64,000 bases of DNA, from NCBI RefSeq assembly GCF_017357245.1, contig NZ_CP071612.1, forward strand, positions 2,979,001 through 3,043,000, written 5' to 3'. This document shows positions 1-64,000 of this stretch, one piece after another. The first letter of the stretch is position 1. Each line of letters opens with the position of its first letter. Position numbers and translations under genes: made by a program. Origin of the DNA: Rhizobium bangladeshense (GTDB lineage: Bacteria; Pseudomonadota; Alphaproteobacteria; Rhizobiales; Rhizobiaceae). Below the pieces are notes generated by a model. It did no database searches and was not told the origin of the DNA. It saw nothing but the letters and a program-made list of their open reading frames with translations.

Positions 1-275
1 AGAAGGCGGATCTTCTGAAGGCCTGTGAGCAGAACGCGGTCCCATCCGGCGCCATCAACACGATCGAGGAAATGTTCGCCGACCCGCAGGTGAAGGCCCG
101 CGATCTGCGCATCGACCTTACCGATGCCGCCGGCACGATCATTCCCGGGGTCAGGACGCCGGTTGTGCTGTCGGAAACACCGTTGCGCTACATCAGTCCG
201 AGCCCGCGTCTTGGCGAGCACAGGGAGGAAATTCTGGCGGAACTCGCCGAGTTGGAGAGGAAGGCATCGTCATGA
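1..275 (+). CDS. CaiB/BaiF family III CoA-transferase, C-terminal part (5' end outside window)
   Basis: Only the last 90 residues are present, read in frame from base 3. They match the C-terminal end of family III CoA-transferases: 'NAVPSGAINTIEEMF', then 'DPQVKARDL', then a proline-rich tail with 'PRLGEHREEIL'. Such enzymes move CoA between an acyl-CoA and a free carboxylate in the cytoplasm. The stop lies 13 bases before the start of the TPP-enzyme gene, so the two are probably cotranscribed. The substrate cannot be told from this fragment. Confidence 0.85.
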   Translation, partial: KADLLKACEQNAVPSGAINTIEEMFADPQVKARDLRIDLTDAAGTIIPGVRTPVVLSETPLRYISPSPRLGEHREEILAELAELERKASS

Positions 276-288
276 AGAAGGCATCATC

Positions 289-1947
289 ATGAAAAAGACG
301 GGCGGAGAATTGATTGTCGAGGCGCTGAAGGCGAATGGCGTCAAGCGCCTCTCCTGCGTGCCCGGCGAGAGTTTCCTCGCCGTTCTCGACGCCTTGCGCG
401 ACAGCGATATCGACGTCCTCGTCTGCCGGCAGGAAGGCGGGGCGGCGATGATGGCGGATTGCTGGGGCAGGCTGACGGGCGAGCCAGGCATCTGCATGGT
501 GACCCGCGGACCTGGCGCCACCAACGCCTCCGCCGGTCTGCATATATCAAGGCAGGATTCGACCCCGATGATCCTTTTCATCGGCCAGGTGCAGCGAGAG
601 GCGCGTGAACGCGAGGCCTTCCAGGAGGTCGAGTTCCGCCGCGCCTTCACCGAATTCGCCAAGTGGGTGGGCGAGATCGACGATGCCGCCCGCATTCCCG
701 AGTTTATAACCCGCGCCTTTGCGGTCGCGACCTCCGGCCGTCCCGGCCCCGTGGTGCTGACGCTGCCGGAAGACATGCTGCGCGATGAGGTCGAGGCGCC
801 CCGCGCCAGGCGTTATGCCAGCGTCGAGGCCCACCCGGGCCGCAGCCAGATCGATGATCTTTATGTAAGACTCTTGAAGGCCGAACGGCCGATGGTGATT
901 CTCGGCGGCACACGCTGGGATGCCGATGCCGTCGCCGATTTTGCAATCTTCGCCGAACGTTTTCAGCTGCCGGTGGGCTGCTCCTTCCGCCGGCAGATGC
1001 TGTTCGATCATCTCCACCCCTGTTATGCAGGCGATGTCGGCATCGGCATCAATCCAGCGCTCGCCAAGGAGATCAAGGAGAGCGACCTGCTGATCCTGCT
1101 CGGCGGCCGCATGTCGGAAATGCCTTCCTCAGGTTATACGCTGCTCGACATCCCCTACCCCAGTCAGTCCCTCGTTCATATCCATCCGGATCCGTCGGAA
1201 CTCGGCCGCGTCTATCGCGCCGATCTTGCCATCTGCGCGAGCCCCGCCGATTTTGTCGAAACACTCGTCGATCTCGAAGCCCCGGCCGAGCCACGGTGGG
1301 CGCAGCGGACCGCGCATATGCACCAGGCCTATCTCGCCTGGTCGAAGCCGCCGGCGACGGGTCCGGGCGCCGTCCATATGGGACCGATCATGGAGTGGCT
1401 GGAAGGCAATATCGGGCCGGAAACGATCTTCACCAATGGCGCCGGCAACTACGCCACCTGGCTGCACCGCTTCCACCGTTTCCGCCGCTTCAACACCCAG
1501 GCCGCGCCCACCTCCGGCTCGATGGGTTACGGGCTGCCGGCGGCGGTGGCCGCCAAGCGGCTCTTTCCCGAGCGTGAGGTCATCTGTTTTGCCGGCGACG
1601 GCTGCTTCCTGATGCACGGCCAGGAATTCGCCACCGCCATCCGTTACGACCTGCCGATCATCGCAATCGTCGTCAACAACGGCATGTACGGCACGATCCG
1701 CATGCACCAGGAGCGCGAATATCCCGGCCGCGTCAGCAGCACCGATCTGACCAATCCGGACTTCGCGGCCCTCGCCCGCGCCTATGGCGGCCACGGCGAG
1801 ACGGTAGAAAACACGGAGGAATTTGCCCCCGCTTTCGAGCGCGCGCGTGCAAGCGGCAAGCCGGCGATCATCGAGGTGAAGCTCGACCCGGAAGCGATCA
1901 CACCGACCAGAACGCTTTCGGAAATCGCGCAAACAAAAAGCCGGTAA
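289..1947 (+). CDS. thiamine-pyrophosphate enzyme, acetolactate-synthase-like
   Basis: A 552-residue member of the TPP-dependent decarboxylase/acetolactate synthase superfamily. Seen: N-terminal PYR domain with the probable cofactor-activating Glu in 'CRQEGGAAMMAD' (about residue 49), a middle domain ('RPMVILGG'), and a C-terminal PP domain with the GDG...NN cofactor motif ('AGDGCFLMHGQEF' to 'VVNNGMYG', about residues 434-466). The start at 289 is chosen because the ATG at 272 is out of frame and the longer in-frame extension is translated CoA-transferase DNA. The pairing with a CoA-transferase recalls oxalyl-CoA decarboxylase/formyl-CoA transferase operons, but the sequence is closer to the IlvB-like group, so the substrate is left open. 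Confidence 0.85.
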   Translation: MKKTGGELIVEALKANGVKRLSCVPGESFLAVLDALRDSDIDVLVCRQEGGAAMMADCWGRLTGEPGICMVTRGPGATNASAGLHISRQDSTPMILFIGQVQREAREREAFQEVEFRRAFTEFAKWVGEIDDAARIPEFITRAFAVATSGRPGPVVLTLPEDMLRDEVEAPRARRYASVEAHPGRSQIDDLYVRLLKAERPMVILGGTRWDADAVADFAIFAERFQLPVGCSFRRQMLFDHLHPCYAGDVGIGINPALAKEIKESDLLILLGGRMSEMPSSGYTLLDIPYPSQSLVHIHPDPSELGRVYRADLAICASPADFVETLVDLEAPAEPRWAQRTAHMHQAYLAWSKPPATGPGAVHMGPIMEWLEGNIGPETIFTNGAGNYATWLHRFHRFRRFNTQAAPTSGSMGYGLPAAVAAKRLFPEREVICFAGDGCFLMHGQEFATAIRYDLPIIAIVVNNGMYGTIRMHQEREYPGRVSSTDLTNPDFAALARAYGGHGETVENTEEFAPAFERARASGKPAIIEVKLDPEAITPTRTLSEIAQTKSR

Positions 1948-1965
1948 GGTTGCCCCGCCGGCTTT
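1937..1965 (-). terminator. rho-independent terminator for the RidA gene
   Basis: An 8-bp perfect stem (AAAGCCGG / CCGGCTTT, 13-base loop). Read on the minus strand it is followed by a T-rich run (CTTTTTGTTTG). It lies just beyond the RidA stop and overlaps the end of the convergent TPP gene. Confidence 0.65.
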
Positions 1966-1987
1966 GAGAGACAGGATTGAAGCAACC

Positions 1988-2332
1988 TTAGTCGAGCGCG
2001 GCCGTGACGATGAACTCGACCTTGTACTTCGGCGCAGCAAGCTTGGCTTCGCTGGTGGCGCGGGCCGGAGGATTGGCCGGATCGATCCAGGCTTCCCAGG
2101 CAGCGTTCATCTCGGCGAAATAAGCGATGTCGGAGAGATAGACGATCGTCTGCAGGATCTTCGACTTGCTGCTTCCGGCGGCCGCCAAGAGGCGGTCGAC
2201 TTCGGCGAGCGCAGACTTGCACTGATCGGTGACGCTTTCACCCTCGCCGACCTGGCCCGCCAAATAAACCGTGTTGCCGTGAATGACGGCGCCGCTCATG
2301 CGTGCGCCGACGTCGATACGCTTAATGCTCAT
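1988..2332 (-). CDS. RidA family enamine/imine deaminase
   Basis: A 114-residue protein of the RidA/YjgF/UK114 family. These small trimeric cytosolic proteins hydrolyse reactive enamine/imine intermediates released by PLP enzymes. Seen: 'VYLAGQVGEGESVTDQ' near the N-terminus and the conserved Arg in 'NPPARATSEAKLAAPKYKVEF', which binds the carboxylate in this family. The start at 2332 follows an AGGAGA ribosome site by 6 bases; the longer reading frame upstream is unlike the family. The next gene upstream on the same strand ends 74 bases away and may be cotranscribed. Confidence 0.9.
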   Translation of the reverse strand: MSIKRIDVGARMSGAVIHGNTVYLAGQVGEGESVTDQCKSALAEVDRLLAAAGSSKSKILQTIVYLSDIAYFAEMNAAWEAWIDPANPPARATSEAKLAAPKYKVEFIVTAALD

Positions 2333-2406
2333 TATCGTCTCCTGAGTGAATAGTAGGGTGGCGGCGCTGCGGAGCAGCGCCCGAAAATCGGCGGCTGGTG
2401 CGACGC

Positions 2407-2745
2407 TCAACTGCGGATATGGTGGGTCTTCTGGTAAATCGCCGTCGAACGCGCGCCCGAGCGGCAATATCCGAGCATCGGCCGCGGGAACTCGTCGAGC
2501 GCGTCGACCATGCCCTGCACCGCCTCTTCGGTCACGCCCATCGGTCCAACCGGCACATGGGCGATATCGAGTCCGAGCTCTTTGGCACGCGCCTCGATGA
2601 CGGAAAACGACGTTTGGTCGGGGCTTTCATGGTCGGGGCGGTGGCAGACGATCGATTTGAAGCCCAGCGCCTTGATCTCGTCGAGATCTTTAAGCGTGAT
2701 CTGTCCCGAAACCGAATATTCATCGTCGATCTGGCGAATATCCAT
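2407..2745 (-). CDS. TIGR01244/DUF442-type rhodanese/phosphatase-like protein
   Basis: A 112-residue protein of the DUF442 (beta-lactamase-hydrolase-like) family. It opens with 'MDIRQIDDEYSVSGQI' and carries the active-site loop 'GYCRSGARST' with the probable nucleophile Cys94. In BigR/Blh systems this domain is tied to sulfide detoxification, but here it stands alone without a BigR regulator. It reads in the same direction as RidA. The C-terminus ('TIYQKTHHIRS'-like) is short, as usual for standalone members. Activity (sulfur transfer or phosphatase) is not decidable from sequence. Confidence 0.75.
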   Translation of the reverse strand: MDIRQIDDEYSVSGQITLKDLDEIKALGFKSIVCHRPDHESPDQTSFSVIEARAKELGLDIAHVPVGPMGVTEEAVQGMVDALDEFPRPMLGYCRSGARSTAIYQKTHHIRS

Positions 2746-2817
2746 CGTCTTGTCTCCTCATAAGTCGTGGGCTGAAGGTCTACGACGGGAGGCTGGCGAG
2801 CGTCAACAACACTTCGC

Positions 2818-3657
2818 TTACACGAATGCGAAGGTGAGCGCATAGCTGCGGCTCTCGCCGGGCGCCAGCATGTTGAACTCGCCGGACGCCTCGAGTTCGT
2901 CGCGCAGGACCCATCGATGCGAGACGGGCTCGATGCCGATGACATGTGCCGGCGCATTCTGGTTTCGCCACACCTGCAGATAAGGCAGCGTATCGGCGCG
3001 GAAGCGGACGCGCAGCGTCCTGCCGCCGATTGCGGCGATGGGACCAAGCCGGACTTCCGCAAACCCCTCCTCCGTCGCGGGCGCCGGAACACAGAAGATG
3101 CCGCCCGGCTCTTCGCCGAAGGTCCAGGGAAAGCCGCCGTTCTCCAGCATATACCCTTCGAGTCGCGTGCCCTCGTCCAGCCATTTGCCGCCGATGTTGA
3201 TATGATACATCAGGAAGGTCGGCACCGTCTCGTCGCTGGTGTTGACGACGCGGTCTTCGAGCCACACCTCGCCGGTCACGCCGTCGATCCGCCAGAGCCG
3301 CTCTATGCGCTGCGGAAGCCCCTCGATGGTTACGATGTCGACATCGGCGCGGCATTCGGCATTGCCATTCTCGAACTTCGTCCAGAGCACCTTCGCTGCG
3401 TGGCCGGAGGCCGATCCGTGCAGCGGATAGACCTTGCCGTCGCCCCGGCCGGCGATTGGCTGGCGATGGCGGATATGGTCCGGCCCGCAGGTGAAGAGAA
3501 ACCCCTCAAGTGAGTGATCGATTCGCGGATCGCCATCGTCGGGAATGGCTCGTTTCGGCGCGATATCGACGCCTTCGACGATACATCCCCCGATATCCAG
3601 AACCGATGTTTCATCCAGCATCAGGCGCGGCCCGCTTGCAGCGGCAAATTCGATCAT
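2818..3657 (-). CDS. DUF4432 / aldose 1-epimerase-like protein
   Basis: A 279-residue protein of the galactose-mutarotase-like fold, DUF4432 subgroup. Seen: 'DHSLEGFLFTCGPDHIRHRQPI' with the His-rich segment, 'KVYPLHGSASGHAA' (compare the LHG of mutarotases), 'FLMYHINIGG' and a C-terminal 'IGIEPVSHRW' with a candidate acidic/His pair. Such proteins bind or epimerise aldoses; the true substrate is unknown. The gene ends 72 bases before the rhodanese-like gene on the same strand, so a common transcript is possible. Confidence 0.75.
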   Translation of the reverse strand: MIEFAAASGPRLMLDETSVLDIGGCIVEGVDIAPKRAIPDDGDPRIDHSLEGFLFTCGPDHIRHRQPIAGRGDGKVYPLHGSASGHAAKVLWTKFENGNAECRADVDIVTIEGLPQRIERLWRIDGVTGEVWLEDRVVNTSDETVPTFLMYHINIGGKWLDEGTRLEGYMLENGGFPWTFGEEPGGIFCVPAPATEEGFAEVRLGPIAAIGGRTLRVRFRADTLPYLQVWRNQNAPAHVIGIEPVSHRWVLRDELEASGEFNMLAPGESRSYALTFAFV

Positions 3658-3765
3658 CTCGGGTCTCCTCGGGGTTATCGGCCGCCGTAGCGTTAGGTTT
3701 CACGCCGTCTTTCGTCAATCGGCGCCTTTCGCCTCTTGCGCTTTTGCCGCAACCGTGGATTTTGC

Positions 3766-3791
3766 GGAACTGACACAAGGACGCAAACGTT
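3766..3791 (+). promoter_or_regulatory. EcfG-type general stress promoter (GGAAC-N17-CGTT)
   Basis: GGAAC at 3766-3770 and CGTT at 3788-3791, 17 bases apart: a perfect match to the rhizobial EcfG/RpoE4 consensus GGAAC-N16/17-CGTT. It lies 119 bases before the L,D-transpeptidase start, on its strand. Confidence 0.65.
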
Positions 3792-3910
3792 TATGAGTAA
3801 AAGGAAATCTTAGTGATTTTCATATTTTGTTCAGCACGCTTTCATAAATTCCACACTAGCGTCAAGATTCGCGGGTGTGTGTCTGCCCAGTACTGTTCGA
3901 GGTTTGAGAC

Positions 3911-5308
3911 GTGAGTCGCTTTTTGAAATCGGCATTCTCGGTTGCCGCCGTCCTGGCACCCCTTGCGCTGGCAGCACCCGACGCAAGTGCGCAGCAATTC
4001 CGCGACCGCCGCCAGAGCGACATTGTGCTGGTCACGCCGAACGGTGAAATCCTCGATTATGTGCCCCGCGGCTTTGCCTATGCCCGCGACCGCAGCGGCA
4101 ATCGCGTGCTGATCGACGCCTACGGCAATATCGTCGCCACCGAGATGCGCGCCCGCGGCTATTATTCGCAGCGCCCCAGTCCGCGCGAAGTCTATTCCGA
4201 CCAGTACGGCAATGATCCCTACTATGCCGACGATCCGTATGGCGATACGCGTTATTCCGAGCGCGGCGCCGTTACCGGCGGCATTCCGCGCGACGCAGCG
4301 ATCGAGCGCCTGCCGCTAGGCGAGCAGCCCTATCCGGACGACAACAGCATCGGCAACCCGCAATCGGGCGAAGATTACGCCTCAATCGATCCCGACCAGC
4401 AGATCCCGCCCGCCGACGCGCCGACGACCGCGCCCGAAGAACCCGTCATTACGCTCCAGGGTAAGTCCAAGCCCGAGATCGTCGCACTGCAGGTCTTCCT
4501 TGACCGCGCCGGCATCTCTCCTGGCGTCATCGACGGCCATATGGGTTCGAACGTCACCAAGGCGATCTATGCCTATGACCAAATGACCGGCTCCAAGCTC
4601 GATCCAAACAACACCGACGCCATTCTCGAAGAACTCCGCATGACAGGCGGCCTGCCCGTCGTAAGCTACACGATCACACCAGCCGATGCCGCGGGCCCCT
4701 TCGTCGCCCAGATCCCGGAAGATTATGCGCATAAGGCGATGCTGCCGTCGCTTGCCTATACCTCGACCACCGAAATGCTGGCCGAGCGCTTCCACATGGA
4801 TGAGGCCTTTCTTAAGGAAATGAACCCGGGTGCCGATTTCAGCGTTCCCGGCACGGTGATCAAAGTGGTCAATCCCGGCGAACCAAAAACCGGCGAAGTT
4901 GCCCGCATCATCGCCGATAAGGGCCGCAAGCAGGTCTTCGCATATGACGGCGCCAGCAATCTGTTGGCCGCCTATCCGGCGTCGATCGGCTCCGCCGACA
5001 CACCCTCCCCCTCAGGTACCGTGACAGTCGAGCGCGTCGCTCTCAATCCCGGTTATACCTACAATCCGAAGATCAATTTCCAGCAGGGCGCCAACGACAA
5101 GATCCTCAACATTCCCCCGGGTCCGAACGGCCCGGTCGGCACCGTCTGGATGGCGCTCTCCAAGCCCACTTACGGCATTCACGGCACACCCGATCCTTCC
5201 AAGATCGGCCGTACCCAGAGTCATGGCTGCATCCGCCTGACCAACTGGGATGCCACCGAGCTTGCCAAGATGGTTAAGCCCGGCGTGACGGTAGAATTCG
5301 TGGATTGA
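3911..5308 (+). CDS. secreted L,D-transpeptidase (YkuD domain)
   Basis: A 465-residue periplasmic enzyme predicted to cross-link peptidoglycan (3-3 links) or attach proteins to it. Seen: signal peptide residues 1-27 ending 'DASA', a tyrosine-rich low-complexity stretch (about 70-125), a peptidoglycan-binding-like part ('LQVFLDRAGISPGVIDGHMG', about 193-212), a short LysM-like part (about 270-325) and a C-terminal YkuD domain with 'GIHGTPDPSKIGRTQSHGC' and the catalytic Cys in 'SHGCIRLTNWD' (about residue 440). The start is GTG at 3911. A perfect EcfG promoter upstream suggests induction in stress or stationary phase. Confidence 0.92.
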   Translation: MSRFLKSAFSVAAVLAPLALAAPDASAQQFRDRRQSDIVLVTPNGEILDYVPRGFAYARDRSGNRVLIDAYGNIVATEMRARGYYSQRPSPREVYSDQYGNDPYYADDPYGDTRYSERGAVTGGIPRDAAIERLPLGEQPYPDDNSIGNPQSGEDYASIDPDQQIPPADAPTTAPEEPVITLQGKSKPEIVALQVFLDRAGISPGVIDGHMGSNVTKAIYAYDQMTGSKLDPNNTDAILEELRMTGGLPVVSYTITPADAAGPFVAQIPEDYAHKAMLPSLAYTSTTEMLAERFHMDEAFLKEMNPGADFSVPGTVIKVVNPGEPKTGEVARIIADKGRKQVFAYDGASNLLAAYPASIGSADTPSPSGTVTVERVALNPGYTYNPKINFQQGANDKILNIPPGPNGPVGTVWMALSKPTYGIHGTPDPSKIGRTQSHGCIRLTNWDATELAKMVKPGVTVEFVD

Positions 5309-5315
5309 CGAAGAC

Positions 5316-5338
5316 GCGGGCGGACCGCCGCCGCCCGC
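5316..5338 (+). terminator. GC-rich hairpin after the L,D-transpeptidase gene
   Basis: Stem GCGGGCGG / CCGCCCGC with a 7-base loop, 7 bases after the stop codon, followed by CGTTTGAC. The T-run is weak, so termination is only likely. Confidence 0.45.
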
Positions 5339-5474
5339 CGTTTGACACAACAATCTAGCGTCGCCCACGGCGGCAGTTCAAATTTGCTTCTCCTTTCCCA
5401 AAGTTTGGAACCTGAAAGCACGCATAAAGCCATTAAATCGGTAGATTTTCCTTCATAACATTTGTGGAGGTCCG

Positions 5475-6443
5475 ATGAAATCGCTTGTTCGTTTAGCTTT
5501 GAGCACTTTGGCAGGTTTAGTAGCGGTCGCAACGGCGCAGGCTGCCGATGTGTCGGAAATTCGGGTGGACTGGGCAACCTACAATCCGGTCAGCCTCATC
5601 CTGAAGGATGAAGGAATTCTGGAAAAGGAATTCGAAAAAGACGGGATCAAGGTAACGTGGGTGCAGTCAGCCGGCTCCAACAAGGCGCTGGAATTCCTGA
5701 ATGCCGGCTCCCTCGACTTCGGTTCGACTGCGGGCGCAGCTGCCCTGATCGGCCGGATCAATGGCAACCCGATCAAATCGGTCTATGTCTATTCACGCCC
5801 GGAATGGACCGCTCTGGTCACACGCAGAGATACCAGTATTGCCAAGGTCGAGGACCTTAAAGGCAAGTCCATCGCCGTGACACGCGGCACCGATCCGCAT
5901 ATTTTCCTGGTCCGCGCTCTCGCCGAGGCGGGTCTGACCGAAAAGGATGTTTCGCTTGTTCTGCTGCAGCACGCGGACGGCCGCCTGGCGCTAAAGCGGG
6001 GCGATGTCGACGCATGGGCCGGCCTCGATCCGATCATGGCCTCCGCCGAGATCGAAGATGGCGACGTACTCTTTTATCGCAAGCCCGAGAACAACAGCTG
6101 GGGCGTGCTCAACGTGCGCGAGGAGTTTGCCGCCGCCCATCCCGATATCGTCAAACGCGTGCTTGCATCATACGAGAAGGCACGTGCCGAAGCCCTGAAA
6201 GATCCGGCCAAGCTCAAAGAAGCGCTCGTCACCGCCACCAAGTTGCCCAATACTGTGATCGACCGCCAGTTGGAGCGCACGGATCTCGGCTACTCCGTCA
6301 TCGGCGATGCACAGCGGGAGACGATCGAGGCGGCAGGCCTCGCCTTGCAAAGGGCCGATGTCATCAAGGCGGATGTCGATGTTACCAAGACCGTATCGGC
6401 GCTGATTGACCCCAGCTACGCCTTTGCCGCCCTCGGGCAGTAA
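5475..6443 (+). CDS. ssuA: aliphatic sulfonate ABC transporter, periplasmic binding protein
   Basis: A 322-residue binding protein of the SsuA/NMT1 type. Seen: signal peptide residues 1-23 ('VAVATAQA'), then 'IRVDWATYNPVSLILKDEGILE', the ligand-loop region 'WVQSAGSNKALEFLNAGSLD' and 'FGSTAGAAAL', and 'DLKGKSIAVTRGTDPHIFL'. It should capture alkanesulfonates or related sulfur compounds in the periplasm for SsuC and SsuB. A GGAGG ribosome site lies 8 bases upstream. No ssuD or ssuE monooxygenase/reductase gene is nearby, so the exact ligand is inferred from family likeness only. Confidence 0.85.
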   Translation: MKSLVRLALSTLAGLVAVATAQAADVSEIRVDWATYNPVSLILKDEGILEKEFEKDGIKVTWVQSAGSNKALEFLNAGSLDFGSTAGAAALIGRINGNPIKSVYVYSRPEWTALVTRRDTSIAKVEDLKGKSIAVTRGTDPHIFLVRALAEAGLTEKDVSLVLLQHADGRLALKRGDVDAWAGLDPIMASAEIEDGDVLFYRKPENNSWGVLNVREEFAAAHPDIVKRVLASYEKARAEALKDPAKLKEALVTATKLPNTVIDRQLERTDLGYSVIGDAQRETIEAAGLALQRADVIKADVDVTKTVSALIDPSYAFAALGQ

Positions 6444-6463
6444 CGCGATAGGAAACATGTTCC

Positions 6464-7303
6464 ATGTCGTTGGTCGACATCGCGCTATCATGGCGCAATA
6501 CGGAACCAGCAAGGGAGACCCGGCAGCGCCGAGTTTCGCCTTTCGATCATCCGATCGTCGGTATGCTCTTTCCAGTTACATTGTTTGCTGCCTGGGAGAT
6601 CCTGGTCCGCACAGGTATAGTCGGAGGCCGTTTGATGCCGCCGCCTTCGAAGATTCTGTTTACCGTCTATACGCTCGCAGCATCGGGCGATCTCATAACG
6701 CATGTGGGCGCGACGCTGCGCAGAGTGGCGATTGGTTTTACCTTCGGCTCTTTGGCAGGAACAGCGCTCGGAGCGCTTACCGGATACTCCAGGCTGCTCG
6801 CACGCTTGCTCGATCCGACGCTGCAGGCCTTGAGAGCCATTCCCTCGATTGCCTGGGTGCCGCTGTTCATCCTGTGGTTCGGCATTTTTGAGGCCTCCAA
6901 AGTCGCCCTGATTGCCGTCGGCGTGTTCTTCCCAGTCTATCTCGGGGTCTACGGCGCCGTTGTCGGCGTCGACAGGCGCATCGTCGAAGTCGGCCGCGTC
7001 TTCCGCCTTTCAGGGCTGGAACTCATTCGTCTGATCCTGCTGCCAGCCGTCCTTCCGGACTTCGTCCTTGCGCTCCGCGCCGGCCTCGGCCTCGGGTGGA
7101 TGTTCGTTGTGGCGGCGGAATTCATGGGAGCGTCGGAAGGCCTGGGTTATCTTCTGGTGGACGGCCAGCAGCTCGGAAAGCCGGATCAGATCCTCGCTGC
7201 TATCTTGATCTTTGCCATCGTCGGCAAAGCGACCGACAGCCTGCTTCTGATTGCGACCTCGCCGTTCCTGCGCTGGCGTGACAGCCATAGGAGCGGAATC
7301 TGA
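6464..7303 (+). CDS. ssuC: aliphatic sulfonate ABC transporter, permease
   Basis: A 279-residue inner-membrane permease with about six hydrophobic segments. The BPD-transport motif region lies around 'VGRVFRLSGLELIRLILLPA' (about residues 176-195, EAA-loop equivalent), preceded by 'RAIPSIAWVPLFILWFG', typical of SsuC/TauC. It starts 20 bases after ssuA and its stop codon is followed after one base by the ssuB start, so the three genes form one operon. Confidence 0.88.
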   Translation: MSLVDIALSWRNTEPARETRQRRVSPFDHPIVGMLFPVTLFAAWEILVRTGIVGGRLMPPPSKILFTVYTLAASGDLITHVGATLRRVAIGFTFGSLAGTALGALTGYSRLLARLLDPTLQALRAIPSIAWVPLFILWFGIFEASKVALIAVGVFFPVYLGVYGAVVGVDRRIVEVGRVFRLSGLELIRLILLPAVLPDFVLALRAGLGLGWMFVVAAEFMGASEGLGYLLVDGQQLGKPDQILAAILIFAIVGKATDSLLLIATSPFLRWRDSHRSGI

Positions 7304-7304
7304 C

Positions 7305-8060
7305 ATGCTCGATATCAGCTCTCTGTCCAAGATCTATCCCAATGGAACGCATGCGCTGCAAGATTTTTCTCTCAGCATCGCAAGGGGGGAGCTGGTTGCG
7401 GTCATCGGCGGCTCGGGTTGCGGCAAGAGCACTCTCTTGAGGCTGTTGTCGGGCCTGGAAGCGCCCACACAAGGCGAAATCAGCCTGGAAGGACGGCGGC
7501 TGACGGAGCCGGACCCGCTCGTGAATATCGTCTTCCAGGAACCTCGCCTCTTTCCCTGGCTGACGGTTGCCGACAACATCGGTTTCGGCCTGCGCCATCT
7601 GCCAAGCAGCGAAAGTGACGAGCAGGTATCGGCTGCCCTGGAGAAGATCGGCCTTCGTGGTTACGAGAACCGCTGGATCAAAGAACTGTCCGGCGGGCAG
7701 GCTCAGCGTGTGGCCTTGGCGCGCGCGCTCGTGACAAAGCCCGCCGTGCTGTTGGCGGACGAACCCTTCTCCGCACTCGATGCGATGACGCGCCTCGAAC
7801 TCCAGGATCATCTGCTCGACCTCTGGCGCGCAAATGCCACGACAATGCTGCTGGTCACGCACGACATCGAAGAGGCGGCTTTTCTGGCGGACCGTGTGGT
7901 GGTGATGCGTCCCTGGCCGGGACGCATTCAAGAGGTGGTCGATGTAGGGCTGCCGCGGCGGCGCAATCGCATGTCGGGTGAACTCGCCGCAGTCAAAAGG
8001 CGTCTGTCGGGCCTTCTGGCTCATTCTCTCAACGATAGCGGCGGCACGGCCATCGGCTGA
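7305..8060 (+). CDS. ssuB: aliphatic sulfonate ABC transporter, ATPase
   Basis: A 251-residue ABC ATPase. Seen: Walker A 'GGSGCGKST' (about 35-43), Q-loop 'VFQEPRLFPWL', signature 'LSGGQAQRVALARAL', Walker B 'VLLADEPFSALDA' and the switch His in 'LLVTHDIEEA'. The start at 7305 is chosen because it lies immediately after the ssuC stop and begins with the usual 'MLDISSLSKIY'; the longer frame would run through ssuC. It powers uptake with SsuA and SsuC. Confidence 0.9.
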   Translation: MLDISSLSKIYPNGTHALQDFSLSIARGELVAVIGGSGCGKSTLLRLLSGLEAPTQGEISLEGRRLTEPDPLVNIVFQEPRLFPWLTVADNIGFGLRHLPSSESDEQVSAALEKIGLRGYENRWIKELSGGQAQRVALARALVTKPAVLLADEPFSALDAMTRLELQDHLLDLWRANATTMLLVTHDIEEAAFLADRVVVMRPWPGRIQEVVDVGLPRRRNRMSGELAAVKRRLSGLLAHSLNDSGGTAIG

Positions 8061-8117
8061 AAAGCGAAAATGCGCCGCGGACGGACCGGACGCATTTCCC
8101 TAGAATGCGGAAAATTG

Positions 8118-8816
8118 TCAGGCCGCGGTCGCCATGTGGGTCGACGCCGAAAGCCTGACCGGCAGCTTGCGCATGATCTCCTCGGCAAAACAGGTGGCGT
8201 TCTCGCGCGCCTTGTCGAGATTGCTGACACGCGTGGGGTCCATGGTCTGCAGCGTGCCGCCACAGTCGAAGATGTCGCGGAAGGCCGAGCGTTCGATGAT
8301 CGCCGTATCCAGCACCGGCACATGCCGTTCGCTCAGGAGCGATTTGACGAGCTGCAGCGCCCGGGTCGTCACCATTGAGTTGACGCGGGTCAGCACCACC
8401 GAATGACCGATCCTGATGCCGGCCTTCTCGTCCAGATACTGCAGAAGTTCGAGCACCTGCGCGCCGCCGCGTGCATCCATCGCACAGCCTTGGATCGGGA
8501 TCAGCACGTGGTCGGAGAGGCCGACGGCGGTGGCGAGCAGAGGATTTCGCGCGCCCGGCAGGTCGACAATGAAATAGTCGGTATTATGCTTGTTCTCGCT
8601 GATATGCTGCGGCAGCGAGGCGGTGGTGACGAAATCGATCACAGAGATATTGGGCACATGACCAGAGATCTCGTGCCAGTGCGTAATCCAGTGTTGCGGA
8701 TCGGCGTCAAGAATGGTGACGCGATAGCCCTTGCGGGCAAGCTCAGTCGCGAGCAGGAGAACAGCGGTCGTCTTGCCGGCGCCGCCCTTGGTATTTGCGA
8801 ATGTAATCACTGGCAT
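8118..8816 (-). CDS. orphan ParA/MinD-type ATPase
   Basis: A 232-residue deviant-Walker ATPase: 'ITFANTKGGAGKTTAVLLLA' at the N-terminus (KGGxGKT), 'ILDADPQHW' (switch I/A' region) and 'YFIVDLPGARNPLLATAV' (Walker B). There is no ParB, parS-like repeat or replication gene nearby, so a plasmid-partition role is unlikely. Orphan ParAs position proteins such as chemoreceptors or act in other spatial roles. It is convergent with ssuB. The start at 8816 gives the usual 'MPVITFANTKGG'. Confidence 0.85.
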   Translation of the reverse strand: MPVITFANTKGGAGKTTAVLLLATELARKGYRVTILDADPQHWITHWHEISGHVPNISVIDFVTTASLPQHISENKHNTDYFIVDLPGARNPLLATAVGLSDHVLIPIQGCAMDARGGAQVLELLQYLDEKAGIRIGHSVVLTRVNSMVTTRALQLVKSLLSERHVPVLDTAIIERSAFRDIFDCGGTLQTMDPTRVSNLDKARENATCFAEEIMRKLPVRLSASTHMATAA

Positions 8817-8980
8817 GTTCGGTCCTCGGGAGGAAAATGGCACGAGCCGGCATCGCTCTTTTGCGCACTGTCAGAGCATCATGCGGTTAAGCTATCCTTT
8901 ACAATCATGGTTAACAAATTCCGAACGCGCCCGCCCAAATTGCAGCCTGTACTTTTCATATTCCGAAAATTGGGGACGCC

Positions 8981-9020
8981 GAAAAAGAAGAAAAAGCCCG
9001 GAAAGCCGAGCTTTCCGGGC
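8981..9020 (-). terminator. rho-independent terminator of the amine-catabolism operon
   Basis: A perfect 10-bp stem (8996-9005 with 9011-9020, loop CCGAG). On the minus strand it is followed by a T-rich run (TTTTTCTTCTTTTTC). It lies 26 bases after the stop of the alcohol dehydrogenase gene, the last gene of the leftward operon. Confidence 0.8.
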
Positions 9021-9046
9021 CAATCCGCAGGTTCGCTCTCAAGGCC

Positions 9047-10201
9047 TCAGAAACAATCCCTGAAAAGCGCCTTGGTATTTTCGAGCGTCATCGCGACAGG
9101 ATTGCCGCCGGCGCTCGGATCTTCGATCGCCATGGCCGACAATTCGTCGATACGGTCGGGGGCGATTCCCATCGCCGTCAGCGTCTCCGGCACTCCGAGA
9201 TCGGAACGGAGCTTCAGCACATAGTCATAGAAGCCGTCGAAACCGCCCGAAATGCCGAGATAGGCCGCCGCGCGGCTGATCTTCTCCTCGATTGCCGCAC
9301 GGTTGAAACGCAGCACCGCCGGCATGACAACCGCGTTGGTCATGCCGTGATGGGTGTTATAGACGGCGCCGATTGGATGGGACAAGGCGTGGATTGCGCC
9401 GAGCCCCTTCTGGAAGGCGACCGCGCCCATGGCAGCAGCAGACATCATGTTGGCGCGAGCTTCGAGATCGGTGCCTTCCCGATAGGCGCGCGGCAGGAAT
9501 TCCTTGACGAGCCGCATGCCTTCGAGCGCGATGCCGGCTGACATCGGATGATAGAAGGGCGAGGAATAGGCTTCCAGGCAATGCGCGAAAGCGTCCATGC
9601 CGGTGCCGGCGGTAATGATCTTCGGCATCCCGACCGTCAGTTCCGGATCGGAGATGACGACGCCCGGCAGGAACTTCGGGTGGAAGATGATCTTCTTCAC
9701 ATGCGTTTCGGAATTGGTAATGACGCTGGCGCGCCCGACTTCCGAACCGGTGCCGGCCGTCGTCGGTACGGCGACGATCGGCGCGATGCCCTCGACGCTG
9801 GCGCGCGTCCACCAGTCGCCGATATCCTCGAAATCCCAGACCGGCCGCGATTGGCCAACCATGAAGGCGACGCACTTGCCGAGATCGAGGCCGGAGCCGC
9901 CGCCGAAGGCGACGACGCCGTCATGGCCGCCGTCCTTGAAGGCCTTGACGCCGGCCTCGAGGTTCTTCTCATTCGGGTTCGGATCGACGTCAGCGAAGAT
10001 CGCCCGGCCAAGACCGGCATCTTCGAGGATATCGAGCGCGTTCTTGGTGATCGCCATCGCGGCGAGGCCGCGGTCGGTGACAAGCAGCGGCTTCTTCATG
10101 CCGAGGCTCTTGCAGGCGTCGGCCAGTTCCTTGATCCGGCCCCGGCCGAGCTTGACCGATGTCGGGTAGCTCCAGTTTGCGGTGATGTTGCTGCTGCTCA
10201 T
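9047..10201 (-). CDS. iron-containing (group III) alcohol dehydrogenase
   Basis: A 384-residue NAD(P)-dependent alcohol dehydrogenase of the Fe-ADH family. Seen: nucleotide-binding 'FGGGSGLDLGKCVAFM' (about 100-115) and metal-ligand regions 'TGMDAFAHCLEAYSS' and 'HALSHPIGAVYNTHHGMTNA'. It overlaps the aldehyde dehydrogenase gene by 4 bases (ATGA), so the two are translationally coupled. With that enzyme it would oxidise an alcohol group to a carboxylate. In this operon the substrate may be a gamma-glutamylated amino alcohol, which is an inference from gene context. Confidence 0.92.
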   Translation of the reverse strand: MSSSNITANWSYPTSVKLGRGRIKELADACKSLGMKKPLLVTDRGLAAMAITKNALDILEDAGLGRAIFADVDPNPNEKNLEAGVKAFKDGGHDGVVAFGGGSGLDLGKCVAFMVGQSRPVWDFEDIGDWWTRASVEGIAPIVAVPTTAGTGSEVGRASVITNSETHVKKIIFHPKFLPGVVISDPELTVGMPKIITAGTGMDAFAHCLEAYSSPFYHPMSAGIALEGMRLVKEFLPRAYREGTDLEARANMMSAAAMGAVAFQKGLGAIHALSHPIGAVYNTHHGMTNAVVMPAVLRFNRAAIEEKISRAAAYLGISGGFDGFYDYVLKLRSDLGVPETLTAMGIAPDRIDELSAMAIEDPSAGGNPVAMTLENTKALFRDCF

Positions 10202-11583
10202 GCTGTCACTTTCTTCAGGTGGAAGGATTTCGGACGCGTCAGATTCTGGAAGCCGATGATCGACAGCGAGCCGCCGCGGCCGGTCTCCTTGACGCCGGTC
10301 CAGCAGAGCGCCGGATCGAGATAGTCCGCTCGGTTCATGAAAACGGTGCCGGTTTCGATGTCGCGGCCGAGACGCGCAGCCCGCTCGACATCCTTGGTCC
10401 AGAGCGAGGCCGTCAGCCCGTACTGGCTGTCGTTCATCAAAGCGAGAGCCTCCTCGTCGCTCTTCACCTTCATGATGCCGACTGCCGGACCGAAGGTCTC
10501 TTCACGCATGAAGGCCATGGAATGATCGACATCGACGAGGACCTGCGGTGCGAGATAGGCGCCGCCATCGTCCTGAGGGAAAAGCTTGGGATCGACAAGC
10601 GCCTTGGCGCCCTTGGAAACCGCATCGGCGATCTGCTCGCGCACCACCTTGGCGAAACGCTTGTTCGCCATCGGCCCAAGCGACGTCTCGGGATCGAGCG
10701 GATTGCCAAGCTTGTAGTTCGACACCCAGGCAACCGATTTCTCGACGAAGGCGTCGTAGAGCGATTCATGCACGTAGACGCGCTCGATGCCGCAGCAGCA
10801 CTGGCCGGAATTATAGGTGGCGCCATCCATCAGCGTGTCGACGGCCGCATCGAGATCGGCGTCTTCCATGACGTAACCCGGATCCTTGCCGCCGAGCTCG
10901 AGGCCGAGGCCGGTGAAGGTGCCGGCGGCGGCCCGCTCCATCGAGCGACCGCCTTCGACCGATCCGGTGAAATTGACGAAGTTGAAGCTGCCGGCAGCAA
11001 TTAGTGCCGACGTCGTTTCATGATCGAGAAAGACGTTCTGGAATACGTCGTCCGGAACACCCGCCTCGACGAAGGCCTGTACCAGCCGTTCGCCGACGAG
11101 CAAGGTCTGCGAGGCGTGTTTCAGAACGACCGTATTGCCGGCCATCAGCGCCGGCGCGATCGTATTGATCGCCGTCATATAGGGATAGTTCCACGGCGCG
11201 ACAACGAAGACGACGCCATGCGCTTCGCGCTCGATGCGGCGTTCGAAACGGTCGCTTTCTTCGACGACCAGCGGGGCGAGCGCGTCAGCCGCGATCGAGG
11301 CGACATAGTTGGAGCGCTCGTTGAAGCCCCTGTATTCGCCGCCGTACTTCACCGGCCGCCCCATCTGCCAGGCAAGCTCCGGCACGACGACGTCCGACAT
11401 CTCGTTCAGCCGCGCAACTCCTTTCAGCACGAGCTGAACGCGCTCTTCAAGCGGCCGCCTCGCCCAGGCCTTCTGCGCCTTGCGGGCGCGCGCCACCACA
11501 TCCTTGGCGGCATCGAGCGAAAGCGCCGGACGCTCCGCGTAAACCGATCCGTCGACCGGTGAAATGCATTGGATCATTGCCAT
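10198..11583 (-). CDS. aldehyde dehydrogenase
   Basis: A 461-residue NAD(P)-dependent aldehyde dehydrogenase. Seen: 'VVAPWNYPYMTAINTIAPAL', the general-base Glu in 'LGLELGGKDPGYV' (about 229) and the catalytic Cys in 'NSGQCCCGIERVYV' (about 262). The protein is shorter than the usual 480-500 residues, as in succinate-semialdehyde-type members. It starts after an AGGAAA site; an RIME-like repeat of about 150 bases separates it from the upstream glutamine-synthetase-like gene. Likely role: second oxidation step of the pathway encoded here, passing on from the Fe-ADH. Confidence 0.93.
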   Translation of the reverse strand: MAMIQCISPVDGSVYAERPALSLDAAKDVVARARKAQKAWARRPLEERVQLVLKGVARLNEMSDVVVPELAWQMGRPVKYGGEYRGFNERSNYVASIAADALAPLVVEESDRFERRIEREAHGVVFVVAPWNYPYMTAINTIAPALMAGNTVVLKHASQTLLVGERLVQAFVEAGVPDDVFQNVFLDHETTSALIAAGSFNFVNFTGSVEGGRSMERAAAGTFTGLGLELGGKDPGYVMEDADLDAAVDTLMDGATYNSGQCCCGIERVYVHESLYDAFVEKSVAWVSNYKLGNPLDPETSLGPMANKRFAKVVREQIADAVSKGAKALVDPKLFPQDDGGAYLAPQVLVDVDHSMAFMREETFGPAVGIMKVKSDEEALALMNDSQYGLTASLWTKDVERAARLGRDIETGTVFMNRADYLDPALCWTGVKETGRGGSLSIIGFQNLTRPKSFHLKKVTA

Positions 11584-11622
11584 GATCGATTTCCTGTCCT
11601 CGTATCATTTCAAAATTGGTGG

Positions 11623-11775
11623 GCGACAGCCCCTCATCCGCCTGCCGGCACCTTCTCCCCGCAAACGGGGCGAAGGGGATATGCCGCAACCTTTCGGTCC
11701 CCCCGCAACGTCTCGCATGGCAAGTCCCCTCTCCCCGTTTCTACGGGGAGAGGGTTAGGGTGAGGGGCAACCCCG
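11623..11775. repeat. RIME-like intergenic palindromic element, copy 1
   Basis: About 150 bases with two hairpins: CCTTCTCCCCG / CGGGGCGAAGG (11651-11676) and a perfect 12-bp stem (11727-11738 with 11743-11754). It shares 'CCCCTCATCCGCCTGCCGGC' and the TGAGG end with the element at 25.4 kb. RIME elements are known intergenic mosaic repeats of rhizobia. It sits inside the leftward operon, between the aldehyde dehydrogenase and ligase genes, and could pause transcription or stabilise upstream mRNA. Confidence 0.7.
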
Positions 11776-11786
11776 CGAAATGCCTA

Positions 11787-13154
11787 TTAAGCTCTTTCGA
11801 AACCGCGCGCCACTTCCCAATCGGTGATGCGGCGGTCGTATTCCTCTTGCTCCCATTCGGCAGCGCGGGTGTAGTGGTCGATCACCTCGTCGCCGAAGGC
11901 TTTGCGCAGCATCGCCGATTCCGTCATCGCAATCGCCGCCGAACGCAGCGTGCGCGGGATCTCACGAATGTCCTTGCCGCCATAGGCGTCGCCGACGAAG
12001 GGAGCCTCGAGCTCCATCTTGTTCTCGATCCCGTCGATACCGGCGGCGAGCAGCGCTGCGAATGCGAGATAGGGATTGAGATCGGAGCCGCCGACGCGGC
12101 ATTCGATACGGATGCCCTTCGTCTCCTCGCCGCAAAGGCGATAGCCGGCGGTACGGTTGTCCTTGCTCCAGATCGCCTTGGTCGGAGCAAAAGTGCCAGC
12201 CATGAAGCGCTTGTAGGAATTGATGTAAGGCGCCAGGAAATAGGTGATCTCGCTCGCATGGGCGAGAAGTCCGGCAACGTAATTGTGCATCAGCGGCGAC
12301 ATGCCGTATTTGCCGGTATGGTCGAAGAATAGCGGCTTTTCCTCAAGGCTCCACAGCGACTGGTGGATATGAGAGGAGCTACCAGCGGCATTGTAGTTCC
12401 ACTTGGCAAGGAAAGTGATGGCTTTGCCCTTCGACCAAGCGATCTCCTTGCAGCCATTCTTTATGATCGCATGCCGATCGGCCATGGCGAGCGCGTCGGC
12501 GTAGCGGACGTTGATCTCCTCCTGTCCGGCCGAGGCCTCGCCCTTGGAGTTTTCGACCGGAATGCCGGCACCCTGCAGGCCGGTGCGGATCGCCCGCATC
12601 ACCTCTTCCTCCTTGGTGGTCTGGAAGATGTGGTAGTCCTCGTTATAGGCGCTGGCGAGCTTCAGATTGCGGTAGCCCGAAGCATGCGCCGCCTCATAAC
12701 TCTGGTCGAACAGGAAGAATTCGAGCTCCGAGGCCATATAGGCCTTCATGCCCATGTCTTCGAGACGCTTCACCTGCTTCTTCAGAATCGCGCGTGGCGA
12801 ATGGGCGACCTCTTCATGGGTGTGATGGTCGAGCACGTCGCAGAGCACGAGCGCGGTACCCTCGAGCCAGGGGATGCGGCGCAGTGTCGAAAGATCCGGC
12901 TTCATCGTATAGTCGCCGTATCCCTTCTCCCAGCTCGTCGCCTTGTAGCCGGAGACGGTTTCCATCTCTATGTCAGTCGCCTGCAGGTAGTTGCAGCTGT
13001 GCGTTTCCTTCCAGGCGCTTTCGACGAAATATTCAGCCTGGAAGCGCTTGCCCATCAGCCGGCCCTGCATGTCCACCTGGCAGGCGAGAACCGTATCGAT
13101 GCGCCCTTCGGCAACATCCTTCCTGAGATCGTCGATTGTATAGCTGCTGCTCAT
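11787..13154 (-). CDS. glutamine-synthetase-like ligase (gamma-glutamylamide synthetase type)
   Basis: A 455-residue member of the glutamine synthetase superfamily, of the type that joins glutamate to amines (PuuA, IpuC, GlnA3/GlnA4). Seen: beta-grasp N-domain ('LACQVDMQGRLMGKRF', about 20-35), metal/glutamate region 'MASELEFFLFDQSYE', ATP-site 'AAGSSSHIHQSLW' and the C-terminal 'RIECRVGGSDLNPYLAFAAL'. The start at 13154 is supported by an AGGCGGAT site; an upstream extension is unlike the family. Next to a permease and oxidising enzymes, amine catabolism is more likely than ammonia assimilation. The amine is not known. Confidence 0.88.
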   Translation of the reverse strand: MSSSYTIDDLRKDVAEGRIDTVLACQVDMQGRLMGKRFQAEYFVESAWKETHSCNYLQATDIEMETVSGYKATSWEKGYGDYTMKPDLSTLRRIPWLEGTALVLCDVLDHHTHEEVAHSPRAILKKQVKRLEDMGMKAYMASELEFFLFDQSYEAAHASGYRNLKLASAYNEDYHIFQTTKEEEVMRAIRTGLQGAGIPVENSKGEASAGQEEINVRYADALAMADRHAIIKNGCKEIAWSKGKAITFLAKWNYNAAGSSSHIHQSLWSLEEKPLFFDHTGKYGMSPLMHNYVAGLLAHASEITYFLAPYINSYKRFMAGTFAPTKAIWSKDNRTAGYRLCGEETKGIRIECRVGGSDLNPYLAFAALLAAGIDGIENKMELEAPFVGDAYGGKDIREIPRTLRSAAIAMTESAMLRKAFGDEVIDHYTRAAEWEQEEYDRRITDWEVARGFERA

Positions 13155-13298
13155 GATTGATCCGCCTGAAATAGGGATTGAAAAATCGAGGCAACGAAAC
13201 TGCATACGCTCGGCCTGGTATCGCGGCCCGATGCCTTTTCGTTGAACCGGTGGCGGGGCCGCAGGATGCGGCCCCGCCAATCGAGGGAAGTTCGTTTC

Positions 13299-14849
13299 TC
13301 AGGCCTCGCCGACAGCCGCCTCGGCGGCCGCGATCTCAGCCTGACGCTTGGCAATGGCGTCGCCGATCGGCGGACCTTTGAAGCGGCGGTTCTCGAATGC
13401 AAACCACACGATAGCGGTCAACACTAGGAAACCGACGGTAATTTCAAGCGCCCAGTCGTTCGGCGGCTGAATGCCGATGTAGAAGATCAGCGCCATTGAG
13501 AGGATAGCGAGGACGGCAACCACCCTGTACAGCCCCACTCCCATATTCCATGGCCCCATTGTCGGCCATTTCGCCGTTCCGATCGAAACGAGGCCGAGAG
13601 CGATGGGCACGACGAAGGACAGGAACAGGAAGATGACCGTGCACGACACCACGATCGAATAGGCCGGCGTCCCGGCAATGGTTATCGCCGAGGTAAACCA
13701 GACAAAGAGGACGGCGAGGATGGCGCCCGTCCAAATGGCCGCGACCGGCGTGCGGAAGCTCGGGCTGACCTTGGAGAGGGTCGAGGATGCCGGAAGACCC
13801 TTGTCACGCGAGAAAGCGAAGATCATCCGCGAAACCGAGGTGACGGTCGCAAGCCCGCACAGGAACTGAGCGACGAATATCAGCACGTAGAGAATGCTTT
13901 TGATCGTCGGGTTCACCTGCGACTCCATCGCCCAGAAGAACACGTTCCAGCCCTGCTTTGCAGCGTCGTCCATGTTCGGGATCATGAGCACGAAAGCACA
14001 CAACATGAGATAGCCGAAGAGCGCCGACCAGAGGACTGAGGAAACCATGCCACGGGGCACGGAAACGGCGGCCTTCACTGTCTCCTCCGACGTATGCGCC
14101 GAGGCGTCGTAGCCGGTGATCGTATAGACTGGCAACAGCAAGCCGAGCAGGAATGCCATGCCGGTGGAGACGGTCACCGGCCAGACCAGCGATGCACCTT
14201 CGGTGCCCGTATAGTTGGCGAACGTGAAGAGCCGTGAAATATCCCAACTCGGCGCGGCCGCAAGGCAGACGATCGTCAGGAGGATCGCCGTTGCGAAGAT
14301 CAGATATCCCGAGAAGTCGGTAAGCTTGGCGGTCAGGCCGATGCCGAAATGGTTGATCCCCGCCTGCAGCGCTGTGATGATCGCCACAAACACGACACGA
14401 TGAAGAAGCGTGTCCTCAATACCGAATTGCGGCCCGAAGGCACCGAAGAAGAAATAAAAGGTGCCGACATTGATGGCGCCGAGCACGGTGACGAGCCCGA
14501 GCAGGTTGAGCCAAGCCGACAGCCAGCCGGTAAAGCGGTTTCCGAGGATTGAGCCCCAGTGATAGAGCCCCCCTGCTGTCGGATAGGCGGAGCCGATCTG
14601 CGCGAGGCCTAATGCGAAGATGAACGAAATGAGGCAGCCGAGCGGCCAGCCAATGCCAATCGCCGCTCCGCCAGCTCCGGCTGTTGCCTGCCCGAGCGAA
14701 TTGATGCCGCCGGAAAGAATGCAGATGATCGAAAACGAGATTGCAAAATTCGAGAACGAGCTCATTCGCCGTTCGAGTTCCTGGGCATAGCCCATGGAAT
14801 GCAGGATGTGAACATCCTGCTTCTTGTCCAATTCGGTATAATCCGACAT
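13299..14849 (-). CDS. APC-family amine/amino-acid permease
   Basis: A 516-residue inner-membrane transporter of the APC superfamily, amino acid-choline (GABA permease-like) branch. About twelve hydrophobic segments are visible, with the family's first-helix region 'FAISFSIICILSGGINSLG' and 'GWPLGCLISFIFALGLAQI' following. It is cotranscribed with the downstream ligase (145-base gap) and preceded by the amidohydrolase gene (115 bases). It probably imports the amine or amino-acid-like substrate of the pathway. An AGGGGGA ribosome site precedes the ATG. Confidence 0.88.
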   Translation of the reverse strand: MSDYTELDKKQDVHILHSMGYAQELERRMSSFSNFAISFSIICILSGGINSLGQATAGAGGAAIGIGWPLGCLISFIFALGLAQIGSAYPTAGGLYHWGSILGNRFTGWLSAWLNLLGLVTVLGAINVGTFYFFFGAFGPQFGIEDTLLHRVVFVAIITALQAGINHFGIGLTAKLTDFSGYLIFATAILLTIVCLAAAPSWDISRLFTFANYTGTEGASLVWPVTVSTGMAFLLGLLLPVYTITGYDASAHTSEETVKAAVSVPRGMVSSVLWSALFGYLMLCAFVLMIPNMDDAAKQGWNVFFWAMESQVNPTIKSILYVLIFVAQFLCGLATVTSVSRMIFAFSRDKGLPASSTLSKVSPSFRTPVAAIWTGAILAVLFVWFTSAITIAGTPAYSIVVSCTVIFLFLSFVVPIALGLVSIGTAKWPTMGPWNMGVGLYRVVAVLAILSMALIFYIGIQPPNDWALEITVGFLVLTAIVWFAFENRRFKGPPIGDAIAKRQAEIAAAEAAVGEA

Positions 14850-14964
14850 GACTTCCCCCTGTTGACGATCGGCCGCGGGATTGCGACCGGTTCATTGCCA
14901 ATAGTCCGCAGCATTTCGCCTTCGGACGTCCGCAGTTAGACTGCTCCCTCGGGTCTTCTTTTTA

Positions 14965-15744
14965 TCAGGCGTCTAGGCTCTGCTGGAGCAGCCCTTTTAT
15001 ATAATCGGCCACGACCCCTTGGCCGACATCGTCTGCGATGAGGTCATTGCGGACCTCGATCATCACGTTGCGCAAGCCGTTCGAAAGCCCGTGCAGGATC
15101 AGCGTGTGGGTCACGCCGTCCTCAGGCCCGTAGGGCTGATTGCGTTCGGTTCTATAAAGCGGCGCTTTGGCCGCAGCATCAAGCATCCGATCGGCGAGCC
15201 AGCTATCCTCGTCATGCAATATGCCGAGTTCGACCAGCCGTTCACGCCCGTGATAGACCGGCGTGAAACTGTGCATCGTCACGATGACGCTGTCCTGTCC
15301 CTTTGCCCGGCGATCGCGGATCAGCCCGCGAATGGCGTCATGAAAGGGCACGTAGAGCGCGTCTCTGCGCGCAAGACGTTCTTCGAAAGTCAAATCCTTG
15401 TTGCCGGGAATGGCATAGATCTCACTTGTTTCAGGCATGGCCCCCGGAGAGCTCGGCGGCCGGTTGCAGTCGTAGATCAGCCGGGAAAACCGCTGGTATA
15501 CGAGTGTCGCATCGAGGCCTTCTGATATGCCGCGGGCGACCGAGAGAGCGCCGGGATCCCAGGCGATGTGGCTCGACAGCGCTTCTTTGGAAAGGCCGAG
15601 ATCGCCGAACTTGGCAGGAAGCCTGTTTGATGCATGCTCACAGATGAGCATCACGGGGCTCCGGCCATCAACGCGCTCAATCCCGACGCAATCGCCGTCC
15701 GCTTCGCTGAGGATGTTCGGCCGGGCCAGCACCAAAGCCGCCAC
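14965..15744 (-). CDS. N-formylglutamate amidohydrolase-family protein
   Basis: A 259-residue member of the N-formylglutamate amidohydrolase family (PF05013). Seen: 'VMLICEHASNRLPAKFGDLG' with the metal-binding His, 'HIAWDPGALSVARGISEGLD', 'YDCNRPP' and 'VIVTMHSFTP'. The start is GTG at 15744 with an AGGGATAGGA ribosome site. It is the first gene of the leftward operon. No histidine-degradation genes are nearby, so rather than N-formylglutamate it may hydrolyse a gamma-glutamyl or N-acyl amide made in this pathway; that is inference. Confidence 0.85.
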   Translation of the reverse strand: MAALVLARPNILSEADGDCVGIERVDGRSPVMLICEHASNRLPAKFGDLGLSKEALSSHIAWDPGALSVARGISEGLDATLVYQRFSRLIYDCNRPPSSPGAMPETSEIYAIPGNKDLTFEERLARRDALYVPFHDAIRGLIRDRRAKGQDSVIVTMHSFTPVYHGRERLVELGILHDEDSWLADRMLDAAAKAPLYRTERNQPYGPEDGVTHTLILHGLSNGLRNVMIEVRNDLIADDVGQGVVADYIKGLLQQSLDA

Positions 15745-15810
15745 TCCTATCCCTTAATAAAATCTTTAAGAAAAGAATTCTTCAGCTTTTGCCGGGTGTC
15801 AAGCAGTCTC

Positions 15811-15826
15811 TGAAAATTTCTTTTCA
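15811..15826. promoter_or_regulatory. candidate RpiR operator
   Basis: A 16-bp dyad with perfect 6-bp arms (TGAAAA-TTTC-TTTTCA) in the divergent region between the amidohydrolase and rpiR-type genes. Inverted GAAA/TTTC arms are common for RpiR-family operators. A possible sigma70 promoter for the regulator lies next to it: TTGACA 15836-15841, 17 bases, GTTAAC 15859-15864. Confidence 0.45.
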
Positions 15827-15910
15827 TGACAGTAGTTGACATTGATTGTGACAGCGTTGTTAACTTTGCGTGGGAAAGTGGCGCTAGACCATCCCGGGGA
15901 GCATAGCTAG

Positions 15911-16783
15911 GTGACAACTGCGTCGAAGACGGTTTCGGACGTCATACACTCGCATCTGAGCGTGTTGACACGTGCCGAAAAGCAGTTGGCGGAAAGCCTG
16001 CTCGACAATTATCCGGTTTCCGGCCTTGGCAGCATCACCACCATCGCGGAGAATGCTGGCGTCTCCACGCCGACTGTCGTGCGGATGGTGCAGAAGCTGG
16101 GCTTCAAGGGTTATCCGGATTTTCAGGCGCGCCTGCATCAGGAGGTCGAGGCAACGATCTCCAACCCGATCGCCAAGCATGACCGCTGGGCGCAAAATGC
16201 GCCGGGCACCCATATCCTCAACCGCTTTGCCGATGCCATCATGGGCAATCTACGCCAGACGCTGACCGATCTCGACACCGCCACTTTCGACAGCGTCGCC
16301 TCGCTGTTGTCCGACCGCAAGCGCGGCCTTTATTTCGTCGGCGGCCGCATAACCGGAGCGCTGGCCGAGTACTTCTTCACTCACATGCAGGTCATCCGGC
16401 CGGCAACGACGCTGCTGTCGTCCAATTCCAGCAGTTGGCCGCAATATGCCCTCAACATGAATGCCGGCGACATCCTTATCATCTTCGACATCCGACGTTA
16501 CGAACAGGAAATGGTGAGCCTTGCCACCGCCGCCCGCAAGCGCGGGGCCGAAATCGTCCTATTCACCGACCAATGGGGCTCGCCTGCCGCCAAACTCGCG
16601 CGGCACGCTTTCCGGGTCCGCATCGAAGCGCCTTCGGCCTGGGATTCGTCGGTCGTCACCCTTTTCATCGTCGAGGCTCTGATCGAAGCCGTTCAGAACT
16701 CCACCTGGGACGAGACGAAGGAACGCATGAAGACGCTGGAAGGGCTATTCGAGCAGACCAAGCTTTTCCGCAAACTCGGTTAG
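15911..16783 (+). CDS. RpiR/MurR-family transcription regulator
   Basis: A 290-residue regulator. The N-terminal HTH_6 domain (about 5-80) includes 'TTIAENAGVSTPTVVRMVQK', and the SIS sugar-isomerase fold (about 125-255) includes 'GLYFVGGRITGALAEYFFTH' and 'IIFDIRRYEQEMVSLATAARK'. RpiR proteins sense phosphosugars or other small metabolites through the SIS domain. The start is GTG at 15911 with GGGGAG upstream. It is divergent from the amine-catabolism operon and upstream of an ABC importer, so it probably controls one or both. Confidence 0.9.
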   Translation: MTTASKTVSDVIHSHLSVLTRAEKQLAESLLDNYPVSGLGSITTIAENAGVSTPTVVRMVQKLGFKGYPDFQARLHQEVEATISNPIAKHDRWAQNAPGTHILNRFADAIMGNLRQTLTDLDTATFDSVASLLSDRKRGLYFVGGRITGALAEYFFTHMQVIRPATTLLSSNSSSWPQYALNMNAGDILIIFDIRRYEQEMVSLATAARKRGAEIVLFTDQWGSPAAKLARHAFRVRIEAPSAWDSSVVTLFIVEALIEAVQNSTWDETKERMKTLEGLFEQTKLFRKLG

Positions 16784-16889
16784 GGGGCCAAGATTAAGGA
16801 GAGGAAAAACAAGCACGGATTGGCGGAAATGAGCAATGCAGTCGCAAATGAAACATCTGCCTCAAGCGCCTGCTATTCCGGCAAAATTA

Positions 16890-16929
16890 ACGTCATCCAG
16901 CCGTCACACAAGCTTCATGTAAGCTCATT
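16890..16929 (+). promoter_or_regulatory. possible PhoB-box-like repeats
   Basis: Four 7-base units at an exact 11-base period (ACGTCAT 16890, CCGTCAC 16901, GCTTCAT 16912, GCTCATT 16923) lie 40 bases before the binding-protein start. The first two match 5 of 7 bases of the Pho half-site CTGTCAT, the others fewer, so this is only suggestive. Confidence 0.3.
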
Positions 16930-16968
16930 AACAGCATCGCCAGACACTAAAACCGAAGGAGAACAACA

Positions 16969-18072
16969 GTGATCTCTAACATTTCTCGACTTCTGTCGCT
17001 TTCTACTGCGATGATCGTGGCTTCGACCGCGATTGCCGCCGCAGAACCGAGCGCAGAACTTATCGCCGCCGCCAAGAAGGAAGGCACGTTGACCACCATC
17101 GCTCTTCCGCACAGCTGGTGCGGCTATGGCGATGTCATCGCCGGCTTCAAGGCGAAGTACGGTATCGAAGTCAACGAGTTGAATCCGGATGCCAGCTCGG
17201 GTGACGAAATCGAAGCCATCAAGGCCAACAAGGGCAACACCGGCCCGCAGGCCCCCGATGTCATCGACGTCGGCCTCTCCTTCGGCCCGTCCGCCAAGAA
17301 AGATGGCCTGATCCAGCCTTACAAGGTTTCTACCTGGGATTCGATCCCCGATAGCGCCAAGGATGCCGAAGGCTACTGGTACGGCGACTATTACGGCGTT
17401 CTCTCGTTCCTCGTGAACAAGGATCTGGTCAAGGAATCGCCGGCAGATTGGGCCGATCTCAAGAAGAGCGACTATGCGAACAGCGTAGCACTCGCAGGCG
17501 ATCCGCGCAGCGCCAACCAGGCTGTTCAGGGCGTTTATGCGGCTGGTCTTTCCGCATCCGGCGGTGACGCTGCCAAGGCAGGCGAAGAGGGCCTGAAGTT
17601 CTTTGCCGAGCTGAACAAGACCGGCAACTTCGTGCCTGTCGTCGGCAAGGCTGCCCCCTTCGCACAAGGCTCCACGCCGATCATCATCGCCTGGGACTAC
17701 AATGCGCTTTCCTGGGGTGAAAGCCTGAAGGGCAATCCTCCTTTCGAAGTCGTCGTTCCGAAGACGGGCGTCGTCGCCGGCGTCTACGTGCAGGCCATTT
17801 CGGCTTTCGCTCCGCACCCGAACGCCGCCAAGCTCTGGATGGAATATCTCTATTCCGACGAAGGTCAGCTCGGCTGGCTGAAGGGTTATTGCCACCCGAT
17901 CCGCTTCAACGATCTTGCCAAAAACAACAAGATCCCGAAGGAACTGCTCGACAAGCTGCCGCCGGCAGAGGCCTATGAAAAGGCCGTCTTCCCGACGCTC
18001 GAAGAGCAGGCCGCCGGCAAGGAGACCATCACCAAGAACTGGGATAGCGTCGTCGGCGCCAACGTTCAGTAA
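16969..18072 (+). CDS. ABC transporter periplasmic binding protein (PotD/AfuA-type)
   Basis: A 367-residue extracellular solute-binding protein with a signal peptide (residues 1-24, ending 'STAIAAA'). It carries 'LIAAAKKEGTLTTIALPHSW' and 'YGDYYGVLSFLVNKDLVKE', typical of the iron/polyamine/phosphonate-type family. The start is GTG at 16969 behind AAGGAGA. It heads a binding protein-permease-permease-ATPase operon. The ligand is not determined; polyamine, 2-aminoethylphosphonate or another amine would fit the neighbouring catabolic operon. Confidence 0.85.
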   Translation: MISNISRLLSLSTAMIVASTAIAAAEPSAELIAAAKKEGTLTTIALPHSWCGYGDVIAGFKAKYGIEVNELNPDASSGDEIEAIKANKGNTGPQAPDVIDVGLSFGPSAKKDGLIQPYKVSTWDSIPDSAKDAEGYWYGDYYGVLSFLVNKDLVKESPADWADLKKSDYANSVALAGDPRSANQAVQGVYAAGLSASGGDAAKAGEEGLKFFAELNKTGNFVPVVGKAAPFAQGSTPIIIAWDYNALSWGESLKGNPPFEVVVPKTGVVAGVYVQAISAFAPHPNAAKLWMEYLYSDEGQLGWLKGYCHPIRFNDLAKNNKIPKELLDKLPPAEAYEKAVFPTLEEQAAGKETITKNWDSVVGANVQ

Positions 18073-18083
18073 TATTCGATCCA

Positions 18084-18117
18084 GCCTCCCCGCTCACAAG
18101 GCGGGGAGGCTTTCTCT
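18084..18117 (+). terminator. hairpin between binding-protein and permease genes
   Basis: A perfect 10-bp stem (GCCTCCCCGC 18084-18093 with 18101-18110, loop TCACAAG) followed by TTTCTCTC. Its place within the operon suggests partial termination or mRNA 3'-end protection, which would keep the binding protein in excess over the membrane components. Confidence 0.65.
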
Positions 18118-18144
18118 CTCCGACGCCCCAGGATGAGCTTTTCT

Positions 18145-19038
18145 ATGAGTACCGTTTCAACGCCGATGGTGAGCAGCGCTCCCTTGATCAGCAAAGACCG
18201 CGTGATCGACTGGCTGGGCATTACACCCTTCATTATTTTTTCGCTGCTGTTCCTGATCATCCCCACGCTCTATCTCGTAGTGGGCGCATTCCTGACGCCG
18301 GACGGCAATTTTACGCTGAAGAATATCGGGGATCTCTTTACTCCATCGATCATGAGCGCTTACTGGATCAGTATCCGCGTCTCGGTGGCGTCGGCACTAG
18401 GCGGCGCGCTGATCGGTTTCTTCCTTGCCTGGGCTGTCGTGCTCGGCGGCCTGCCCGCCTCGGTGCGTTCTGCGCTTCTCACCTTCTCCGGCGTTGCCTC
18501 GAATTTTGCAGGCGTGCCGCTCGCCTTCGCGTTCCTCGCCACGCTTGGCCGCACGGGCCTCGTGACGGTTTTCCTGCGGGAATGGTTCGGCTTCAATCTC
18601 TACGGCACAGGCTTCAACCTGCTGTCCTTCTTCGGCCTTACGATCACTTACATGTATTTCCAGATCCCGCTGATGGTGCTGATCCTGACGCCGGCGCTTG
18701 ATGGCATGAAGAAAGAATGGCGCGAAGCCTCGCAGATCCTCGGCGCTACCAATCGCCAATATTGGACGATGGTTGCCTTGCCGATCCTTTGGCCGAGCCT
18801 GCTCGGTACGACGCTGCTGCTCTTCGCCAACGCCTTCGGCGCTATCGCCACCGCCTTTGCGCTGACCGGCAGCTCGCTGAACATCGTACCGATCCTGCTC
18901 TACGCGCAGATCCGCGGCGACGTTCTGCACAATCCCAACCTCGGTTACGCCATCGCCCTCGGCATGATCGTCATCACAGGCGTGTCCAACATCCTTTACC
19001 TCATGCTGCGCATGCGCGCCGAGAGGTGGCAAAAATGA
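18145..19038 (+). CDS. ABC transporter permease 1 (PotB-type)
   Basis: A 297-residue inner-membrane permease with about six hydrophobic segments. The EAA-loop region 'EWREASQILGATNRQYWTMV' lies about residues 190-209. Two in-frame ATGs compete: 18133, which has no room for its own ribosome site, and 18145, which has AGGATGAG about 11 bases upstream and is preferred. Its stop overlaps the next start (ATGA, 19035-19038). Confidence 0.85.
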   Translation: MSTVSTPMVSSAPLISKDRVIDWLGITPFIIFSLLFLIIPTLYLVVGAFLTPDGNFTLKNIGDLFTPSIMSAYWISIRVSVASALGGALIGFFLAWAVVLGGLPASVRSALLTFSGVASNFAGVPLAFAFLATLGRTGLVTVFLREWFGFNLYGTGFNLLSFFGLTITYMYFQIPLMVLILTPALDGMKKEWREASQILGATNRQYWTMVALPILWPSLLGTTLLLFANAFGAIATAFALTGSSLNIVPILLYAQIRGDVLHNPNLGYAIALGMIVITGVSNILYLMLRMRAERWQK

Positions 19039-19823
19039 AAACCCAACGCTTGGGAGCCTGGATCGCCATCATTCTCGGCGCATCCTATTTCATCATCCCG
19101 CTGATCGGCACCATCGAGTTTTCGCTGCGCATGCGCCGCGGTGAATACAGCCTGGATGCCTATACATCAGTCTTCTCGGATATTCAGTTCCGCGAAACCT
19201 TCGGCTACTCCATGCTCATGGCGCTTCTGACCATCGTCTTCGGCATGCTGCTCGTGGTGCCGACGGCCTATTGGGTGCGGCTGCGCCTGCCGCAGATGCG
19301 TCCAGTCGTCGAATTCATCACGCTGATGCCGCTCGTCATTCCGGCAATCGTCATCGTCTTCGGCTACCTCAGAATGTATAATTCCTCGTCCTATCTGCCG
19401 CTGACGGGTTCGACGACCGGGACCAACGCCCTGCTGGTCTTCTCCTACATCACGCTGTCACTGCCCTATATGTACCGCGCCGTCGATACCGCCATGCGCG
19501 CCATCGATGTTCGCACACTGACGGAGGCGGCCGAAAGCCTCGGCGCCCGCTGGACGACCATCATGTTCCGCTGCATCTTCCCGAACGTGATGAGCGGTGT
19601 GCTGTCAGGCGCCTTCATTACGCTCGCGATCGTAATGGGCGAATTCACCTTCGCCGCCCTGCTCAACCGCCCGGCCTTCGGCCCGTATTTGCAGCTCGTC
19701 GGCGCGAACAAGGCTTACGAGCCTTCGGCGCTCGCGGTCATTGCTTTCTCGATCACTTGGCTCAGCATGGGCCTGCTCAACCTCGTTTCCCGCTTCGGCA
19801 AAGCTCGCCCGGCAAAGGCTTAA
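19035..19823 (+). CDS. ABC transporter permease 2 (PotC-type)
   Basis: A 262-residue permease with six or so membrane segments. The EAA-loop region reads 'DVRTLTEAAESLGARWTTIM' (about 157-176). The start is the ATG overlapping the previous stop; the much longer open frame upstream is the other reading frame of permease 1. It pairs with permease 1 to form the membrane channel of this importer. Confidence 0.88.
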   Translation: MKTQRLGAWIAIILGASYFIIPLIGTIEFSLRMRRGEYSLDAYTSVFSDIQFRETFGYSMLMALLTIVFGMLLVVPTAYWVRLRLPQMRPVVEFITLMPLVIPAIVIVFGYLRMYNSSSYLPLTGSTTGTNALLVFSYITLSLPYMYRAVDTAMRAIDVRTLTEAAESLGARWTTIMFRCIFPNVMSGVLSGAFITLAIVMGEFTFAALLNRPAFGPYLQLVGANKAYEPSALAVIAFSITWLSMGLLNLVSRFGKARPAKA

Positions 19824-19833
19824 GGTAACCGGC

Positions 19834-20895
19834 ATGTCCTTTCTCACACTGAACAACATTCAGAAATCCTTCGGCCCGGTTCAGGTCGTCAAGAACTTCA
19901 ACATGAACATCGAGAAGGGCGAATTCATCTCCTTCCTCGGACCGTCCGGCTGCGGCAAGACGACCGTCCTGCGCATGATCGCTGGCTTCGAAACCCCGAC
20001 CGGCGGCACGCTGACGATCAACGGCAAGGACCAGAGCGCGCTGAAGCCGAACCAGCGCAATATCGGCATGGTCTTCCAAGCTTATGCTCTCTTCCCTAAC
20101 ATGTCCGTGCGCGACAATGTCGCCTTCGGCCTCAAGGTCGCCGGCGCGCCGAAGCCCGAAATCGACGCCCGCGTCAAGGAAATGCTAGGCCTGATCAAGC
20201 TCGATCATCTGGCCGACCGATACCCCTATCAGTTGTCGGGCGGCCAGCAGCAGCGCGTCGCGCTTGCCCGTGCGCTCGCCGTAAAACCGCAGGTGCTCTT
20301 GCTCGATGAACCGCTCTCTGCGCTCGATGCCAAGATCCGCGTGTCGTTGCGCGAGGAAATCCGCCAGATCCAACAACAGCTCGGCATCACCACGGTTTTC
20401 GTCACCCACGATCAGGAAGAAGCCCTGTCGATCTCCGATCGCATTGTCGTCATGAACGCCGGCAAGGCGGATCAGATCGGCTCGCCCTTCGAGATCTACA
20501 ACAAACCGGCCACGCGCTTCGTCGCCTCCTTCGTCGGCACGCTGAACCTGATCGAAGCCAAGGTCATCGATCCCGACATCAACCTCATCCAGATCGGCGA
20601 TCAGAAGATCACACTGAAGCAGTCGGTCGCAGCCCACAAGGCCGGAGAAACCATCTCGCTGGCGCTGCGCCCGGAAGCAGGCTCTCTCTCCGACACCGCC
20701 AGAAGCGACACCGCCTTGACTGGTCAGGTCGTGTCCGCCCACTTCCTCGGCTCGGTCATCCGCACCCGCATGAATGTTGGCGGCAACGTCATCTCCTTCG
20801 ACATGTTCAACAGCCCCGGCGTCACCCCGCCGCAGGCCGGAGAAACCGTGACGCTCCGTTTCATGGCAGCCGACCTGCTGATCATCCGCGATTGA
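19834..20895 (+). CDS. ABC transporter ATPase (PotA-type)
   Basis: A 353-residue ATPase. Seen: Walker A 'GPSGCGKTT', Q-loop 'VFQAYALFPNM', signature 'LSGGQQQRVALARAL', Walker B 'VLLLDEPLSALDA', switch 'FVTHDQEEAL', and a C-terminal TOBE-type regulatory domain (about 275-350). The start at 19834 gives 'MSFLTLNNIQKSFG'; the longer frame runs into the permease gene. It is the last gene of the operon, closed by a terminator 25 bases after the stop. Confidence 0.9.
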   Translation: MSFLTLNNIQKSFGPVQVVKNFNMNIEKGEFISFLGPSGCGKTTVLRMIAGFETPTGGTLTINGKDQSALKPNQRNIGMVFQAYALFPNMSVRDNVAFGLKVAGAPKPEIDARVKEMLGLIKLDHLADRYPYQLSGGQQQRVALARALAVKPQVLLLDEPLSALDAKIRVSLREEIRQIQQQLGITTVFVTHDQEEALSISDRIVVMNAGKADQIGSPFEIYNKPATRFVASFVGTLNLIEAKVIDPDINLIQIGDQKITLKQSVAAHKAGETISLALRPEAGSLSDTARSDTALTGQVVSAHFLGSVIRTRMNVGGNVISFDMFNSPGVTPPQAGETVTLRFMAADLLIIRD

Positions 20896-20919
20896 ACCGC
20901 TAGCGTGATCTTGCAGGAA

Positions 20920-20950
20920 GGCGCCGCCGTCGCGGCGCCATTTTCACTTC
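20920..20950 (+). terminator. rho-independent terminator of the ABC operon
   Basis: Stem GGCGCCGC / GCGGCGCC with a 4-base loop, followed by ATTTTCACTT, 24 bases after the ATPase stop codon. Confidence 0.7.
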
Positions 20951-21091
20951 AGGCCGACCGACCTGTCAGAAAACGTGATGCAGCCATCACCACAAAGCAC
21001 TTGAGCTTTCCGAGGTTCAGTGCCGGAACTTGTGCACAGCCGAACCAGCCCGGCAGCCCTCCGCCAGGCATCTACGCAATGGGGTATTTCA

Positions 21092-21397
21092 ATGATTACC
21101 TGCCACCTACGCTATGTGATCGATCCGTACAAGCTCGCGGAATTCGAGGAATATGCTCGTCTCTGGATTCCGATCGTCAACAGGATGGGTGGTACCCATC
21201 ATGGTTATTTTCTGCCGTCAGAGGGTGCCAACAACATTGCCGTTGCGTTGTTTTCCTTCCCAAGCTTTGCCGCTTACGAAGACTATCGCACGAGCATGGC
21301 CAGCGATCCGGAATGTGAGGCCGCTTTCGAACTCGACAAACGCAACCGCAGTATCATCAGCTATGAACGGAGCTTCATGCGGCCCGTGCTCGGTTGA
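21092..21397 (+). CDS. NIPSNAP family protein
   Basis: A 101-residue dimeric alpha-beta barrel protein of the NIPSNAP family: 'MITCHLRYVIDPYKLAEFEE', then 'GGTHHGYFLPSEGANNIAVA' and 'ALFSFPSFAAYEDYR'. The start at 21092 is chosen because it begins directly with the conserved first strand; the longer frame upstream is unlike the family. Cellular role unknown. It lies beyond the ABC operon terminator, so it needs its own promoter, and is convergent with the next ATPase gene. Confidence 0.8.
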   Translation: MITCHLRYVIDPYKLAEFEEYARLWIPIVNRMGGTHHGYFLPSEGANNIAVALFSFPSFAAYEDYRTSMASDPECEAAFELDKRNRSIISYERSFMRPVLG

Positions 21398-21469
21398 TTA
21401 AACCGCATACGACAGGAATGATAAGCCGCGCCAGGCCGGCTGGCGGGGCTCATCCCTCTGCCCATGCGT

Positions 21470-22471
21470 TCATCGGATCGCCTCGTCATCCACATCGAAG
21501 CGATGTACGTGCGCTTGGTCCGGCGTTGCATGGACGATCTCGTCCGGCTCGTATTGATGCTCGCCAAACAAACGCGCCGTCAGCAGACCGCACTGCTCGG
21601 ATTCGAGATAGATGATCGTGTCGGCGCCGAGATGCTCGACATGCACGACCTTCGCGGCCCAGGTTCCCTGCTCGCGCGACAGCGTCATGTGTTCGGGACG
21701 CACGCCGATGGTCTTGGCACCGTGATCGCCGACTTTCTCTCCTGCGATGAAATTCATCTGCGGCGAGCCGATGAAGCCGGCGACGAAGACATTGGCCGGG
21801 CGATTGTAGAGTTCCATCGGCGAACCGATCTGCTCGATAGTGCCGGCATTCAGCACCACGATCTTGTCGGCCAGCGTCATCGCCTCGACCTGGTCGTGGG
21901 TGACATAGATCATCGTCGCCTTCAGGCTGCGGTGCAGCCGGGCGATTTCGAGCCGGGTCTGGACACGCAGCGCCGCATCGAGGTTCGACAGCGGCTCGTC
22001 GAACAGGAAGAGTTCCGGTTCGCGCACGATCGCGCGGCCGATGGCGACGCGCTGACGCTGACCGCCGGAAAGCTCGGCCGGCCGCCTAGCGAGATAGGGC
22101 GCAAGCGACAACATGCCGGACGCCTTGCCGACGCGCTTGTCGATCTCGTTCTTGGGCGTTCCCGCCTGCTTGAGGCCTAGCCCCATATTGTCCTTGACCG
22201 TCAGGTGCGGATAGAGCGCATAGGACTGGAACACCATCGCGATACCACGCTTGGCCGGCGGCGTCAGCGTCTCGTCGCGGCCATTGATGACGACGGCGCC
22301 GGAGGTGACATCCTCCAGGCCTGCAATGCTGCGCAAGAGTGTCGATTTCCCGCAGCCGGACGGCCCCACGAAGATGACGAACTCGCCGTCCTCGACTTCA
22401 AGGTCGATGCCTTTCAGCACCTCATGCGTACCATAGGTCTTGCGGATGGATTTGAGTTGAAGTGATCCCAC
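21470..22471 (-). CDS. sugar ABC transporter ATPase (MalK/UgpC-type)
   Basis: A 333-residue ATPase. Seen: Walker A 'GPSGCGKST', Q-loop '[11 protein letters not shown]', signature '[15 protein letters not shown]', Walker B '[13 protein letters not shown]', switch '[10 protein letters not shown]' and a C-terminal regulatory domain ('IGVRPEHM'). The start is GTG at 22471 behind AAGGGA; the upstream frame overlaps the oxidoreductase gene. It is the last gene of the leftward amino-sugar-type operon and should energise the two permeases encoded upstream. Confidence 0.9.
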
Positions 22472-22481
22472 TGTCTTTCCC

Positions 22482-23543
22482 TTACAATCTGACCGGCTGG
22501 CCGGTGCGCACGCTCTCATCGGCGGCAAGGCAGATGCGCAGCGACGCCACCGCATCCGCCATATGGCGGTCGAGGTTGAGATCCTCGCGGATCGCCCTCA
22601 GCATGAAGGCCTGTTCCAGGTCGCAAAGCGCCTGATGGCCGGGCTCGCCCGTCATCCTCATATCCTGGTCGGGCCGGATGAATTTGCCGTCGGGACCGGT
22701 TTCGGCCGTGTGCAGACGGATCACCGAGGTCTTGGTATGCGTGTCGATATCGTCGGACTTGGCGTTCGGATCCATGACGATCGACACCGCGCCCTTCGGC
22801 GACATCACATCCTTCACGAAAAAGGCGGTCTCCGAGATCATCGGCCCCCAGCCGGCCTCATACCAGCCGACCGAGCCGTCCTCGAACAGCACCTGCAGGT
22901 GGCCGTAATTATACATGTCGGCGGCGATCTCGTCGGAGAGCCGCAGTCCCATGCCGCGCACCTCGACGGCTCTCGCATCGGTGATCTGGCACATGACGTC
23001 GACATAATGAACGCCGCAATCGACGATCGGCGAGGTCGTGCGCATCAACGACCTATGCGTCGCCCAGGTCGGGCCACTGGACTGCTGGTTCAGGTTCATG
23101 CGGAAGACGTAAGGTGGGCCAAGCTTGCGCGCCTCCTCGATCAGCTTCACCCAGGATGGGTGATGGCGAAGGATGTAACCGATCACCAGCTTTTTTCCGG
23201 CAGTCTTTGCTGCGGCCACGACCCGCTCAGCATCGGCGACAGTGGTCGCCAGCGGCTTCTCCACGAAGACATGGCAGCCGGCCTCGAAGGCGGCGACCGC
23301 GTAATCGGCATGGCTGTCGGAATAGGTGTTGATCGAACACAGGTCCGGCTTCAGCTCCGCAAGCGCCGTGGCGAAGTCCGGGTAAATAGTATAGCCCTGC
23401 AGTTCCGGCTCCAGCACCGGCGTCGAGCGATTGACGAGCCCGACGATCTCGAAGCCTGAATTGTTATGATAGGCGAGCGCATGGCTGCGGCCCATATTGC
23501 CGAGGCCGGCGACGAGGACGCGGATCAGTTTCTCCTGGCTCAC
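22482..23543 (-). CDS. Gfo/Idh/MocA family oxidoreductase
   Basis: A 353-residue NAD(P)-dependent sugar oxidoreductase. The N-terminal Rossmann motif is '[18 protein letters not shown]', followed by '[17 protein letters not shown]' with the catalytic-type EKP, and a C-terminal alpha/beta domain. The start is GTG at 23543, overlapping the previous permease stop (GTGA), so it is translationally coupled. Embedded in a sugar importer operon, it probably oxidises the imported sugar or a derivative. Confidence 0.88.
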
Positions 23544-24379
23544 TTGACCGCTCCCGAGGTGATGCCGCGGATCAGTTGCCGCGAGAAGATGACGTAGAGG
23601 ATCAGAATCGGCAGGATCGCGAGGGACAGGGCCGCGAGCACCGCATTCCAATTGGTGACGAACTGGCCGATGAATATCTGCGAACCGAGCGTCACCGTTT
23701 TGGTAGCTTCGGCCGGCGCCAGGATCAACGGAAACCAGAGATCGTTCCAGATCGGGATCATCGTGAAGACGGCGACAGTCGCCATGGCCGGACGCACCAG
23801 CGGCAGCACCAGGCGAAAGAAAATCGCGTATTCGGAAAGCCCGTCGATACGCCCGGCATTCTTCAGATCGTCAGAAACCGTGCGCATGAATTCCGACAAG
23901 ATGAAGATGGCGAGCGGTATGCCCTGCGCGGTGTAGACGAGGATCAGCGCCGTCAGCGTATTGACGAGGCCGGCCGCCACCATGCCCTGCAGGATCGCCA
24001 CCGTGCCGAGACGGATCGGGATCATGATGCCGATCGCCATATAGAGCCCGAGCAGCATATTGCCGCGGAAGCGGTATTCCGACAGAGCGAAGGCCGCCAT
24101 GGCGCCGAACAGCAGCACGAGCAGGATCGAGACGATCGTGACGATGAAACTGTTCTGGAAATAGGTTGCGAAATCGCCCTGCCCGAGCACCGTCTGATAT
24201 CCGACGAGGCTGAAGGTCGACGGCGTCGGGATCATCAGCGGCTCGCGGAAGATCGAGGCGCGATCTTTGAACGAGTTGACGATGGTCAGGAACACAGGGA
24301 ACAGCGCGACCAGCGTATAGGCGGAGAGCGCCAGATGCACGAGGCCGGTGCGGATTGGAGATGTGCGTGCCTTGGACAT
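23540..24379 (-). CDS. sugar ABC transporter permease (MalG-type)
   Basis: A 279-residue inner-membrane permease of the carbohydrate uptake-1 family, with six hydrophobic segments and the EAA-loop 'DDLKNAGRIDGLSEYAIFFR' (about 167-186). It starts 9 bases after the other permease ends and overlaps the oxidoreductase gene by 4 bases. It forms the channel with the MalF-type partner. Confidence 0.9.
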   Translation of the reverse strand: MSKARTSPIRTGLVHLALSAYTLVALFPVFLTIVNSFKDRASIFREPLMIPTPSTFSLVGYQTVLGQGDFATYFQNSFIVTIVSILLVLLFGAMAAFALSEYRFRGNMLLGLYMAIGIMIPIRLGTVAILQGMVAAGLVNTLTALILVYTAQGIPLAIFILSEFMRTVSDDLKNAGRIDGLSEYAIFFRLVLPLVRPAMATVAVFTMIPIWNDLWFPLILAPAEATKTVTLGSQIFIGQFVTNWNAVLAALSLAILPILILYVIFSRQLIRGITSGAVK

Positions 24380-24388
24380 GCGCGCTCC

Positions 24389-25336
24389 TCAGAACTGGTA
24401 GCGACGCATGCGCCGCTGGATGACGAAAAGATAAAGCGAGACGCCGGCGAGGATGATCAGGAACATCACGGTAGCGATCGTAGCACCCATCGAGCGGTCG
24501 CCGAGCTGCAGTTGGAAACCGAAGAAGGTGCGGTAGAGCAGTGTGCCGAGAATGTCGGTCGACATATCGGGGCCGGCAAGCGCGCCCTGCACGGTGTAGA
24601 TCAGATCGAAGGCGTTGAAATTGCCGACGAAGGTCAGGATCGAGATGATGCCGATCGCCGGCAGAATGAGCGGCAGCTTGATCTTCCAGAACTGCGCCCA
24701 GCCGGTGATGCCGTCGCATTCGGCCGCCTCGATCACCTCTTCGGGGATGCTGAGGAGCGCTGCATAGATCAGCATCATCGGAATGCCGATGTATTGCCAG
24801 TTGGAGATCAGCGACACTGCGATCAGCGCCGAACCTGGCTTGCCGAGCCAAGGCGCGAACAGGAACTTCAAGCCGATGAGATCGAGCATCCAGGGCGCGA
24901 CACCCCAGATCGGCGAAAGGATCAGCTTCCAGATGAAGCCGACGATGACGAAGGAAAGCAGCGTCGGCAGGAATATCGCCGTGCGGTAGAAGGCCACACC
25001 CCGCAATTTCGGCACGGAAAGCAGCGCGGCGAGCGCAATGCCGATCGGGTTCTGCACGCACATGTGGATGGCGAAGAACATCACGTTGTTGACGAGGGCG
25101 TTCCAGAAATCATGCGCCCAGCGCGGATCGCCGAAAAGCACCTTGAAATTCGCAAGCCCGACGAAGGCCGGCTGCCCGTCTACCGTATTATAGAGCGAAA
25201 GCCTGAGCGTTTCGATCAGCGGCAGCACCATGACGGCGGAATAGACGATCACCGCAGGCAGCATGAAGACGAAGATGTGCCAGCGCACCGGGCGTTTGAT
25301 CGGGACGATATCGGCCGCGTTGTCGGTTCCGCTCAT
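24389..25336 (-). CDS. sugar ABC transporter permease (MalF-type)
   Basis: A 315-residue inner-membrane permease, carbohydrate uptake-1 family. The first membrane helix starts at about residue 20 ('WHIFVFMLPAVIVYSAVMV') and the EAA-loop is 'EEVIEAAECDGITGWAQFWK'. The start at 25336 is preferred over the longer frame, which would read through the upstream RIME-like repeat. Confidence 0.9.
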   Translation of the reverse strand: MSGTDNAADIVPIKRPVRWHIFVFMLPAVIVYSAVMVLPLIETLRLSLYNTVDGQPAFVGLANFKVLFGDPRWAHDFWNALVNNVMFFAIHMCVQNPIGIALAALLSVPKLRGVAFYRTAIFLPTLLSFVIVGFIWKLILSPIWGVAPWMLDLIGLKFLFAPWLGKPGSALIAVSLISNWQYIGIPMMLIYAALLSIPEEVIEAAECDGITGWAQFWKIKLPLILPAIGIISILTFVGNFNAFDLIYTVQGALAGPDMSTDILGTLLYRTFFGFQLQLGDRSMGATIATVMFLIILAGVSLYLFVIQRRMRRYQF

Positions 25337-25394
25337 GGCTTTGCCTGTTCTTGTCGCCTGGCCGCAATCTTGCGGGCGCAGATGGAAAATGTTG

Positions 25395-25545
25395 CGCCTC
25401 ACCCGAACTCTCTGCCGCCTGGCAAGAGAGGGAACGCCCTGCTGGAATGCTATTACGGGCTGGGAGGTCGCTGCGAGTCTCCTTCTCCCCGCAAGCAGGG
25501 AGAAGGTGGCCGGCAGGCCGGATGAGGGGCTGCAAACGCCGCCCC
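25395..25545. repeat. RIME-like intergenic palindromic element, copy 2
   Basis: About 150 bases in inverted orientation relative to the copy at 11.6 kb. It contains CCTTCTCCC (25481-25489) / GGGAGAAGG (25498-25506), the 'GCCGGCAGGCCGGATGAGGGG' type border (25509-25531) and at the other end GCGCCTCACCC. It lies between the binding-protein and first permease genes of the operon. Confidence 0.7.
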
Positions 25546-25553
25546 TGATCACA

Positions 25554-26813
25554 TCACTTGGCCGGCTTGTACCAGCTGTCGAGGCCCTTCTGCAGCTTCT
25601 CGGCAGCGACCTGTGGCGTATCCGTGCCGTTGATCACGTTGGCCGATTCCACCCAGGTCTCGTTTTCGAGGTTCGGCGTGCCGCGCGACAGGATCTGGTA
25701 GGTCGAACGCACGGTCGACTTGTAAGGGCCGCGCCAGGAGACGAACTCCTGAGCGAGCGGATCGGACATCTTCACCGGGTTGGAGTTCAGGCTGAAGAAG
25801 CCCGGCAGCGCGTTCGCATAAATATCGGCGAATTCGGGCGAAGCCACCCAGCTCAGAAACTTTTTGGCTTCCTCGGGATGCGTGCTCTTCGCGTTCAAGG
25901 CGACGCCGATGTCAGGATGGTCGGAAATGTACCCCTGATCGCCGGCTTTCGGAACCGGCGGCGGGAAGGCGCCCATCTTGAACTGCGCCTGCGTGTTGAA
26001 GAGCGCGATCTCCCAGGAGCCGGCCGGATAGATCGCGGCGCGGCCGAGCGTGAAGAGGTTCTGGCTGTCCGAATAGGTCTGGGCTTCGAAACCGTCGCCG
26101 AGATAGGGTTTCCACTTGGCAAGCTCTTCATAGGGCTTGACCCATTCGGGATCGGTCAGCTTCTGCTTGCCTGAAATCAGGGCTTCGCGCCCCTCTTCAC
26201 CCTTCCAGTAATTCGGCCCGATATTCTGGTAGCCCATGGTTGCGGCTTCCCAGAGGTCCTTCGTGCCCATGGCAAGCGGGATATAGGTGCCATCAGCCTT
26301 GATCTTGTCGAGCGCAGCATAGAATTCGTCCTGCGTCTTCGGCACGGAGATGCCGAGCTTGTCGAAGGCATCCTTGTTGTAGATGAAACCGTGAATGACC
26401 GAGGCCATCGGCACGCAGAAGGTCGACTTTCCGTCGTCGGTCGTCCAGGCGGCCTTCGCGACCGGCGAGAAATTCTCCATGCCCGGCAGGCTGGTGATGT
26501 CGACGAGCTGCTTTTTGTTGAAGAGTTCGAGCGAGGCGTCGAACGGACGGCAAGTGATGATGTCGCCTGCGGAGCCCGCGTCGAGCTTGGCGTTCAGCGA
26601 AGCGTTGTATTCGGTAGGCGCGGTCGGCGAGAAGACGATCTTGATGCCCGGGTTCTTGGCTTCGAAAGCCGGAATGATCTTCTCCTGCCAGATCTGCAGG
26701 TCATCGTTACGCCAGCTTTCGATCGTCAGCGTGACGTCGGCGGCATGGACGAGACCTGCCGAGCTCAGCAGGCTTGAGGCAAGCAGCAGACTTTTCAGAG
26801 CAGTGTTTTTCAT
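25554..26813 (-). CDS. sugar ABC transporter periplasmic binding protein
   Basis: A 419-residue family 1 extracellular solute-binding protein. The signal peptide is residues 1-24 ('SAGLVHA'). Seen: 'IIPAFEAKNPGIKIVFSPTA', 'DAGSAGDIITCRPFDASLEL', 'IHGFIYNKDAFDKLGISVPK' and 'AIYPAGSWEIALFN', all typical of oligosaccharide/amino-sugar binding proteins. An AGGAGAGGG ribosome site precedes the ATG. First gene of the leftward operon and divergent from the sugar kinase, so the ligand is probably a sugar phosphorylated by that kinase. Confidence 0.9.
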   Translation of the reverse strand: MKNTALKSLLLASSLLSSAGLVHAADVTLTIESWRNDDLQIWQEKIIPAFEAKNPGIKIVFSPTAPTEYNASLNAKLDAGSAGDIITCRPFDASLELFNKKQLVDITSLPGMENFSPVAKAAWTTDDGKSTFCVPMASVIHGFIYNKDAFDKLGISVPKTQDEFYAALDKIKADGTYIPLAMGTKDLWEAATMGYQNIGPNYWKGEEGREALISGKQKLTDPEWVKPYEELAKWKPYLGDGFEAQTYSDSQNLFTLGRAAIYPAGSWEIALFNTQAQFKMGAFPPPVPKAGDQGYISDHPDIGVALNAKSTHPEEAKKFLSWVASPEFADIYANALPGFFSLNSNPVKMSDPLAQEFVSWRGPYKSTVRSTYQILSRGTPNLENETWVESANVINGTDTPQVAAEKLQKGLDSWYKPAK

Positions 26814-27334
26814 TTCCCTCTCCTGTTTTTAGCACCGGAAGGCGCCGTTTTGATCTGAAACAAGCAATTGGCGCGTCTGAGGAAACACCCAATGCCCCTT
26901 GGAGGGCCGCCAGCGACTGCCGGCCCCGAAAGCTCGACGGACCGAAAGCGGGATCGCCTGCGGTCTGACTGCGCCCCTGGCGTGCTGGCCGGGCGCGGCG
27001 AATGAAGTGGGAAAGCCGATAGACCCCTGAATTCGCCATCGGCTTGGCAAGCCGACACGCCATTCCTTGATCATCCTCGAAGCGGCCCGGCTTAGCTTTA
27101 CTGCCGGTTTTCGCGGGCTTCGAACTGCTGTTCCCTTTTACCGAATTAAGTCCAAAAAAATACCAATTGTCTAGCCGAATTTTAACCTTTTGGCTTTCAA
27201 AAACTCATTTAAAAATTTTATTCAATAAAATCAGCAGATTAAAAAGATCGGTTTATGCCGTCATTCCTACTTGGTAAATGGTATTTTTTTGGTATTGTAA
27301 GAAAAACCAAGGGGAACGGCGTATCGGAGGCACG
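26814..27334. other. divergent intergenic region with repeated TGGTA half-sites
   Basis: A 521-base region between the binding-protein gene and the kinase gene. No gene is supported. Its right half is strongly AT-rich. It holds ATACCAATTG at 27160-27169 and three TGGTA words at about 27272, 27279 and 27290, the outer ones as TTGGTA; these are candidate half-sites for the GntR regulator encoded downstream. Confidence 0.4.
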
Positions 27335-28219
27335 ATGACGGAGCTTGCAATCGGCATAGACGGCGGCGGAACGAGCTGCCGGGCAGCAGTCGCGGATAAA
27401 GACGGCAACATTCTCGGCCGCGGCAAGGCAGGTCCTGCCAACATCCTGTCCGACTTGGAGAACGCTCTTGTCAACATCGTCGAATCCGCCCGGCAAGCGC
27501 TCAGCGACGCCGGTCTCGACGCCGAAGTGGTGACCTCCGTCGTATCGGTCGTCGGCGTCGCGGGCGCCAATGTCATGGACTACGGCCAACGAATCGAAAG
27601 AGCCCTGCCCTTTGCCGAAGGCCGTGTCGTCACCGATGCCCTGATCTCCCTGCAGGGCGCGCTCGGCGATGCCGACGGCATCGTTGGCGCCTTCGGCACC
27701 GGCTCGGTTTATAATGCGCGTAGGGGCGGCAGTATGAACGGCATCGGCGGCTGGGGCTTCATCGTCGGCGACCAGGCAAGCGGCGCCCGCCTGGGCCGCG
27801 ACCTCATGGAACGGTCGCTGCTCGCCCATGACAGAGTGCGCCCGGCATCGCCGGTCACAGAAGCGGTCATGGCCGAATACGGGGACGATCCGGAGCGGAT
27901 CGTCAACTTCGCCCATACGGCACGGCCGACGGATTTCGCCCGTTACGCGCCTATGGTCTTCAGACATGCTGCCGAGGGCGATGCCGTTGCGGTCGACATC
28001 GTCAGGAATGCCGCAACGGCGATCGGCGAAAGCCTCGATGCTCTCCTCTGGCCGGAATGCCCGTCCATCTGCCTGCTCGGCGGCCTTGCGGAAGCTTATG
28101 AGCCCTGGCTTTCGGAACGCTACAAGCCGCTGCTCGCCAAGCCGAAGAACGATGCGTTGCAGGGCGCGGTGGAACTTGCTGTCAAGCTCCTGAATGATCA
28201 GCAGAGCGGTGCGGCATGA
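27335..28219 (+). CDS. BadF/BadG/BcrA/BcrD-type sugar kinase (glucosamine/N-acetylglucosamine kinase-like)
   Basis: A 294-residue ASKHA-fold kinase. Seen: phosphate-1 loop 'IGIDGGGTSCRAAVADKDG' (residues 5-23), 'VVGVAGANVMDYG', phosphate-2 'GAFGTGSVYNAR', 'GIGGWGFIVGDQASGARLGR', and adenosine motif 'ICLLGGLAEAYEPWL'. These fit the glucosamine/N-acetylglucosamine kinase group. The start at 27335 follows a GGAGG site. It overlaps the GntR gene by 4 bases. It probably phosphorylates the sugar brought in by the divergent importer. Confidence 0.82.
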   Translation: MTELAIGIDGGGTSCRAAVADKDGNILGRGKAGPANILSDLENALVNIVESARQALSDAGLDAEVVTSVVSVVGVAGANVMDYGQRIERALPFAEGRVVTDALISLQGALGDADGIVGAFGTGSVYNARRGGSMNGIGGWGFIVGDQASGARLGRDLMERSLLAHDRVRPASPVTEAVMAEYGDDPERIVNFAHTARPTDFARYAPMVFRHAAEGDAVAVDIVRNAATAIGESLDALLWPECPSICLLGGLAEAYEPWLSERYKPLLAKPKNDALQGAVELAVKLLNDQQSGAA

Positions 28220-28980
28220 CCGACGACCTCGCCACCCTCCTGTCCCTGCAGCGCCTGCAGGCGGCCGGCACAGGCCCCCTCTATGTGAAGCTGCGCCGCA
28301 CACTCGAAGAAGCCGTGCGCACCGGCACGCTCGGCCACGGCGATGCGCTGCCGCCAGAGCGCGACATCGCCGAATTTGCCGCCGTCAGCCGCGTCACCGT
28401 CCGCAAGGCGATCGACGAGCTCGTCGCCGACGGTCTGCTGGTGCGTCGCCACGGCTCCGGCACCTTTGTCGCCAAGCCGGTCTCCAAAGTCGAGCAGCGG
28501 CTGTCGCAGCTCACCTCCTTCACCGAGGATATGGCGCGCCGAGGCATGTCCTCCCGCTCCGAATGGCTGCACAAGGGCATTCACACCCCCTCACCCGACG
28601 AAATGATGATCCTCGGCCTCGCCGCCGACGTAAAGGTTTCGCGCCTCTCGCGCCTGCGTATCGCCGACGACCAGCCACTAGCGATCGAGAACGCCAGCGT
28701 CTCCGGCGAATTCCTGCCGGATCCCTCCATCGTCACCACTTCGCTCTACGCCGAACTCGAACGCCGCCAGGTTCGTCCGGTGCGCGCCGTTCAGCGTATC
28801 TCCGCAACCAATATGAAAGAAGCCGACGCCCAGCTTCTCGGCGTCCCCTTGGGCGCGGCCGGCCTGTCGATCGAGCGTATCTCCTATCTCGGCTCCGGCC
28901 GCGCCGTGGAATTCACCCGCTCGCTCTATCGCGGTGACGCTTATGATTTTGTCGCGGAACTGACGATCGGGGCGGCGTAG
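28216..28980 (+). CDS. GntR-family regulator (HutC subfamily)
   Basis: A 254-residue regulator. The N-terminal winged helix (about 20-85) includes 'ALPPERDIAEFAAVSRVTVR' and 'VRRHGSGTFV'; the C-terminal UTRA ligand domain (about 100-245) includes 'RLRIADDQPLAIENASV' and 'VEFTRSLYRGDAYDFVAEL'. Coupled to the kinase gene by an ATGA overlap. UTRA domains often sense sugar phosphates, so the kinase product may be the inducer of the adjoining importer operon. Confidence 0.9.
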   Translation: MTDDLATLLSLQRLQAAGTGPLYVKLRRTLEEAVRTGTLGHGDALPPERDIAEFAAVSRVTVRKAIDELVADGLLVRRHGSGTFVAKPVSKVEQRLSQLTSFTEDMARRGMSSRSEWLHKGIHTPSPDEMMILGLAADVKVSRLSRLRIADDQPLAIENASVSGEFLPDPSIVTTSLYAELERRQVRPVRAVQRISATNMKEADAQLLGVPLGAAGLSIERISYLGSGRAVEFTRSLYRGDAYDFVAELTIGAA

Positions 28981-29014
28981 GCCCAGCGCATAAAATATAG
29001 CAATATCAAAAACA

Positions 29015-29047
29015 TGAAGCCGGAAAGTGAATCTCTTTCCGGCTTCA
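29015..29047. terminator. bidirectional terminator hairpin between gntR and metH
   Basis: A perfect 13-bp stem (29015-29027 with 29035-29047, loop TGAATCT) between two convergent genes. T-runs on either side are weak, but stem length and place support termination for both. Confidence 0.65.
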
Positions 29048-29085
29048 ATGTCTCTTGATTCGTTGCATTAAGGACGACAGCGACC

Positions 29086-32859
<3,774 letters not shown>

Positions 32860-32899
32860 GGGAGGGCTCCTTGACGTCGTAAGACCAGACTTCCAGATC

Positions 32900-32919
32900 A
32901 CATAAAGATATCTTTATGT
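32900..32919. promoter_or_regulatory. perfect 20-bp palindrome, candidate SahR operator of metH
   Basis: ACATAAAGATATCTTTATGT is fully self-complementary and lies 41 bases upstream of the metH GTG. SahR, an ArsR-family repressor of methionine-cycle genes in proteobacteria, binds AT-rich palindromes of this kind; the assignment is by place and form. The AGE-family gene starts 109 bases to the right and may share the region. Confidence 0.6.
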
Positions 32920-33027
32920 CAATATATGGCTATCGATTTCGTGCTTTGCGAAGCTTCGCCGATGACAGGCTCGCTGGAGCTCTATATAGGCCTTTGCGAC
33001 GCTTGTGTACGAAATCGGAGGAGTATC

Positions 33028-34287
33028 ATGGCACCCGCAACCGGCAACGGCACGCTTGGAAACTGGGCAAGCCGCGACTACCATCGCGGCTGGCTGCTGA
33101 ACCAGGCAAACGGCCTCTTCGATTTCTTCCAGCACAATTCGATCAATCCCAGGGGCGGCTTCTACGATCTTGACGACACCGGAAGTCCGCTCGACGCCGA
33201 CGGCCAAGTGCGCGGCATCCATATCGCGGCTCGCGCGGTCCATTGCTTCTCGATCGGTGCCCTGCTCGGCCGTCCCGGCGCCTTCGACGTCGTCGACCAC
33301 GGCATGAATTATCTCTGGAACCACCATCGCGACCGCAAGAACGGCGGCTATTTCTGGTCGCTCGACAATAACGGCCCGGTCGATTCCAACAAGCAGGGCT
33401 ATGGCCACGCTTTCGTCCTGCTCGCCGCCTCTTCGGCAAAGACGATCGGCCATCCGCTTGCCGACGGCATGCTGGCCGATATCACCGAAATCCTGAACAC
33501 CAGGTTCTGGGAACCGCGTCACGGCGCGATCGCCGAGGAATTCGCCGCTGACTGGCAGCCGCTCGACGGCGGCGCCTATCGCGGCCAGAATTCCAACATG
33601 CACCTGACAGAGGCGCTGATGGCGGCCTTCGAAGCCACCGGCGACAGGGATTACCTCACCAAGGCCGAAAGCATCGCCGATCTCGTCATCCGCCGTGCGG
33701 CCGGTTCGGTCGACTGGCGCGTCGCCGAGCACTTCGATGCCGAATGGAACCTCGATAAGGATTACTACCATCCGAATGAAATGTTCCGTCCGGCCGGCAC
33801 GACACCCGGCCACTGGCTGGAATGGGCCCGCCTCATCCTGCAGCTCTGGGCGCTCGGCGGCAAGCAAATCGAATGGATGCCGGATGCGGCCAAGGCGCTT
33901 TTCGCCCAGTCGATGGCGCTCGGTTGGGACAATGACAAGGGCGGCTTCTTCTATACGCTCGATTGGGACGACAGGCCGGCCAAGCGCAACAAGCTGTGGT
34001 GGCCGGCCTGCGAGGGTGCGGCTGCCGCGCATTTCCTCAACGAGCATCTGCCGAGCGATTTCCACGAGGAAAGCTACCGCAAGATCTGGAACGTGATCGA
34101 ACGCGCCTTCATCGACCATCGGAATGGCGGCTGGCATGAGGAACTGACGGAAGACCTCGTTCCCTCGCACTCGCTCTTCCCTGGCAAGGGCGACATTTAT
34201 CATGCATTGCAGGCGTGTCTCATTCCACTCTTCCCGGCAACGGGCAGCCTGACGAAAGGCATCGCCGAGGCCGGCGGCAGGCTCTGA
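33028..34287 (+). CDS. AGE-family sugar epimerase/isomerase
   Basis: A 419-residue (alpha/alpha)6-barrel protein of the N-acylglucosamine 2-epimerase family. Seen: 'GGFYDLDDTGSPLDADGQVR' near residue 48, 'YGHAFVLLAASS', 'NSNMHLTEALMAAFEATGD' and 'EHFDAEWNLDKDYYHPNE' with the candidate catalytic His residues, and 'RPAGTTPGHWLEWARLILQL'. Members interconvert mannose/fructose/glucose or N-acyl hexosamines; which one is not decidable. The start at 33028 has a GGAGGAG site. Divergent from metH. Confidence 0.88.
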   Translation: MAPATGNGTLGNWASRDYHRGWLLNQANGLFDFFQHNSINPRGGFYDLDDTGSPLDADGQVRGIHIAARAVHCFSIGALLGRPGAFDVVDHGMNYLWNHHRDRKNGGYFWSLDNNGPVDSNKQGYGHAFVLLAASSAKTIGHPLADGMLADITEILNTRFWEPRHGAIAEEFAADWQPLDGGAYRGQNSNMHLTEALMAAFEATGDRDYLTKAESIADLVIRRAAGSVDWRVAEHFDAEWNLDKDYYHPNEMFRPAGTTPGHWLEWARLILQLWALGGKQIEWMPDAAKALFAQSMALGWDNDKGGFFYTLDWDDRPAKRNKLWWPACEGAAAAHFLNEHLPSDFHEESYRKIWNVIERAFIDHRNGGWHEELTEDLVPSHSLFPGKGDIYHALQACLIPLFPATGSLTKGIAEAGGRL

Positions 34288-34320
34288 CGGCTGTTTCAGG
34301 GGCCGGCAGATGCGGCCGCG

Positions 34321-34815
34321 TCACAGCGCAGAGAGACGCAGCGTATCGAGATCCTTCGCCAGCATCAGCGCGAGGGCCTCGACGACGAGATTGTGATCGT
34401 CGCGCTGCGGCAGGCCGGAGACGGTGACCGCGCCGATGCAGCCCGTGCCTTTGACGTTGATCGGAAAACTGCCGCCATGCGGCGCGTAATCGGCGCCGTC
34501 GAGGCCATTGTCCTCGACCGTCTTGCCGTCCTTCCTGAGTTTCAGCCCGGAAGCATAGCTGCTGCGGAAATAACGGAGCACCATGTTGCGCTTGCGCCTG
34601 ACCCAATTGACGTTGTCGGGCGTGACGCCGGGAAGCGCGGCATAAAAGACCGGCATCGAATGCAGGGTTACGTCGATCGCAATGCCGAGGCCGCGCTCCG
34701 TGCCGAGTTCCTGCAGGAGCTTGCCGAGCTGCCATGCCGTGGTGAGATCGAAGGCGTCGAAGCTCAGCGCCTGTTCCTGCTCTGCGATCCGGCTGAGATC
34801 GTCTTCGATTGTCAT
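34321..34815 (-). CDS. UPF0303 / heme-degrading-domain protein
   Basis: A 164-residue protein of the UPF0303 (GlcG/HbpS-like fold) family: 'MVLRYFRSSYASGLKLRKDG', 'YAPHGGSFPINVKGTGCIGA' and 'VTVSGLPQRDDHNLVVEALA'. HbpS-like relatives bind heme; function in rhizobia is not known. The start at 34815 is preferred because the family begins near here. Same strand as, and 89 bases after, the flavin reductase gene, so it may be the last gene of the transporter operon. Confidence 0.8.
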   Translation of the reverse strand: MTIEDDLSRIAEQEQALSFDAFDLTTAWQLGKLLQELGTERGLGIAIDVTLHSMPVFYAALPGVTPDNVNWVRRKRNMVLRYFRSSYASGLKLRKDGKTVEDNGLDGADYAPHGGSFPINVKGTGCIGAVTVSGLPQRDDHNLVVEALALMLAKDLDTLRLSAL

Positions 34816-34904
34816 GGATAGGCCTCCTCTGCCGCGTGATCCGCTGCAGACCATTCTCGCCGAATGCGGAAAAGTAAAGCAAAAACTTGGCGCTACCGTC
34901 GATC

Positions 34905-35516
34905 TCAGAGCTTCGGCGTCAGCATCTCGAAGCGGTCGCGGATGGTAGCGCAGATATCGCCGCCGAGCCTCGCAATGGCATCGACCGCCGCCGGATCGAC
35001 ATGTAGCCTCTCGGTATCGACGACGCCCTCGCGGTAATGCGCATAGACGATCTCGCCCATGACGATCTGCCGTGAGCGGCCGAGCTCCAGCGTCACATGC
35101 CGCCTGCATTCGAAGGCGGCCGGCGCCTCGGCGATGAAGGGCGACGCCACCTTCGCGCCCGGGACCGCTGTCAGGCCCGCCTCCTTCAGTTCGTCGACGC
35201 CGCGCGGATATTTAGCGCCGCAGACATGCATTGCCTCGGCGATCGCCAGGGAGACGATGTTGACCGTGAAGACCTCGGTCATGCGGATATTGTGGCCGGT
35301 ATCCTTAAACGACATGTCGGCATTGTTCTCGACGCCGATCGCCAGGATCGGCGGATCGGCCGACAGGCAATTGAAGAAGCTGAAGGGCGCCGCATTGATC
35401 CGGCCGTGTTCGTCGACCGTCGTCACCAGCGCGATCGGCCGCGGGATGATCGTGCCGATCATCAGCTTGTAGCGTTCGCGCTCCGAAAGCTGCTTGAAAT
35501 CGAAGGAAACGGCCAT
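34905..35516 (-). CDS. flavin reductase-like domain protein
   Basis: A 203-residue FMN-binding split-barrel protein: 'LMIGTIIPRPIALVTTVDEH', 'NAAPFSFFNCLSADPPILAI' and 'TVNIVSLAIAEAMHVCGAKYPRG'-like family signature. Members supply reduced flavin to monooxygenases or act as flavoenzymes themselves. It starts 3 bases after the racemase-like gene ends, so it is in the operon. No partner monooxygenase gene is close by. Confidence 0.85.
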   Translation of the reverse strand: MAVSFDFKQLSERERYKLMIGTIIPRPIALVTTVDEHGRINAAPFSFFNCLSADPPILAIGVENNADMSFKDTGHNIRMTEVFTVNIVSLAIAEAMHVCGAKYPRGVDELKEAGLTAVPGAKVASPFIAEAPAAFECRRHVTLELGRSRQIVMGEIVYAHYREGVVDTERLHVDPAAVDAIARLGGDICATIRDRFEMLTPKL

Positions 35517-35519
35517 GGT

Positions 35520-36263
35520 TCAGCCGATCCTCGACACCGGCGAAAAACCGCTCATCGCGCCGGTGAAGGGTTTTGGCAGCGGCGAGGCATAGGAGCCGCG
35601 CTTGCTGGTGGAAAGCCCAAGCGACACCAGCGCCTCGGCCTGCTTGACGGCCGCCGCCACACCGTCAATGACGGGCACGCCGTAGATATCGTGCAGTTGG
35701 CGCGCAAGATCGGTCATGCCGGCGCAGCCGAGCACAATCGCCTCGGCGCCGTCTTCGGCAAGCGCCCGCTCGATCTCGGCCCTGAGCTTGCCGATTGCGC
35801 CCGAGGCCGCATCCTCTAGCTCCAGCACCGGAATGTCGGAGGCGCGCACCTTGGCGCGCTCGCCCATACCGTAGCGGCGCACGAGATTGTCGATCAGCAC
35901 CCGCGACCGCTCCAGCGTCGTCACCACGGTGAAACGCTGCGCGAGGAAGCCCGCTGTCGCGATGGCCGATTCACAAAGCCCGAGGATCGGCACATCGGCG
36001 AAGCTTCGCGCCGCCTCGAGGCCGGTATCGTCGAAACAGGCGATCACAGCCGCGTCATAACCCGCCGCCTGCCGCTCCTTGAGTTCGAAAAGCAGGCCGG
36101 GGATCGCCAAGGCCCCGTCGTAATGTCCCTCGATGGAGACAGGCCCCATGCTTGAGGTAGCGTCGATGATCTCCGTGCCGGATGCAGCCACCGCGCGCGC
36201 GGCGGCGGCAGCCTTCGCGGTCATGGAGGCCGTCGTATTCGGATTAACGATGAGGATGCGCAT
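35520..36263 (-). CDS. Asp/Glu/hydantoin racemase-family protein
   Basis: A 247-residue protein of the Asp/Glu/hydantoin racemase family. Seen: 'MRILIVNPNTTASMT' (the hydantoin-racemase N-terminus), the first catalytic-type Cys in 'YDAAVIACFDDTGLEAAR' and the second in 'AEAIVLGCAGMTDLAR'. The enzyme would invert the configuration of a hydantoin or related ring compound. It is 1 base from the permease gene, so the importer may take up hydantoin-like or amino-acid-derived substrates. Confidence 0.87.
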   Translation of the reverse strand: MRILIVNPNTTASMTAKAAAAARAVAASGTEIIDATSSMGPVSIEGHYDGALAIPGLLFELKERQAAGYDAAVIACFDDTGLEAARSFADVPILGLCESAIATAGFLAQRFTVVTTLERSRVLIDNLVRRYGMGERAKVRASDIPVLELEDAASGAIGKLRAEIERALAEDGAEAIVLGCAGMTDLARQLHDIYGVPVIDGVAAAVKQAEALVSLGLSTSKRGSYASPLPKPFTGAMSGFSPVSRIG

Positions 36264-36264
36264 G

Positions 36265-37086
36265 TCAGTCTATCTTTGCCTGCCATCGCCCCAGCATCAT
36301 CATGATGCCGAGCGCGATGAGAATGATGGTGAAGGAAAATAGCGTCGTCACCGTGCCGAGCGCGTAGAGCACCGGCGTCGTGACATTGGTCGTCATGCCG
36401 TAGATTTCTAGCGGCAACGTATTGTAGGTGCCCGACGTCATTAGCGTGCGGGCGAATTCGTCATAGGAAAGCGTGAAGCCGAACAGACCAACGCCGATCA
36501 GGCTCGGCGCAATCATCGGCAGCACCACGTGGCGGAACGTCTGCCAGGACGTGGCCCCAAGGTCGCGCGCCGCCTCTTCATAGGCCGGGGAGAAGCGGTT
36601 GAAGACGGCAAACATGATCAGCACGCCGAAGGGCAGCGTCCAGGTCAGATGGGCGCCGAAGGCCGAGGAATACCAGGCGGGCTTCAGCCCGCCCTCCTGG
36701 AAGACGACGCCGATGCCGAGCGAGATGATGATCGAGGGAACGACGAGGCTGGCGACCGTGGCGTAAAACAAGGCGGTTGAGCCGCGGAACCGGCGGCGGA
36801 AGGAAAGGCCGGCAAGCAGCGATACGACGACGGTCACCACCATCACCATCAGCCCGAGGGTGAAGGAGCGCCTGAATGAGGCGCCGAAATCACCGACCGC
36901 CTGCTTCTCGAACAGGTTGAAGAACCAGTGGGTGGAAACGCCGTTCATCGGGAAGGTCAGGCCGCCGTCCGGCCCCTGGAAAGAGAGGATCAGGATCGCC
37001 GAGAGGGGGCCGTAGAGGAAGAGCACGAAGACGGCGAAGAAGATCGCCAGCAGGTAGAATTGGAGGCCGCGCTTTTCGTGGTTCAT
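36265..37086 (-). CDS. polyamine-type ABC transporter permease (PotC-type)
   Basis: A 273-residue inner-membrane permease, six hydrophobic segments, EAA-loop 'EEAARDLGATSWQTFRHVVL' (about 163-182). The start at 37086 has AAGGAG 8 bases upstream and gives 'MNHEKRGLQFYLLA'; the longer frame overlaps the other permease. Forms the channel with the PotB-type partner. Confidence 0.9.
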   Translation of the reverse strand: MNHEKRGLQFYLLAIFFAVFVLFLYGPLSAILILSFQGPDGGLTFPMNGVSTHWFFNLFEKQAVGDFGASFRRSFTLGLMVMVVTVVVSLLAGLSFRRRFRGSTALFYATVASLVVPSIIISLGIGVVFQEGGLKPAWYSSAFGAHLTWTLPFGVLIMFAVFNRFSPAYEEAARDLGATSWQTFRHVVLPMIAPSLIGVGLFGFTLSYDEFARTLMTSGTYNTLPLEIYGMTTNVTTPVLYALGTVTTLFSFTIILIALGIMMMLGRWQAKID

Positions 37087-37087
37087 C

Positions 37088-38005
37088 TCAAAGCTCCTTG
37101 CGGATGTCGACGACACGCAGGATGGCGGCGACCATCAGCAGCACGACGGCAAGCAGCACCACGGCATTGGCGGCGGCGGCCGGATATTGCAACAGCGACA
37201 TCTGGTTCTTCATCATCAGTGCCACCGAGGCGCTCTGGCCGCCGGACATCACCTGCACGGTTGAAAAGTCGGCCATCACGAGCGTGACGACGAAGATCGT
37301 GCCGATTGCCATGCCGGGCTTGGCAAGCGGAATGATCACGTTCCAGAGCACCTGCCAGCCGGATGCGCCGGCATCGCGGGCCGCCTCGAACAGCGACCGG
37401 TCGATGCGCATCAGCGTATTGAAGATCGGCGTCACCATGAACAGCGTGTACAGGTGCACCATGGCGAGCACGACGGCGAAATCGGAATAGAGCAGCCACT
37501 CGATCGGCTGCGGAATGACGCCCATCTCGATCAGCGCCGAATTGACCAGGCCGTTGCGTCCGAGCACTGGGATCCAGGAGATCATTCGAATGATGTTCGA
37601 CGTCATGAAGGGCACGGTGCAAATGAGGAAGAGGATCATCTGCGTCGAGGTCCTGCGGATGTGGAAGGCCAGGAAATAGGCGACCCAGAATCCGATGACG
37701 AGCGTCAGCGCCCAGACGATGGCGGTGAATTTCAGCGTGTTGAGATAGGTCTTCCATGTCACCCATGAACCGAGCGTATCGGTGTAGTTCATGGTGAGGA
37801 AATCGGGATAGAGACCGGCGAAATCGTAATCCCAGAAACTGACGACAGCGATCATGGCGATCGGCAGCAGGAAGAAGAAGCCTAGGATGGCGATCAGCGG
37901 CGTCGCCTGGAGATAGGAGATGGCTGAGGGGGAGAGGCGCAAGACGCGGCCACGCCTAGGCTGCGAAGCCTGATCCGTCTGCTCTGAAACGATCGTCGCC
38001 ATCAT
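37088..38005 (-). CDS. polyamine-type ABC transporter permease (PotB-type)
   Basis: A 305-residue permease with six main hydrophobic segments and the EAA-loop 'EAARDAGASGWQVLWNVIIP' (about 207-226). Two adjacent ATGs (38005, 38002) both lie behind GGAGAATAG; the first is given. It ends 1 base before the PotC-type start. The binding-protein gene upstream is separated by a large palindromic element. Confidence 0.9.
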   Translation of the reverse strand: MMATIVSEQTDQASQPRRGRVLRLSPSAISYLQATPLIAILGFFFLLPIAMIAVVSFWDYDFAGLYPDFLTMNYTDTLGSWVTWKTYLNTLKFTAIVWALTLVIGFWVAYFLAFHIRRTSTQMILFLICTVPFMTSNIIRMISWIPVLGRNGLVNSALIEMGVIPQPIEWLLYSDFAVVLAMVHLYTLFMVTPIFNTLMRIDRSLFEAARDAGASGWQVLWNVIIPLAKPGMAIGTIFVVTLVMADFSTVQVMSGGQSASVALMMKNQMSLLQYPAAAANAVVLLAVVLLMVAAILRVVDIRKEL

Positions 38006-38056
38006 CTATTCTCCGTTATCTCGTTGACCGGGATAGTGACGGAGGGCGCGTACCGC

Positions 38057-38285
38057 CCCCCTCTTCCGCCTGCCGGCACCCTTGCCTGGGCCGAGCCGCC
38101 GGTCTCGACCCGTCCCTTCGGACCCCGCTGGGAAGAAGAGATTCGCGGCAGCGCCTCGGCCACCGCGAACCTTGCTCTTTGTTATCTGCCCAGCGGCAAG
38201 CTCCCCCTTCTCCCCAGCGGGGGTCGGAAGGACGGACGAGACCCGCGGCTCGCCCCGGTAGATGCCCAAAGGGCGGATGAGGGGG
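38057..38285. repeat. large imperfect palindrome (RIME-like mosaic) inside the transporter operon
   Basis: Arms 38090-38132 and 38212-38254 are near-complementary over about 43 bases (CCGAGCCGC..GGTCTCG..CCCGCTGGG), with outer arms near 38057-38070 and 38271-38285 (CCGCC / GGCGGATGAGGG). It fills most of the 391-base gap (38006-38396) between binding-protein and permease genes; no gene is supported there. Confidence 0.65.
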
Positions 38286-38396
38286 CGGAGCGAGGCGACG
38301 TCTTGAGCATCAGCGAAAGACAGCTCGCACCGCCTCCGAACTCCGTCCCCCTTGTGGGAGGGTTGGGGAGGGAAAAGCGGCAGACGCCGGCCTGCG

Positions 38397-39695
38397 TTAC
38401 GCCGCGATGAACTCGTTCCAGCGGCGGACCATGTAGCGGTCCTCGTCCATGACCGAGTTCCAGCAGGCGACGGCGCCCATGCGGGCTTCGAAGGAGCCGC
38501 CGTCGCGCACCGCACCGGCTTTCTCCATGACCTTGCCTTCCGGAGAGAGGATATCGCCCTGTGCCGGCTTGCCTTCGATCCAGTAACCCCATTCGTCTGC
38601 CGTCATGAAGTTCTTGGCGGTTTCCATGCAGGCGGAATAGTAGCCCTGGCGATTGAGGTAGCCGCCGACCCAGCCCGACGTATACCAGTTGATATATTCG
38701 TAGGCCGCGTCGAGCTGCGCGCCCTTGAGATGCGCGGCAAGGCCGAGGCCGCCACCCCATGCGCGATAGCCTTCCTTGAGCGGCTGATATTTGCAGGCGA
38801 TGCCCTTGGAGCGGACGGCCGCGACAGCTGGCGACCACATCGACTGGATGACGACCTCGCCCGAAGCCATCAGATTGACCGACTCGTCGAAGCTCTTCCA
38901 GAAGGCGCGGAACTGGCCGTCGCCCTTGGCCTTGATGAGGAATTCGATCGTCTTGTCGATCTCTTCCTTGGTCATGTTGCCCTTGTCGGCATATTTGATG
39001 TTGCCCATGGCTTCCATGATCATGGCCGCGTCCATGATGCCGATCGACGGGATATTGAGGATCGAAGTCTTGCCCTTGAACTTCGGATCCATGATGTCGG
39101 CCCAGCTGGTAATGTCGCGGCCGACGAGATCGGGTCGAATGCCGAGCGTGTCGGCATTGTAGATGGTGGGAACCATCGTCATCCACTGCGTCGGCTCCTT
39201 GGCGAACTTCTTGGCGTCCTGCGCCTCGACGAAGCCGACAGTATGCGGCGCCGTGCCCTGGGCGATGACGCTGTCCGGCTTCATCTTGCCGTTGATGAAG
39301 AGCGGCACGATCTTGTCGTAATATTTGAGCTTCTTGACGTCCATCGGCTGCAGCACGCCAGTTGGATACACCTTCTTGGCGATCCAGTATTCGATATCGG
39401 CGATGTCGTAGCTGTCGGGCTGGGTGACGGCGCGCTGGGCGGCGGCGTCGGAATCGGTCGCCGTCATTTCCAGAGTGATGCCGAGGTCGGCCTTGCACTT
39501 CTCGGCGATGGCGTTGATGTTCGAAACACCGGTGCCGAACTGGCGAAGCGTGATGTTCGTCTGCGCCCAGATAGTGGGAAAGCCGGTGATGGCGCCGGAG
39601 CCGGCGATGGCGCCGACGGCGGCAGCACCCGTCTTCAAGAGCGTGCGGCGGGAAAGACCCTTCGCAGCCTTGGTCGATGTCGTTTCAGTCGTCAT
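38397..39695 (-). CDS. polyamine-type ABC transporter periplasmic binding protein, Tat-exported
   Basis: A 432-residue PotD-type binding protein. The N-terminus carries a twin-arginine signal ('LSRRTLLKTGAAAVGAIAG', about 14-32), so it is likely exported folded by Tat. Seen further: 'DSYDIADIEYWIAKKVYPTG', 'WMTMVPTIYNADTLGIRPDL', 'SGEVVIQSMWSPAVAAV'. The start at 39695 is supported by GGGGAA 6 bases upstream and keeps the Tat motif at the normal distance. Ligand unknown. Confidence 0.9.
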   Translation of the reverse strand: MTTETTSTKAAKGLSRRTLLKTGAAAVGAIAGSGAITGFPTIWAQTNITLRQFGTGVSNINAIAEKCKADLGITLEMTATDSDAAAQRAVTQPDSYDIADIEYWIAKKVYPTGVLQPMDVKKLKYYDKIVPLFINGKMKPDSVIAQGTAPHTVGFVEAQDAKKFAKEPTQWMTMVPTIYNADTLGIRPDLVGRDITSWADIMDPKFKGKTSILNIPSIGIMDAAMIMEAMGNIKYADKGNMTKEEIDKTIEFLIKAKGDGQFRAFWKSFDESVNLMASGEVVIQSMWSPAVAAVRSKGIACKYQPLKEGYRAWGGGLGLAAHLKGAQLDAAYEYINWYTSGWVGGYLNRQGYYSACMETAKNFMTADEWGYWIEGKPAQGDILSPEGKVMEKAGAVRDGGSFEARMGAVACWNSVMDEDRYMVRRWNEFIAA

Positions 39696-39741
39696 GTGAG
39701 TTCCCCTTTTCTTGATGTGGAAGTTCATGGTTCTTGATTGA

Positions 39742-40833
39742 TCATGCGGAGGCGCGGCCAAGAAGCACGGCATCCTCGAGCGCCCAGCTGAGCGAGACGG
39801 CGTCGCCGACCGACACCGGCCGGGCGAAATAGTCTTCGTCGTCTGAAATGACGGTGAAGTCGTCGCTGCCGGCGCCGAGAACGGTGATCTTCACCGAGGA
39901 GCCGCGATATTCAATGTTGGAGACGATGCCGTTGAACCCGAGCGTCCACTCGGTTGCCACCTGCAGACGCACGCGGTCGGTGCGGACGCCGATGTCGACC
40001 GGCTCGCCGACTTCCCTGCCCGTCCCGCGCACCGAAAAGCTCTGCCCCTCCGGCACGGTCATGACGAGCACGCCGTCCGCGCTCGACGTCACCCTGCCTG
40101 TGAGCACATTGTGATCGCCCATGAACCGCGCGACGAAGGCGGTTGCCGGCTTCTCGAAAACCTCGCGCGGCGCCGCCGCCTGCTCGATCCGGCCATCGTT
40201 CATGATAACCATCACGTCGGCGAGCGCCATCGCCTCTTCCTGGCTGTGGGTGACGTGGACGAAGGTGATGCCGAGCGATTTCTGCAGCTTCTTGAGTTCG
40301 GCGCGCATGCGAATCTTCAGGAAGGGGTCGAGCGCGGACAGCGGCTCGTCGAGCAGCAGCGCCTCCGGATCGGTGATCAGCGCGCGGGCGAGCGCCACGC
40401 GCTGCTGCTGCCCGCCGGAAAGCTGGGCCGGACGCCTGTTGGCATACGGCTCCATCTGCATCAGCTTCAGCATCTCGAGCGCCTTGGCGCGGCGCTCCAC
40501 CTTATCGACGCCCTTCATTTTCAGGCTGAAGGCGACATTGTCGACCAGGTCGAGATGCGGGAAGAGCGCATAGGACTGGAACATCATCGCCGTGCCGCGC
40601 CTGGCTGGCGGAAGATCGGTGACGACCGTTTTGCCGAGCCTGATGTCTCCTGAAGAAATGCTCTCGTGGCCAGCGATCATGCGCAGCGTCGATGTCTTGC
40701 CGCAGCCCGACGGGCCGAGGAAACAGCAATAGGAACCGGCCGGAATCTTCAGGCTGATCCCGTGCACGGCCGTGGTCGTTCCGTAGACCTTCGAAACGGA
40801 TACTATATCGATCTCTGCCGCTTTCGACATCAT
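39742..40833 (-). CDS. polyamine-type ABC transporter ATPase (PotA-type)
   Basis: A 363-residue ATPase. Seen: Walker A 'GPSGCGKTS', Q-loop 'MFQSYALFPHL', signature 'LSGGQQQRVALARAL', Walker B 'ALLLDEPLSALDP', switch 'HVTHSQEEAM' and a C-terminal TOBE domain. Two adjacent ATGs (40833, 40830) lie behind GGGGAAGG. It is the first gene of the operon ATPase-binding protein-PotB-PotC-racemase-flavin reductase and is divergent from a GntR/FCD gene. Confidence 0.9.
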   Translation of the reverse strand: MMSKAAEIDIVSVSKVYGTTTAVHGISLKIPAGSYCCFLGPSGCGKTSTLRMIAGHESISSGDIRLGKTVVTDLPPARRGTAMMFQSYALFPHLDLVDNVAFSLKMKGVDKVERRAKALEMLKLMQMEPYANRRPAQLSGGQQQRVALARALITDPEALLLDEPLSALDPFLKIRMRAELKKLQKSLGITFVHVTHSQEEAMALADVMVIMNDGRIEQAAAPREVFEKPATAFVARFMGDHNVLTGRVTSSADGVLVMTVPEGQSFSVRGTGREVGEPVDIGVRTDRVRLQVATEWTLGFNGIVSNIEYRGSSVKITVLGAGSDDFTVISDDEDYFARPVSVGDAVSLSWALEDAVLLGRASA

Positions 40834-40956
40834 GCCTTCCCCTGTTCGGGAAAGATGATGCATCTGCCGTGCCAATCGCCGCAGGAATAGGCTATACCAT
40901 TGGCAAAGCACGGTTTTCTCGCTAGAACCCGTGCAGGCCATTTTTGTAGGCAAAAC

Positions 40957-41013
40957 ATCGTCTGCACATCATTTAGGCTATCGTCTGCAATTTGCGCAAA
41001 AAATCGTATACAA
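40957..41013. promoter_or_regulatory. candidate GntR/FCD operator region
   Basis: Between the divergent ATPase and GntR genes lie a direct repeat ATCGTCTGCA (40957-40966 and 40980-40989, 23 bases apart), a 10-bp palindrome TTTGCGCAAA (40991-41000) and TCGTATACAA (41004-41013), which fits the FadR-type pattern T-N-GT..AC-N-A around a GTATAC core. Confidence 0.45.
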
Positions 41014-41098
41014 TTCGACCGTGATTTCGATCACAAATTCCGTTTAACTTTTGCCGCGAAGCCGGGTATGGTTTGCCCGCCATCAGGGAATAGTTTTC

Positions 41099-41809
41099 AT
41101 GAAATCCGCCGCAAAGGCCATGCAGGCCGAAGAAGTCGCCGAAACCGGCGCGCATCAGATCCGCGATGCCATTCGCGAGGCAATTGTCGAGCGCAGGCTT
41201 TCCCCAGGCACCAAGCTCTCCGAAAATGATGTCGGCAATCTTTTCAACGTCAGCCGGACGCTTGCCCGCGCGGCACTGCAGGCGCTCTCTTATGAAGGCC
41301 TGGTCAGGGTGGAGAAGAACCGCGGCGCCTTTGTCGCCTACCCCTCCCCTGATGAGGCCCGCCAGATCTTTTCCGCCCGGCGTCTCGTCGAGCCCGGCAT
41401 ATTGCGTGAGGCGGCGGCGCGGATCACGCCGGATGACATCAGGAATCTGCGAGAGCTTTTGCAGGAAGAAGGCCGCCTGATGAGCGAGCGTGGCCAGACA
41501 GCGCGGCGCGCCGAGATCAAGGCATCCGGCGATTTCCACCTGATGTTGGCTGAAATCTCGGGCAATGCCATCATGCAGCGTTTCATGGAGGAGCTCGTCG
41601 CCCGCTCATCCCTCGTCATCGCGCTCTACGGCCAATCGACGGCTTCGAGCTGCGGCCATTCCGAACATGGCGACATCATCTCGGCGATCGAAGACAACGA
41701 ACTCGACCGCGCCTGCCAGCTGATGCTGCATCACATCACGCACATCGAGTCCGATCTCGACCTACGCGAACGCAAGAGCCTCGGCCTCAAGGAAGCCTTC
41801 GAACTTTGA
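41099..41809 (+). CDS. GntR-family regulator (FadR/FCD subfamily)
   Basis: A 236-residue regulator. Winged helix about 15-80 ('LSPGTKLSENDVGNLFNVSR' and 'YEGLVRVEKNRGAFVAY') and all-helical FCD ligand domain about 90-225 with metal-type residues in 'HLMLAEISGNAIM' and 'CGHSEHGDIISAIEDNELDR'. The start at 41099 follows AGGGAA; the longer frame has no ribosome site. It probably controls the divergent transporter operon in response to an organic acid or amino-acid-like ligand. Confidence 0.88.
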   Translation: MKSAAKAMQAEEVAETGAHQIRDAIREAIVERRLSPGTKLSENDVGNLFNVSRTLARAALQALSYEGLVRVEKNRGAFVAYPSPDEARQIFSARRLVEPGILREAAARITPDDIRNLRELLQEEGRLMSERGQTARRAEIKASGDFHLMLAEISGNAIMQRFMEELVARSSLVIALYGQSTASSCGHSEHGDIISAIEDNELDRACQLMLHHITHIESDLDLRERKSLGLKEAFEL

Positions 41810-41813
41810 ACGA

Positions 41814-41832
41814 GCGGGCGCACGTCGCCCGC
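41814..41832. terminator. hairpin between convergent gntR and DUF4174 genes
   Basis: A 7-bp stem GCGGGCG / CGCCCGC with a 5-base loop directly after the GntR stop and just before the end of the convergent DUF4174 gene. No strong T-run. Confidence 0.4.
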
Positions 41833-41838
41833 AGCTAT

Positions 41839-42249
41839 TCACGATGCCTTCTTCGGCAGCTTGTCCAGCGCGGCGAAAATTTCTTCCACCGTGCGCGGCT
41901 CGCTCGAGCGCAGCTTCACTGTGCCGTCACGTCCGATCAGGATCAGCTCGAACTCGCTGTGTGGCGGCCCCTGCAGCCGTTCGCGAATATCGTCCGCATC
42001 AAGTTCCCAGCCGTCGTCGAACAGCGAGAAAGCGCCGCCGCCGGCAATGATGAAGACTTCGACCTCTTCCTCGATGAGGCGCATATGTGCGTTCCGCAAC
42101 CATTCATCCTGGATTGCCGCGCGATCGTCCAGCGCATCGGCGAAAATGATCAGCACCCGTTTGCTGTCGCGAAACTGCTCGAGCGATTGTGGAAGTTCCG
42201 GCTCACGTCGCGGTGTGCCGATGATTTCATGAACGATGGATCTTAGCAT
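41839..42249 (-). CDS. DUF4174 domain protein
   Basis: A 136-residue protein with the DUF4174 pattern: 'SLEQFRDSKRVLIIFADALD', 'RLIEEEVEVFIIAGGGAFSL' and 'FELILIGRDGTVKLRS', a thioredoxin-like layout without a CXXC. No signal peptide is seen. Function unknown. It has its own perfect EcfG promoter, so it is probably stress-induced. Confidence 0.75.
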   Translation of the reverse strand: MLRSIVHEIIGTPRREPELPQSLEQFRDSKRVLIIFADALDDRAAIQDEWLRNAHMRLIEEEVEVFIIAGGGAFSLFDDGWELDADDIRERLQGPPHSEFELILIGRDGTVKLRSSEPRTVEEIFAALDKLPKKAS

Positions 42250-42387
42250 GGCGTTATTCCTCGCCCGTCATCTCGCGGGCTGTGACTGCGGCATTCGAGC
42301 GTCAGCGCCTTTCAGGCGCGCAAGCACGCTGTAACGCGCTGAATAACTGATAATTCCCAGTTCGGTGCAAACTCGGATCATTCAGTA

Positions 42388-42412
42388 AACGGCCGGAAAT
42401 GAGGGAGGTTCC
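42388..42412 (-). promoter_or_regulatory. EcfG-type promoter (GGAAC-N16-CGTT) of the DUF4174 gene
   Basis: On the minus strand GGAAC (42412-42408) and CGTT (42391-42388) are 16 bases apart, a perfect consensus match, 138 bases before the DUF4174 start. The rest of the 306-base gap (42250-42555) holds no recognisable gene. Confidence 0.65.
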
Positions 42413-42555
42413 GAAGAAGCCGAAAAGGATCGCAGCCCCCAAAGTACATCGCGATCCTTCAGATCGCTTGCGCTTCAGGTCTTTGTCTCAAGCATGCCGT
42501 TATGAAAACCGCAGCACAGTTTGGTGCAACATGCTCTGGCCGCGATCCCTTTCGG

Positions 42556-42939
42556 TCAGTCGCGGCTCTGGTCCTCGGCCGCATGCGCCGAGACGGCGAC
42601 GAGGTCCGCGGTCCCATTGGCCAGGAGGCGTTTGCGTACGAGCACGCGCATGACGCGTGCCGCCGTCGAGAAGGTCATCTGATCGAGCGGACCTTCACCT
42701 TCCCACGGTTTGGTCAGCCGCTCGGTGACAGCGCCGACTATGTTCATCGGCACGATATCGGTGCATTCGCGCATCGCTTCGAAAACGAAGCTGATCGGGA
42801 TGACCCGTCCTTCATGGGTCACGATCGGTTCGGTCAATTCGCTGTCCCATTCCTCGAAGGCGTAAAGTGCTTCGCGAAACAGCTGCTGGAGGGTAAACGG
42901 CGCGTGGCCGTTGTGAAGTGGCGGCAGGGCATTCATCAT
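42556..42939 (-). CDS. hypothetical protein
   Basis: A 127-residue cytosolic protein of no recognised family. It opens 'MMNALPPLHNGHAPFTLQQL' and holds an acidic middle ('YAFEEWDSELTEPIVTHEGR') and a basic helix ('AARVMRVLVRKRLLANG'). A strong GGAG site 8 bases before the ATG and rhizobial codon use support it as real. No neighbouring gene shares its transcript with certainty. Confidence 0.6.
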   Translation of the reverse strand: MMNALPPLHNGHAPFTLQQLFREALYAFEEWDSELTEPIVTHEGRVIPISFVFEAMRECTDIVPMNIVGAVTERLTKPWEGEGPLDQMTFSTAARVMRVLVRKRLLANGTADLVAVSAHAAEDQSRD

Positions 42940-43290
42940 GTCTGTCTCCTCTTGATGGATTAAGCCAAATTCCTCCTGGATCGGTCGGCATAAACGCGGG
43001 GAACTCAGCGATTTTTGCCCCCTGCGGACCGAATAACACGATTGATTCTATAGAGTAACGTCCCGGGGATAAACCCCATTTCTCGACCGCGGCGGCATCC
43101 CGTTCCCTAAAGGCATGAAATTCCTGCATGTTTTAGGCGAAATTTTCTTTGCACCCGTTATTCTTGAAATTCCATGCCAGCGCGCGGGAGCGGCCGGAAA
43201 GGCTGAAAAAACCCCGAAAAATCACGGAACTTTTGCGGCTGTAATCTGTTTTGTTCGTATACTTCGAAAGTACAGATGGGGTTACCACCA
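42940..43290. other. intergenic region with divergent starts
   Basis: 351 bases between the hypothetical gene (minus) and the DUF3606-like gene (plus). It contains a likely EcfG promoter for the plus-strand pair; nothing else is recognised. Confidence 0.5.
43226..43250 (+). promoter_or_regulatory. near-consensus EcfG-type promoter (GGAAC-N16-TGTT)
   Basis: GGAAC 43226-43230 and TGTT 43247-43250, 16 bases apart: one mismatch to GGAAC-N16/17-CGTT. It lies 40 bases before the DUF3606-like start. Confidence 0.5.
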
Positions 43291-43521
43291 ATGACGCAGA
43301 TCCGTGAACCGGAGCGGCGAAGCAAAGTGCTACGCGGCCGTCCTTACAGCCTTGATGAATTCGCTTCTAAATACGGCCTGCGCAGCGACCAGGCCGAAAG
43401 CTTGTTTACCCGTTTCGGGCCTTCCTCGATCGAACTCGACTTGCTGATGGCGGCCAAGCGCCGCGCGCCTGTTCTGCCGGACAGAATTGCGAATGACACC
43501 TTTCACGAACGGAACCGATAG
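43291..43521 (+). CDS. DUF3606-like small protein
   Basis: A 76-residue protein with 'GRPYSLDEFASKYGLRSDQA' and 'LFTRFGPSSIELDLLMAAKR', resembling the short helical DUF3606 family (a 'kYGvs..qa...v.k.G' layout). Start 43291 is preferred over the ATG at 43276 because GGGG lies 9 bases before it. Its stop is directly followed by the ATG of the DUF2934 gene. Function unknown; the promoter suggests stress induction. Confidence 0.6.
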   Translation: MTQIREPERRSKVLRGRPYSLDEFASKYGLRSDQAESLFTRFGPSSIELDLLMAAKRRAPVLPDRIANDTFHERNR

Positions 43522-43761
43522 ATGAGCGACAGACGCCATGAATGGATCAGCAAGAGGGCCTATGCGATCTGGGAAGAACAGGGCCGTCCCGACGGCCGGG
43601 ACGGTGAACATTGGCGTCAGGCGGTCGCCGAGCGGGACGCGCTGGAACGCACGCAGGCCTCGGTCGATGGACGCGAGGTGCTGGTAAAGTTTCGCCCGAA
43701 GCCGCAGCGGCCGGAACTGCCGCGCGCCGGCTGGGTCACTCCCCCCGCCAAGGCTGGCTGA
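43522..43761 (+). CDS. DUF2934 family protein
   Basis: A 79-residue protein with the DUF2934 signature 'RHEWISKRAYAIWEEQGRPD' and 'GRDGEHWRQAVAE' at its N-terminus, followed by a proline-rich tail. The family is abundant in rhizobia and of unknown role. Start and previous stop abut (TAG-ATG), so it is translated from the same message as the DUF3606-like gene. Confidence 0.82.
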   Translation: MSDRRHEWISKRAYAIWEEQGRPDGRDGEHWRQAVAERDALERTQASVDGREVLVKFRPKPQRPELPRAGWVTPPAKAG

Positions 43762-44124
43762 TCAGACTTCAGCGGCGACCGGGCTGCTCAACGCAACACA
43801 TCCCTGGTACCTGGCCGGCCTCGTCCGTCGGGGCCCCTTGCGGGGGTGTGGCTTGTGGCCACACGACACACGATGGCCATTGCGACACCGCACCACGATC
43901 AGCCCTCATCCTGAGGCGCGCAGGCCATTGGCCGGAGCCTCGAAGGACGGGGGCGGGTGGCCTACCCCCGTCCTTCGAGCCCCTGCGGCTTGCCTCACGA
44001 TGGCGGAGAGAAGGTGCGGCCTGCCCACGATGCCGGGGAGAAGGTGAGGCTTGCCCCACCTGCGGCAGGAGCACTCCGGCGCCACGCGATTGCTGTCCGC
44101 TCGCTCCCTATGCTAGCCTGCGCC
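43762..44124. other. gene-free, repeat-rich region
   Basis: 363 bases of GC-rich DNA before the GIY-YIG pseudogene. It contains copy A of a 60-bp repeat with a 15-bp palindrome and further degenerate GGAGAGAAGGTG(C/A)GGC words (about 44003 and 44036). No gene is supported. Confidence 0.6.
43901..43979. repeat. 60-bp repeat, copy A, with 15-bp palindrome
   Basis: Bases 43901-43960 match 44641-44700 at 53 of 60 positions ('CCTGAGGCGCGCAGG' and 'CCTCGAAGGACGGGGGCGGG' cores). Copy A adds an inverted arm, giving a perfect 15-bp stem (43939-43953 with 43965-43979). Similar TCCTGAGG...TCGAAGGACG words are widespread in Alphaproteobacteria intergenic DNA. Confidence 0.75.
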
Positions 44125-44435
44125 ATGGAAGTCACCGTCTATATCCTCCGCTGCAGCGACGGCTCCTATTATACCGGGCTGACCAAGCAGGAGATCGAGG
44201 CTCGTGTGTGGGAGCACAATGCCCGGACCTATGACGACTACGCTGCCAAGCGCCTCCCGGTCGAACTCGTCTTTACCGAAACTTATGACCGCATCGTCGA
44301 CGCCATCGCCCGCGAGCGGCAGATCAAGGGCTGGTGCGCCGCAAGAAGGAGGCACTGATCACCATGGACTACGAGGCCTTGGCGGATTTGTCCAAACGGG
44401 GGCGGTGGCGATGGTGGCCGACCTCGTCCCGCTAG
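44125..44435 (+). pseudogene. GIY-YIG nuclease-family gene with C-terminal frameshift
   Basis: The first 70 residues are a normal single-domain GIY-YIG (UvrC N-domain-like) protein: 'VYILRCSDGSYYTGLTKQEI', 'HNARTYDDYAAKRLPVELV' and 'FTETYDRIVDAIARERQIKG'. After 'KGW' (about base 44335) the frame runs into 'CAARRRH-stop' at 44356. Adding one base there restores the family's C-terminus ('RRKKEALITMDYEALADLSK') up to a stop at 44433. So one base is missing relative to the ancestor, or the shift is a sequencing error. The truncated 77-residue product may still fold. Confidence 0.75.
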
Positions 44436-44997
44436 GCCCGCGGGGGGCGCCCCAGGATGAGTGCGGAGAGAGGGTGCGACTTGCGGCACCGGAGGGGTCT
44501 TGGGAGTGTCAACGCCCAATTGCGAGGTATCACTCTGCAACACCGAACATAGAGATCAGCCGCTAGCAAGGTGCTACACCGTCCAACCGACCGGCCACAC
44601 GGCATACCCATCGCCCCATCAGCCACACAGCACACCGATCAGCCCCAATCCTGAGGCGCGCAGGCAAAAGGCCGAAGCCTCGAAGGACGGGGGCGGGTGA
44701 TGGGCAGGACGGTGAAGCGTCAAGAATGGCACAGTCCAACCGCTTCCCCGAACGCTGCTGTTTCCGCTTGAAACACTTCGTCAAGCATACTGGCACAAAT
44801 CCATGGAGGACCTGTTTTTGTTTCACCCTAGCGCGACATTGCCGCTCGACACTCTCCTCGCAAAATCCGAAACGGAATAGGAATGAAACCGTGCTCGCGC
44901 ACGAAGCATGATTTCATCCGGTCGCGCCGCTGATCGCTGCCTGGCCGGGCCTTTAGTGTCGGGGAAAGCCTCAAACCGCCCGCCGGGGCGGGCCATG
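44436..44997. other. gene-free region with repeat copy B
   Basis: 562 bases with no supported gene. A degenerate partial repeat (about 44450-44490) and copy B of the 60-bp repeat are present; the rest shows no recognisable coding or RNA feature. Confidence 0.55.
44641..44700. repeat. 60-bp repeat, copy B
   Basis: Matches copy A at 53 of 60 positions, same orientation, 740 bases away, on the other side of the GIY-YIG pseudogene. It lacks the second palindrome arm. Confidence 0.75.
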
Positions 44998-45192
44998 TCA
45001 GAAAGCGTTGTTTTCCTGGCAAAGCGCCCGGTGGACCTCGGTCCAGAACAGCGCCAGCCGGGTGTCGCCGTTGCGTTCGGCAACAAGGGCGCGGATCAAC
45101 GCTTCGGAACCTGCCATGTCCTGCCAGCTGGATTTCAGGCCCTTGGCGGCCTGTTGGCATTCGGCAATCTCGAACGGTCTCTTGCTGTCCAT
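44998..45192 (-). CDS. small hypothetical protein
   Basis: A 64-residue protein: 'MDSKRPFEIAECQQAAKGLK', then 'LIRALVAERNGDTRLALFWT', ending 'EVHRALCQENNAF'. No known domain. The start at 45192 has AGGAGA 8 bases upstream and excludes an unlikely longer frame. It is divergent from cinR with 116 bases between them. Confidence 0.6.
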   Translation of the reverse strand: MDSKRPFEIAECQQAAKGLKSSWQDMAGSEALIRALVAERNGDTRLALFWTEVHRALCQENNAF

Positions 45193-45240
45193 ATGAGGTC
45201 TCCTCATGAAGGCGCTAGCAGGCCGCGGCCGGATTGTCAT

Positions 45241-45258
45241 TCCCCGCATATGTGGGGA
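45241..45258. promoter_or_regulatory. 18-bp near-perfect dyad upstream of cinR
   Basis: TCCCCGCATATGTGGGGA is symmetric except for one G/T pair. It lies 50 bases before the cinR start, between cinR and a divergent small gene, and could be an operator for either. Confidence 0.4.
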
Positions 45259-45308
45259 TGCCTTGTATTTATGACGGTCCTCACGGTAGGATTGAGGGAA
45301 TTGGGACG

Positions 45309-46040
45309 ATGGAAATGATCGAGAATACCTACAGCGACAGGTTCGAACCCGCTTTCGAACAGATCAAAGCTGCGGCAAATGTGGATGGCGCCATCCGCAT
45401 TCTGCAGGCGGAATATGGCCTCGATTTCGTTACCTACCATCTCGCCCAGACGATCGCGAGCAAGATCGATTCCCCCTTCGTGCGCACCACCTATCCGGAT
45501 GCCTGGGTCTCCCGCTACCTCTTGAACAGCTATGTGAAGGTCGATCCGATCGTCAAGCAGGGCTTCGAGCGCCAGCTGCCCTTCGACTGGAGCGAGGTCG
45601 AGCCGACGCCGGAAGCCTATGCCATGCTGGTCGACGCCCAGAAGCACGGCATCGGCGGCAACGGCTATTCCATTCCCGTCGCCGACAAGGCGCAGCGCCG
45701 CGCGCTCTTGTCGCTGAACGCCCGCATCCCGGCCGACGCCTGGTCGGAGCTCGTGCGCCGCTGCCGCAACGAATGGATCGAGATCGCCCATCTAATCCAC
45801 CGCAAGGCCGTCTACGAGTTGCATGGCGAGAATGATCCAGTGCCGACCTTGTCGCCGCGCGAGATCGAGTGCCTGCACTGGACGGCACTCGGCAAGGATT
45901 ACAAGGATATCTCGGTCATATTGGGCATATCAGAGCACACGACACGGGATTATCTGAAAACCGCGCGCTTCAAGCTCGGCTGCGCCACGATTTCGGCGGC
46001 CGCCTCGCGCGCGGTGCAATTGCGCATCATCAATCCCTGA
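45309..46040 (+). CDS. cinR: CinR, LuxR-type quorum-sensing regulator
   Basis: A 243-residue LuxR-family activator. N-terminal acyl-homoserine-lactone-binding domain about 15-165 ('[20 protein letters not shown]', '[20 protein letters not shown]') and C-terminal HTH about 180-238 ('[20 protein letters not shown]', '[20 protein letters not shown]'). The sequence is recognised as CinR of the R. leguminosarum/R. etli group, which activates cinI. The ATG at 45309 has GGGA upstream; the ATG at 45315 is the alternative. cinI follows 214 bases downstream. Confidence 0.95.
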
Positions 46041-46139
46041 GGATCGGAACCGCTTTTCTGAAAATACGCCGTGTCGGGTCAAAAGCCGAAGGATCGCGGT
46101 GCTTCCGGGCTGCGCCTTGTTTCCGCGTGTCGTGACCTA

Positions 46140-46200
46140 ATCCTCATGCTTTTGGGCTAATCCCCCCATCTGAGGGGGCCCATCTGAGGGAATTTCCGAT
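46140..46200 (+). promoter_or_regulatory. cinI upstream region with repeated CTAATCC and CCCATCTGAGGG
   Basis: The gap between cinR and cinI contains CTAATCC twice (about 46137 and 46158) and CCCATCTGAGGG twice (about 46166 and 46181), the first forming a C5/G5 hairpin. The place, just before cinI, makes it a candidate CinR target; the CinR box itself was not identified with certainty. Confidence 0.4.
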
Positions 46201-46254
46201 CTGGCCCGGCTGAACCATTCTGCTCTCCACGAACTGCAAACGCTGGAGGGCAAA

Positions 46255-46920
46255 ATGTTCGTTATCATTCAAGCACATGAGTATCAGAAATACGCCGCCG
46301 TACTCGACCAGATGTTCCGCCTGCGCAAAAAAGTCTTCGCCGACCAGCTCGGCTGGGACGTTCCGGTCATCGGTCCCTACGAACGCGACAGCTACGATTC
46401 GCTTTCTCCGGCCTACCTCGTCTGGTGCAACGACAGCCGCACGCGCCTCTATGGCGGCATGCGCCTGATGCCGACGACTGGTCCGACGCTTCTCTACGAC
46501 GTCTTCCGTGAAACCTTTCCGGCTGCAGCCGATCTCGTCGCCCCTGGCATCTGGGAAGGCACGCGCATGTGCATCGACGAGGAGGCGATCGCCAGGGACT
46601 TCCCCAATGTCGACGCCGGCCGCGCCTTCTCGATGATGCTGCTTGCCCTGTGCGAATGCGCGCTTGATCACGGCATCCATACGATGATTTCCAACTACGA
46701 ACCCTATCTCAAGCGCGTCTACAAACGCGCAGGCGCCGAAGTGGAAGAACTCGGCCGCGCAGACGGCTACGGCAAGTATCCCGTCTGCTGCGGCGCCTTT
46801 GAAGTGTCGGACCGCGTGCTGCGCAAGATGCGCGCCGCCCTCGGCCTGACCCTACCCCTTTATGTCAGACATGTTCCGGCCCGCTCGGTCGTAACGCAAT
46901 TCCTGGAGATGGCAGCATGA
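46255..46920 (+). CDS. cinI: CinI, acyl-homoserine-lactone synthase
   Basis: A 221-residue autoinducer synthase of the LuxI family. Seen: 'FRLRKKVFADQLGWDVPVIG' with the invariant Arg/Phe/Trp/Asp residues near 22-42, 'YLVWCNDSRTRLYGGMRLMP' and 'GIWEGTRMCIDEEA'. CinI in R. leguminosarum makes the long-chain N-(3-hydroxy-7-cis-tetradecenoyl)-homoserine lactone, at the top of that species' quorum-sensing chain. Overlaps cinS by 4 bases (ATGA). Confidence 0.95.
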   Translation: MFVIIQAHEYQKYAAVLDQMFRLRKKVFADQLGWDVPVIGPYERDSYDSLSPAYLVWCNDSRTRLYGGMRLMPTTGPTLLYDVFRETFPAAADLVAPGIWEGTRMCIDEEAIARDFPNVDAGRAFSMMLLALCECALDHGIHTMISNYEPYLKRVYKRAGAEVEELGRADGYGKYPVCCGAFEVSDRVLRKMRAALGLTLPLYVRHVPARSVVTQFLEMAA

Positions 46921-47108
46921 AACGCGTCGTTGAAACCGCAACACCGAAAGACATTGGCGCGCTGGAGCGCCATGTCCTCGCATCCCGCGACATCGCCACG
47001 CAGATAGGGGATCCGTTCCTCTCCTATCTCCTCTCGATGGCGCTGTTCACGATCTACGAAAAGAAGGCACACCACGAGAATGAGGCGCTGAAGAGCAGCT
47101 TCGGCTGA
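46917..47108 (+). CDS. cinS: CinS, small quorum-sensing antirepressor
   Basis: A 63-residue protein ('MKRVVETATPKDIGALERHV' to 'NEALKSSFG') coupled to cinI by a 4-base overlap. Place and length match CinS of R. leguminosarum, which is made with CinI and relieves repression by PraR, linking cin to the rai and rhi systems. There is no transmembrane segment or signal. Confidence 0.88.
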   Translation: MKRVVETATPKDIGALERHVLASRDIATQIGDPFLSYLLSMALFTIYEKKAHHENEALKSSFG

Positions 47109-47167
47109 GGGCGCGGGCCCCTCCGCCGCGCCTGAAGAGGGGCACACCTCCCGGCGCCTCGCGCGTG

Positions 47168-47224
47168 GCCGCAAAACCTGTCCCCGTTTTGCGGCTGCGC
47201 GCCCCCGCTCACCTTGTCGGGGGC
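47168..47224. terminator. two tandem hairpins between cinS and the response-regulator gene
   Basis: Stem 1: GCCGCAAAAC 47168-47177 with 47186-47195 (perfect). Stem 2: GCCCCCG 47201-47207 with 47218-47224. They separate convergent genes and probably end both transcripts. Confidence 0.6.
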
Positions 47225-47242
47225 GTCACACCATGGGGGAAG

Positions 47243-47611
47243 TCACGCCATCAGGGAATCGATCGTCGTAATCAGCGTGTCGTGCAGATAGGGCTTGGGC
47301 AGGAAGGCGGTATTGGCGGGCAACGCCATCGGATCAAGCCGCACCATGCCCGAGGTGATGATGATGCCGATATTCGGCCGCATCGCCCTCACCCGCTTGG
47401 CAAGCTGGATCCCATCCATCGAACCGGCCATGTTGACGTCGGTGAACAGGATATCGACATCCGGCCGGCCCTTCAGCACCACCATTGCCTCATCGGCATT
47501 CGCCGCCTCCAGCGCCACATGGCCCACATCCTCCAGCACATCGAGGACATTGAACCGGATCAGCGGCTCATCCTCCACGATGAGCACCACGGCACTGTTC
47601 GAAGCCACCAT
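47243..47611 (-). CDS. single-domain response regulator
   Basis: A 122-residue receiver domain: acidic pair in 'VLIVEDEPLIRFNVLDVLED' (about 12-14), phosphoacceptor Asp in 'DILFTDVNMAGSMDG' (about 58), Thr/Ser switch in 'GIIITSG' and Lys in 'FLPKPY' (about 108). No output domain, so it must act by protein contact or phosphotransfer. The start at 47611 gives the usual length; no histidine kinase gene is nearby. Confidence 0.88.
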   Translation of the reverse strand: MVASNSAVVLIVEDEPLIRFNVLDVLEDVGHVALEAANADEAMVVLKGRPDVDILFTDVNMAGSMDGIQLAKRVRAMRPNIGIIITSGMVRLDPMALPANTAFLPKPYLHDTLITTIDSLMA

Positions 47612-47833
47612 CTGCGATCGCCCTTTTGATGCGGTATATGATTCGAATAAGTGTATTCCGCGCTGGAAGGTTCCAGTGCTTTTGCCCACGAATTATGCAT
47701 CATCCACAGATGTTGCGCTGACGGCTTGTGGCTCCCTGCAATTTGGGCTAGAGCGAACCAATGCTGCGGGAACCATTGCCCCGGCATCAAGGTGCCGGCC
47801 TCCGGCACCCAGGCGTCGAACATCTGACGCCGA

Positions 47834-47909
47834 GGGCCTGTAGCTCAATGGTTAGAGCCGGCGGCTCATAACCGCTTGGTTGGGGGTTCGAGTCCCTCCG
47901 GGCCCACCA
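47834..47909 (+). tRNA. tRNA-Ile(CAU), CCA encoded
   Basis: A full cloverleaf: acceptor GGGCCTG/CGGGCCC, D stem GCTC/GAGC, anticodon stem GGCGG/CCGCT with loop CTCATAA (anticodon CAT at 47867-47869), T arm with TTCGAGT, discriminator A and encoded CCA. The anticodon arm and the following CTTGGT match tRNA-Ile2 (E. coli ileX-type), whose C34 becomes lysidine, rather than elongator Met tRNA. Its 3' end is duplicated downstream. Confidence 0.88.
47894..47909 (+). repeat. att-like direct repeat, tRNA copy
   Basis: CCCTCCGGGCCCACCA, the T-arm/acceptor end of the tRNA, is repeated exactly at 48740-48755 in the same orientation. tRNA 3' ends are the usual target of tyrosine-recombinase integrases. 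Confidence 0.6.
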
Positions 47910-48035
47910 TCGTCTTCTCCGTCCGAATAAGGCCGCCGAGCGCCTCAAGATATAATGAAAGCGCCGAGCTCGACCCGAAGGGACTCCGGCGCAGGACTAC
48001 CTGTCGCGAGAGAAGGTGCGCCAGGTGATGGAAAT

Positions 48036-48060
48036 GGAACCTGAGCTGCCGCCACACATT
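48036..48060 (+). promoter_or_regulatory. weak EcfG-type promoter (GGAAC-N16-CATT)
   Basis: GGAAC 48036-48040 and CATT 48057-48060, 16 bases apart: one mismatch to the consensus. It lies 44 bases before the 24-residue membrane-protein gene. Confidence 0.35.
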
Positions 48061-48104
48061 ATCTGCTTGCAGCCTGACTCATTCCATTTTGAAGGAGATT
48101 CTAC

Positions 48105-48179
48105 ATGAATAACATAATCTGGCTCGTCGGCGCCGTAGTCATCGTGCTCGCCATCCTGAGCTTCTTCGGCTTCCGTTGA
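48105..48179 (+). CDS. 24-residue membrane miniprotein
   Basis: A very short gene: 'MNNIIWLVGAVVIVLAIL' followed by 'SFFGFR', one transmembrane helix with a C-terminal Arg. A strong GAAGGAG site 9 bases upstream and a sensible topology (N-out, C-in) support it; no homologue family name is known to me. It lies between the two att-like repeats, so it may have come with, or been left by, an integrated element. Such miniproteins often modulate larger membrane complexes. Confidence 0.6.
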   Translation: MNNIIWLVGAVVIVLAILSFFGFR

Positions 48180-49083
48180 GTAAGAAGTGCGGCGGCTCAA
48201 CTGCACCATCCATGAACGCAGGAGCACGCCGCTGCGCCGGACGAAGAACGGCAACCGGCGCAGCGTGATATATGGGGAGAATTAGCAGTGACTTAAATGT
48301 CTGCTGTCGTACCCACTGTGGGATCGAGCTGTCCCGTCGAGCTCGCGAGTCTCAAACGTCCACGGTTGACGGGCGCTTCACCGATGGGCTCTCGAAAGTT
48401 CTCTTCGAAGTTCTCCCAGTAGATGAAGTGCTTGTCTTCCCAAAGCGGACGCTTCGGACAATTCTGCAGGTCGGCAATACCTTGATTAACGACTGGCGGG
48501 AACAGGCTCCGGCGGCGGAAGCCGCCGAGATGCTTTTCTAGATGCGATCAACGAGGTGGCCGCGCCCGACGAAGTGGGTTCCGCCTTCATCGCCGCGGCA
48601 AAGGTCAGCGATATCGATTGCGGTTCGTAACTCCAGCACTGCTTCGGTCGGACTTCAGCGCCGAAAAACATAAGAAACGCGCGGGACAATTGCTGGTCCC
48701 ACTTTCGGCCATGTCATTGATCTTCTGCACTAGTGGTTACCCTCCGGGCCCACCAAAACCATCGCGAAGACATGGGCGTAGATCTCACGCCAACAGAGTT
48801 AGCGCCTGCTGATCCCGCTCGAGTTCGAAACATGATGACAGCCCTCTCAGCTAGACGTCAGGTGGCGAGCGGCATAGGTCAAAACCTTGGCGTCTGACAT
48901 GAAGCCCCTCGAGGCGCGAAGCAGCGCTGCCTGGCCCCCCGTTCAAATGTACTGCATCGCAGTCAGCCACGAAGGTCTTCTTGCCCGAGGTCAGCCAGCG
49001 GTGATTTCGGCTTCGTTGTCGCCGGCCGCCGGGAATTGCGAGCCCTGTCGCGTGAAAGCCGACATTCCAGAACCGGGTCACCA
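48180..49083. other. long gene-poor region after the small membrane gene
   Basis: 904 bases. Two short open frames (48272-48541 plus; 48851-49084 minus) show no recognisable family, no good ribosome site and mixed composition. The second att-like repeat is at 48740. The region looks like degraded accessory DNA. Confidence 0.5.
48740..48755 (+). repeat. att-like direct repeat, distal copy
   Basis: An exact 16-bp copy of the tRNA-Ile 3' end, 846 bases from the tRNA copy. It is preceded by GTGGTTA, like the tRNA D-loop, so it may be a shrunken tRNA copy. Confidence 0.6.
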
Positions 49084-50007
49084 TTAGCGCTCTGGCGGCA
49101 CGCTTCGAGCAAGGCGTGGCCTCATCCAGCCGGCAAAGCGCGCTATCGCATCGTCGGCCTCAGGAGCAAAGCCGGCCATCATCTGGAACGAGTGCAGCAT
49201 CTCAGGAAAGATGTCGATGCTTGTTTCCACGCCAGCCGCCTTTAACGCCTCGGCGAACCTGACGCTGTCGTCCAGCAATGCCTCGTGTTCCCCCACCTGC
49301 AGGTACGTGGGAGGCATGCCGGTGAGATCTGCGAAAAGTGGGCTGGCTTCGCGGGCGTCCAGGCCGCCTAGCACCAATGAGGCAAGGAAATCGACCGTCG
49401 GCTTCTGGAAGAACGCATCCCGCTCCCGGTTTGTCTGATACGATCTGCCCGATTGTGTGAAATCGACCCAGCCGGAAATCGACAGCGCCGCAGCCGGCAT
49501 GGGAAGGGCACTCTGCTTGGCGAGAAGCAGGCCACCAAAAAGAGCGCCCACGCCGGCGGAGTCTCCTCCCACAACGATGCCCTCGGCCGGACACCCCGTC
49601 TTCAGCAGCCACTTGTAGGCGTCTCTCACGTGCCGCTGTTGGGCTGGAAACTTCGCTGTTTGCGACATTGGGTACGAGACCAGCAGGCCCTTCGTGCCGG
49701 CTGCGCTCGCCAGATGGCCGACGAGCTTGCGGTGAGAGTAGATCGAGCCGCCGACGAATCCGCCACCGTGGACATAGAACAGCACCTGGTCGGCCCTCGA
49801 TCCCTCGGGCACGATCCAAAGGGCTCGGCGGCCGGCAACCGTGACTTCGCTATAGTCCACGCTGCCCGGCTCCGCGGTGAGGCTCGACCAGTGGAGGTCG
49901 GCGCGGTGCTGGATCTGCTCGTTCGTCAGCTCGTCGCTACCCGCCTGGGGTGATGCAGCGAGGGCTTCGTAGTGCCGCCGATTGGCCGCGCTGGCTCTGC
50001 TTGCCAC
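49084..50007 (-). CDS. alpha/beta-hydrolase esterase (HSL family)
   Basis: A 307-residue cytosolic esterase/lipase of the hormone-sensitive-lipase family. Seen: oxyanion 'YVHGGGFVGG' (His80-Gly83), nucleophile Ser150 in 'GGDSAGVGALFGG', acid in 'VGEHEALLDD' (about 245) and catalytic His in 'EMLHSFQMM' (about 274). Small acyl esters are the usual substrates. It lies next to the gene-poor region and is divergent from the DHFR-like gene. Confidence 0.88.
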   Translation of the reverse strand: MASRASAANRRHYEALAASPQAGSDELTNEQIQHRADLHWSSLTAEPGSVDYSEVTVAGRRALWIVPEGSRADQVLFYVHGGGFVGGSIYSHRKLVGHLASAAGTKGLLVSYPMSQTAKFPAQQRHVRDAYKWLLKTGCPAEGIVVGGDSAGVGALFGGLLLAKQSALPMPAAALSISGWVDFTQSGRSYQTNRERDAFFQKPTVDFLASLVLGGLDAREASPLFADLTGMPPTYLQVGEHEALLDDSVRFAEALKAAGVETSIDIFPEMLHSFQMMAGFAPEADDAIARFAGWMRPRLARSVPPER

Positions 50008-50150
50008 TTTCGTCTCCCGTTTGAACCTGTGACGAAAACAAAGACGAGCTTTCCGACGACAAGGATACGTCGATAGTGAAGTATCTTTCTGTCGCTGCCG
50101 AACGTCCTTGCATGTGCCCTGCTCACGCGGAGTTCAATTGGAGTACGCAC

Positions 50151-50705
50151 ATGCGCAAGTTAATTGTCGGAAGTTTTGTTTCGCTCGATGGCGTCATCGA
50201 GAGCCCAATGGCCTGGGCCAGTCGCTTCTTCACCGACGAGGCGGTCGAGGATGCCTATCACAAGGCCGGCGAGGCCGACTACTTCCTCCTCGGGCGTAAG
50301 ACATACGAGATGTTCGCCGCCAGGTGGCCGGCGCTGACGGGAAAGTACATGGATCGAATGAACGGCCTCAAAAAGCTTGTGGTGTCCAATACGTTGGCCG
50401 ACGTTCGATGGAACGCATCGATTCTGAACGGCGACATCGTCGGCAAGCTTCGCGAGCTCAAAACGCAGGATGGCGGCAACCTGTTGAAATATGGCATCAG
50501 TGAGCTTGACCGCACGCTGCTCGAGAATGAACTGGTCGATGCCTATGAGCTCTCGATCATTCCAACGCGCGTCGGCGCGGGCAAACGGGCATTCGAGGAT
50601 GTGCCGCCGGAGCTGGTCGACTTCGACCTTGCCGGACTACGCTCGTTTAGCAACGGGGTTGTGGTGATGACGTACGTTCCTAAATCCAGGCAACGCAATG
50701 CCTGA
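50151..50705 (+). CDS. dihydrofolate-reductase-like (RibD C-terminal) protein
   Basis: A 184-residue protein of the RibD C-terminal/DHFR-like fold: 'MRKLIVGSFVSLDGVIESPM', 'YFLLGRKTYEMFAARWP', 'LKKLVVSNTLADVRWNAS' and 'LVDAYELSIIPTRVGAGKRA'. Probably NADPH-dependent; the substrate is unknown and it is not housekeeping FolA. The start at 50151 has GGAG upstream. It overlaps the sigma-factor gene by 8 bases, so both are in one operon. Confidence 0.85.
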   Translation: MRKLIVGSFVSLDGVIESPMAWASRFFTDEAVEDAYHKAGEADYFLLGRKTYEMFAARWPALTGKYMDRMNGLKKLVVSNTLADVRWNASILNGDIVGKLRELKTQDGGNLLKYGISELDRTLLENELVDAYELSIIPTRVGAGKRAFEDVPPELVDFDLAGLRSFSNGVVVMTYVPKSRQRNA

Positions 50706-51582
50706 GAACCAGCTTCCCAAGGGCCTCTTCGATCTTCGCTACGCGGCGTTTCTGGAGACGGTGAGGGGCCATCGCGCCATCTTGCATCGCTATTGCGCGC
50801 GCATGTGCGGCTCGGTGCTCGACGGCGAAGACGTGATGCAGGATGTCCTGCTGGAGGCCTATCGCAAGCTGGATTTGCTCAAGGAACCAAGGGCGATGAA
50901 GGCGTGGTTGTTTCGCATCGCCCACAATCGATGCCTCGACCATATCCGCACGAAGCGTTCCTGGAATTTCGTTGAACTGGACGAAGCGAATGCGCCAGCC
51001 TTTTTGCCCCCCGAAATACCGGCATTCGGCACCACCAACGCGATCGATCGGCTCGTGAGAACGCTGCCGCCGATGGAACGCGCCTGCGTGCTTTTAAAGG
51101 ACGTGCTCGACCTCTCTCTCGAAGAGGCGGCAGGTGTCGTCGGCAACAGCGTGGGCGGCGTGAAGTCTGCCCTGCATCGCGGCCGGGCGCGACTAGCGGC
51201 GCAGTCGGAAGCGTCCGCCAGACCCGCTTCCGACGATCCGGCACTCGTCGCACTTCTGGAGCGGTATGTCGCCTTGTTCAACCAACGGAACTGGGCTGGC
51301 GTTGTCGAGCTGACGAGTGCCGACGCACACCTGCACGTCGCCGATTGCTATGACGGCGAAATCGGCAACGCGCCGTATTTTTCAGAGTTCCAGAAGTCCA
51401 AGACCCCCTGGCATCTTGATCTCGCCCGATTCGACGGTGAGCTGCTCATGATGGTGTCCAACTGGGTCGAAGACTCTTGGCGTCCGACCTATCCGGTGCG
51501 CATTCAGATCGGCGTAGATGGAGGCCTGAGCATCTCGGATTACTATGCGTGTCCCTGGCTGATGGAGGGTTTGGTCGAGTGA
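50698..51582 (+). CDS. ECF sigma factor with C-terminal SnoaL-like domain
   Basis: A 294-residue ECF sigma factor. Sigma2 about 25-90 ('MQDVLLEAYRKLDLLKEPRA', 'KAWLFRIAHNRCLDHIRTKR'), sigma4 about 120-170 ('LPPMERACVLLKDVLDLSLE', 'NSVGGVKSALHRGRARLA'), then a SnoaL-like barrel about 185-290 ('LVALLERYVALFNQRNWAGV'). Groups with such extensions (SigJ/ECF41-like) usually need no separate anti-sigma factor; the extension itself modulates activity. It is coupled to a DHFR-like enzyme, as is common for these sigma factors and reductase-like partners. Confidence 0.88.
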   Translation: MPENQLPKGLFDLRYAAFLETVRGHRAILHRYCARMCGSVLDGEDVMQDVLLEAYRKLDLLKEPRAMKAWLFRIAHNRCLDHIRTKRSWNFVELDEANAPAFLPPEIPAFGTTNAIDRLVRTLPPMERACVLLKDVLDLSLEEAAGVVGNSVGGVKSALHRGRARLAAQSEASARPASDDPALVALLERYVALFNQRNWAGVVELTSADAHLHVADCYDGEIGNAPYFSEFQKSKTPWHLDLARFDGELLMMVSNWVEDSWRPTYPVRIQIGVDGGLSISDYYACPWLMEGLVE

Positions 51583-51737
51583 TCAGGGATCAAGCGCATT
51601 CCTCCATCTGCATCGGCTACGCCCATGGGCGTTCGATCGCGGCAAGCGACGCGATCGCCGCTTGTCGAGGCCCTCATGGTTCGCACGACCACACCCATCC
51701 GCGCGAACGAACGTGAGCAGTCGCGCCTATCTCCTCC

Positions 51738-52724
51738 TCAGAAAAGAGGAGACGAGAACAAGCCCTCACCCTGGGCGTCGTCACGGAAATGGCTGGGCGG
51801 TTCGCCAATGACGCGCTTGAATGCGCGGCTGAAGGAAGCCTGCGAGTCATAGCCAAGCCGCGTGGCAACAACCGAGACCCGCAGCCGGTCGCGCGTCAGC
51901 CAATGCATGGCTTGGTGCATCCGAACCCGCGTGACATAGCGCGCCGGCGTCTCACCGACGATCGCGGTGAAGCGTTCCGCGAAACTCGAGCGAGACGCAC
52001 CCATCAATTTTGCCAGCGATTCGACGGTCCAATCGTGATCCGGACTGCGATGGATTGCGGCAAGAACCTTCCCGATGTCGGAGTTCCTGATCGCCGCAAC
52101 CCATCCGGTCGAGTCTCCGCAGCCGCGCTCGACCCACGCGCGTATGATGGTGGCGGCGAGGACGTCAGCCAGACGTGCGAGAATGCCTGCGGAGCCGACG
52201 CGCTTCATGTCGACTTCACGGGTCATCGCTTCGAGCAGATGTGGGATTGCGGGATCACGCCCAGCCAATTCGGTTGCCCGCATAGTTTCGGGCATCATCC
52301 TGAGCAACGGATGTACGACGCCAACATTGAAGTGCATGCTGCCACAGAACAGCGTTGTCGTTGCTTCCGCATTTCCGCCGCGCATCTCATAAATACCTTG
52401 GCTGACTTCTTCGAAGCTAAAGCTCCTGATCGCCAGAGATGGAACATCAGGCGCGCTCGCCAGCACATGTTCGCGACCTCGCGGCAGAAGCACGGCGTCC
52501 CCAGCGCGCAGCTCCAGCCAATCACCTGCTGAAACCTTCAGCCAGCAACTGCTTCCATCGATGAAATGGAAGCGGGCTGCAGTCTGTGCGGGGAAAGAGA
52601 TGCCCCAGGGCGCCCCCATTTCACAGCGGCCATAGTCGACGCCGTCGAGCCGCAGGCCGCGCAGCAGGTCGCTGACGGCATCGCTGCCTCCAAATAGTGA
52701 AGCGTTGGACGAACGATCAAGCAT
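51738..52724 (-). CDS. AraC-family regulator with cupin N-domain
   Basis: A 328-residue activator. N-terminal cupin_6 domain about 15-190 ('FHFIDGSSCWLKVSAGDWLE', 'AGDAVLLPRGREHVLA') and C-terminal double HTH about 225-315 ('VESLAKLMGASRSSFAERFT', 'VSVVATRLGYDSQASFSRAF'). Close relatives often control adjacent oxidoreductase or esterase genes. It is convergent with the ECF sigma-factor operon and divergent from the Dabb protein gene (305 bases between). Confidence 0.9.
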   Translation of the reverse strand: MLDRSSNASLFGGSDAVSDLLRGLRLDGVDYGRCEMGAPWGISFPAQTAARFHFIDGSSCWLKVSAGDWLELRAGDAVLLPRGREHVLASAPDVPSLAIRSFSFEEVSQGIYEMRGGNAEATTTLFCGSMHFNVGVVHPLLRMMPETMRATELAGRDPAIPHLLEAMTREVDMKRVGSAGILARLADVLAATIIRAWVERGCGDSTGWVAAIRNSDIGKVLAAIHRSPDHDWTVESLAKLMGASRSSFAERFTAIVGETPARYVTRVRMHQAMHWLTRDRLRVSVVATRLGYDSQASFSRAFKRVIGEPPSHFRDDAQGEGLFSSPLF

Positions 52725-53029
52725 TCCATGAAAATAGCACCAAAACGACAGCGCCGCACCCCCGACTTGTCGAGGCCAGGCTGAGGTCGCGTCGCAGAGC
52801 GCACACTCTCGTATGTTGTCCAGCCCAACGGTACCGCCTTCGCGCTATCCACATCCAACGTTCTCGCGCGGCTTCCGCATTCTGATCGCGGGGGGCACCA
52901 GCCATTCCGCCAAGATCGCACATTTGGACGAAAGGCAACACGATTCGGCTTTTGCGGCATTCATCGTCCGCGTCGCTGCCACTATCTCAAGGAGGTCGGC
53001 ATTCAACGCTCGAAACATGGAGACAGACT
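52725..53029. other. divergent region before the Dabb gene
   Basis: 305 bases between the AraC-type and Dabb genes. No gene, clear operator or hairpin was recognised; it probably holds both promoters. Confidence 0.4.
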
Positions 53030-53473
53030 ATGAAAACAAGAATGATTGCATCCGCTTCGCTCATCTTGACGCTCTTTGCCGCCCCGGCTCTCGCGGACGT
53101 CCACCACTTCGTCGCGTTGCGCTACGAGCGGAACGTGGACGCCTCCGTCAAGGCCGACATCGCCGAGCGATTCAAAGCCTTGAAAAATACTTCGATGCGC
53201 AATGGGAAGCCCTACATCATCTCGATTACCGGCGGCGATGGCATCAGCAAGGAAGGCTTCGACCAAGGCTTCGAGCAAGGCTTCCTCGTAATATTCGCCA
53301 ACCGGGAGGATAGGGATTACTTCGTCGGCAAACCTTATTCGGAGGTGATGGATCCCAGCCATCAGGCTGTCGCCCAGTTTGCTGAGCCGCATTTTGAACA
53401 TGACGCAAACGGCAAGCTTACCGGCATATTTGTTTACGACTATATCGTGGACGGTGAGGCCACCTCGAAGTAA
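53030..53473 (+). CDS. secreted Dabb (stress-responsive alpha/beta barrel) protein
   Basis: A 147-residue protein with a signal peptide (residues 1-19, 'SLILTLFAAPALA') and a Dabb domain: 'VHHFVALRYERNVDASVKAD', 'YFVGKPYSEVMDPSHQAVAQ'. The start at 53030 follows a GGAGA site. Dabb proteins are small dimers; cytosolic plant ones are salt-induced. An exported one is less usual. Divergent from the AraC regulator, which may control it. Confidence 0.78.
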   Translation: MKTRMIASASLILTLFAAPALADVHHFVALRYERNVDASVKADIAERFKALKNTSMRNGKPYIISITGGDGISKEGFDQGFEQGFLVIFANREDRDYFVGKPYSEVMDPSHQAVAQFAEPHFEHDANGKLTGIFVYDYIVDGEATSK

Positions 53474-53844
53474 CCGCCGCGCGGAGCCGACGTACATCGC
53501 CGGCACCACCATTTTCTGGAGAGCTCCTTCCGGAAGGTGTCCTGGCCAACTCGCTGCGACGGCATCGCTCCGAGGATCGGCAGCTCCACGGTCGCAGCTC
53601 GGCACATGCGCCCTCACCAACCTGGGCCGGGCAGATCGCCGCCATCGAGCATATACGGCGGCAGCGGCAGACGGGTCCTTGAGTTCTCGCGTGCCTGGCG
53701 CGGCATTCGCCGGTAGCTCTGATCCTGCGCCGACTGGGTTTGAACCGGCTGGATCGACTTGGCCTCCGGTCGCCGCCCATGGTCTACGCGAACCGAAGGG
53801 ACGCGTCCGTGACCACCAGCTCACCTGCGCGCATGCGGATACTC
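53474..53844. other. gene-free region with transposase remnant
   Basis: 371 bases between the Dabb and HxlR genes; no intact gene. Most of it is explained by an IS481-type remnant. Confidence 0.5.
53572..53800 (+). pseudogene. IS481-family transposase remnant
   Basis: Frame 1 reads 'GQIAAIEHIRRQRQTGP', a stop (53680), then 'VLACLARHSPVALILRRLGL' and 'NRLDRLGLRSPPMVYANRRD'. The order 'IxxIRRxRxTGPxI..VxxxLRRLGLxRLxxL' is the N-terminal helix-turn-helix signature of IS481-type transposases. Only this part remains; the catalytic DDE domain and ends are missing. Confidence 0.5.
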
Positions 53845-54252
53845 TCAGTCAGCCAAGACTGAGTGCCTATCTCCATGCTTGCGTTCGCCTTTATCCTTCT
53901 CAGTACGGGCCTGGTGCTTCTTGCCCCATTCCGCCACCGGAGCGAGCGCGTAGTCGAGGTCGGCGCCGGTCTCTGTGACCGAATATTCGACGCGGGGTGG
54001 TACTTGATGAAAAACCTCCCGGTGAATCACTCCGTCGGCTTCCATCTCTCGCAGGTGTTGGATCAGCATCTTTTCACTAATTTCCGGGACAAGCCGTTTC
54101 AGCTCACCGAAACGGCAGGGCTGGGCCTGATGGATCTGCCAGAGCAGCAGCGCCTTCCACTTGCCGCCGATAACTGCAAACGCCGAACCCAATCCACAAC
54201 TGTCGGGCAAATTTCCTTGTTTTCTTGCCAATGAAATCTCCAATTCCGGCAT
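53845..54252 (-). CDS. HxlR-family transcription regulator
   Basis: A 135-residue winged-helix regulator. Seen: 'DSCGLGSAFAVIGGKWKALL' with the family's N-terminal Cys19 (a redox-sensing position in YodB/HypR types), 'HQAQPCRFGELKRLVPEISE', 'KMLIQHLREMEADGVIHREV' and 'PRVEYSVTETGADLDYALAP'. The start at 54252 is chosen from the family; the longer frame overlaps the divergent SDR gene. It probably represses that SDR gene and responds to quinones or aldehydes. Confidence 0.88.
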   Translation of the reverse strand: MPELEISLARKQGNLPDSCGLGSAFAVIGGKWKALLLWQIHQAQPCRFGELKRLVPEISEKMLIQHLREMEADGVIHREVFHQVPPRVEYSVTETGADLDYALAPVAEWGKKHQARTEKDKGERKHGDRHSVLAD

Positions 54253-54256
54253 TTTG

Positions 54257-54288
54257 GTAAGTACCTTACATTTTTGTCCGTACTTGCG
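54257..54288. promoter_or_regulatory. candidate HxlR operator repeats
   Basis: GTAAGTACCTTAC (54257-54269, 5-bp arms) and GTACTTGCGCAAG (about 54279-54291, with a CTTGCGCAAG palindrome) lie just before the HxlR start, on the side of the divergent SDR gene. HxlR regulators bind TAC/GTA-type dyads. Confidence 0.4.
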
Positions 54289-54450
54289 CAAGAAGAAGTG
54301 CACGCCTAGTTCTGTCGTGGTGGCGGAGCGCGCGGCAAAAAGACCAGAGGCAAAGCTTCCACCGGGATAGTTTTCGCACCGCAAAGCGGCTGTTCCAGAG
54401 ATTTTCAAACCACGGATCACAGCGCATTCGGCGCTGGGAAAGGAAGAGGC

Positions 54451-55215
54451 ATGAGCAGATTTCACGGCAAAAAGGCCGCTATCATAGGTGGCACGCATGG
54501 GGTGGGACTGGCGGTGGCGCAGGCGCTGATCGCCGGAAGCGCCGAAGTCCTGATCACAGGGCGCAATGAAAGGAACCTTGCGGATGCCCGCCAGGTGCTT
54601 GGCGGTAGTGTGCATGCGGTCCGGTCCGACATCGCCAGCATGGAGGATATCGCCGTGCTCGGCGCTGAGGTAGGGCAGAAGTTCGGCGACATCGATTTCT
54701 TGCATGTGAACGCCGGCGTGTCGGAACTGGAACCGTTCGGCCGCGTCACCGAAGCATCTTACGATCGCCAGTTCAACATCAACGCCAAAGGTGCGTTCTT
54801 CACCACTCAGCGCCTGATTCCGTTCATTAAAAGAGGCGGAGCGATTGTTTTCACCACTTCGATCGCTGAGGATTCCGGAATCCCGGGCATGGCGGTGTAC
54901 TCCGCCACCAAGGCCGCGCTGCAGGCCTTCGGCAAGGTCCTGGCGGCGGAACTCTTACCGCGCGGCATCAGGGTCAACATGGTCAGTCCGGGTTTCATCG
55001 ACACGCCGACTATGGGCGTCGCCGGCGCATCGGCGGAAGAACGCGCGGCATTCATGAAGATCGGTGACGCGGTGACGCCGATGAAGCGCCACGGTACCCG
55101 GGATGAGGTGGCGCGCGCAGTTCTGTTTCTTGCCTTCGACGCTACCTTCACCACAGGAGAGCGCATCAAGGTAGACGGCGGCTTGGGACAAGGGCTAAGC
55201 GAATCGATGGGGTGA
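54451..55215 (+). CDS. short-chain dehydrogenase/reductase
   Basis: A 254-residue classical SDR. Seen: cofactor motif '[16 protein letters not shown]' (about 11-26), '[11 protein letters not shown]', catalytic Ser in 'TTSIAEDSG' and 'YSATK' (Tyr150, Lys154). 'TGRNE' after strand 2 favours NADPH. Divergent from HxlR, its probable regulator; likely reduces a reactive carbonyl or quinone. A GGAAGAGG site lies 7 bases upstream. Confidence 0.88.
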
Positions 55216-55719
55216 GCCGCAGTGCTAAACTGTTTGTCATCGCCATAAAGAGGCTATCTCGTGCCCGCCTAGGCTGGCACGAGATAAGATGGAATATACC
55301 TTTGCCGGCCGGCTCTCGGGATAAAACGATCATGAGCTCTGATCGTGACAAGCGACGCAAGCCAGCCAGCATCGGCGATCTGCAAATATCGCATCCTTCA
55401 TTTGAAAGCCCGACTTCGCGGCCGCTTGCAGCGTGGTCTGTTACGCGCGAGGCCAAGGTGTCTGGCGAACTCGCCGTCAGTCACGAAAAGGCAACTTGAC
55501 TTTGCCATGTCGATCCTGGCGCCGGGAAAACGGTGGAACGCCCCGGCGATTTAAAGGCAGACGGACACAGCACTTCCGCCCCTCCGGCTAGATATCGCTC
55601 TCATGTCGACAGCGGCCCGTGAAGCGACCGGCGTGGGAGGTCGACCCCCACGCCACCATCGAGCCCGCCAAGCCAGAAAGGGAGATCGTCGGGCTTATCG
55701 CTGATCCAACGGACAATTC
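55216..55719. other. gene-free region between SDR and porin genes
   Basis: 504 bases. It holds a perfect 11-bp hairpin after the SDR stop and a second hairpin GGCGTGGG / CCCACGCC near 55632-55654. No gene is supported. Confidence 0.5.
55255..55286. terminator. hairpin after the SDR gene
   Basis: A perfect 11-bp stem (TATCTCGTGCC 55255-55265 with 55276-55286, 10-base loop CGCCTAGGCT). No T-run follows, so it may be a pause or processing site. Confidence 0.4.
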
Positions 55720-56346
55720 TTAGAACTTCACGCCGATTCCGAACTTGAGTTCGTGCTGGTCGGCGTCGACATCAATACCGAGAATGTCTTTCTCGCCGAA
55801 GTCGTTATATCGATACTCGCCACGGGCGAAGATGTTGTTGGTGATAGCAAAGTCGACGCCGGCGCCGACGGTGTAACCGTTGAAGGTCTCGGTTTCCTTG
55901 TCTAATCCCGGCAGGTCGACGTATCCACGCGTGGCGGTCCAACCAGCTGCGCCATAAAGCAGCGCTCTGTCGAAGGCGTAGCCGACACGACCACGAACTG
56001 CGCCGGCCCAATCGGTCCCGACGTCCGCCCCCAGCGCTTCCTCTTCGTTCCAATTGTATTCGAGGTTGCCCTCTATACCGACGACGATGTTGTTGTCGAA
56101 CTGGAAATTGTAACCCGCAAATCCACCAAAGACGCCGCCGTTAAAATCCTGGGAATCGCTGGCGCCACCGAGGCTGAAGTCGCCGTTTAGCCAACTGGCG
56201 CCGCCATCGATGCCGAGATACGGGCCTGACCAGGTGAAAGTTGGCGCAGCCGCAACAGGTGCGGCCGGGACATCCTGCACGGCATCGGCTGCAACCGCGG
56301 TCGTTGCGACAAGTGCTAGGAAGGTGGTGGCGATCGTGAGCTTCAT
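55720..56346 (-). CDS. RopB/Omp25-like outer-membrane beta-barrel protein
   Basis: A 208-residue outer-membrane protein. Signal peptide residues 1-20 ('ALVATTAVAA'), a short Pro/Ala linker, then alternating strands beginning 'FTWSGPYLGIDGGASWLNGD' and ending in Phe ('ELKFGIGVKF'), the beta-barrel assembly signature. Family members bind the outer membrane of rhizobia and brucellae and help keep it stable. Monocistronic by appearance. Confidence 0.88.
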   Translation of the reverse strand: MKLTIATTFLALVATTAVAADAVQDVPAAPVAAAPTFTWSGPYLGIDGGASWLNGDFSLGGASDSQDFNGGVFGGFAGYNFQFDNNIVVGIEGNLEYNWNEEEALGADVGTDWAGAVRGRVGYAFDRALLYGAAGWTATRGYVDLPGLDKETETFNGYTVGAGVDFAITNNIFARGEYRYNDFGEKDILGIDVDADQHELKFGIGVKF

Positions 56347-56485
56347 GTTCGTGACCCCATGTCTTGCAACACAACTGGAGGGTACAGCCTAACTCAACAA
56401 ATAGCTGTAACGCCAAAGACACACTCGCAGAACTGTACGGTAGAGAACATATCCGCCGAATCTGTCATGGCAAGTGTCGCGCCTT

Positions 56486-56677
56486 CTAATAACTGCAAGA
56501 GCGTCCATCGCTGGGCCTGAACCCATTCCCGCAAGCCGGATTAAGCGGCCGCCCTTCCTGATAATAGCCGCCGATCGACGACGTCTGATCGACATTTCCT
56601 GATGAGGTGCAGGCCGAAGTGATCGTGGCAAGGCTGATCAGCGTTCCGGTCGCGACAAATGCGAAAAAACGGTTCAT
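56486..56677 (-). CDS. small lipoprotein
   Basis: A 63-residue precursor. The signal 'MNRFFAFVATGTLISLATIT' is followed by the lipobox 'TSAC', so the mature protein would start at Cys (about residue 23) and be lipid-anchored. The mature part ends 'GNGFRPSDGRSCSY' with two more Cys. AAGGAG 8 bases before the start supports it. Function unknown. Confidence 0.72.
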   Translation of the reverse strand: MNRFFAFVATGTLISLATITSACTSSGNVDQTSSIGGYYQEGRPLNPACGNGFRPSDGRSCSY

Positions 56678-56909
56678 CTGAACTTCTCCTTCGGAGGGGC
56701 GTAGCTTAGCCCGAGCCTGCAATCTACCACGCCGCGATGGACAAGGGAGGATTGATAACGGCCGGTTAACCCTCCACAGGCCGCTCTTAACGTCAATGTG
56801 ATCGCTTTGCACACCTGTGCATAGCAGTCATGCCAAATTGCCCATTGTTATGGCAGCCTGGGCAAAATATATGCCGCCGGCTAACAAAAAAAAGAATGAG
56901 TGAACTGCC

Positions 56910-57053
56910 ATGAGCATACAGAAACTTTTCAACCGCAACCTCCTGACCCGCTTCGTCGCCGGTCTCGGTGCGGTTCCCCAGCGCATCCGCGAAGCCCGCG
57001 AAGAGCGCAAGCCCGCGATCCATCCCTCCTTCATGGATGATTTCGGCGCCTGA
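56910..57053 (+). CDS. 47-residue basic small protein
   Basis: A short gene: 'MSIQKLFNRNLLTRFVAGLG' then 'RIREAREERKPAIHPSFMDD' and 'FGA'. It has good rhizobial codon use but no known domain. A five-codon frame (ATG at 56896) ends in the ATGA that overlaps this start, so translation could be coupled. It is convergent with a GNAT gene. An amphipathic N-terminal helix is likely. Confidence 0.6.
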   Translation: MSIQKLFNRNLLTRFVAGLGAVPQRIREAREERKPAIHPSFMDDFGA

Positions 57054-57084
57054 CGCGCCGCGAAGCCGCCGCCGACAGCTCCTA

Positions 57085-57504
57085 TCAAGCGGCGGCGGAC
57101 AATTCTTTTCGGAACCATGTCCGATCGACCGGCCGGCCTTCGGCCCGCCCGCCGATCCTGCCGAATTCGACATAGCCTAGTTTCGGATAAAAGGCCGGCG
57201 CCTGGGTCGAGAGCGTATCAACACAGGCCGTGCCGGCAGCACGGCGTCGCCCCTCCTCTTCCGCCGCCGCCATCAGCTTCGTGCCGATGCCGGTAAGCCT
57301 CCGCGATTTCTCAACCCACATGTTGCCGATGAAGAGGATCGAGACGGAAACGGACGCGGTGATTCCGCCGAGAAGCCTCCCATCCTCGCGCCAGATGATG
57401 GCGAAGGCTTCGCGCCGGATGTTCGAGCTCTCGTTGAAGGCGCTGAGGCCATCGGAAATCGCAGCCACGATATCGGCCGGCACGGGATCCAGCATTTCGA
57501 ACAT
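57085..57504 (-). CDS. GNAT-family acetyltransferase
   Basis: A 139-residue N-acetyltransferase: 'AIIWREDGRLLGGITASVSV', 'LFIGNMWVEKSRRLTGIGTK' (the R/Q-x-x-G-x-G/A acetyl-CoA motif, about 75-85) and 'FYPKLGYVEFGRI'. The start at 57504 has GAGGAAACA before it; the longer frame is unlikely. Substrate unknown. Confidence 0.85.
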   Translation of the reverse strand: MFEMLDPVPADIVAAISDGLSAFNESSNIRREAFAIIWREDGRLLGGITASVSVSILFIGNMWVEKSRRLTGIGTKLMAAAEEEGRRRAAGTACVDTLSTQAPAFYPKLGYVEFGRIGGRAEGRPVDRTWFRKELSAAA

Positions 57505-57695
57505 TGTTTCCTCGCCATGATAGTTGCCGCATGATAACGGCCTGCAGGCTGCGGTCCAGACGGCCTTGGTTTTGCGGCAAGCCGGACGCTCTGACATTTT
57601 TCTGCCAATGCGGCCGCGCCCGTTCCTTCCGCCGCAATAGCTTCACAATCAACCGACAGAAAGCTGATCGGGAAACGACAACTAGGGAATGAAAC

Positions 57696-58436
57696 ATGGC
57701 GCCGATTCTCTCGAAGACACTTATGATGACTGCCCTTCTTGCCCTGCCGCTCGGCAGTGCAGCGCCTGCATTGGCGCAGGAGACAAAGCCGCGTGAGGCG
57801 GTGATTTCGGTGACGGGCGATGGCGAATCGTCGCTGGCGCCCGACATGGCCGTCGTCAACCTCGCCGTCGTCAAGCAGGCGAAGACCGCCCGTGAGGCGC
57901 TCGACGAGAACAACAAGGCGATGAACGACGTGCTGAAGTCGCTGAAGGACGGCGGTATCGCCGAGCGCGACCTGCAGACCTCGGGCTTTTCCATCCAGCC
58001 GCAGTATAATTATCCGCAGCCGGTCGACGGCCAGCAACAGCAGCCGCAGTTGATCGGCTATCAGACGATCAACTCGGTTACCGTCCGCCTGCGTGATCTT
58101 TCCAAGCTCGGCCAGGTGATTGACCAGTCGGTGACGCTCGGCATCAACCAGGGCGGCGACATCCAGTTCACCAATGACAAGCCGGACGCGGCGCTCGAAG
58201 AGGCGCGCAAGAACGCCGTCGCTGAAGCAGTCAAGAAGGCGAAGACGTTGAGCGAAGCCGCCGGCGTCAAGCTCGGCCGCATCCTCGAGATCAACGAGAA
58301 TGTGCCTCGCCCGCTGCCGCAGCCGGTCTATCGCGCCACGATGATGAAGGAAGCTGACGTAGCGGCCGTCCCCGTCCAGGGCGGCGAGAACAATTACACT
58401 GTCAGCGTCACTGTGACCTTTGCCATCGAGCAGTAA
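57696..58436 (+). CDS. periplasmic SIMPL-domain (DUF541) protein
   Basis: A 246-residue exported protein. Signal peptide 1-27 ('LGSAAPALAQ'), then the SIMPL domain: 'AVISVTGDGESSLAPDMAVV' and 'KDGGIAERDLQTSGFSIQPQ', 'VTLGINQGGDIQFTNDKPDA' and 'VKKAKTLSEAAGVKLGRILE'. Members (e.g. Brucella BP26) form large periplasmic rings; role unclear, linked to stress resistance. Confidence 0.9.
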   Translation: MAPILSKTLMMTALLALPLGSAAPALAQETKPREAVISVTGDGESSLAPDMAVVNLAVVKQAKTAREALDENNKAMNDVLKSLKDGGIAERDLQTSGFSIQPQYNYPQPVDGQQQQPQLIGYQTINSVTVRLRDLSKLGQVIDQSVTLGINQGGDIQFTNDKPDAALEEARKNAVAEAVKKAKTLSEAAGVKLGRILEINENVPRPLPQPVYRATMMKEADVAAVPVQGGENNYTVSVTVTFAIEQ

Positions 58437-58524
58437 ATCGCACCTGGAAAGAGGTGCAATGGGCAGCAGATCCTCGACGAGAGGTTGATGGAGCCCGGTT
58501 CTGCGCTGCGGCCGTCCAAAGGCC

Positions 58525-58545
58525 CCCTCCCCACACGGGGGAGGG
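58525..58545. repeat. short RIME-like hairpin
   Basis: CCCTCCCC / GGGGAGGG stem (58525-58532 with 58538-58545), as in the cores of the larger elements, without their borders. Confidence 0.4.
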
Positions 58546-58600
58546 TTCGGCGGTCTCGGTCACTGGTCGAACCGACGCAAAACAATCCCACAAAATAGAA

Positions 58601-58639
58601 AACCGCCCTTGCCGATCGTGGAGACCGGCAAAGGCGGTT
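58601..58639 (-). terminator. terminator of the small secreted-protein gene
   Basis: A 14-bp stem with one mismatch (AACCGCC..TTGCCG / CGGCAA..GGCGGTT). On the minus strand GGCGGTTTTCTATTTT follows. It lies 43 bases beyond the gene's stop codon. Confidence 0.7.
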
Positions 58640-58681
58640 CTGGCGTCCGCATCGGGGAGACGCGGCCCGTATCTACAAAAA

Positions 58682-59026
58682 TCAGCGGCGCAGAGGGGGG
58701 CAGCCGCGGACGTTGCCGAAGCTCATTTCATCGGGGCCGCGGCGGGTCCAGCCCTGGACGATGACTCGGCGCGGGGTGATGTCGACGACGCGCGCGCGGC
58801 GGAAGCCGTAATCGCGGGCGAGATCTTCAGCCAGACGCGGATCGCAGCCGCGCGGACGCCGATTGAAGCCCGGCGGCGGAGGCGGACGGCGGTAATCGCG
58901 CGGCGGCTCGCGATCCGGATCACCGATAATGATACTAAACTGGGCGGCAGCCGGAACCACCGTGCCGGCAAGAGTGCCGGCGGTCAGCATGGCGGCAAGA
59001 CCCGCCTTTGCCAGAAACTGCATCAT
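58682..59026 (-). CDS. small secreted protein, paralogue 1
   Basis: A 114-residue exported protein. Signal peptide to about residue 28 ('VVPAAAQ'), then a Pro/Arg-rich stretch ('REPPRDYRRPPPPPGFNRRP') and a C-terminal domain 'GCDPRLAEDLARDYGFRRAR' to 'FGNVRGCPPLRR', with two Cys that could form a disulfide. The domain is shared with the next gene. The track start would be TTG at 59029; the ATG at 59026 is preferred. Function unknown. Confidence 0.7.
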   Translation of the reverse strand: MMQFLAKAGLAAMLTAGTLAGTVVPAAAQFSIIIGDPDREPPRDYRRPPPPPGFNRRPRGCDPRLAEDLARDYGFRRARVVDITPRRVIVQGWTRRGPDEMSFGNVRGCPPLRR

Positions 59027-59195
59027 CAAAGAAAGCCTTTCGTTCTATAATCGGTGCGGTCGAACCGCCCTCCCCACGCTCCGCATCAAAGCGTCAGTGG
59101 AATCACTTATACAAATCTGAGAAGAGACGGCTGGAAGTGCCGCCGTCAAGGCAAAAGGAGCGGCGAGCGCGTGTCGGCGCCTGCCGCTCGGAGGC

Positions 59196-59501
59196 TCAGC
59201 GCCGGATCAGCGGACAGCCGCGGACATTGGCGAAGACCATCCTGTCCCAGCCGCGACGGTCGCGCCCGGCCACGACGACGACACGGGGCGACATGCGGGT
59301 GACATGGGCTCTGCGCAGGCCGAAATCGCGCGCCTTGCGCACGGCGTGCATCGGCGAGCAGCCGCGGATCGGGCGGTGATATTGCGCCTCGACGATGAAG
59401 CTCGTCTGCGGCCCTGCGGCTGCCGCCGTGGAAACAGTGGCCGGTATTGATGAGAGGGCGAGCACTGCGGCAAGGCAAGCCTTGGTGAGGAAATGCGTCA
59501 T
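59196..59501 (-). CDS. small secreted protein, paralogue 2
   Basis: A 101-residue exported protein. Signal peptide to about residue 28 ('SIPATVSTAAAA'). C-terminal domain 'GCSPMHAVRKARDFGLRRAH' to 'FANVRGCPLIRR' matches paralogue 1 closely (GC..P..A...AR..G.RRA, then G.D.M.F.NVRGCP..RR), but it lacks the Pro-rich spacer. GGAGA before the ATG. The two lie in tandem 169 bases apart. Confidence 0.7.
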   Translation of the reverse strand: MTHFLTKACLAAVLALSSIPATVSTAAAAGPQTSFIVEAQYHRPIRGCSPMHAVRKARDFGLRRAHVTRMSPRVVVVAGRDRRGWDRMVFANVRGCPLIRR

Positions 59502-59740
59502 GGAGTGTCTCCGTCGATTGGTCTTTTAAGCTCTCCCTTCAGGGATTGCCTCGACAGTAAACGCTGCAAGCTGAATGGTGTTCGAACCGGGCATTCAGTT
59601 TGCATTCACAAGAAGATGAGTGGTTTTCGATCGTCATCAACCCACCCACGCCCTTCGCAGCCCGTTTATACACCAACGGCAACGTACAAGGACGAGGGCT
59701 GATCGGGGTGTCAAGGCCCCGGAGAGGGAAGGACGCACGC

Positions 59741-60163
59741 TCAGGTCCCGAGATGCAGCACGATTTCGCGCCTGTGGGGCCGGTCGCGATGCTCGAAGAG
59801 ATAGAGGCCCTGCCAGGTGCCGAGCGTCAGGCGCCCCCTGGCGACGGGAATGCCGATCGACACCTGTGTCAGCGCCGCTTTGATATGCGCCGGCATGTCG
59901 TCCGCCCCCTCGGCCCTGTGCACGACCCAGCCCATCGACGGATCGGAGGCAGGCGGCACGAGGCGGCGGAAAAAGGCGAGAAGGTCGGTGCGCACGTCGG
60001 GATCGGCATTTTCCTGGATCAGCAACGAACAGGATGTATGGCGCACGAAGACGGTGAGAAGTCCCTCCTCCCGCCCCGAGGCGCTGACGAAGGCCGCCGC
60101 CTGATCGGTGAATTCGTAAAGTCCCTGGCCGCGCGTGGACAGGGTGAGGATTGTCTGGGGCAC
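59741..60163 (-). CDS. YjbQ/UPF0047 family protein
   Basis: A 140-residue member of the secondary thiamine-phosphate synthase enzyme family (TIGR00149): 'LLTVFVRHTSCSLLIQENAD', 'AHIKAALTQVSIGIPVARGR' and 'GTWQGLYLFEHRD' with the metal-binding His residues. E. coli YjbQ has weak thiamine phosphate synthase activity in vitro; true role unclear. GTG start at 60163 gives the usual 'PQTILTLSTRG' and has GGAGAG upstream. Confidence 0.87.
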   Translation of the reverse strand: MPQTILTLSTRGQGLYEFTDQAAAFVSASGREEGLLTVFVRHTSCSLLIQENADPDVRTDLLAFFRRLVPPASDPSMGWVVHRAEGADDMPAHIKAALTQVSIGIPVARGRLTLGTWQGLYLFEHRDRPHRREIVLHLGT

Positions 60164-60254
60164 GGGCGCTCTCCATCTCGCAATGACACTCCCCGCGAGT
60201 TGGCGCGCCGTGACGGCCAAGTCAATGCCTGGCTGAAGCCGCGGCTGAGCGGGG

Positions 60255-60608
60255 TCAGAGCTTCAGCAGCATCTCGAAACCGCCATAGATCATCCGCTTG
60301 CCGTCGAACGGCATCTGCCATTGATCGCCCTGAAGCCTTGGATCGCCCATCACCTTGGCGTTGACGTCGTCGCGTTCCTGTCGCGACCGGTATGTAATCC
60401 AGGAAAACACCACGACCTCGTCCTCCTTGGCCTGCACCGCGCGGGGAAAGGAGGTCAGCTCGCCATAAGGCACGTCGTCGCCGACGCATTCGACATATTC
60501 GAGCGCGCCATATTCCTTCCAGATCGAGCCGGCGAAGGTCGAGAATTTTTTGTAGGCCTCGATGTTCTCCCTCGGCACCGCTACGACGAAACCATCGACA
60601 TAGGACAT
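60255..60608 (-). CDS. DUF1428 family protein
   Basis: A 117-residue Dabb-fold protein: 'MSYVDGFVVAVPRENIEAYK', 'IWKEYGALEYVECVGDDVPY' and 'MPFDGKRMIYGGFEMLLKL', the DUF1428 (YbaA-like) hallmarks. Function unknown. A GAGGTGTGTT region precedes the ATG. Confidence 0.88.
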   Translation of the reverse strand: MSYVDGFVVAVPRENIEAYKKFSTFAGSIWKEYGALEYVECVGDDVPYGELTSFPRAVQAKEDEVVVFSWITYRSRQERDDVNAKVMGDPRLQGDQWQMPFDGKRMIYGGFEMLLKL

Positions 60609-60701
60609 AACACACCTCCTCGCTCATCCCGGTTAGCGGCAGAGATAGGAGGCCAGCGGGGCAGGTCCAGGTACGAAGCGGAAGGCAGGCTCTTCATGCA
60701 C

Positions 60702-61301
60702 TCACGGCCCGTTCACCAGCTTGAGGATGAGCTGGTGGATATTGCCGCCGTCACCCATCTCGACCTTGTCGAAATCGCGCCCGCGCTGGCGCTGCCTTGC
60801 GGAAATCTCGCCGAGGCGGCGTGTCAGTTCGACCCGGATTTTCTTGCAGTCTGGGTCGTCGGCAACGGTGAGGCCGACGCTCATCGTCTCGATCTCCTTG
60901 ACCATTTCCTTGATGGTTTCGCCATGCACCCGCTCATGCGCGGCAACGCCCGAGATGAAGCCCTCCCAGCTGCTCTTGACGGCTGGCGGCAGCGCGGCCG
61001 AGGGCTTCGGCAGCGTGTAGGTGATAATGAGCTTCGGCCGGTTTGTGACGATGACGCAGGCATTGCCCTGCGGCTCGTATTTGCGGGTCCAGGTGAGCTT
61101 GAACGTCGTATGGGCGATGACCCGCCCGGTGACGCCGGCCTTAGGCCCCTGTGCCCCGATCGATTCATAAAGCTCGGCACCCGTCCTGCCTGAAATCGAA
61201 TAGGGCCGCACCTCCTCGATTGCCTGCCATTCGGTCTGCGCCGCCGCCGGCAATGCCGCGGCAACCGCCGCCAGCACACAAGGTAGAAATATCGTCTTCA
61301 C
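60702..61301 (-). CDS. exported DUF922 family protein
   Basis: A 199-residue exported protein (signal 1-21, 'AAVAAALPAAAQ'). The DUF922 core 'VAAHERVHGETIKEMVKEIE' carries HExxH-like 'HERVH', suggesting a zinc peptidase-like fold. GTG start at 61301 keeps the signal peptide at its normal length. Role unknown; family members sit in the cell envelope. Confidence 0.8.
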   Translation of the reverse strand: MKTIFLPCVLAAVAAALPAAAQTEWQAIEEVRPYSISGRTGAELYESIGAQGPKAGVTGRVIAHTTFKLTWTRKYEPQGNACVIVTNRPKLIITYTLPKPSAALPPAVKSSWEGFISGVAAHERVHGETIKEMVKEIETMSVGLTVADDPDCKKIRVELTRRLGEISARQRQRGRDFDKVEMGDGGNIHQLILKLVNGP

Positions 61302-61383
61302 GCATCGCCCCGCCGAATGATTCCCGCCGCCGAACCTAACGATGCCGTTCCGTGCTTTCAACGCACATGCGAGGCCGCTGATA

Positions 61384-62109
61384 TCAGCGCGGCTCCCTGG
61401 AGATGCTGAGATAGACGGGGTCGAATTCGGCGATCTCCTGCAGGCGTTCCCAGTCGACGATGGTGATGGTGCGGTTTTCCCAGGTGAAGACGCCCTCGCG
61501 CCTGAGGGCCTGCAGCGTCTTGTTGAGGTGGACGACCGAAATGCCGAGCACGTCGGCCATCTCGATCTGCGTCAGCGGAAACTGAAAGCTTTCGCCCCGC
61601 GTCCGCCTGACGACCTGCAGCCGCATGAAGAGCTCGCAGACGAGATGGGCGATCTGGGCGCGTTTCGAGCGCCGGCCCATGGCGACGATCCATTCCCGAT
61701 GAATTGCGCCATCGACCAGCGTGTCGAGCCAGAGCAGCCGCGTCAGATGCGGCATGCGCTCGGTGATCGCCCGCAAGTCGGCATGATCGGCCAAGGCGAC
61801 GTGACAGGGCGAGAGCGCGACGATGCCATGATCCATCTTCTTGACCGGGAAGGCATGGAGGTCGACAAAATCGCCGGCGACATGCAGGGCGGTGATCTGC
61901 CGGCTGCCGTCCGCCATCACCTTGTAGCGCGCCGCAAAGCCATCGAGCAGCAGCGTGCTGTAGGGCGGCCGGCTTCCCTCCGGGACGAGATCCTCCCCGG
62001 CGGCAAAATGCCGGTCCTTGACGAGGATGGATCGGAGAAGGTTTTCCTCCTCGCTCGACAGCACGTCACGGCTTCCAAGGTTCAGCAACAAGGCTTCAAT
62101 CACGGTCAT
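61384..62109 (-). CDS. Crp/Fnr-family transcription regulator
   Basis: A 241-residue regulator. Cyclic-nucleotide-type N-domain about 25-140 ('LLDGFAARYKVMADGSRQIT', 'LHVAGDFVDLHAFPVKKMDH') and Crp-type HTH about 150-225 ('TQIEMADVLGISVVHLNKTL', 'QALRREGVFTWENRTITIVD'). It has no N-terminal Fe-S Cys cluster, so it is not FixK/FnrN-like in oxygen sensing. ATG at 62109 with GGGGGA 3 bases upstream is preferred over TTG at 62118. Confidence 0.88.
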   Translation of the reverse strand: MTVIEALLLNLGSRDVLSSEEENLLRSILVKDRHFAAGEDLVPEGSRPPYSTLLLDGFAARYKVMADGSRQITALHVAGDFVDLHAFPVKKMDHGIVALSPCHVALADHADLRAITERMPHLTRLLWLDTLVDGAIHREWIVAMGRRSKRAQIAHLVCELFMRLQVVRRTRGESFQFPLTQIEMADVLGISVVHLNKTLQALRREGVFTWENRTITIVDWERLQEIAEFDPVYLSISREPR

Positions 62110-62235
62110 GTCCCCCAATCTTGCGAGGGTTAGGGACCGCCTCGGTGCGATCCATATTTTCTATGAGAATCAATGCCTAGCCTCGGGAACAATTGTCTTC
62201 ATCAGTTATTTCTCCTGTGACGCGCAGGAAAGAAC

Positions 62236-62481
62236 ATGGCTCGCTACTATTTCGATCTGCACAACGGGGAAGGTCCGACGCGCGACGAGCACGGCACCGA
62301 GCTCAAATCTCGTGAAGACATCCCCAAAGAGGTGACCCGCATCCTGTTGGACGTGGCCCGTGACGAATTGCCGGGAGGTGACCGCATGACGATTGCCGTC
62401 ACCGTCCGCGACGAGCGCGGCGATCCGGTCACGGTCGCCAGCCTCGTCTTCAGCAATGAATGGCTCGACGTCATGCGATGA
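62236..62481 (+). CDS. DUF6894 family small protein, copy 1
   Basis: An 81-residue protein: 'MARYYFDLHNGEGPTRDEHG' then 'EVTRILLDVARDELPGGDRM', the DUF6894 pattern ('yyFdl.dg....De.G.e')). Function unknown; the family is frequent in rhizobia. A GGAAAGAAC site precedes it. Divergent from the Crp-type gene. A paralogue lies 166 bases on, on the other strand. Confidence 0.82.
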   Translation: MARYYFDLHNGEGPTRDEHGTELKSREDIPKEVTRILLDVARDELPGGDRMTIAVTVRDERGDPVTVASLVFSNEWLDVMR

Positions 62482-62646
62482 CGGCCTCCATTGAGGCTGC
62501 CGCCGGGTCCCGTATTTGCATCAATCCGACTCGGTCGATGGACGCGACGCTAAGGCCCACTGTCAAAGGCGGCAATTAAATTTGACATAGTTTCGCCGCC
62601 CCAAGGCGACGCCTGCAGGCATTGTCCATGCGGATACCAATTACGG

Positions 62647-62877
62647 CTATTTCGCGATTTCTTCGAGAATGAGCCGGATCTCCGCAAGCGGTTTGCGGCT
62701 TTCGTCGAAGAGTTCGACCGAAAGCATGTTCAAAGGCGCAGTCGGCAGGCCTTCGGCTGCCATCTCCGCGAGCACCCTTCGCGCTTCGGCCTTGGCGGCC
62801 TCGACGGATTCGAATTCGTATCCGGTCTCGGTGCCGACACCATCACGATCGAAGAGCTGGAAGTGGAATTTCGGCAC
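62647..62877 (-). CDS. DUF6894 family small protein, copy 2
   Basis: A 76-residue protein: 'MPKFHFQLFDRDGVGTETGY' then 'EARRVLAEMAAEGLPTAPLN'. It shares the DUF6894 layout with copy 1 but is diverged. GTG start with AAGGAG 6 bases upstream; an ATG nearby is out of frame. A perfect EcfG promoter lies 26 bases upstream, so this copy at least should be stress-induced. Confidence 0.8.
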   Translation of the reverse strand: MPKFHFQLFDRDGVGTETGYEFESVEAAKAEARRVLAEMAAEGLPTAPLNMLSVELFDESRKPLAEIRLILEEIAK

Positions 62878-62902
62878 GGCATGCTCCTTCGATAATGCCC
62901 CT

Positions 62903-62927
62903 AACGATCCCGCAGGCGGCAGGTTCC
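62903..62927 (-). promoter_or_regulatory. EcfG-type promoter (GGAAC-N16-CGTT) of DUF6894 copy 2
   Basis: On the minus strand GGAAC (62927-62923) and CGTT (62906-62903) are 16 bases apart, a perfect consensus match, 25 bases before the GTG start. Confidence 0.7.
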
Positions 62928-62961
62928 GCCGGGAGAATTTTCAGCGGCCGCCACCGTGGCG

Positions 62962-63360
62962 TCAGAAGGCGCCGGGCTCGGGCGAAGCCATTTCCTCAAT
63001 CGCGTCGACACGGTCGGGATAGAAGGCGAGATGGTCCTTGATGTTGCTGACAGCCGCATGCGGGGCTTCGTAAGTCCAGACGGCGTTCTCAGCGCGTTCG
63101 CCACCCAAAGCGATGCTGTAATAGGAGGCGTCGCCCTTATAGGGGCAATGCGTGCGGTGATCGGTGCGCTGAAGCAGGGTCATGTCGACATCCCGACGCG
63201 GAATATAATGGACCGGCGGATAGGAGGCCTCGCGCAGCGTCAGCGCGTTGCGGCTATCGGCTATCGTCCTGTCGCCGAAGGTGACGACGACGCGGCAGGG
63301 ATTGTGCTCGACGGTGATCGGATGGTCCGGACCCGGGATCTTGATCGACTTGTCCAACAT
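62962..63360 (-). CDS. DUF427 family protein
   Basis: A 132-residue protein with the DUF427 pattern: 'FGDRTIADSRNALTLREASY', 'PPVHYIPRRDVDMTLLQRTD', 'THCPYKGDASYYSI' and 'AVWTYEAPHAAV'. Beta-rich fold, function unknown, widespread in bacteria. The start at 63360 has GGAGA 10 bases upstream. Confidence 0.88.
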   Translation of the reverse strand: MLDKSIKIPGPDHPITVEHNPCRVVVTFGDRTIADSRNALTLREASYPPVHYIPRRDVDMTLLQRTDHRTHCPYKGDASYYSIALGGERAENAVWTYEAPHAAVSNIKDHLAFYPDRVDAIEEMASPEPGAF

Positions 63361-63439
63361 GCAGTTCGTCTCCAGAGGATAGCGATGCTCCTGAGATAGG
63401 GCGCCCATGCCGCCGGCCCAACCCCGGCTTTGCCTCCCA

Positions 63440-64000
63440 TCACGCCTGGAAATCGAAACGCGGCGATGCACGCCCGAGAGTGGCGGTCATCGGCGTCACC
63501 GGCCAGTGACGCGCAAGCGCATCCGCGAGCGTCGCAACCAGCCTGCCCGTGTCCCCGCCGGCGCCGGCATGCAGCGCCTCGGCGACGATCAGCACCGAGC
63601 GCGTCGTCTCCCGAACCGCAGAAAGCCCGCTCTGCCTGTTCGTCCAGCGGCGGGCATGCGCTCTGCCTTCGCCATCCGCGAAAATCACCTCGTTTGGCTC
63701 CGGATGTTCGCTTTCACCGCCGAAGGTGAGATAGGTCTCATGTCCCGTTGCGTGCCTCACCTGGAACTCGCCGGCGATATTTTCCGTGTCGAAGACGGCG
63801 ACAGGGATGGCAAAGGCGAGTGAAATCGCGTTGCAGAGATCGATGAGCGGATGAAGGCGCGGCAGGGCGCGCTCCTTGCGGAAACGGCGCAGCAGCGCCT
63901 CGGAGGCCGAGCGATACTGCGTCGGCTTCAGCCCCATGCGGGAAAAGCCGCGCCGCCAGGCCTGGATCTCCGGGAACTCGCCTTCCTGTGCTTCAGCGAG
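63440..64000 (-). CDS. B3/B4 tRNA-binding-domain protein, partial (5' end outside window)
   Basis: At least 186 residues, open through the window edge ('LAEAQEGEFPEIQAWRRGFS' precedes the first internal Met). Seen: 'MGLKPTQYRSASEALLRRFR', 'LHPLIDLCNAISLAFAIPVA' and 'VFDTENIAGEFQVRHATGHE', the B3/B4 domain known from the PheRS beta subunit. Standalone members may edit or bind misacylated tRNA. The start is missing. Confidence 0.82.
   Translation of the reverse strand, partial: LAEAQEGEFPEIQAWRRGFSRMGLKPTQYRSASEALLRRFRKERALPRLHPLIDLCNAISLAFAIPVAVFDTENIAGEFQVRHATGHETYLTFGGESEHPEPNEVIFADGEGRAHARRWTNRQSGLSAVRETTRSVLIVAEALHAGAGGDTGRLVATLADALARHWPVTPMTATLGRASPRFDFQA

Follow-up and report, generated by a model that had tools for sequence, protein, structure and literature searches.

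A putative gamma-glutamyl ethanolamine utilisation operon with an exchangeable transporter slot in Rhizobium bangladeshense

Introduction

Ethanolamine is a common building block of membrane lipids. Direct data on the pathway of Agrobacterium, a member of the Rhizobiaceae, and of Chromohalobacter are reportedly to be found in Vetting et al. 2015, which is cited in work on Phaeobacter. The Puu pathway features a PuuB-type oxidase and PuuD.

In Phaeobacter sp. MED193, an operon (MED193_10021-10056) encodes RpiR, an amidohydrolase, a transporter, a ligase, an aldehyde dehydrogenase (ALDH) and a dehydrogenase, and its proteins increase on phosphorylethanolamine (PMC10132767). The passage on this operon describes a close relationship to genes of Chromohalobacter salexigens and Agrobacterium tumefaciens C58 that it regards as "demonstrated", treats Csal_0678 as an ethanolamine-binding homologue of EtoX, and reports that EtoX binds ethanolamine (Kd 7.9 uM), with other amino alcohols absent from the analogues named there (PMC10132767). 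Elsewhere, the C. salexigens route is described as an in silico prediction (PMC6529630), and the gamma-glutamyl ethanolamine route is described as "proposed" in a 2022 review whose Table 2 lists PF00120, PF00465, PF00171 and PF05013 for it (PMC9397018). Because these sources differ on how firmly the C. salexigens/Agrobacterium route is established, our confidence in an ethanolamine reading of the locus described below is slightly lowered. Among the papers listed in literature searches (20 of 36 and 15 of 660), judged by titles and the start of abstracts, none described a Rhizobium ethanolamine operon.

Results

A conserved leftward operon with a divergent regulator

The 64,000-nucleotide stretch of R. 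bangladeshense DNA that was analysed (the window) contains the following features, as indicated by its open reading frames and profile matches:

8995..9021, (-): intrinsic terminator-like hairpin (12 pairs, loop 3, T-rich tail), closing the operon
9047..10201, (-): Fe-type alcohol dehydrogenase (Fe-ADH; PF00465/PF25137), predicted gamma-glutamylethanolamide dehydrogenase
10198..11583, (-): ALDH (PF00171), predicted gamma-glutamyl-aldehyde dehydrogenase
11619..11779, strand (.): dispersed palindromic repeat within the ligase-ALDH gap
11787..13154, (-): glutamine synthetase (GS)-like ligase (PDB 5dm3 and 11zs matches), predicted ethanolamine gamma-glutamylase
13299..14849, (-): APC permease (TIGR00907-like), predicted ethanolamine permease
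14965..15744, (-): FGase-fold amidohydrolase (PF05013, 2odf match), predicted gamma-glutamylglycine amidohydrolase
15911..16783, (+): divergent RpiR-family regulator (HTH_6 and SIS)
16969..18072, (+): ABC solute-binding protein (SBP_bac_6), possibly of a second uptake system
18133..19038, (+): ABC permease 1 (weak PF00528, 22 of 26.4 bits)
19035..19823, (+): ABC permease 2 (PF00528), inside ORF 18717-19823, the start being our choice
19834..20895, (+): PhnT2/PotA-like ABC ATPase (TIGR03265, 422.4 of 457.7 bits)

The five leftward genes and the divergent RpiR gene all lie where a sequence-only reading of this DNA had placed them. That reading had also seen a clear terminator, and the hairpin listed above does stand directly behind the Fe-ADH gene; however, terminator-like sites as a class are no more frequent than expected by chance (13 found, against 10.7 +/- 3.5 in shuffles), and this hairpin has a folding z of -1.63, with 12 of 200 shuffles equally good. 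The terminator call therefore rests on place and stem length. The ALDH and Fe-ADH genes overlap by 4 bases, intergenic distances elsewhere in the operon measure 115, 144 and 203 bases, and the terminator scan flagged no minus-strand terminator within the operon gaps, so that transcription of the whole operon as a single unit is plausible. The 203-base ligase-ALDH gap contains the dispersed repeat. Counting this copy, the genome has at least 35 matches to it (E<=1e-5), 40 of the 61 candidates having been scored.

Among 80 genome-contig loci retained out of 593, the ligase gene is flanked by FGase, RpiR, ALDH and Fe-ADH genes in 79, with RpiR divergent in the same number; the 80th locus, L044, is a 4.9-kb contig. 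This gene arrangement is not due to chance.

The ligase and its partner enzymes

The mechanical ORF of the ligase opens at TTG 13280, and we took the ATG at 13154 as the start. The ligase matches PDB 11zs (E 2.7e-202) and 5dm3, titled Csal_0679 (E 9.8e-189, 631 bits), while the next sequence in the search scores 182 bits, a gap that places the window ligase in the Csal_0679 clade. Csal_0679 is numbered adjacent to Csal_0678. The name "glutamine synthetase" given to the solved structure 11zs is probably wrong. The flap reads GTFAP where GlnA has GYEAP and thus lacks its glutamate, which both GlnA paralogues in the same genome retain; a FAP-type flap is shared with a further paralogue, L006. Type I GlnA (TIGR00653) was ruled out for the ligase by this flap and by a score of 261.3 bits against a cut-off of 429; scores ruled out GlnT (234 of 470 bits) and PuuA (gamma-glutamylputrescine synthetase NF045547, 194.9 bits against 650). 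Two GlnA paralogues elsewhere in the genome exceed the TIGR00653 cut-off. The names found among the matches listed from a plasmid search (best 40 of 684) are glutamine synthetase, glnA and glnT, with gamma-glutamylputrescine synthetase occurring once and some records bearing no name. In a class-wide sample, the full gene set was found with the queries used in only 7 of 30 loci, and the ligase therefore occurs in other contexts too.

The closest solved structure to the amidohydrolase is 2odf (Atu2144, Agrobacterium C58; E 5.5e-96). HutG N-formylglutamate deformylase (TIGR02017) was ruled out as its identity at 19.8 bits against a cut-off of 278.75. The Fe-ADH features motifs with D203, H207, H271/H275 and H284/H285, which we take to be metal ligands; its best NCBIfam match, 4-hydroxybutyrate dehydrogenase, lies under the cut-off (351.7 of 500 bits). 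It stands beside the ligase in 79/80, 23/30 and 36/37 loci of three samples. The ALDH carries ELGG and GQCC motifs, and none of its listed NCBIfam matches (best 25 of 44) exceeds its cut-off. Profile matches identified none of the operon genes as an amine oxidase. The EutBC route was dropped on the basis of EutB, which had no match in the genome.

A fixed slot for exchangeable transporters

The window permease scores 204.7 of 598.3 bits against TIGR00907; the Eat ethanolamine permease model TIGR00908 (cut-off 381.75 bits) is absent from its three model hits. Across the 80 loci, the same slot holds an APC permease (73 loci), a TRAP transporter (5) or an Eat-type permease (2), the last two in sister loci that keep an otherwise identical operon, and mapping to the ligase tree gave at least nine transporter changes. 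The two Eat-type permeases fall slightly under the TIGR00908 cut-off (L086 and L079, 363.8 and 373.8 bits). For the TRAP loci, one binding protein of the five was compared (L076), and it matches 4uab/4xf5 (Csal_0678) at E 6e-161, with the next sequence at 1.1e-17. Predicted structures of the ligase (mean pLDDT 46, built from 17 close sequences) and of the TRAP binding protein (mean pLDDT 41, 4 close sequences) were of low quality owing to these small inputs, and no conclusion rests on their fits. The uptake protein has been replaced repeatedly in a fixed slot, and the transporter is the variable part of the locus. The sequence-only reading passed over this variability.

In 20 order-level genomes, orthologues of the APC permease gene stand before the ligase (15), before a second ligase class (3), at a contig end (1) or near neither (1), so that a GS-family ligase adjoins 18 of the 20; the two GS classes are about 32% alike. 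From its slot position and its linkage to ligases, the APC family is therefore predicted to be an ethanolamine permease, and the window member is predicted to import ethanolamine.

The regulator and a neighbouring ABC importer

RpiR probably governs the divergent promoters. A loose TGAAW..WTTCA palindrome occurs in 48 of 114 intergenic regions, a count without a control set, and we claim no operator. No exact repeat with 7-base arms was common to the ten intergenic regions displayed; in a thinned set of 54 intergenic regions, 21-25 contain 9-mers around AAGAATTCTT, counts uncorrected for kinship of the regions.

The four-gene ABC importer beyond rpiR may be a second uptake route for the pathway. 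Its binding protein matches PhnS-type models weakly (58-60 bits of cut-offs 310-395), is linked to the operon in 79 of 80 loci, and lies co-directionally behind the Fe-ADH in 9 loci of a phylum sample. Of the 49 order genomes that carry this binding protein, 20 were examined at sites that do not adjoin the ligase; there the four-gene ABC unit had no other conserved neighbour except a two-component-like pair, named by eye, in 4-5 loci.

Discussion

The operon most probably serves ethanolamine utilisation via gamma-glutamylation. The APC permease would bring in ethanolamine, and the GS-like ligase would couple it to glutamate with ATP, giving gamma-glutamylethanolamide; the Fe-type dehydrogenase would convert the hydroxyl group to an aldehyde, the ALDH would yield gamma-glutamylglycine, and the FGase-fold amidohydrolase would release glutamate and glycine. 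We infer every reaction and the substrate in R. bangladeshense from what was observed: which genes are present and how they are arranged, their orthology and motifs, and the exchange of transporters at one fixed position. A PF00120 ligase is clustered here with PF00465, PF00171 and PF05013 proteins, and the gene order, including RpiR, is that of MED193. The sequence-only reading had likewise proposed a ligase, an Fe-ADH replacing an amine oxidase, an ALDH and an FGase-fold last step, a scheme that orthology and gene order indicate is probably right, and the same evidence supports its suggestion of ethanolamine as the likely substrate.

The operon might instead act mainly on another short amino alcohol, such as alaninol or 1-amino-2-propanol, and handle ethanolamine only secondarily. 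The enzymes could in principle accept a methyl group, the transporter has been swapped for a family of unproven substrate, and 4xf5 presumably contains an alaninol-like ligand; we nevertheless consider this unlikely, as the same operon in sister genomes has Csal_0678-like or Eat-type transporters. EtoX also binds ethanolamine with a Kd of 7.9 uM, although the passage reporting this includes no other amino alcohol among its named analogues (PMC10132767). A PuuA- or IpuC-like route for polyamines or alkylamines, with the Fe-ADH acting on something else, is very improbable: a ligase, an ALDH and a permease would suit a Puu-like scheme and the FAP-type flap recurs in the paralogue L006, but the PuuA model gives 195 of 650 bits, the operon lacks an amine oxidase and the Fe-ADH keeps its place beside the ligase in most loci of all three samples. 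That an ordinary glutamine synthetase and N-formylglutamate deformylase sit beside unrelated dehydrogenases, as the automatic family names (PF00120, PF05013) would have it, can be practically dismissed given the GlnA (261 of 429), GlnT (234 of 470) and HutG (19.8 of 279 bits) scores and the two GlnA paralogues elsewhere.

For ethanolamine utilisation, these data would place the gamma-glutamyl route in Rhizobium. They would also predict what a permease family carries; among the matches listed, its named members are labelled simply as amino acid permeases or transporters. As ethanolamine derives from membrane lipids, the permease and ABC importer are testable parts of rhizosphere nutrition. We give roughly even chances to a broader model of a modular cassette. 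In this model, ALDH and Fe-ADH form a conserved core around which both the uptake protein (a TRAP transporter, an Eat-type permease or a member of one or two further APC families) and the ligase are swapped at their positions. The TIGR00907-like APC proteins would then be a dedicated ethanolamine transporter family that does not yet bear such a name, and the neighbouring PhnS/PhnT-like ABC importer would act as a second feeder, whose cargo could be ethanolamine or a head group that contains it.

Comparison with known systems

The sequence-only reading suggested that this combination is undescribed in rhizobia, a suggestion that fails because gene content and order equal those of the published Phaeobacter operon, tied to Agrobacterium and so to the Rhizobiaceae. 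In the passages concerned, that operon is related to the Agrobacterium C58 genes (PMC10132767) and the families are tabulated (PMC9397018). By its published description, the MED193 operon has the same order of RpiR, amidohydrolase, transporter slot, ligase, ALDH and dehydrogenase, with the TRAP transporter EtoVWX in the slot where R. bangladeshense has an APC permease. The ligase resembles 5dm3 (Csal_0679) and the amidohydrolase Atu2144 (2odf), and the same four Pfam families are described for the Chromohalobacter (Csal_0678/0679) and Agrobacterium C58 systems, although Chromohalobacter also has a TRAP transporter. The GlnA4 pathway of Streptomyces coelicolor, as described, shares the gamma-glutamylation logic, and the GlnA4 cluster of some species contains a gene annotated as an ethanolamine/amino acid permease, whereas the pathway figure legend gives a short-chain dehydrogenase in contrast to the Fe-ADH found here (PMC6529630). 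PuuA/GGputSyn is likewise a GS-fold gamma-glutamyl ligase, against whose model the window ligase scores 195 of 650 bits, and compared with the Puu pathway the operon lacks a PuuB-type oxidase and has FGase instead of PuuD. The enzyme route itself is already known from related bacteria, and it is independent of the EtoVWX transporter, in whose place the window locus carries an APC permease.

Organisation of the operon

The five-gene operon in the window is predicted to be an ordinary, well-conserved operon for ethanolamine gamma-glutamylation, and re-reading of the window showed that the genes and coordinates assigned in the sequence-only reading were correct. On the minus strand, the genes run from an FGase-fold amidohydrolase through an APC permease, a GS-like ligase and an aldehyde dehydrogenase (ALDH) to an Fe-type alcohol dehydrogenase (Fe-ADH), and the RpiR gene is divergent from them. 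The operon ends in a hairpin of 12 pairs with a T-rich tail, a kind of site whose number is not above chance (13 versus 10.7 ± 3.5 terminator-like sites). The ALDH and Fe-ADH genes overlap, and no minus-strand terminator was flagged within the remaining gaps of 115, 144 and 203 bases. The widest gap, between ligase and ALDH, is occupied by a dispersed repeat, across which co-transcription is plausible:

11619-11779, dispersed palindromic repeat in the ligase-ALDH gap, with 35 genome matches including itself

Past the terminator lies a ParA-like ATPase gene (8118-8843, minus strand), which adjoins the operon in many related loci.

Identity of the enzymes

Searches of the PDB placed the ligase with two structures, 11zs (titled Brucella melitensis glutamine synthetase; E = 2.7e-202, 676 bits) and 5dm3 (titled Csal_0679 from Chromohalobacter salexigens; E = 9.8e-189, 631 bits), while the next chain scored 182 bits. 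GlnA, GlnT and PuuA were rejected as its family, with scores far short of the cut-offs of the curated models. The flap glutamate, which is important for ammonia in glutamine synthetase, is absent from all 21 ligase-clade sequences aligned (the window plus 20 loci that we picked), where the motif is GTFAP or GSFAP in 20 and ATWAP in one. Both GlnA paralogues of the same genome retain a GYEAP flap, and a further paralogue, L006, has GSFAP. The 11zs entry, a 2026 cryo-EM structure, falls in the ethanolamine-ligase clade and is without the GYEAP flap glutamate; its name, glutamine synthetase, is probably wrong.

The amidohydrolase is nearest to Atu2144 (2odf, E = 5.5e-96), its sole PDB match at E ≤ 0.001; HutG was rejected as its identity (19.8 bits against a cut-off of 278.75). 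The amidohydrolase, ALDH and Fe-ADH each have in place the motif residues that we take to be functional.

Counting against the ethanolamine reading, amidohydrolase, RpiR, ALDH and Fe-ADH occurred together, with window-derived queries, in seven of 30 class-wide loci besides the window, where Fe-ADH was found in 23 and neither dehydrogenase in seven; the complete set was present in 25 of 37 phylum-wide loci. Divergence or contig ends may lie behind some of the missing genes. The same queries found Fe-ADH near the ligase and no ALDH within 4.5 kb downstream of it in related loci L093, L101, L105, L108, L110, L114, L115, L116, L120, L150, L151, L156 and L157.

Exchange of the transporter

A scan of genome contigs gave at least 598 pattern matches, at least 593 of them relatives, and 80 of these loci were kept. 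In these, the slot between amidohydrolase and ligase, typed by best BLASTP match among our queries, holds an APC permease in 73 (a class that lumps proteins at 48-100% identity to the window permease), a TRAP transporter in five and an Eat-type permease in two. The one TRAP binding protein searched against the PDB (L076) matches Csal_0678 structures (E = 6e-161; next best 1.1e-17), and the binding proteins from L064, L073 and L084 share 86-95% identity with the L076 protein. The two Eat-type permeases score 363.8 and 373.8 bits against the TIGR00908 cut-off of 381.75; a further point against the ethanolamine reading is that the window permease falls outside that family. Of 148 loci, 113 have amidohydrolase, ALDH and Fe-ADH; a ligase tree of these, thinned to 66 rows, requires at least nine changes among the three transporter types, one transporter-less row being uncounted; starred branches alone force five changes for APC, four for TRAP and four for Eat-type. 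The APC class also contains a deep, distinct branch made up of L065, L134 and a second copy in L136.

Exchange may also be recent. The window permease shares 98.6% identity with its counterpart in R. aethiopicum HBR26 (L009) and 84-89% with those of L061, L078 (Ciceribacter), L083 and L085. In R. bangladeshense (L007), the permease is only 78% identical and the ligase 98%. Compared with L007, the DNA is 91% identical in the ligase but only 78% in the permease, and identity recovers from about position 14700, inside the 5' end of the permease gene, a profile compatible with replacement of the permease alone. Both permease forms may also be segregating within single species: R. ruizarguesonis and R. 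leguminosarum each have a listed protein 95% identical to the window permease, irrespective of gene context, whereas the slot permease of R. ruizarguesonis L016 is 77% identical.

Window-type permeases (E ≤ 1e-180) occur in 20 of 249 genomes of the order, directly upstream of the ligase in 15. In three (L179, L180 and L181) the gene after the permease is a ligase of a second GS class, at about 32% identity to the first, with ALDH and Fe-ADH behind it; the operon layout is complete in L180 and L181, and no amidohydrolase is shown at the L179 locus. A contig end interrupts the locus in L183, where amidohydrolase and RpiR are present, and neither ligase class stands beside the permease in L182. 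The class-wide sample contains the permease in two of 289 genomes, the window's own and L184, where it precedes the second GS class, with ALDH and Fe-ADH in the opposite direction. In L130, the permease sits behind Fe-ADH instead of in the slot.

A linked ABC importer

Beyond the RpiR gene lies a four-gene ABC unit (16969-20895, plus strand), whose best curated matches, weak and below cut-off, include 2-aminoethylphosphonate components. Its binding protein is divergently linked to the operon in 79 of the 80 kept loci (L007-L086; 80 kept of at least 593). In a second arrangement it lies behind Fe-ADH and co-directional in nine phylum-sample loci (L132-L136, L139 and L141-L143), all of the window's family, f1. 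At L125, amidohydrolase and ligase matches are only about 200 bases apart, which leaves the slot empty, and our queries found no transporter there other than the ABC unit. By our tally, 14 of 49 order genomes with the binding protein (249 searched) lack a ligase match at E ≤ 1e-100, and the unit stands alone in 20 fetched loci, both of which count against a fixed role.

Comparison with known pathways

The enzyme route is already described, Rhizobiaceae included, with some doubt as to how much rests on experiment. One account describes a Phaeobacter operon encoding RpiR, gamma-glutamylglycine amidohydrolase, EtoVWX, ethanolamine gamma-glutamylase, aldehyde dehydrogenase and gamma-glutamylethanolamide dehydrogenase, whose proteins are raised by phosphorylethanolamine and whose EtoX binds ethanolamine with a Kd of 7.9 uM (PMC10132767). 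These genes are said to be closely related to ones demonstrated to be functional in C. salexigens and A. tumefaciens C58 (PMC10132767), which contradicts the earlier suggestion that the combination is undescribed in rhizobia. PMC9397018 tabulates the four Pfam families found in the window operon and terms the C. salexigens steps proposed, and PMC6529630 gives a Streptomyces version of the route and terms that of C. salexigens an in silico prediction. The enzymes belong to a known kind, and what is left to test concerns the permease family, how parts were exchanged, and the ABC importer linked to the operon.
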